Source: Hyphomicrobiales bacterium (GTDB lineage: Bacteria > Pseudomonadota > Alphaproteobacteria > Rhizobiales > Xanthobacteraceae). Taken from it: DNA of 15,733 nt. Below are positions 1 through 15,733 of this stretch, one piece after another. The position numbers and the translations under genes were made by a program. The notes beneath the pieces are model-generated. The model searched no databases, was not told the DNA's origin, and saw only the letters and a list, made by a program, of their open reading frames with translations. The stretch is taken from contig JAFKKQ010000250.1 of the NCBI GenBank assembly GCA_017304505.1, positions 2,859 through 18,591 of the forward strand, in the 5' to 3' direction. Position 1 is the first letter of the stretch. Every line of letters starts with the position of its first letter.

Positions 1-376
1 TGAATTGCTCGACACAGTCGGGCTTTCCGGCCTCGGCGGCCGGCCGGCGCGGCAGCTGTCCGGCGGCGAGCAGCAGCGCCTGGCGCTGGCACGCGCGCTC
101 GCTCGCGACCCGGAGGTTCTGTTCCTCGACGAACCCACGGCAAGCCTCGATCCAGCCGCGACCAAAGCGATCGAGGATGTCGTGAAAGTGGTTGCCGCGC
201 GCGGCATCAAGGTGGCGATGTCGACGCACGATCTCGGCGAGGCCCGCAGGCTTGCCGGAGAAATCGTGCTGATGCATCGCGGCCGGGTGCTGGAAACCGG
301 TTCCGCGGAGGAATTCTTTGCCGGCCCGAAGACCGAAGAAGGCCGGCGCTTCATCGCCGGCGAGCTGCTGGTCTGA
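1..376 (+). CDS. tupC: Tungstate ABC transporter ATP-binding protein TupC, 3' part
   Basis: C-terminal half of an ABC ATPase; the reading frame is open to the left edge, so the Walker A motif lies outside the window. What remains has the signature motif LSGGEQQRLALARAL, Walker B with catalytic Glu (EVLFLDEPTASLDP) and the H-loop (STHD). It would hydrolyse ATP on the cytoplasmic side of an importer. The call to tungstate rests on the neighbour: a TupA-type receptor begins 45 bp downstream on the same strand, and tup operons normally hold a permease (TupB), this ATPase and TupA. The permease is presumably just left of the window. An ATPase of another oxyanion importer (ModC, WtpC) cannot be excluded from this fragment alone. 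Confidence 0.85.
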   Translation, partial: ELLDTVGLSGLGGRPARQLSGGEQQRLALARALARDPEVLFLDEPTASLDPAATKAIEDVVKVVAARGIKVAMSTHDLGEARRLAGEIVLMHRGRVLETGSAEEFFAGPKTEEGRRFIAGELLV

Positions 377-421
377 TTCACGAACCGAAACAGAACAAGT
401 CACAACAATGAGGAGAACTTC

Positions 422-1255
422 ATGAAAACCCGTCGCACCGTCGTCGCATTCGCTGCCGCCGTATTGCTGGCCGGCGTCTCGATGGCATCCGCGCAGGACA
501 AATCGATCGTGGTTGCTTCGACCACGTCGACGCAGGACTCTGGACTGTTCGAATATCTCCTGCCGATCTTCAAGCAGAAGACCGGCATCACAGTGAAGGT
601 CGTGGCGCAGGGCACCGGGCAGGCGCTCGATACGGCGCGGCGCGGCGACGCCGATGTGGTGTTTGTCCACGCCAAGGCGCAGGAGGAGAAATTCCTGGCC
701 GAAGGTCACGGCGTGAAGCGTTATCCGGTGATGTACAACGACTTCGTCGTGATCGGCCCCAAGAGCGATCCCGCCGGCATCAAGGGCATGAAGAGCGTCA
801 CCGATGCCTTCAAGGCGATCAAGGCAAAGCAGGCATCCTTCATCTCGCGCGGCGACCGTTCCGGCACCCACAGCGCCGAGCTCAGGCTCTGGAAAGCCGC
901 CGGCATCGACATCGAGAAGGATAAAGGCCCCTGGTACAAGCCGATCGGCCAGGGCATGGGAGCGGCACTCAACACCGCGGGCGCAAGCAACGCCTACGTG
1001 CTGTCGGACCGCGGCACCTGGATCCACTTCAAGAACAAGGGCGATCTCACCATCCTGGTCGAAGGCGACAAGCGGCTGTTCAATCAGTATGGCGTCATGC
1101 TGGTGAACCCTGCCAAGCACCCGACCGTGAAGAAGGAGCTTGGCCAGACGTTCATCGATTGGCTGGTTTCGCAGGAAGGGCAGAAGGCAATCGCCGGCTA
1201 CAAGATCAACGGCCTGCAGTTGTTCTTCCCGAATGCCAACGATCCGAGTGCATGA
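422..1255 (+). CDS. tupA: Tungstate ABC transporter substrate-binding protein TupA
   Basis: 277-residue periplasmic receptor that captures tungstate and hands it to the TupBC importer. Residues 1-24 form a Sec signal peptide (basic MKTRR, a hydrophobic core, cleavage after MASA). The mature protein opens with the family hallmark TTSTQDSGL (34-42), then AQGTGQAL (63-70) and SRGDRSGTH (143-151), the segments that line the oxyanion pocket in TupA proteins. The start is set by the Shine-Dalgarno GAGGAGAA at about 409-416. The stop codon overlaps the next start as ATGA, so translation of tupA and the downstream modA-type gene is probably coupled. TupA proteins usually prefer tungstate over molybdate strongly; the specificity here is inferred from the family. 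Confidence 0.93.
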   Translation: MKTRRTVVAFAAAVLLAGVSMASAQDKSIVVASTTSTQDSGLFEYLLPIFKQKTGITVKVVAQGTGQALDTARRGDADVVFVHAKAQEEKFLAEGHGVKRYPVMYNDFVVIGPKSDPAGIKGMKSVTDAFKAIKAKQASFISRGDRSGTHSAELRLWKAAGIDIEKDKGPWYKPIGQGMGAALNTAGASNAYVLSDRGTWIHFKNKGDLTILVEGDKRLFNQYGVMLVNPAKHPTVKKELGQTFIDWLVSQEGQKAIAGYKINGLQLFFPNANDPSA

Positions 1256-2058
1256 CAACGATGCGCGTGACGTTTGCCGCAGCGATCCTCGGAGCGCTTG
1301 GCATGACGGGTGCAGCCCACGCCGACACGATCCAACTCTACGCCGCCGGCAGTTTGCGGGCGGCGTTGAGCGATGTTGCCAAGGCGTTTGAGGCCGAGAT
1401 CGGGCATCGGGTCGAGACGACGTTCGGACCGTCGGGGCTGCTCAAGGACGAGATCGCCGGCGGTGCCGGCGCTCACGTCTTTGCATCGGCCAACATGGAG
1501 CATCCGCAGGCGCTCAGCGCAGCGAAGAAAAGCGGACCGGTGCGGCGCTTCGCCCGCAACCGATTGTGCGCCCTGGTGCGGCCGCGGCTCGAGGTCGACA
1601 GCGCGACGCTGCTGCAGCGGATGCTTGATCCGTCCGTGAAACTCGGCACCTCGACACCGAAAGCGGACCCATCCGGCGATTATGCATTCGAGGTGTTTCG
1701 CAGGGCTGAGTCCGTTCAGCCCGGTGCACAAGCCGCGCTGGAGAAGAAGGCGCTTCAACTCACCGGCAACGCCGGCAGCGCCAAGCCGCCGTCCGGACGC
1801 TCGGTCTACGGCTGGCATGTCTCCGAGGGTCGTGCCGACATCTTTTTGGCCTATTGCACGGCCACGCGTGAGGCGCGGAACCAGAATCCGGATCAGCAGA
1901 TTGTGGTGCTACCGGACAACCTTTCGGTCGGTGCCGACTATGGGCTGACCGTGATTTCCGACGCGCCGCCCGCGGCGGAGCGGTTCGCCGCGTTCATTCT
2001 TTCGCCGCGCGGTCAGGACATCCTGGTCCGCTATGGGTTTTCAAGCGGCCAACCATAA
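1252..2058 (+). CDS. modA: Molybdate-type ABC transporter substrate-binding protein (ModA family)
   Basis: 268-residue extracellular solute-binding protein. The start chosen is ATG 1252, which shares ATGA with the end of tupA; ATG 1261 is a possible alternative. The signal peptide runs to AHA-D at about residue 24. The mature N-terminus IQLYAAGSLRAAL (27-39) and TFGPSG (57-62) are the two serine-bearing loops that hold molybdate in ModA, followed by a decamer rich in Ala/Gly (HVFASANMEHP) as in the family. No modB or modC is next to it: it sits inside the tup operon, before mop. It may serve a transporter elsewhere or feed the tup permease. Molybdate is the family expectation; the sequence alone does not fix the ligand. 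Confidence 0.82.
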   Translation: MTTMRVTFAAAILGALGMTGAAHADTIQLYAAGSLRAALSDVAKAFEAEIGHRVETTFGPSGLLKDEIAGGAGAHVFASANMEHPQALSAAKKSGPVRRFARNRLCALVRPRLEVDSATLLQRMLDPSVKLGTSTPKADPSGDYAFEVFRRAESVQPGAQAALEKKALQLTGNAGSAKPPSGRSVYGWHVSEGRADIFLAYCTATREARNQNPDQQIVVLPDNLSVGADYGLTVISDAPPAAERFAAFILSPRGQDILVRYGFSSGQP

Positions 2059-2071
2059 TGAGGAGAATGCG

Positions 2072-2278
2072 ATGAAGCTCAGCGCACGCAACAAGATCAA
2101 GGGCACGATTACCGACGTGAAGAAGGGCGCTACCACCACGCACGTCAAGATCGATATCGGCGGTGCGACCATCACCTCTTCGATCACCAACGAGGCTGCC
2201 GAAGAATTGAAACTGGCGGCCGGTCAGACCGCCTATGCGGTTATCAAGGCCAGCGATGTCATGGTGGGCGTCGATTGA
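2072..2278 (+). CDS. mop: Molbindin / Mop single-TOBE-domain molybdate-binding protein
   Basis: 68-residue cytoplasmic protein made of one Mop (TOBE) domain. It begins MKLSARNKIKGTI and carries the usual SSITNEAAEELKLAAGQ core and the C-terminal strand with VIKASDVMVGVD, all typical of molbindins. These assemble as oligomers that bind molybdate or tungstate and are thought to store or buffer it, or to deliver it to cofactor synthesis. The start is ATG 2072, preceded by GAGGAG (2060-2065); an upstream in-frame ATG at 2033 lies inside modA and is ignored. It is the last gene of the tupC-tupA-modA-mop run. The TOBE domain is also what is missing from the ModE protein encoded about 1.6 kb downstream. 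Confidence 0.92.
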   Translation: MKLSARNKIKGTITDVKKGATTTHVKIDIGGATITSSITNEAAEELKLAAGQTAYAVIKASDVMVGVD

Positions 2279-2428
2279 GCTGCGCGGCTTGACCGTTCGA
2301 TAGATTCGACGCGCGCTGCTTTTCGGCAGGCTGCTTATGGGCCAGGTCGGGGCGCGCGGGCCGGCCCTTGAGTGTCCCAACAACGGTGATGCGGAGGGCT
2401 TTTCAAGCCGGACGATCTGTGCGACATT

Positions 2429-2452
2429 CGCTATATCTTGATAGATATAGCG
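2429..2452. promoter_or_regulatory. Perfect inverted repeat resembling a ModE operator (Mo-box)
   Basis: Arms CGCTATATC (2429-2437) and GATATAGCG (2444-2452) are exact reverse complements separated by the 6 nt TTGATA. AT-rich CG(C/T)TATAT arms about a 6-8 nt spacer are the hallmark of operators bound by the ModE winged helix. The site is 39 bp upstream of ATG 2492, where it could cover the promoter of the DUF2325 gene, and a ModE is encoded 1.5 kb away. The rest of the 213-bp gap (2279-2491) holds a GGGCCGGCCC palindrome at 2358-2367 and no convincing gene. Not a terminator: there is no T-tract. The operator role is inferred. Confidence 0.68.
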
Positions 2453-2491
2453 TCCTTGCGCGATGGCGCTTCAATCCGGCGGGACTTGGGA

Positions 2492-3805
2492 ATGAGTTCG
2501 CTTTCGGGGCATCTGCGCTCCAGCCTCTATGGCCTGCCGCTCGAAGCGCGGACGCCGCCTGCCGTCGCCGAACTGGCGGCGCTCGCGGCAAACAGGCCGC
2601 AGACCGCGCCGATTCAGAAGCCACAAAGCCTCAAGCCGAAAACCGTCAGCCGCCGCTCGAGAATTTGGGAGTTGAACAGCCACCTGCATTGCTCGATCAT
2701 CGGCACCTGCCTTTCGGCGGCCGAGCTTCGCCGCCTGCTGGTGCGGTTGAAGGTGGCGGGCATTGAAACGGCGGATGAGCACGAACTCCACATGCTCGGC
2801 GTCCTCCTGGCGAACCGCCCGGAGGAGGGTGCGAAGCTGCTGCAAAAGACTCTCGACCGGCGCCACCAGGTCACGATCCATCAGTTCGCAAAAGCAAGGG
2901 ATGACGCTTCGATCGCCGCGCTTTGGCGGAAGGCGATCACCGGTGGCGATATCCCGGGCGCCTATTGGGCCGTTCTCACGCACCCCGATTCGTCCGACAG
3001 GCTCGTGCAAAAGGCGTTTGGCGACATCCATATGCTGTCGCATCTCATGGGCGCGACCAACTGCGCCGATCTGCAGCGCATGCGCCGGCTCGAAGATGAA
3101 AACGCGGTGCTGGTGGACAAGCTCGATCGTCAGCAGAAGCAACTGCACGGCGGATTTGTCGAGCGTGACCGCAAGATCGAGCGACTGACGAAGTCGCTGG
3201 CGGACAAGATCCAGCATGACGGCGGTTCCCCTGCGGACCACGGCGGCGATGAGATCATGACGCTCCGGGCGACCATTGCCGATCTGAGCCGACAACTGGC
3301 GAGCGAGGCCGGACGCCGGGAGCGGCTGGAGCAGCGGCAGAAGGCCCTTGAGGAGGCCGACCGCGCACGCCGGGCGGCGGAGGAGGAGCGCGATGCGCTC
3401 CGTCACGAACTTGAAACCATCGAGCGTGGCATCGGCTCGATGATTCCCGACGCGACGGCAGGGAGCATGCCGTCACTTGATCTCAATGGCCTCGCCGTTC
3501 TCTATGTCGGCGGCCGCCTGAGCCAGATTCCGCAGCTCCGCGCGCTGGTCGAGCACGGCGGCGGCGAGTTCCTCCATCACGACGGCGGGATCGAACACGC
3601 GGCGGCGCTGCTGCCCGGCCTGGTCGGCCGCGCCGACGTCACGGTTTTCCCCGTCGATTGCGTCAGTCATAACGCCATGACGTCGGCCAAGCGGGCCTGC
3701 CAGCAGTTGAACAAGCCCTACGTCGCGCTGCGCACATCGAGCCTCACTTGCCTGTTGTCGTCGCTGACGTCCCGCGCCAACACCGCAATGATGGAGACCG
3801 CCTGA
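2492..3805 (+). CDS. DUF2325 domain-containing coiled-coil protein
   Basis: 437-residue soluble protein of unknown biochemical role. Three parts are visible. An N-terminal region carries WELNSHLHCSIIGTCLS (about 60-75), the conserved His-Cys...Cys motif of this family. A long charged stretch (about 195-330) rich in Leu, Glu, Arg and Gln in heptad-like spacing is a likely coiled coil. A C-terminal DUF2325 domain (about 334-437) starts LAVLYVGGRL and contains DCVSHNAM (Cys390) and AKRACQQLNKP (Cys403). The conserved His/Cys residues suggest metal or redox chemistry, but this is inference. The start is ATG 2492 (weak upstream GGGACTTGGG); the frame is open to TTG 2438, but that start would lie inside the inverted repeat. 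It stands alone between mop and modE with the Mo-box-like repeat in its promoter region, suggesting molybdenum-responsive expression. Confidence 0.82.
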   Translation: MSSLSGHLRSSLYGLPLEARTPPAVAELAALAANRPQTAPIQKPQSLKPKTVSRRSRIWELNSHLHCSIIGTCLSAAELRRLLVRLKVAGIETADEHELHMLGVLLANRPEEGAKLLQKTLDRRHQVTIHQFAKARDDASIAALWRKAITGGDIPGAYWAVLTHPDSSDRLVQKAFGDIHMLSHLMGATNCADLQRMRRLEDENAVLVDKLDRQQKQLHGGFVERDRKIERLTKSLADKIQHDGGSPADHGGDEIMTLRATIADLSRQLASEAGRRERLEQRQKALEEADRARRAAEEERDALRHELETIERGIGSMIPDATAGSMPSLDLNGLAVLYVGGRLSQIPQLRALVEHGGGEFLHHDGGIEHAAALLPGLVGRADVTVFPVDCVSHNAMTSAKRACQQLNKPYVALRTSSLTCLLSSLTSRANTAMMETA

Positions 3806-3926
3806 CAAGGCGGGCCCGGCCGCGTCCCCAAGGGTCTTGTTGTTAAGGGCCTTGTCGTTCGCCGGCGTTGCCGCTTGCTTTGGCGGCGGGCGCGCCCGAT
3901 GTATCGTGCCGCGACCCACGGAGCGC

Positions 3927-4358
3927 ATGGGAGCGGACATCGTGAGCGGCACCAGACTGACGTTGCGGGTGGATTTCGGAGCCAGCCGGTCCATCGGGCC
4001 GGGAAAGATTCGCCTGCTCGAGGCCGTCGATCGCGACGGCTCGATCTCGCAGGCCGGCCGGGCGCTGGGCATGTCCTATCGGCGGGCCTGGCTTCTGATC
4101 GACGATATGAACCGCTGCTTCCGTCAGGCGGTGGTGAGCGCCAAGCCGGGTGGCTCGCAGGGTGGCGGGGCAGCCCTCACCCCGTTTGGCGCCGAACTTG
4201 TGCGCGATTACCGCGCGATCGAAGCTGCCGCCGCTGCGGCTGCGAGGCCGCGTTTGCGTGGTCTTGAAGCCGCCCTGCGGAAGACGAAAACGCCGTCGGA
4301 TGCCAATCCGCCACTCAAGAACTCGATCCGGGGCCGCTCGCCGCGGGCGGCATCGTGA
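3927..4358 (+). CDS. modE: ModE-type winged-helix transcriptional regulator, DNA-binding domain only
   Basis: 143 residues. Residues 24-106 match the ModE N-terminal winged helix: KIRLLEAVDRDGSISQAGRA, the recognition-helix segment MSYRRAWLLIDDMN, and the wing GGSQGGGAALTPFGAELV. Full-length ModE (about 260 residues in E. coli) adds two molybdate-binding TOBE domains; here the protein ends soon after the dimerisation helix with a basic tail. It therefore cannot bind molybdate in the usual way. Molybdate sensing might be supplied by a partner such as Mop, or lost. ATG 3927 is chosen; GTG 3942, with GGGAG at 3929-3933, is an in-frame alternative. It is 16 bp upstream of the FecCD permease, so probably the first gene of that operon, and the likely ligand for the inverted repeat at 2429-2452. 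Confidence 0.85.
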   Translation: MGADIVSGTRLTLRVDFGASRSIGPGKIRLLEAVDRDGSISQAGRALGMSYRRAWLLIDDMNRCFRQAVVSAKPGGSQGGGAALTPFGAELVRDYRAIEAAAAAAARPRLRGLEAALRKTKTPSDANPPLKNSIRGRSPRAAS

Positions 4359-4374
4359 AACGAGGCGCCGCGCC

Positions 4375-5388
4375 GTGAACCGATCCGCCGCGCCGGGGAT
4401 GGCGATTGCGGGCGGTGTTCTCGTTGCCGCGCTGCTGTTGGCGTTTGCGGTTGGCCAGTATCCTGTCAGCTTCGGCGACATGCTCGATGTTCTCGTCGCC
4501 AAATTGACCGGTCACGCGCCGGATGTGCCGGCGGCCGTGGAGAGTGTCATCTGGCAGGTGCGGGGGCCGCGCGTGGTGGCCGCCGTGCTGGTCGGCGCAG
4601 CGCTGGCGGTGGCCGGCACAGCGTTCCAGGGCCTGTTCCGCAATCCACTCGTCTCGCCCGATATTCTCGGCGCATCCTCGGGCGCGGCGCTTGGTGCCGT
4701 GCTCGGCATCTATTTCTCGCTCGGCGTGTTTGCGATCCAGGGGCTCGCTTTTATCGGCGGCCTGGTAGCGGTGGCGGCGGTCTACATGATCGGTTCGACG
4801 GTGCGCTCCCGCGATCCGATCCTGGTCCTGGTGCTCACCGGCGTGGTGATCGGCGCGCTGCTTGGCGCCGGCGTCGGCCTCGTGAAATACTTGGCCGATC
4901 CCTACAACCAGCTCCCGGCGATGACGTTCTGGCTGCTTGGCAGCCTTTCCGCGACCGGCGTTGCCGATCTGGTGCCGCTGTTCGGGCCAGTCGCCGTGGG
5001 TACGCTCGTGCTGCTGGCGCTGCGCTGGCGCATGAATGTCATGTCGCTGCCGGAGGAAGAAGCGCGCGCGCTGGGCGTGCCGACGGGGCCGCTGCGCATT
5101 GCCATTGTCGCCGCGGCGACGCTGGTGACGTCGGCGAGCGTCGCCACGGCCGGCGTCATCGGCTGGATCGGCCTCATCGTGCCGCACATCGCGCGCACGC
5201 TGGTCGGCCCCGACTTTGCGCGGCTGATTCCGGCCGCGGCGCTGCTCGGCGGTGGCTTTCTGCTGGTCATCGACACGCTGGCGCGATCCGTCGCGGCGAT
5301 CGAAATTCCGCTCGGCATCCTCACCGCCGTGGTCGGCACGCCATTTTTTATCTGGCTGCTGACCGGCGTGTCCAAGACGTGGTCGTAG
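4375..5388 (+). CDS. FecCD-family ABC transporter permease, probable Mo/W importer (MolB-like)
   Basis: 337-residue integral membrane protein with many hydrophobic segments from residue 10 to the C-terminus. The FecCD/BtuC signature is clear: RGPRVVAAVLVGAALAVAG (63-81), QGLFRNPLVSPDILGASSGA (85-104), and the C-terminal EIPLGILTAVVGTPFFIWLL. Members move iron-siderophores, haem, cobalamin, or, in the Haemophilus MolBC system, molybdate and tungstate. The start is GTG 4375, with CGAGG at 4361-4365; ATG 4399 is a shorter alternative. Position in a modE operon, between tup/mop and fdhD/mobA, favours molybdate or tungstate. No class III (MolA/FecB-like) receptor gene is in the window, which is unusual. 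An iron or cobalamin importer remains possible. Confidence 0.87.
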   Translation: MNRSAAPGMAIAGGVLVAALLLAFAVGQYPVSFGDMLDVLVAKLTGHAPDVPAAVESVIWQVRGPRVVAAVLVGAALAVAGTAFQGLFRNPLVSPDILGASSGAALGAVLGIYFSLGVFAIQGLAFIGGLVAVAAVYMIGSTVRSRDPILVLVLTGVVIGALLGAGVGLVKYLADPYNQLPAMTFWLLGSLSATGVADLVPLFGPVAVGTLVLLALRWRMNVMSLPEEEARALGVPTGPLRIAIVAAATLVTSASVATAGVIGWIGLIVPHIARTLVGPDFARLIPAAALLGGGFLLVIDTLARSVAAIEIPLGILTAVVGTPFFIWLLTGVSKTWS

Positions 5389-5390
5389 CG

Positions 5391-6158
5391 ATGATCCTCT
5401 CCGGGCACGACCTGTCGATCGGCTACAGCGACCGCCTGGTCGGGCAGCATCTCGACGTGGCGCTGACGACCGGCGAGGCGCTGGCTTTGCTCGGACCCAA
5501 CGGCGGCGGCAAGACGACGCTGCTCAAAACGCTGCTCGGACTGATCGCGCCCAAGGCCGGAGAGGTGCAACTCGGTGGCCGAACGCTTGCGAGCTATCCG
5601 AGCCGCGAGCGCGCGCGCCTGATCGCTTACGTGCCGCAATCGCACATCGCCACCTTTGCGTTTACGGTCGAGACTATCGTGCTGATGGGGCGCACGGCGC
5701 ATGGCGGCCTGTTCAGCCAGCCGACGGCGGCCGATCGCGCCGTCTCTGCGCGTGTGCTGGATCGGTTCGGCATCGGGCACTTGCGCGAGCGGCCGTACAC
5801 CATGATCTCGGGGGGCGAGCGGCAACTCGTGCTGCTGGCGCGGGCGCTGGCCCAGGAGCCGCAGTTCATCGTGCTCGATGAGCCGACGGCGAGTCTCGAC
5901 TTCGGCAACCAGGGTAAGGTCATGCGCGAAATCCGCGCGCTGGCGGCGGCTGGTCACGGCGTTTTGTTCACCACCCATGACCCCAACCATGCGTTGCGCG
6001 CGGCCGACCGCGTATTTTTGCTCCGGGACGGGGTCCGGATCGCCGAAGGCAAGACCGAGGCGGTCCTGGTTCGCGAGCAATTGGAGGCGCTTTATGGTGC
6101 GCCGGTGGAAACGGTCATGGACGGCGGGGGCGGCCGCAAAGCATTCCTGCCGGGCTAA
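5391..6158 (+). CDS. ABC transporter ATP-binding protein, partner of the FecCD permease (MolC-like)
   Basis: 255-residue ATPase, complete. Walker A GPNGGGKTT (35-43), Q-loop VPQSH (Gln83), signature ISGGERQ (139-145), Walker B FIVLDEP with catalytic Glu (159-165), D-loop SLD, and H-loop His196 (TTHD) are all present. The pattern is that of FepC/BtuD/MolC ATPases that work with FecCD permeases. ATG 5391 lies 2 bp after the permease stop; a GTG at 5379 would overlap the permease end. The pair forms one importer in the inner membrane. The substrate, by context, is molybdate or tungstate, as for the permease; nothing in the ATPase itself decides this. Confidence 0.9.
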   Translation: MILSGHDLSIGYSDRLVGQHLDVALTTGEALALLGPNGGGKTTLLKTLLGLIAPKAGEVQLGGRTLASYPSRERARLIAYVPQSHIATFAFTVETIVLMGRTAHGGLFSQPTAADRAVSARVLDRFGIGHLRERPYTMISGGERQLVLLARALAQEPQFIVLDEPTASLDFGNQGKVMREIRALAAAGHGVLFTTHDPNHALRAADRVFLLRDGVRIAEGKTEAVLVREQLEALYGAPVETVMDGGGGRKAFLPG

Positions 6159-6197
6159 TCGGAACAACGCCCGGGCCGGGGGTGTTTATGGGCGGAG

Positions 6198-6217
6198 CGG
6201 TTGCCATGACGGCACCG
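6198..6217 (+). promoter_or_regulatory. Hairpin in the leader of the small secreted protein gene
   Basis: CGG-T-TGCC and GGCA-CCG can pair as a 7-bp stem with one bulged T around the loop ATGAC. It sits 20 bp upstream of ATG 6238 and just before the Shine-Dalgarno GAGG (6224-6227), after the ATPase stop at 6158. It could attenuate read-through from the ABC operon or shape the leader of the next gene. There is no T-tract, so it is not a standard terminator. Confidence 0.3.
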
Positions 6218-6237
6218 TTCCTGCGAGGATGACTCCC

Positions 6238-6483
6238 ATGAAACTCATCGTTTCCGTGGCGACGTTGATCGTATCCATCGCGCTTGCCGCACCCTCCGAG
6301 GCTGCGACCAAGAAGACCAACAAGAAGCCCGTTCCTCGCGCGAACGCCAGCGCGATCTATTCCCAGCCCGCCGTGCATCCTTATGACGTTTACGTCAGCG
6401 GCGAGTGGGTCGGTCGCGATCCGGATCCTTCGATCAGGTCTTTCATGATGCGCAATCCGCATATATGGGACGGCCCGGACTGA
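6238..6483 (+). CDS. Small exported protein of unknown function
   Basis: 81 residues, not recognised. MKLIVSVATLIVSIALAAPSEAA is a good Sec signal peptide; the mature part (about 58 residues) starts with a Lys-rich stretch (TKKTNKKPVPR) and then carries YDVYVSGEWVGRDPDPSIRSFMM and NPHIWDGPD, with several Trp and Tyr and no Cys. ATG 6238 is favoured over ATG 6229 by GAGG at 6224-6227. It lies between the FecCD-type importer and a ModA-like gene on the same strand, with 79 bp and 72 bp gaps, so it may be cotranscribed or separate. It is far too small to be a classical transport receptor. A periplasmic accessory role is only a guess from position; small proteins with similar YVSGxxVGxDPD tails are, as I recall, common in Bradyrhizobium-like genomes. 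Confidence 0.7.
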   Translation: MKLIVSVATLIVSIALAAPSEAATKKTNKKPVPRANASAIYSQPAVHPYDVYVSGEWVGRDPDPSIRSFMMRNPHIWDGPD

Positions 6484-6509
6484 AGGCTGTCGACAGAGGG
6501 GACTGGAGT

Positions 6510-6532
6510 TTCGGCTCGGAATTCAAGCCGAA
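6510..6532 (+). promoter_or_regulatory. 7-bp hairpin directly upstream of the ModA-like gene
   Basis: TTCGGCT (6510-6516) and AGCCGAA (6526-6532) are exact reverse complements around a 9-nt loop. It ends 1 bp before a GGG (6534-6536) that could act as Shine-Dalgarno for GTG 6544. A perfect CTGTCGACAG palindrome lies just upstream at 6487-6496. Together they fill most of the 72-bp gap and may be a leader control structure or an operator. No T-run follows, so a terminator is less likely. Confidence 0.35.
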
Positions 6533-6555
6533 CGGGACGTCTGGTGGCTGAGGGC

Positions 6556-7251
6556 ATGAGTGACACGAAAATCAGGGTGATGAGCGCCGGCGCCGTGGAA
6601 GGCCCGGTGCGCGAGTTGGCGTCGGCGTTCGCACGCGACACCGGCCGGGAGGTTGTGCTGACGTTCAACACCGTCGGCGCATTGCGGGATCGTTTCGTCG
6701 GCGGTGAGCAGACCGACGTGATCATCCTATCGTTCCCCGCTATCGAGGCGCTGGAGAAAAACGGACGGCTGGCGGCTGGCAGCCGCACCGACCTGGGCCG
6801 TGCGTCTTGTGGCGTCGCCGTGCGCGACGGCATGCTGATGCCGGATATCTCGACGCTCGAGAGCTTTACCCGCATGCTCAAGAACGCCGGTTCGATCGCC
6901 GCCAACGATCCGGCGCACGGCGGCTCGTCAGGCATTTATCTCGCCGATCTGCTCAAGCGCATGGGGCTCTACGACGAGGTCCAGCCGAAGCTGGTGCTGT
7001 GCAAGACCGGACGCGACTGCGCGCTGACGCTGGTGCGCGGCGAGGCGGAAATCGGCATCACCTTCACCAGCGAATTTATCGCCGTTCCCGGCACGCGTGT
7101 TGTCGGCACGTTTCCCAAGGACATTGCTTACGTGAACGGCTACGCCGGCGCGATCCCCAAGGCCGCGTCGCCCGAACCGGGACAGGTGTTTTTGTCCTAT
7201 CTCACCAGCCCGGCCTCGAAAGAGCGCTTCAAATCGTTCGGGTTGGAGTGA
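6556..7251 (+). CDS. ModA-like substrate-binding protein lacking a signal peptide
   Basis: 231 residues with the type II periplasmic-binding fold seen in ModA proteins: IRVMSAGAVEG near the N-terminus, TFNTVGALRDRFVGGEQTDV, then a hinge region IAANDPAHGGSSG and the C-terminal LTSPASKERFKSFGLE, a classic ModA ending. No signal peptide or membrane anchor is present; the protein starts directly at the first strand, so it should be cytoplasmic. The ligand loops differ from ModA: SAGAVEG replaces AAGSL, and FNTVG replaces the Ser-containing loop. GTG 6544 is an alternative start adding 4 residues, still without a signal. It lies 28 bp upstream of fdhD. It may bind Mo/W oxyanion or a cofactor intermediate inside the cell, or be a degenerate relative. 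Confidence 0.8.
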   Translation: MSDTKIRVMSAGAVEGPVRELASAFARDTGREVVLTFNTVGALRDRFVGGEQTDVIILSFPAIEALEKNGRLAAGSRTDLGRASCGVAVRDGMLMPDISTLESFTRMLKNAGSIAANDPAHGGSSGIYLADLLKRMGLYDEVQPKLVLCKTGRDCALTLVRGEAEIGITFTSEFIAVPGTRVVGTFPKDIAYVNGYAGAIPKAASPEPGQVFLSYLTSPASKERFKSFGLE

Positions 7252-7279
7252 GGCTGCGGCCGGACAGGATCGCGGCAAA

Positions 7280-8197
7280 ATGCCGGATCATGGCTATATT
7301 GACGTGATGCCTGCCAGAAAGACCAAAAACGGTTACCTGATCCAGCCCGATCCGCACGACCCGCGGCTGACCGAGCGCGTCCGGGGCATCGACCAGACCG
7401 GTGCGAATATCGAAACCGCCGTGACGGTGGAGCGCGCGCTGACGATCTTCCTCAATTCGCAGGAGATCGTCACGGCGATGACGATCGGTGACTATCCCGA
7501 ATATCTCGCCATCGGCTACCTGCTGAACCAGAACATGCTGCTGCCGACCGACGTGGTCACCGGCGTCGATTACGACGAGGACCTGGCGGTGGTGGTCGTT
7601 CGCACCAAGCGCAAGACCAATTACGAGAAGAAGCTGAAGAAGAAGGTGCAGACCTCCGGCTGCGCTCAGGGCACCGTGTTCGGCGACCTGATGGAGGCGC
7701 TTGAAGACATCAAGCTGCCGGATGCCGAGTTGCGCACGTCCTGGCTCTATGCGCTGACCAACACCATCAACACCACGCCCTCGCTTTATCTCGAGGCCGG
7801 CGCGATTCACGGCTGCGTGCTGGCGGAGCAGGATCGCCCGCTGGTCTATATGGAGGATGTCGGTCGCCACAACGCCGTGGACAAGATCGCGGGCTGGATG
7901 TTCAAGCATCGCGTGCGTCCGGACGGCAAGATTTTCTACACCACCGGGCGTCTTACTTCGGAAATGGTGATCAAGACCGTGCGCATGGGTATTCCGATCC
8001 TGGTGTCGCGTTCGGGCTTCACCGCATGGGGCGTAGAGCTTGCGCGCAAGGCGAACCTCACGCTGATCGGCCGCGCTCGCGGCAAGCGCTTCATCGCGTT
8101 GGCCGGCGAGCAGCGCATCGTGTTCGACCAGGACCTCGCCTTCGTCGAGGAGGAGAGCGCCAAGAACCGTCGCAAGGCCGCGGTCCCTGATGACTGA
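7280..8197 (+). CDS. fdhD: Formate dehydrogenase accessory sulfurtransferase FdhD
   Basis: 305 residues. FdhD relays sulfur from the cysteine desulfurase to the bis-MGD cofactor of formate dehydrogenase, in the cytoplasm. Family blocks seen: EYLAIGYLLNQ (74-84), MEDVGRHNAVDK (191-202), TGRLTSEMV, GIPILVSRSGFTAWGVELA, and RGKRFIALAGEQRIVFD. The usual CxxC of the mobile sulfur-carrying loop reads TSGCAQGTV: Cys128 is present, but the second Cys is not. ATG 7280 has AGGAT at 7266-7270; ATG 7307 is possible. mobA overlaps the 3' end by 8 nt, so the two are translated together. No formate dehydrogenase subunit gene is in the window. Confidence 0.92.
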   Translation: MPDHGYIDVMPARKTKNGYLIQPDPHDPRLTERVRGIDQTGANIETAVTVERALTIFLNSQEIVTAMTIGDYPEYLAIGYLLNQNMLLPTDVVTGVDYDEDLAVVVVRTKRKTNYEKKLKKKVQTSGCAQGTVFGDLMEALEDIKLPDAELRTSWLYALTNTINTTPSLYLEAGAIHGCVLAEQDRPLVYMEDVGRHNAVDKIAGWMFKHRVRPDGKIFYTTGRLTSEMVIKTVRMGIPILVSRSGFTAWGVELARKANLTLIGRARGKRFIALAGEQRIVFDQDLAFVEEESAKNRRKAAVPDD

Positions 8198-8828
8198 TAC
8201 GCCGCCGCAGCCGGCGACGCTCGGCCTCATTCTCGCCGGTGGTCTCGCCCGTCGCATGGGCGGCGGCGACAAGCCGCGAACCGCCATCGGCGGCACAACA
8301 ATCCTGTCGCGCGTGCTGGAGCGCATGCGGGCGCAATGCGCGCGTCTCGTGCTCAACGCCAACGGCGATCCGTCACGTTTCGCGGATACCGGCCTGCCGG
8401 TGATCACCGATAACGTGCCGGGTTTCGCCGGACCTCTCGCGGGCGTGTTGGCTGGTCTCGATTGGGCTGCGGCGAATGCGCCGGAATTTGACTATGTTGT
8501 CAGTGTGCCGGGCGATTGCCCGTTCTTGCCGCGCGATCTGGTTGTGCGTTTGCATCGGGCGCGGCGGGAGCAGGGTATGCCGCTCGCCTGCGCGCGCTCG
8601 GGCGAATGGCGGCACCCGGTGGTGGCGATGTGGCCCGTGGGGCTGCGGGCGGATTTGCGCGCGGCGCTGACACAGGAAGGCTTGCGCAAGATCGAGGTCT
8701 GGACCGCGCGGCATGGCGTCGCGCTGGCGAACTGGCCGACGGAGCCGGTCGATCCGTTCTTCAACGTCAACACGCCAGAAGACGCCGCCGCGGCCGAGCG
8801 CCTTGCCGCGCAGCATCCGGATGTTTGA
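8190..8828 (+). CDS. mobA: Molybdenum cofactor guanylyltransferase MobA
   Basis: 212 residues, the usual length. It transfers GMP from GTP to Mo-molybdopterin, giving the guanine-dinucleotide cofactor of DMSO-reductase-family enzymes, which include formate dehydrogenase. Key motifs: GTP-binding loop LAGGLARRMGGGDK (15-28), GPLAG (81-85), metal-binding VPGDCPFLP (106-114), a WRHPVV segment, and the C-terminal FFNVNTPED. The start lies inside fdhD (8-nt overlap, frame +1). The stop is 4 bp from the stop of the opposing moeA, so the two transcripts converge with no room for a spacer terminator. Confidence 0.93.
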   Translation: MTDTPPQPATLGLILAGGLARRMGGGDKPRTAIGGTTILSRVLERMRAQCARLVLNANGDPSRFADTGLPVITDNVPGFAGPLAGVLAGLDWAAANAPEFDYVVSVPGDCPFLPRDLVVRLHRARREQGMPLACARSGEWRHPVVAMWPVGLRADLRAALTQEGLRKIEVWTARHGVALANWPTEPVDPFFNVNTPEDAAAAERLAAQHPDV

Positions 8829-8832
8829 CGCC

Positions 8833-10107
8833 TCAACCCATCAGCGTCGTGTAGGAGAGGAAGCCGACGGTGGTACCCGGCTCGATCACCGTCATGTCCT
8901 CGCGCAATTCGGCAAGTCCGTCGGTTGCGGTCAGCGAAGTGATGACACCTGCGCCTTCTTGCGGATGCTTCACCGCTTCGATAATGCCATCCGGACCGGG
9001 CCGTAGCGCAACACGCACATATTCGCGTCTTCCCGCTTTCTTCTTGTAGGGAAACGCCAGCCGCACCGGCAGCGCGACGGGTGTTTCGGGATTCGCGCCG
9101 GCAAGCCGCAGCAGCAGCGGGCGGACCACGCGAACAAACGTCACGAAGGCCGCCACCGGATTGCCGGGCAGGCCGACGAAGGCCGCGCCAGTGTCAGCGT
9201 TTAGGCCGGGCAGCACGGCCATCGCCACCGGCCGGCCGGGCTTGATCGCGACGCGCCAGAACACCAGCCGGCCGATCGTCTCGACAGCGCTGCGGACGTG
9301 ATCGGCCTCGCCGGTGGAAACGCCGCCGGAGGTCAGCACCAGATCGTGGTCGCGCGCGGCGCCTGCGATGGCCTTGGTGAGCGCGGCGGGGTCGTCCTTG
9401 AGGATGCCGAGGTCGGTCACCGCCGCGCCCAGGCGATCCAGCATGCCGTGCAGCAGGTAGCGGTTGGCGTCGTAAAGCGCTGCGGCGTTGCGCGGCTGGC
9501 CCGGCTCGACGATCTCGTCGCCGGTCGAGAACAGTGCAACCCGCACGCGCCGACACACCTTGAGCGCGGTCATGCCGACCGCGGCCGCCAGCGCCACGTC
9601 CTGCACCGCAAGCCGGCGCCCGGCCGGCAGAACGATGGCTCCGTTGGGTGCGTCCTCGCCGGCGAGCCTGCGATTGGATCCCGATTTAAGCCCCGCCGGT
9701 ACGATGACGGTCGAGTCCTCCGCGCGAACATCCTCTTGCATGAACACAGTGTCGGCGCCGAGCGGCATCGGCGCGCCGGTGAAGATGCGCACCGCTTCGC
9801 CGGCGCCGAGTGGCCGTATCGTGCCGTGGCCGGCGGTCAGGCGTTCGACGACGTTCAGTTTTGTTTCAGAATCTGCGTTCAGGTCGCGATGGCGCACGGC
9901 GTAGCCGTCCACCGCGGAGTTGTCGAACGGCGGCAGGTCGAGCGGTGTGACCAGATCGGCGGCCAGCACCCGCCCGCCGGCGCTGGCAAGCGACACCGTT
10001 TCCACCTCGCGCAGCGGCTGCACACGTTCGGCAATCAGCCGCTCCATGTCGGCGATCGGCAGCAACGGGCCGGAGAACGCGAAGCAATCGTCGGTGAGCT
10101 GCGCCAT
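8833..10107 (-). CDS. moeA: Molybdopterin molybdenumtransferase MoeA (canonical copy)
   Basis: 424 residues. MoeA inserts molybdate into adenylylated molybdopterin. This copy has the full set of family motifs: PPFDNSAVDGYAV (59-71, with the active-site Asp), FTGAPMP (109-115), FSTGDEIVEPGQ (193-204), SGGVSTGEADHV (260-271), AIKPGRP (287-293) and VGLPGNPVAAF (311-321). It ends with the usual C-terminal domain IV (KKKAGRREYVRV). ATG 10107 overlaps the mobB stop as TGATG, implying translational coupling. It is the last gene of a four-gene minus-strand operon and one of three MoeA-related proteins there; this is the copy expected to carry out the standard reaction. Confidence 0.93.
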   Translation of the reverse strand: MAQLTDDCFAFSGPLLPIADMERLIAERVQPLREVETVSLASAGGRVLAADLVTPLDLPPFDNSAVDGYAVRHRDLNADSETKLNVVERLTAGHGTIRPLGAGEAVRIFTGAPMPLGADTVFMQEDVRAEDSTVIVPAGLKSGSNRRLAGEDAPNGAIVLPAGRRLAVQDVALAAAVGMTALKVCRRVRVALFSTGDEIVEPGQPRNAAALYDANRYLLHGMLDRLGAAVTDLGILKDDPAALTKAIAGAARDHDLVLTSGGVSTGEADHVRSAVETIGRLVFWRVAIKPGRPVAMAVLPGLNADTGAAFVGLPGNPVAAFVTFVRVVRPLLLRLAGANPETPVALPVRLAFPYKKKAGRREYVRVALRPGPDGIIEAVKHPQEGAGVITSLTATDGLAELREDMTVIEPGTTVGFLSYTTLMG

Positions 10108-10634
10108 CAGCCGCTCCGCATCGCGGCCGTGGCTGACTCGAGTGGTACGGCGTGTTCGAGCAGCACATCGGCAATGCGCTCGATGTCATTGAGGTCGATC
10201 ACCGGCACGGTGGCCTGCGGTAGCGCGGTGTCGGCGGCGACGGCGACGATCAGCGGGTCGTTGGGATGAAGCAGCGGCTTGCCGTTTTCGGCGCGATGGA
10301 TTTCGAGCTTGGGGAAGGATTCGCGTTTGAAGCCCTCGACCAGGACGAGATCGACCGGCGCGAGCTTTGCCATGAGGCCAGCGAGGTTCCATTCCGGCTC
10401 GTCGCGCAGCTCGTGCAGAATTGCGAAGCGCTTCGACGAACTGACCAGCACCTCCGTCGCGCCGGCGACGCGGTGCATGAAGGAATCCTTGCCGGGCTGG
10501 TCAAGGTCGAAGCCGTGATGCGCATGCTTGAGGGTGGAAACGCGGCAGCCGCGCGCAATCAGGCGCGGCAGCACCTTGGTGATCAGTGTGGTTTTGCCCG
10601 AGCCGCTCCAGCCTGCGAGACCGACGATGCGCAT
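10107..10634 (-). CDS. mobB: Molybdopterin-guanine dinucleotide biosynthesis protein MobB
   Basis: 175 residues from ATG 10634. It is a GTP-binding P-loop protein that assists MobA, though its precise role is not settled. P-loop GWSGSGKTT (8-16), the family block KHAHHGFDLDQPGKDSF (36-52), and LVLVEGFKRESFPKLEIHR (98-114) are textbook MobB. A GTG at 10682 would add 16 residues before the first strand; ATG 10634 matches the family start, although no clear ribosome site precedes it. It overlaps moeA by 1 nt. The 60-bp gap upstream to the fusion gene is the widest in the operon. Confidence 0.92.
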   Translation of the reverse strand: MRIVGLAGWSGSGKTTLITKVLPRLIARGCRVSTLKHAHHGFDLDQPGKDSFMHRVAGATEVLVSSSKRFAILHELRDEPEWNLAGLMAKLAPVDLVLVEGFKRESFPKLEIHRAENGKPLLHPNDPLIVAVAADTALPQATVPVIDLNDIERIADVLLEHAVPLESATAAMRSG

Positions 10635-10694
10635 GAACGGCTTATAGCAGAGTCCGGGCGCGGGCGGGGCTTCGCTCGCCACGGGCGCGGCGGA

Positions 10695-12680
10695 TCAGTT
10701 GCCCGCCGGTTGCATGCCCAGCGCCTGAATGCCCGCTCTCGTTGCGGGATCGGCAAGCGCGGCAAGGAACGCCTGCACCGCGGGCCGGTCGCGCCGCGCA
10801 TCCACCACGATGAAATCGTAATGCTCCGGCGCGAGCGGCAGGAAGCCCAGTCCATACATCCGCGCCACCGGCTCGATGGCGATGCCCCAGTCGGCGCGGC
10901 CCTGGGCGATGGCGGCGGCGACGGCGTTGTGCGAACGCGGCTGGTTGGCGTAGCCCGGCGGCCGCGCGCCGGCGAGAAGCCTGTCCACCAGCACGCGGGT
11001 GCCGGAACCGGCGTTGCGGTTGACCATCAGGCAGGCGGCGTCGACGAGTGCGATGCGTGCCGCGTCATCGGCGCTCCTGCCCTCGAAGCGGGAATCGCCC
11101 GGCCGGAACAGCACACCTTGCATCCGCCGCCAGCCTTCGACCAGCGACAGCCCCGGCGACAACAGGTGCCTGTTGTAGATTCCCGTCGCCGGATCGACGA
11201 GGTGCACCGGCGCGATGTCGCATTGGCCGCGCTCGGCCGCCGCGACGCCGCCCTGGCTGCCGACCGCGATGGTGCGCGCCGAAAATCCGCGTTCGGCCAA
11301 AGCGCCGACCACAACATCCAGTGCGATGTCGTGGCTGCCCATGATGACGATATCGGGCGCGCGGGCTGCGTCGCCGATCAACGTGACATGCGCGAATGTG
11401 CCGGCATCGAGTGCGCTCACCAGCGCGTCGATCTCGATGAAGCCGTCAGCCTGGGAGAAGCTCGTGACCGCGCCCGAGCCTTTGGTCGAAGGAAACGCCA
11501 CTGTGCCGTGCTCGCCGGAGACGAGAGACACCAGCACGAACTCCTTGCGCCCCATCTCCGAGGCGATGCGTTGCGGTACGCGCGCTTCGATGCCGGCCGC
11601 GGCCTCCGGCGGCAGGCCGGCGCGGGCGCGGATCACCGGCGCGACAAAGGCGTGGAAGGTAAAGATCGCCGAGGTCGGAAATCCGGGCAGCACCGCGATC
11701 GGCTTGCCGTCGGCGGCGGCGAGACAGAGCGGCTTGCCGGGCTTGAGCGCCACGCCGTGCACCAGGATGCCGGGCTTGCCGAGTTGCGACACCACGCGAT
11801 GCGAGAGGTCGCCGGCGCCCTTCGATGTACCGCCCGACAGCACCACCATGTCGCATTCGGTGAGCGCACGACGCACCGCGTCTTCGAGCGCGCCGGCATC
11901 GTCGGGAAATGCGCCGAAGGGCACCGGTTCGCCGCCCGCTTCCGCGATGGCCGCGGCGAGGATTGCGCCGTTGGAATCGTAGACGCCGCCCGGCCGCAGC
12001 GGCGCGCCGAGCGCAACCAGTTCGTCGCCGGTGGAAAGCACCGCGACCTTGGGGCGGCGCACCACGTCGATCTCGGCAAGGCCGCACGCAGCCAGCATGC
12101 CGATTTCGCGCGAACCGATGCGCTGGCCCTTGCGCAGCAGCGTTTCGCCGCGCGCGATGTCGGAGCCGGCGTAGGAGATGAATTGGCCGGGCGAGGCGGC
12201 GCGGCGCAGTTCAATGGCCGGGATGCTCTCGATCAGTTCGGTGTGCTCGATCATCACCACCGCGTCGGCGCCGCGCGGGATCACGCCGCCGGTGGCGATG
12301 GTGGTGGCTGTTCCGGGCGGCACCTCGACCTTTGGCGCGTGGCCGCAGGCGATCACCTCGGGATTGAGCACGATCCGCACCGGTGTCGCGTCGGCCGCGC
12401 CCGCGGTGTCGGAGGCGTGCAATGCGAAGCCATCGACATTGGCACGGTCGAACGGCGGCGCGTCGATGGGTGCGGCGAGATCATTTGCCAGTACACGGCC
12501 CAGCGCGGATGCGAGCGGGACGGACTCGCCGGATAAAGGACTGAGATCGAGATGGTGCGCAAAGCGCCGCCGCGCCTCTTCGGCCGAAACCACTTCGAGG
12601 AATTGTTCCTGGCGCGCGGCCTGTCGCACGGCTGCAAGGAGCGTGTGGTCGGTGGTGGGCGTTTGCGGTTTCGCGGTCAT
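10695..12680 (-). CDS. MoeA fused to a C-terminal periplasmic-binding-protein-like domain
   Basis: 661 residues. Residues about 1-435 are MoeA: APPFDRANVDGFAL (74-87), LSTGDELVALG (215-225), YDSNGAI (234-240), SGGTSKGAGD (282-291), ALKPGKP (311-317), LPGFPTSAIF (331-340) and GRKEFVLV. Residues about 443-661 are a binding-protein-like domain (DIVIMGSHDIALDVV at the start, then RNAGSGTRVLVDRL and WGIAIEPVARMYGLGFLPL). This is the 'PBP_like'/LysR-substrate-type domain known from MoeA-PBP fusions in Mo- and W-using microbes, thought to sense or channel metal oxyanion. It has no signal peptide, so it is cytoplasmic. ATG 12680 shares ATGA with the upstream stop; a GTG at 12686 would lie inside the upstream gene. 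Possibly specific for tungsten. Confidence 0.9.
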   Translation of the reverse strand: MTAKPQTPTTDHTLLAAVRQAARQEQFLEVVSAEEARRRFAHHLDLSPLSGESVPLASALGRVLANDLAAPIDAPPFDRANVDGFALHASDTAGAADATPVRIVLNPEVIACGHAPKVEVPPGTATTIATGGVIPRGADAVVMIEHTELIESIPAIELRRAASPGQFISYAGSDIARGETLLRKGQRIGSREIGMLAACGLAEIDVVRRPKVAVLSTGDELVALGAPLRPGGVYDSNGAILAAAIAEAGGEPVPFGAFPDDAGALEDAVRRALTECDMVVLSGGTSKGAGDLSHRVVSQLGKPGILVHGVALKPGKPLCLAAADGKPIAVLPGFPTSAIFTFHAFVAPVIRARAGLPPEAAAGIEARVPQRIASEMGRKEFVLVSLVSGEHGTVAFPSTKGSGAVTSFSQADGFIEIDALVSALDAGTFAHVTLIGDAARAPDIVIMGSHDIALDVVVGALAERGFSARTIAVGSQGGVAAAERGQCDIAPVHLVDPATGIYNRHLLSPGLSLVEGWRRMQGVLFRPGDSRFEGRSADDAARIALVDAACLMVNRNAGSGTRVLVDRLLAGARPPGYANQPRSHNAVAAAIAQGRADWGIAIEPVARMYGLGFLPLAPEHYDFIVVDARRDRPAVQAFLAALADPATRAGIQALGMQPAGN

Positions 12681-13789
12681 GGCCACGGCCTTACCACGAC
12701 ATGGGCTCCGGGCGGGTACCCCTCGCTGCTGGCGGGAACCAGGATCCAGCCTTCGGCGCGGGCCAGCGCCTGCATCGACAGATAGCCGCTGGCGACCGGC
12801 TCGACCTTGCCGAGGCGGCGGCGCACCGGAATGACCTCGGCAAGGCCGAGCGGCGATGTGATCTTCCGTCCCAGTTCGGCCGAGAACGGCTGATCCTCGA
12901 TCAGCCGGAAGGCGAGGCGCGCCAGGAGGCGGCGGCCGACGGTGAGCCAGCCGGCAAGCGCGGCGTCGATCCGCCCCGGCAGCAGCAGCACGGGGCGCGC
13001 GCCGACGAAGCCGAGCGCCGTGGTTTCACCCGGCGCGACGCCGATGCCGTGGAACTGCACGCGGCCAAGCCGTGCCAGCTTCGTCACGCTGTCATCGTTT
13101 CGCCCAGCGCCGGTACCCCCGATGGCAACCACGGCGTCGGCGCTGCCGTCGCTCAGCGCGGCTTCCAGCGCCGCGTTGTCGGTGACAGCAATGCCGCTTT
13201 CGGCCTGGATTGCCTGGGCGATGAACGCGGCCGCGCCCTGAATCACGGCCTCTGCTCGGGTCGGCACCACGCGGACGCGGGGCTGGCGGACCATGACATG
13301 CTCGATGCCCAGTGCGGTTAGAAGCGCCACGTCGAGGTGACGCAGGCGCGCGCCGGCAAGACGCAGCTTGAAGCCCGTGGGTGTGTCGGTATCCGGCAAC
13401 AGAATGCCGTCGCCTGTGGTGACCGCGGCGAGCACGAACACTTGTGCCCCGCGCGTCTCGATCGCCTCGAGCGGTGCCACGGCGTCGGTACCCGGCGGCA
13501 GCGGTGCGCCGGTATCGACGCGGGTCGGCGACGGTGACAGGAGTGCCGGCGCGTAGGCGCTGGCATCGAGCGTCTGCTCGGCGCGTACGGCAAAGCCGTC
13601 GCGCAGCGCCAGGGCCGCTTGCGGGTGGCCGCTTGCCGCGACGGCATCCGCCGCAAGCGTCAGCCCGACCGCCTGCGCCAGCGTTTCCCGTCGCGGTGCG
13701 ACCGGCCCGATCGAAAGATCGAAGCTTGCCAGCACGTCAGCGAGCGGGGTCAGCCGCGCAATCCGCTGGGGTTCGGAATCCGCAACCAT
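12677..13789 (-). CDS. Degenerate MoeA-like protein
   Basis: 370 residues, clearly a relative of MoeA but worn. ALALRDGFAV (59-68) corresponds to SAVDGYAV and keeps the Asp; DTGAPLPPGTDAV (92-104) is intact. The STGDE motif has become PTRAE (176-180: Gly and Asp lost, Glu kept), SGGVSTGEAD has become IGGTGAGRNDD (223-233), and the KPG(K/R)P lysine segment is APGETTALG (252-260), without Lys. LPGNP is LPGRI. The C-terminal domain IV seems present (PLGLAEVIPVRRR...). The lost Lys and GDE glycine/aspartate suggest that it does not catalyse molybdate insertion as standard MoeA does; it may be regulatory or act with the neighbouring fusion. ATG 13789; first gene of the operon. The stop overlaps the next start by ATGA. 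Confidence 0.82.
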   Translation of the reverse strand: MVADSEPQRIARLTPLADVLASFDLSIGPVAPRRETLAQAVGLTLAADAVAASGHPQAALALRDGFAVRAEQTLDASAYAPALLSPSPTRVDTGAPLPPGTDAVAPLEAIETRGAQVFVLAAVTTGDGILLPDTDTPTGFKLRLAGARLRHLDVALLTALGIEHVMVRQPRVRVVPTRAEAVIQGAAAFIAQAIQAESGIAVTDNAALEAALSDGSADAVVAIGGTGAGRNDDSVTKLARLGRVQFHGIGVAPGETTALGFVGARPVLLLPGRIDAALAGWLTVGRRLLARLAFRLIEDQPFSAELGRKITSPLGLAEVIPVRRRLGKVEPVASGYLSMQALARAEGWILVPASSEGYPPGAHVVVRPWP

Positions 13790-13809
13790 GCGGCAAACTT
13801 GACGTGATA

Positions 13810-13824
13810 TGGACAGGGTGTCCA
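13810..13824. promoter_or_regulatory. Inverted repeat between divergent genes
   Basis: TGGACA (13810-13815), GGG, TGTCCA (13819-13824): 6-bp perfect arms with a 3-nt spacer in the 68-bp gap between the degenerate moeA (minus) and the TusA-family gene (plus). A TTGACG at 13799-13804 could be a -35 element, but no clear -10 was found. It could be a shared operator; it lacks the TATAT core of the site at 2429-2452, so ModE is not the obvious ligand. Confidence 0.35.
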
Positions 13825-13857
13825 GTGTCCGCCGATCACGGCAAAGCGATTGTTCCG

Positions 13858-14082
13858 ATGGCCGAATCCAAGATCAACATGCGCGGGTTGAAATGCCCGC
13901 TGCCGGTGCTGAAAACCCGCAAATTGCTGTCCACGATGGCAACGGGCGAGGTTCTGGTGATCGAATGCACCGACCCCTTGGTCACCATCGACATTCCCAA
14001 CCTGATCCGCCAGACTGGCGACACGATCGAGCAGCACAGCAAGAAGGGCCGGGTCCTGACCTTCCGGATTCGCAAATCCTGA
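13858..14082 (+). CDS. TusA/SirA-family sulfur carrier protein
   Basis: 74 residues. The single TusA domain has the active-site CP motif in MRGLKCPLPVLKTRK, with persulfide-carrying Cys13, and the typical C-terminal strand (TFRIRKS). TusA-family proteins carry sulfane sulfur from cysteine desulfurases to tRNA thiolation or to molybdopterin and FdhD-linked cofactor sulfuration. Placement beside a moeA-mobB operon suggests the latter. The ATG gives the family length; a GTG at 13825, preceded by ACAGGG, would add 11 residues. It is divergent from the moeA operon by 68 bp and converges with the Bug-type receptor gene 15 bp downstream. Confidence 0.88.
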   Translation: MAESKINMRGLKCPLPVLKTRKLLSTMATGEVLVIECTDPLVTIDIPNLIRQTGDTIEQHSKKGRVLTFRIRKS

Positions 14083-14097
14083 CGGCGGTCGAACCGG

Positions 14098-15081
14098 CTA
14101 TTTCTTCTCCGCCTTTTTGTCCACAGCAAGCCCGACTTGCTTGACGATCGGGCCCCAGACCTTGCCCTCGCTCTCGATGAACTTGCTGTATTGCTCGGGT
14201 GTCATCGCTTTCGTGAGGAGCCCGTCGTGGCGCATGCGTGCGGCGGTTTTCGGCTCTTTCAATCCGCGAATCACCTCCTCGTTGATCTTCTTGACGAGGT
14301 CCGGCGGCATATTGGCCGGGCCTGCCAGGCCGAACCAGATCGACGCCACGAGTTGCGGGTAGCCCTGCTCCTTGAATGTCGGCAGGTCGGGCCAATCGGG
14401 CAGTCGCTCCTCGGTCGAGACAGCGAGGCCGGTCAGCGTGCCGCCGCGCATCATGGCGGCAGTCGAGGACACGGTTTGCGATGACCAGATGATGTGGCCG
14501 CCGACCAGGTCGTTGAGCGCCTGCGAAGCGCCCTTGTAAGGCACGTGCTCGGTCTTGATCTTGGCCATCTCGGAAAAATTCGCCGCGACCAGATGGCCCA
14601 TGCTGCCGAGTCCAGAGGACGAATAAGTCAGGATGTCCTTCTTGCCGCGCTCGACAAATTCCTTGAGCGTCTTGATCCCGCTCTTTTGCGAATTGACCGA
14701 AAGCACCACCGGCGAGCCGCCGACGAAGGCGATGTTGGTCAGGTCTTTAAGCGGATTGTAATGCACGTCCGTCCGCGTCAGCGGGTGAAGCACCAAGTGT
14801 GAGACGTTGACGATGGCGAGATTGTAGCCGTCGGGCTCCGACTCCATGAGCGAGCGGACACCGATCTGGCCGCCGGCTCCGGATCGGACCTCGACGTAGA
14901 ATTGCTGCTTGAAGGCGGACGAAAGGTGGTCGGCGACGATCCTTGCGAGGATGTCGGCAGTCCCGCCCGCAGCAAACGTGCTGATGACGCGAACCGGCCG
15001 GGTGGGCCAGTCTGCTGCGGTTGCCGGGCAGGAGAGCGCCAGCGTTGCGGTCACGGCCAAGGCCGCGCGAAGATATCTCAT
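14098..15081 (-). CDS. Bug/TctC-family tripartite tricarboxylate transporter receptor
   Basis: 327-residue periplasmic binding protein. Signal peptide MRYLRAALAVTATLALSCPATAA, cleavage before DWP; the mature protein starts WPTRPVRVISTFAAGGTADILAR, then RSGAGGQIG, typical of the Bug family. Members bind small carboxylates or amino-acid-like ligands; the ligand here is unknown. ATG 15081 is fixed by a strong Shine-Dalgarno, GGAGG (15089-15093), 7 nt upstream. The frame is open further upstream but without such a site. The TctA/TctB membrane subunits are not in the window; Bug proteins are often orphan. Divergent from a CoA-transferase, so likely part of a carboxylic acid catabolic unit rather than the Mo cluster. 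Confidence 0.92.
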   Translation of the reverse strand: MRYLRAALAVTATLALSCPATAADWPTRPVRVISTFAAGGTADILARIVADHLSSAFKQQFYVEVRSGAGGQIGVRSLMESEPDGYNLAIVNVSHLVLHPLTRTDVHYNPLKDLTNIAFVGGSPVVLSVNSQKSGIKTLKEFVERGKKDILTYSSSGLGSMGHLVAANFSEMAKIKTEHVPYKGASQALNDLVGGHIIWSSQTVSSTAAMMRGGTLTGLAVSTEERLPDWPDLPTFKEQGYPQLVASIWFGLAGPANMPPDLVKKINEEVIRGLKEPKTAARMRHDGLLTKAMTPEQYSKFIESEGKVWGPIVKQVGLAVDKKAEKK

Positions 15082-15227
15082 GCCCCATTCCTCCGTTGAA
15101 CGTGGCGGGTACTTTAAGGGAACTAAAACCTGGCGAGCAATGGGCTCGGTGTCACACGCAGCCGTAGACAATTCTTCGGATATCGGGGAATGTCGCGCCC
15201 GGACCTGCAACTTGTGGTGCTCTCCCG

Positions 15228-15733
15228 ATGGCCATTCCCAAAGCGTCCCAAGCCCTTGCGCGTTTTACCGTGCTTGATCTCACCCGCGTCCGCTCGGGTC
15301 CGACCTGCGTGCGGCAGCTCGCGGATTGGGGCGCCAACGTCGTCAAGATCGAGATGCCGCCTGACGAGAAGGGTGGGGAAGGTCCCGGCGGCCCGCGCGA
15401 AGGAGCCGATTTCCAGAACCTGCACCGCAACAAGCGGAGCATGACGCTGAACCTGAAATCCAAGGAAGGCCGCGCGGCATTCCTGAAGATGGTGAAGAAG
15501 GCCGATGTCGTGGTCGAGAACTTCCGGCCCGACGTGAAGCGGCGGCTGAAGATCGACTACAAGGATTTGAAGAAAATCAATCCGCGCATCGTTTACGGCA
15601 GCATTTCCGGCTTCGGTCAGGACGGGCCCTACGAGAACCGCCCGGGCTTCGATCAAATCGCCCAAGGCATGGGCGGCCTGATGTCGATCACGGGGCTTCC
15701 CGGCAACGGCCCGGTTCGCGTCGGCATCCCGGT
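15228..15733 (+). CDS. CaiB/BaiF family (class III) CoA-transferase, 5' part
   Basis: 168 complete codons, cut by the window end. Class III CoA-transferases move CoA between carboxylic acids through aspartyl intermediates. Seen: FTVLDLTRVRSGPTCVRQLADWGANVVKIE, HRNKRSMTLNLKSKEGRAAF, VVENFRPDVKRRLKIDY, GSISGFGQDGPYENRPGFDQIAQGMGGLMSITG and PVRVGIP. The catalytic Asp normally lies just after this last motif, so it falls beyond the window. ATG 15228 is preceded by no good Shine-Dalgarno. Divergent from the Bug-type receptor gene across 146 bp (15082-15227), in which I see no convincing -35/-10 pair. The CoA donor and acid cannot be told. Confidence 0.9.
   Translation, partial: MAIPKASQALARFTVLDLTRVRSGPTCVRQLADWGANVVKIEMPPDEKGGEGPGGPREGADFQNLHRNKRSMTLNLKSKEGRAAFLKMVKKADVVVENFRPDVKRRLKIDYKDLKKINPRIVYGSISGFGQDGPYENRPGFDQIAQGMGGLMSITGLPGNGPVRVGIP

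Follow-up and report, generated by a model that had tools for sequence, protein, structure and literature searches.

Gene organization of the moeA locus

The stretch of DNA analysed here, referred to below as the window, is 15,733 nt long and carries a minus-strand operon of four genes, which in order encode a worn MoeA-like protein, a fusion of MoeA to a periplasmic binding protein-like (PBP) domain, MobB and a canonical MoeA. The initial annotation had described three MoeA-type open reading frames in tandem, joined by ATGA and TGATG overlaps. All three frames are present, with MoeA_N, MoCF_biosynth and MoeA_C domains above the Pfam cut-offs in the worn, fusion and canonical copies alike, and they do lie in a single operon, but that description omitted MobB, which sits between the canonical copy and the fusion. 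The ATGA overlap joins the worn gene to the fusion as described; the TGATG overlap is real but joins MobB to the canonical MoeA. The features of the window are listed below with the evidence for each.

2..376, plus strand, ABC-transporter ATPase fragment, truncated at the window edge, immediately upstream of TupA (ORF, homologues)
422..1255, plus strand, TupA-like tungstate-binding protein (NF041772, 248 bits, below its 400-bit cut-off)
7280..8197, plus strand, FdhD formate dehydrogenase sulfurtransferase (Pfam, NCBIfam)
8190..8828, plus strand, MobA-like guanylyltransferase (Pfam)
8833..10107, minus strand, canonical MoeA (Pfam, alignment, tree, synteny)
10109-10105, minus strand, TGATG overlap of MobB and canonical MoeA (sequence read)
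10107..10634, minus strand, MobB, likely ATG at 10634 (Pfam, NCBIfam; longest ORF from GTG 10682)
10695..12680, minus strand, MoeA fused to a PF12727 PBP-like domain, PRK14498 (Pfam, NCBIfam, alignment)
12677..12680, minus strand, ATGA stop/start overlap of the worn gene and the fusion (sequence read at 12680-12677)
12677..13789, minus strand, worn MoeA-like protein, 370 aa (ORF, Pfam domains, alignment, dN/dS, model)
13858..14082, plus strand, TusA-type sulfurtransferase, divergent from the worn gene (annotation)

The open frame of the fusion extends from 10695 to 12686 on the minus strand, and the ATGA places the gene itself at 12680 to 10695. TupA is encoded on the strand opposite to the operon, at a distance of 7.6 kb past the canonical MoeA. 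The ATPase fragment before it is a putative TupC, as judged by its position and by homologues that adjoin TupA. Other genes near the operon encode a ModA-like protein, a ModE-like HTH protein, a FecCD permease and an ATPase. A consensus scan of positions 8700-14200 found no promoter-like site.

The source genome (3.08 Mb in 550 contigs, 79% complete) encodes a fourth MoeA, which adjoins moaC on contig C195. It also has one or more genes for a formate dehydrogenase alpha subunit (735 bits for TIGR01591, whose cut-off is 666). There are four PF00384 matches, the three longest being a formate dehydrogenase alpha subunit (L208), a TMAO/DMSO-reductase-type protein (L209) and a formate dehydrogenase-like fragment (L210).

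Active-site residues of the worn copy and the fusion

The worn copy scores 67.0, 33.3 and 27.1 bits for MoeA_N, MoCF_biosynth and MoeA_C, against cut-offs of 30.8, 26.6 and 22.1, and by these domains is a member of the MoeA family with the Mo/W insertase fold. Structure prediction of this chain alone, a check proposed in the initial annotation, gave a complete four-domain MoeA at pLDDT 95 (an earlier model, from a shallow alignment, had reached 48.3). Of 7999 proteins scored, 1717 match it at E 0.001 or better; the best 120 of the 1717 matches share 68% identity or more and span 366-387 aa, and more distant ones are 30-43% identical.

Active-site residues were compared in an alignment of 107 distinct worn copies, 116 fusions and 72 canonical copies, with E. 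coli MoeA as the numbering reference. The worn copies were taken from 114 worn-type loci and the window, excluding identical copies and matches that did not span the query from before residue 60 to beyond residue 340; counts in gapped stretches depend on the alignment. The residues used match the E. coli crystal variants named in PDB titles (D59N, T100A/W, R137Q, D142N and E188Q, and further D228A, K279Q, R350A and S371W).

The lesions first read in the worn copy, loss of the KPGxP lysine and of the GD of GDE, are confirmed as K279 to A and G186-D187 to R-A, and D228, P301, S303 and S371 are missing as well. Only E188 is aligned as E among E188, D228, K279 and S371, the residues by which an active insertase was judged, and the worn copy therefore does not qualify as one. 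Across the family these metal-, Mg-binding and catalytic residues are kept in 6, 12, 2 and 1 of the 107 copies, respectively, and K282 (0/107), S303 (3/107) and T100 (8/107) are also mostly lost. Retained are D59 (98/107), G60 (107/107), D142 (90/107), D259 (100/107) and, mostly, the GGxGxG loop of pterin-binding domain III, and domain IV holds the worn-specific invariants K338 and E391-G392 (each 107/107). The graded decay along the operon that had been described is not seen, since the acidic catalytic residues are present in the canonical copy as well as in the fusion, and decay is confined to the worn copy.

As dN/dS over all pairs was saturated, it was calculated from close pairs, among which the window is not included; the median is 0.245 for worn copies and 0.110 for fusions, a roughly twofold faster rate. 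The window's own worn copy gives 0.194 against its homologue in genome G223. The worn copy is thus under purifying selection (dN/dS about 0.2), and the recent pseudogene that the initial annotation had named as a refutation of its reading was therefore not found: the ratio is well below 1, frames are unbroken and the family is large. A decaying relic carried along with its neighbours would fit the twofold rate, but is scarcely credible given the close-pair ratios, the value in the window's own lineage, the existence of 107 distinct copies that are long, open and invariant at six columns, the confident model, and the fact that in 118 loci the worn gene is absent beside a fusion only where the contig ends. 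Judged by its residues, the worn copy appears to be a catalytically dead, conserved pseudo-insertase, in which the MoeA fold is kept and the Mg-binding, oxyanion-binding and chemistry residues are lost. With its fold intact and selection maintaining it, the protein probably works as a non-catalytic partner of the fusion.

The fusion matches the NCBIfam MoeA-PBP equivalog (PRK14498 / NF011068) at 754.9 bits against a cut-off of 534, and the binding-protein-like domain first noticed on it is PF12727 (PBP_like), at 150.1 bits. It has the residues of an active insertase: D59, T100, D142, E188, D228, D259, K279, K282, P298, P301 and S303 are kept in 116/116 fusions, as is KPGK. The basic residues R137, K275 and R350 are replaced in all 116; the archaeal protein 1uz5 likewise lacks all three, and 1xi8 lacks R137 and K275. 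PF12727 itself was too broad a survey query, because most strong matches are to open frames that, at about 300-390 aa, cannot accommodate a fusion. The PBP_like domain also occurs in separate HTH_17 proteins adjoining the cluster (L050, L061). Such proteins would suit a pair that senses or sequesters tungstate or molybdate for homeostasis rather than inserting it, but we consider this very unlikely, as the invariant acidic residues and KPGK of the fusions would be unexpected had insertion been lost.

Conservation and history of the gene pair

In a sample of 199 genomes of the order, the worn copy was detected in 15 (E 1e-30) and the fusion in 27 (E 1e-60). The lower count for the worn copy arose because weaker copies were missed by the threshold: in the DNA around the fusions, a worn-type gene lies directly upstream in 27/27 fusion genomes, although L065 and L068 retain just a fragment of it, at a contig end. 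The fusion was found in 9/385 genomes of a class sample and 16/398 of a phylum sample, which overlap. A set of 118 loci was assembled from the 27 order genomes, 12 new loci of the class and phylum samples, and a genome scan that contributed its 80 best named loci (Xanthobacteraceae, Bradyrhizobium, Methylobacterium, Mesorhizobium, Azospirillum, Aurantimonas, Acetobacteraceae and others), with some genomes present twice. A MoeA-like gene lies upstream of the fusion in 115 of these, 114 of the worn type and one betaproteobacterial partner, and the remaining three loci stop at the contig edge. The gap between the two genes reaches 2.2 kb in L077 and 0.4 kb in L074. As a raw count, 85 of 114 worn genes end in ATGA or GTGA, sequences that could overlap a fusion start. 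The worn copy and the fusion, already proposed as a pair in the initial annotation, form a conserved gene pair. No description of it was found in print in the open-access literature.

Other genes are less constant. In the 88 loci of at least 15 kb, MobB is near the pair in 57, MobA in 49 and FdhD in 47, and a canonical MoeA lies within the fetched flanks in 66; separation of the canonical copy from the fusion, which the initial annotation held would refute its reading, is therefore seen in part. These linkages bear on whether the worn chain is instead a carrier or chaperone of the pterin or of the finished tungsten cofactor, for storage or hand-over to MobA/FdhD, and not a subunit of MoeA-PBP. 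Its retained D259 and domain III loop and its broken oxyanion loop, with K282 lost throughout, are what such a carrier might show, but the linkage is strict with MoeA-PBP and looser with MobB, MobA and FdhD, and we regard the carrier as distinctly unlikely. Correlated evolutionary distances point to the fusion as the partner of the worn copy (partial r 0.74 against 0.22), with an interval of the difference that includes zero.

In unrooted trees with long worn branches, worn copies and betaproteobacterial partners form one clan (100/99 on the branch against 33 other rows; 99 in a second tree), apart from fusion, canonical, moaC-linked and Thermococcales MoeA. The L206 partner, whose frame is joined to its neighbour, was omitted from both; in the second tree four long worn rows were also omitted and 1xi8 was replaced by five Thermococcales proteins. 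Kinship of the worn clade with archaeal MoeA2, its possible source, is neither shown nor rejected by these sequences (p-AU 0.389 with Thermococcales MoeA2, 0.267 with fusion/1uz5).

In the family to which genome G899 belongs (closest proteins named Variovorax, Acidovorax and similar), the fusion occurs in 4/80 genomes and the partner in 5/80. The partner is directly upstream of all four fusions, and the fifth (G989) has no fusion in the 20 kb fetched. Four partners were read, three with a fusion and that of G989; all keep E188, D228, D59, T100, D142 and D259, and in place of KPGK they have RPSS, or RPAA in G989, which also agrees with a carrier. Damage to the oxyanion loop is common to the clan, since K282 is lost in 107/107 worn copies and 4/4 partners and K279 in 105/107 and 4/4; loss of E188 and D228 is seen only in alphaproteobacterial copies. 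We infer that the oxyanion loop may have been lost first and E188/D228 afterwards. The betaproteobacterial fusions nest beside Azospirillum-type fusions (98/96), and their partners fall outside every alphaproteobacterial worn copy. These differing placements, which the long worn branches may have caused, do not show that Betaproteobacteria acquired both genes in a single transfer.

Association with tungsten and comparison with known systems

Tungsten cofactor assembly in aerobes is under current study for CO2-reducing formate dehydrogenases. TupA was surveyed with NF041772 at E 1e-40; the cut-off of that family is reached in no genome. Of the 199 order genomes 102 have TupA, comprising 27/27 with the fusion and 75/172 without it, and tungstate uptake therefore does not require the pair. 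Eight listed Methylobacterium/Methylorubrum loci, two of them from one genome, have the order worn copy, fusion, MobB, canonical MoeA, and in 6/8 TupC and TupA follow on the same strand. These observations support a tie between tungsten and the pair, which in these soil bacteria sits in a gene cluster for tungsten uptake.

The main text of PMC13197769 gives four consecutive Methylorubrum extorquens locus tags, META1p3047-3050, to MoeA5, MoeA3, MobB and MoeA1; of the five paralogues, MoeA5 resembles the E. coli protein least (26.7%). By synteny with Methylorubrum relatives the worn copy would be MoeA5 and the fusion MoeA3. The same text reports that the tungsten enzyme W-FDH1 (MeFDH1) requires MoeA1, MobB and FdhD, which are essential, and that MeFDH1 activity is 41+-4 U/mg in delta-moeA3 and 40+-2 in delta-moeA5 against 50+-4 in the wild type, with W contents of 0.33, 0.37 and 0.48; the medium held 30 uM tungstate, and the authors class MoeA3 and MoeA5 as dispensable. 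The window's canonical MoeA is syntenic with MoeA1 (adjacent MobB and MoeA-PBP). As MoeA1 with MobB is the copy that matters in M. extorquens, by analogy the canonical copy would belong to the tungsten branch and not be a separate Mo copy. The initial reading is borne out in part, for the pairing; binding or routing of metal by the pair is putative. R282 and A303 (E. coli numbering) are present in 72/72 canonical copies, but do not single out tungsten, because other alphaproteobacterial MoeA share both (L174, L185, L187).

The model in the main text of PMC13197769 gives no role to two of the operon's four genes. The strict co-conservation of these two, an intact copy carrying a binding-protein domain and a dead one, suggests that a conserved step is missing from it. 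The pair may mature a Mo/W enzyme other than formate dehydrogenase 1, so that its loss would be silent for MeFDH1 at any tungstate level. This agrees with the nearly silent deletions and with the four PF00384 matches of the source genome, but about half of the loci have FdhD and MobA close to the pair and no other enzyme gene is a constant neighbour among the homologues of window genes sought; we take it to be unlikely.

We give a chance somewhat short of even to an accessory module, in which MoeA-PBP and the worn pseudo-insertase subunit would support tungsten-cofactor assembly alongside MoeA1-MobB, mainly when tungstate is scarce. MoeA-PBP would capture tungstate through its PBP domain and itself perform the insertion, and the worn chain would be a structural, non-catalytic half or would gate the site. 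The physical complex, the division of labour and the low-tungstate role are inferred. An intact MoeA-PBP constantly beside a dead, folded and selected MoeA is most simply read as a two-chain machine, and we place that mechanism between a minority view and an even bet. Against the accessory module stands the small effect on MeFDH1 of the syntenic moeA3 and moeA5 deletions at 30 uM tungstate, as given in that main text. Other counterpoints are the twofold dN/dS of the worn copy and a lack of congruence between partner and fusion trees where the betaproteobacterial copies are concerned. Simple donation of domain II by the worn chain to the site of the fusion is disfavoured because T100, which we take to lie in MoeA domain II, is lost in most worn copies, and as the fusion keeps its own D59, T100 and D142 it may still act as a homodimer.

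A broader possibility, which we hold to be doubtful, is that MoeA-PBP was at root a heteromeric tungsten insertase of two different MoeA chains, with a decay series from intact archaeal pairs through oxyanion-loop loss in Betaproteobacteria to site loss in Alphaproteobacteria. If so, the series would be a natural experiment in which a MoeA dimer needs just one of its two sites and retains the second chain as a regulatory half. If the two chains are heteromeric, they would form a non-symmetric MoeA, relevant to the dimeric site in gephyrin and Cnx1E.

Compared with canonical MoeA, Cnx1E and the gephyrin E domain, worn copies mostly lack the equivalents of E188, D228, K279, S303 and S371. Like Glp (8bve, NF045515), a repurposed MoeA of Actinobacteria with another role, the worn copy has a MoeA fold and a lost active site. 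It does not score as the Glp divisome MoeA (101.7 bits against the NF045515 cut-off of 475), and unlike Glp it adjoins MoeA-PBP, with no divisome gene among the annotated window genes. The MoeA5-MoeA3-MobB-MoeA1 order of M. extorquens AM1 recurs in M. salsuginis and M. aminovorans (L141, L146), where TupC and TupA lie further on, whereas in the window TupA is on the other strand. The main text of PMC13197769 treats MoeA3 and MoeA5 only as dispensable paralogues; in a term search of it 'PBP' and 'pseudo' are absent, and the sole 'heterodimer' concerns MeFDH1. A further parallel to the pair is archaeal MoeA1-PBP/MoeA2, likewise a MoeA-PBP fusion associated with TupA. According to PMC11733289, archaeal MoeA-PBP and TupA co-occur in 86% and share a locus in 28%, and a second MoeA is contiguous with MoeA-PBP in most cases. 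Both archaeal paralogues are read there as having a conserved active site, whereas in Alphaproteobacteria the neighbour of the fusion appears to be dead.

Basic residues of the cleft

In an alignment of the three types of MoeA-like protein, none of the 116 MoeA-PBP fusions, including that of the window (10695-12680, reverse strand), retains R137, K275 or R350 (E. coli MoeA numbering), three basic residues that line the canonical cleft. Of the 107 worn copies, 71 have Arg at position 137.

Associated binding proteins and cluster genes

The PBP_like (PF12727) binding domain of the fusion is also found in separate proteins near the cluster at two other loci; these are likely metal-oxyanion sensors.

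L050:11810-12703, HTH_17 + PBP_like protein
L061:6602-7492, HTH_17 + PBP_like protein

Within the Mo/W cluster of the window are two further genes.

6544-7251, ModA-like protein, beside FdhD
2438-3805, DUF2325 protein (455 aa), between the ModA-like gene and a ModE-like HTH gene

Even when the ORF of the ModA-like protein is taken at its greatest possible length, the binding fold begins at residue 10, which leaves no room for a signal peptide; the protein is possibly a cytoplasmic oxyanion-binding protein.

Further homologues

L207:9207-10469 (genome G989), partner-type MoeA, 64% identical

This is the sole partner, the nearly intact betaproteobacterial MoeA-like type, seen without its fusion, as no MoeA-PBP lies within the 20 kb fetched. 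Among the matches listed, a worn homologue (P0026) with 73% identity to the window's worn copy comes from a public MAG assigned to Thermomicrobiales, probably through a binning error.

Proposed tungsten determinants of MoeA1

R291 and A312 are proposed as tungsten determinants of Methylorubrum extorquens MoeA1 (PMC13197769). The equivalent Arg and Ala occur in 72/72 canonical copies of MoeA-PBP clusters, that of the window (8833-10107) among them, and likewise in other alphaproteobacterial MoeA (L174, L185 and L187, the last a further Methylobacterium paralogue), so that R291/A312 may not discriminate W from Mo.
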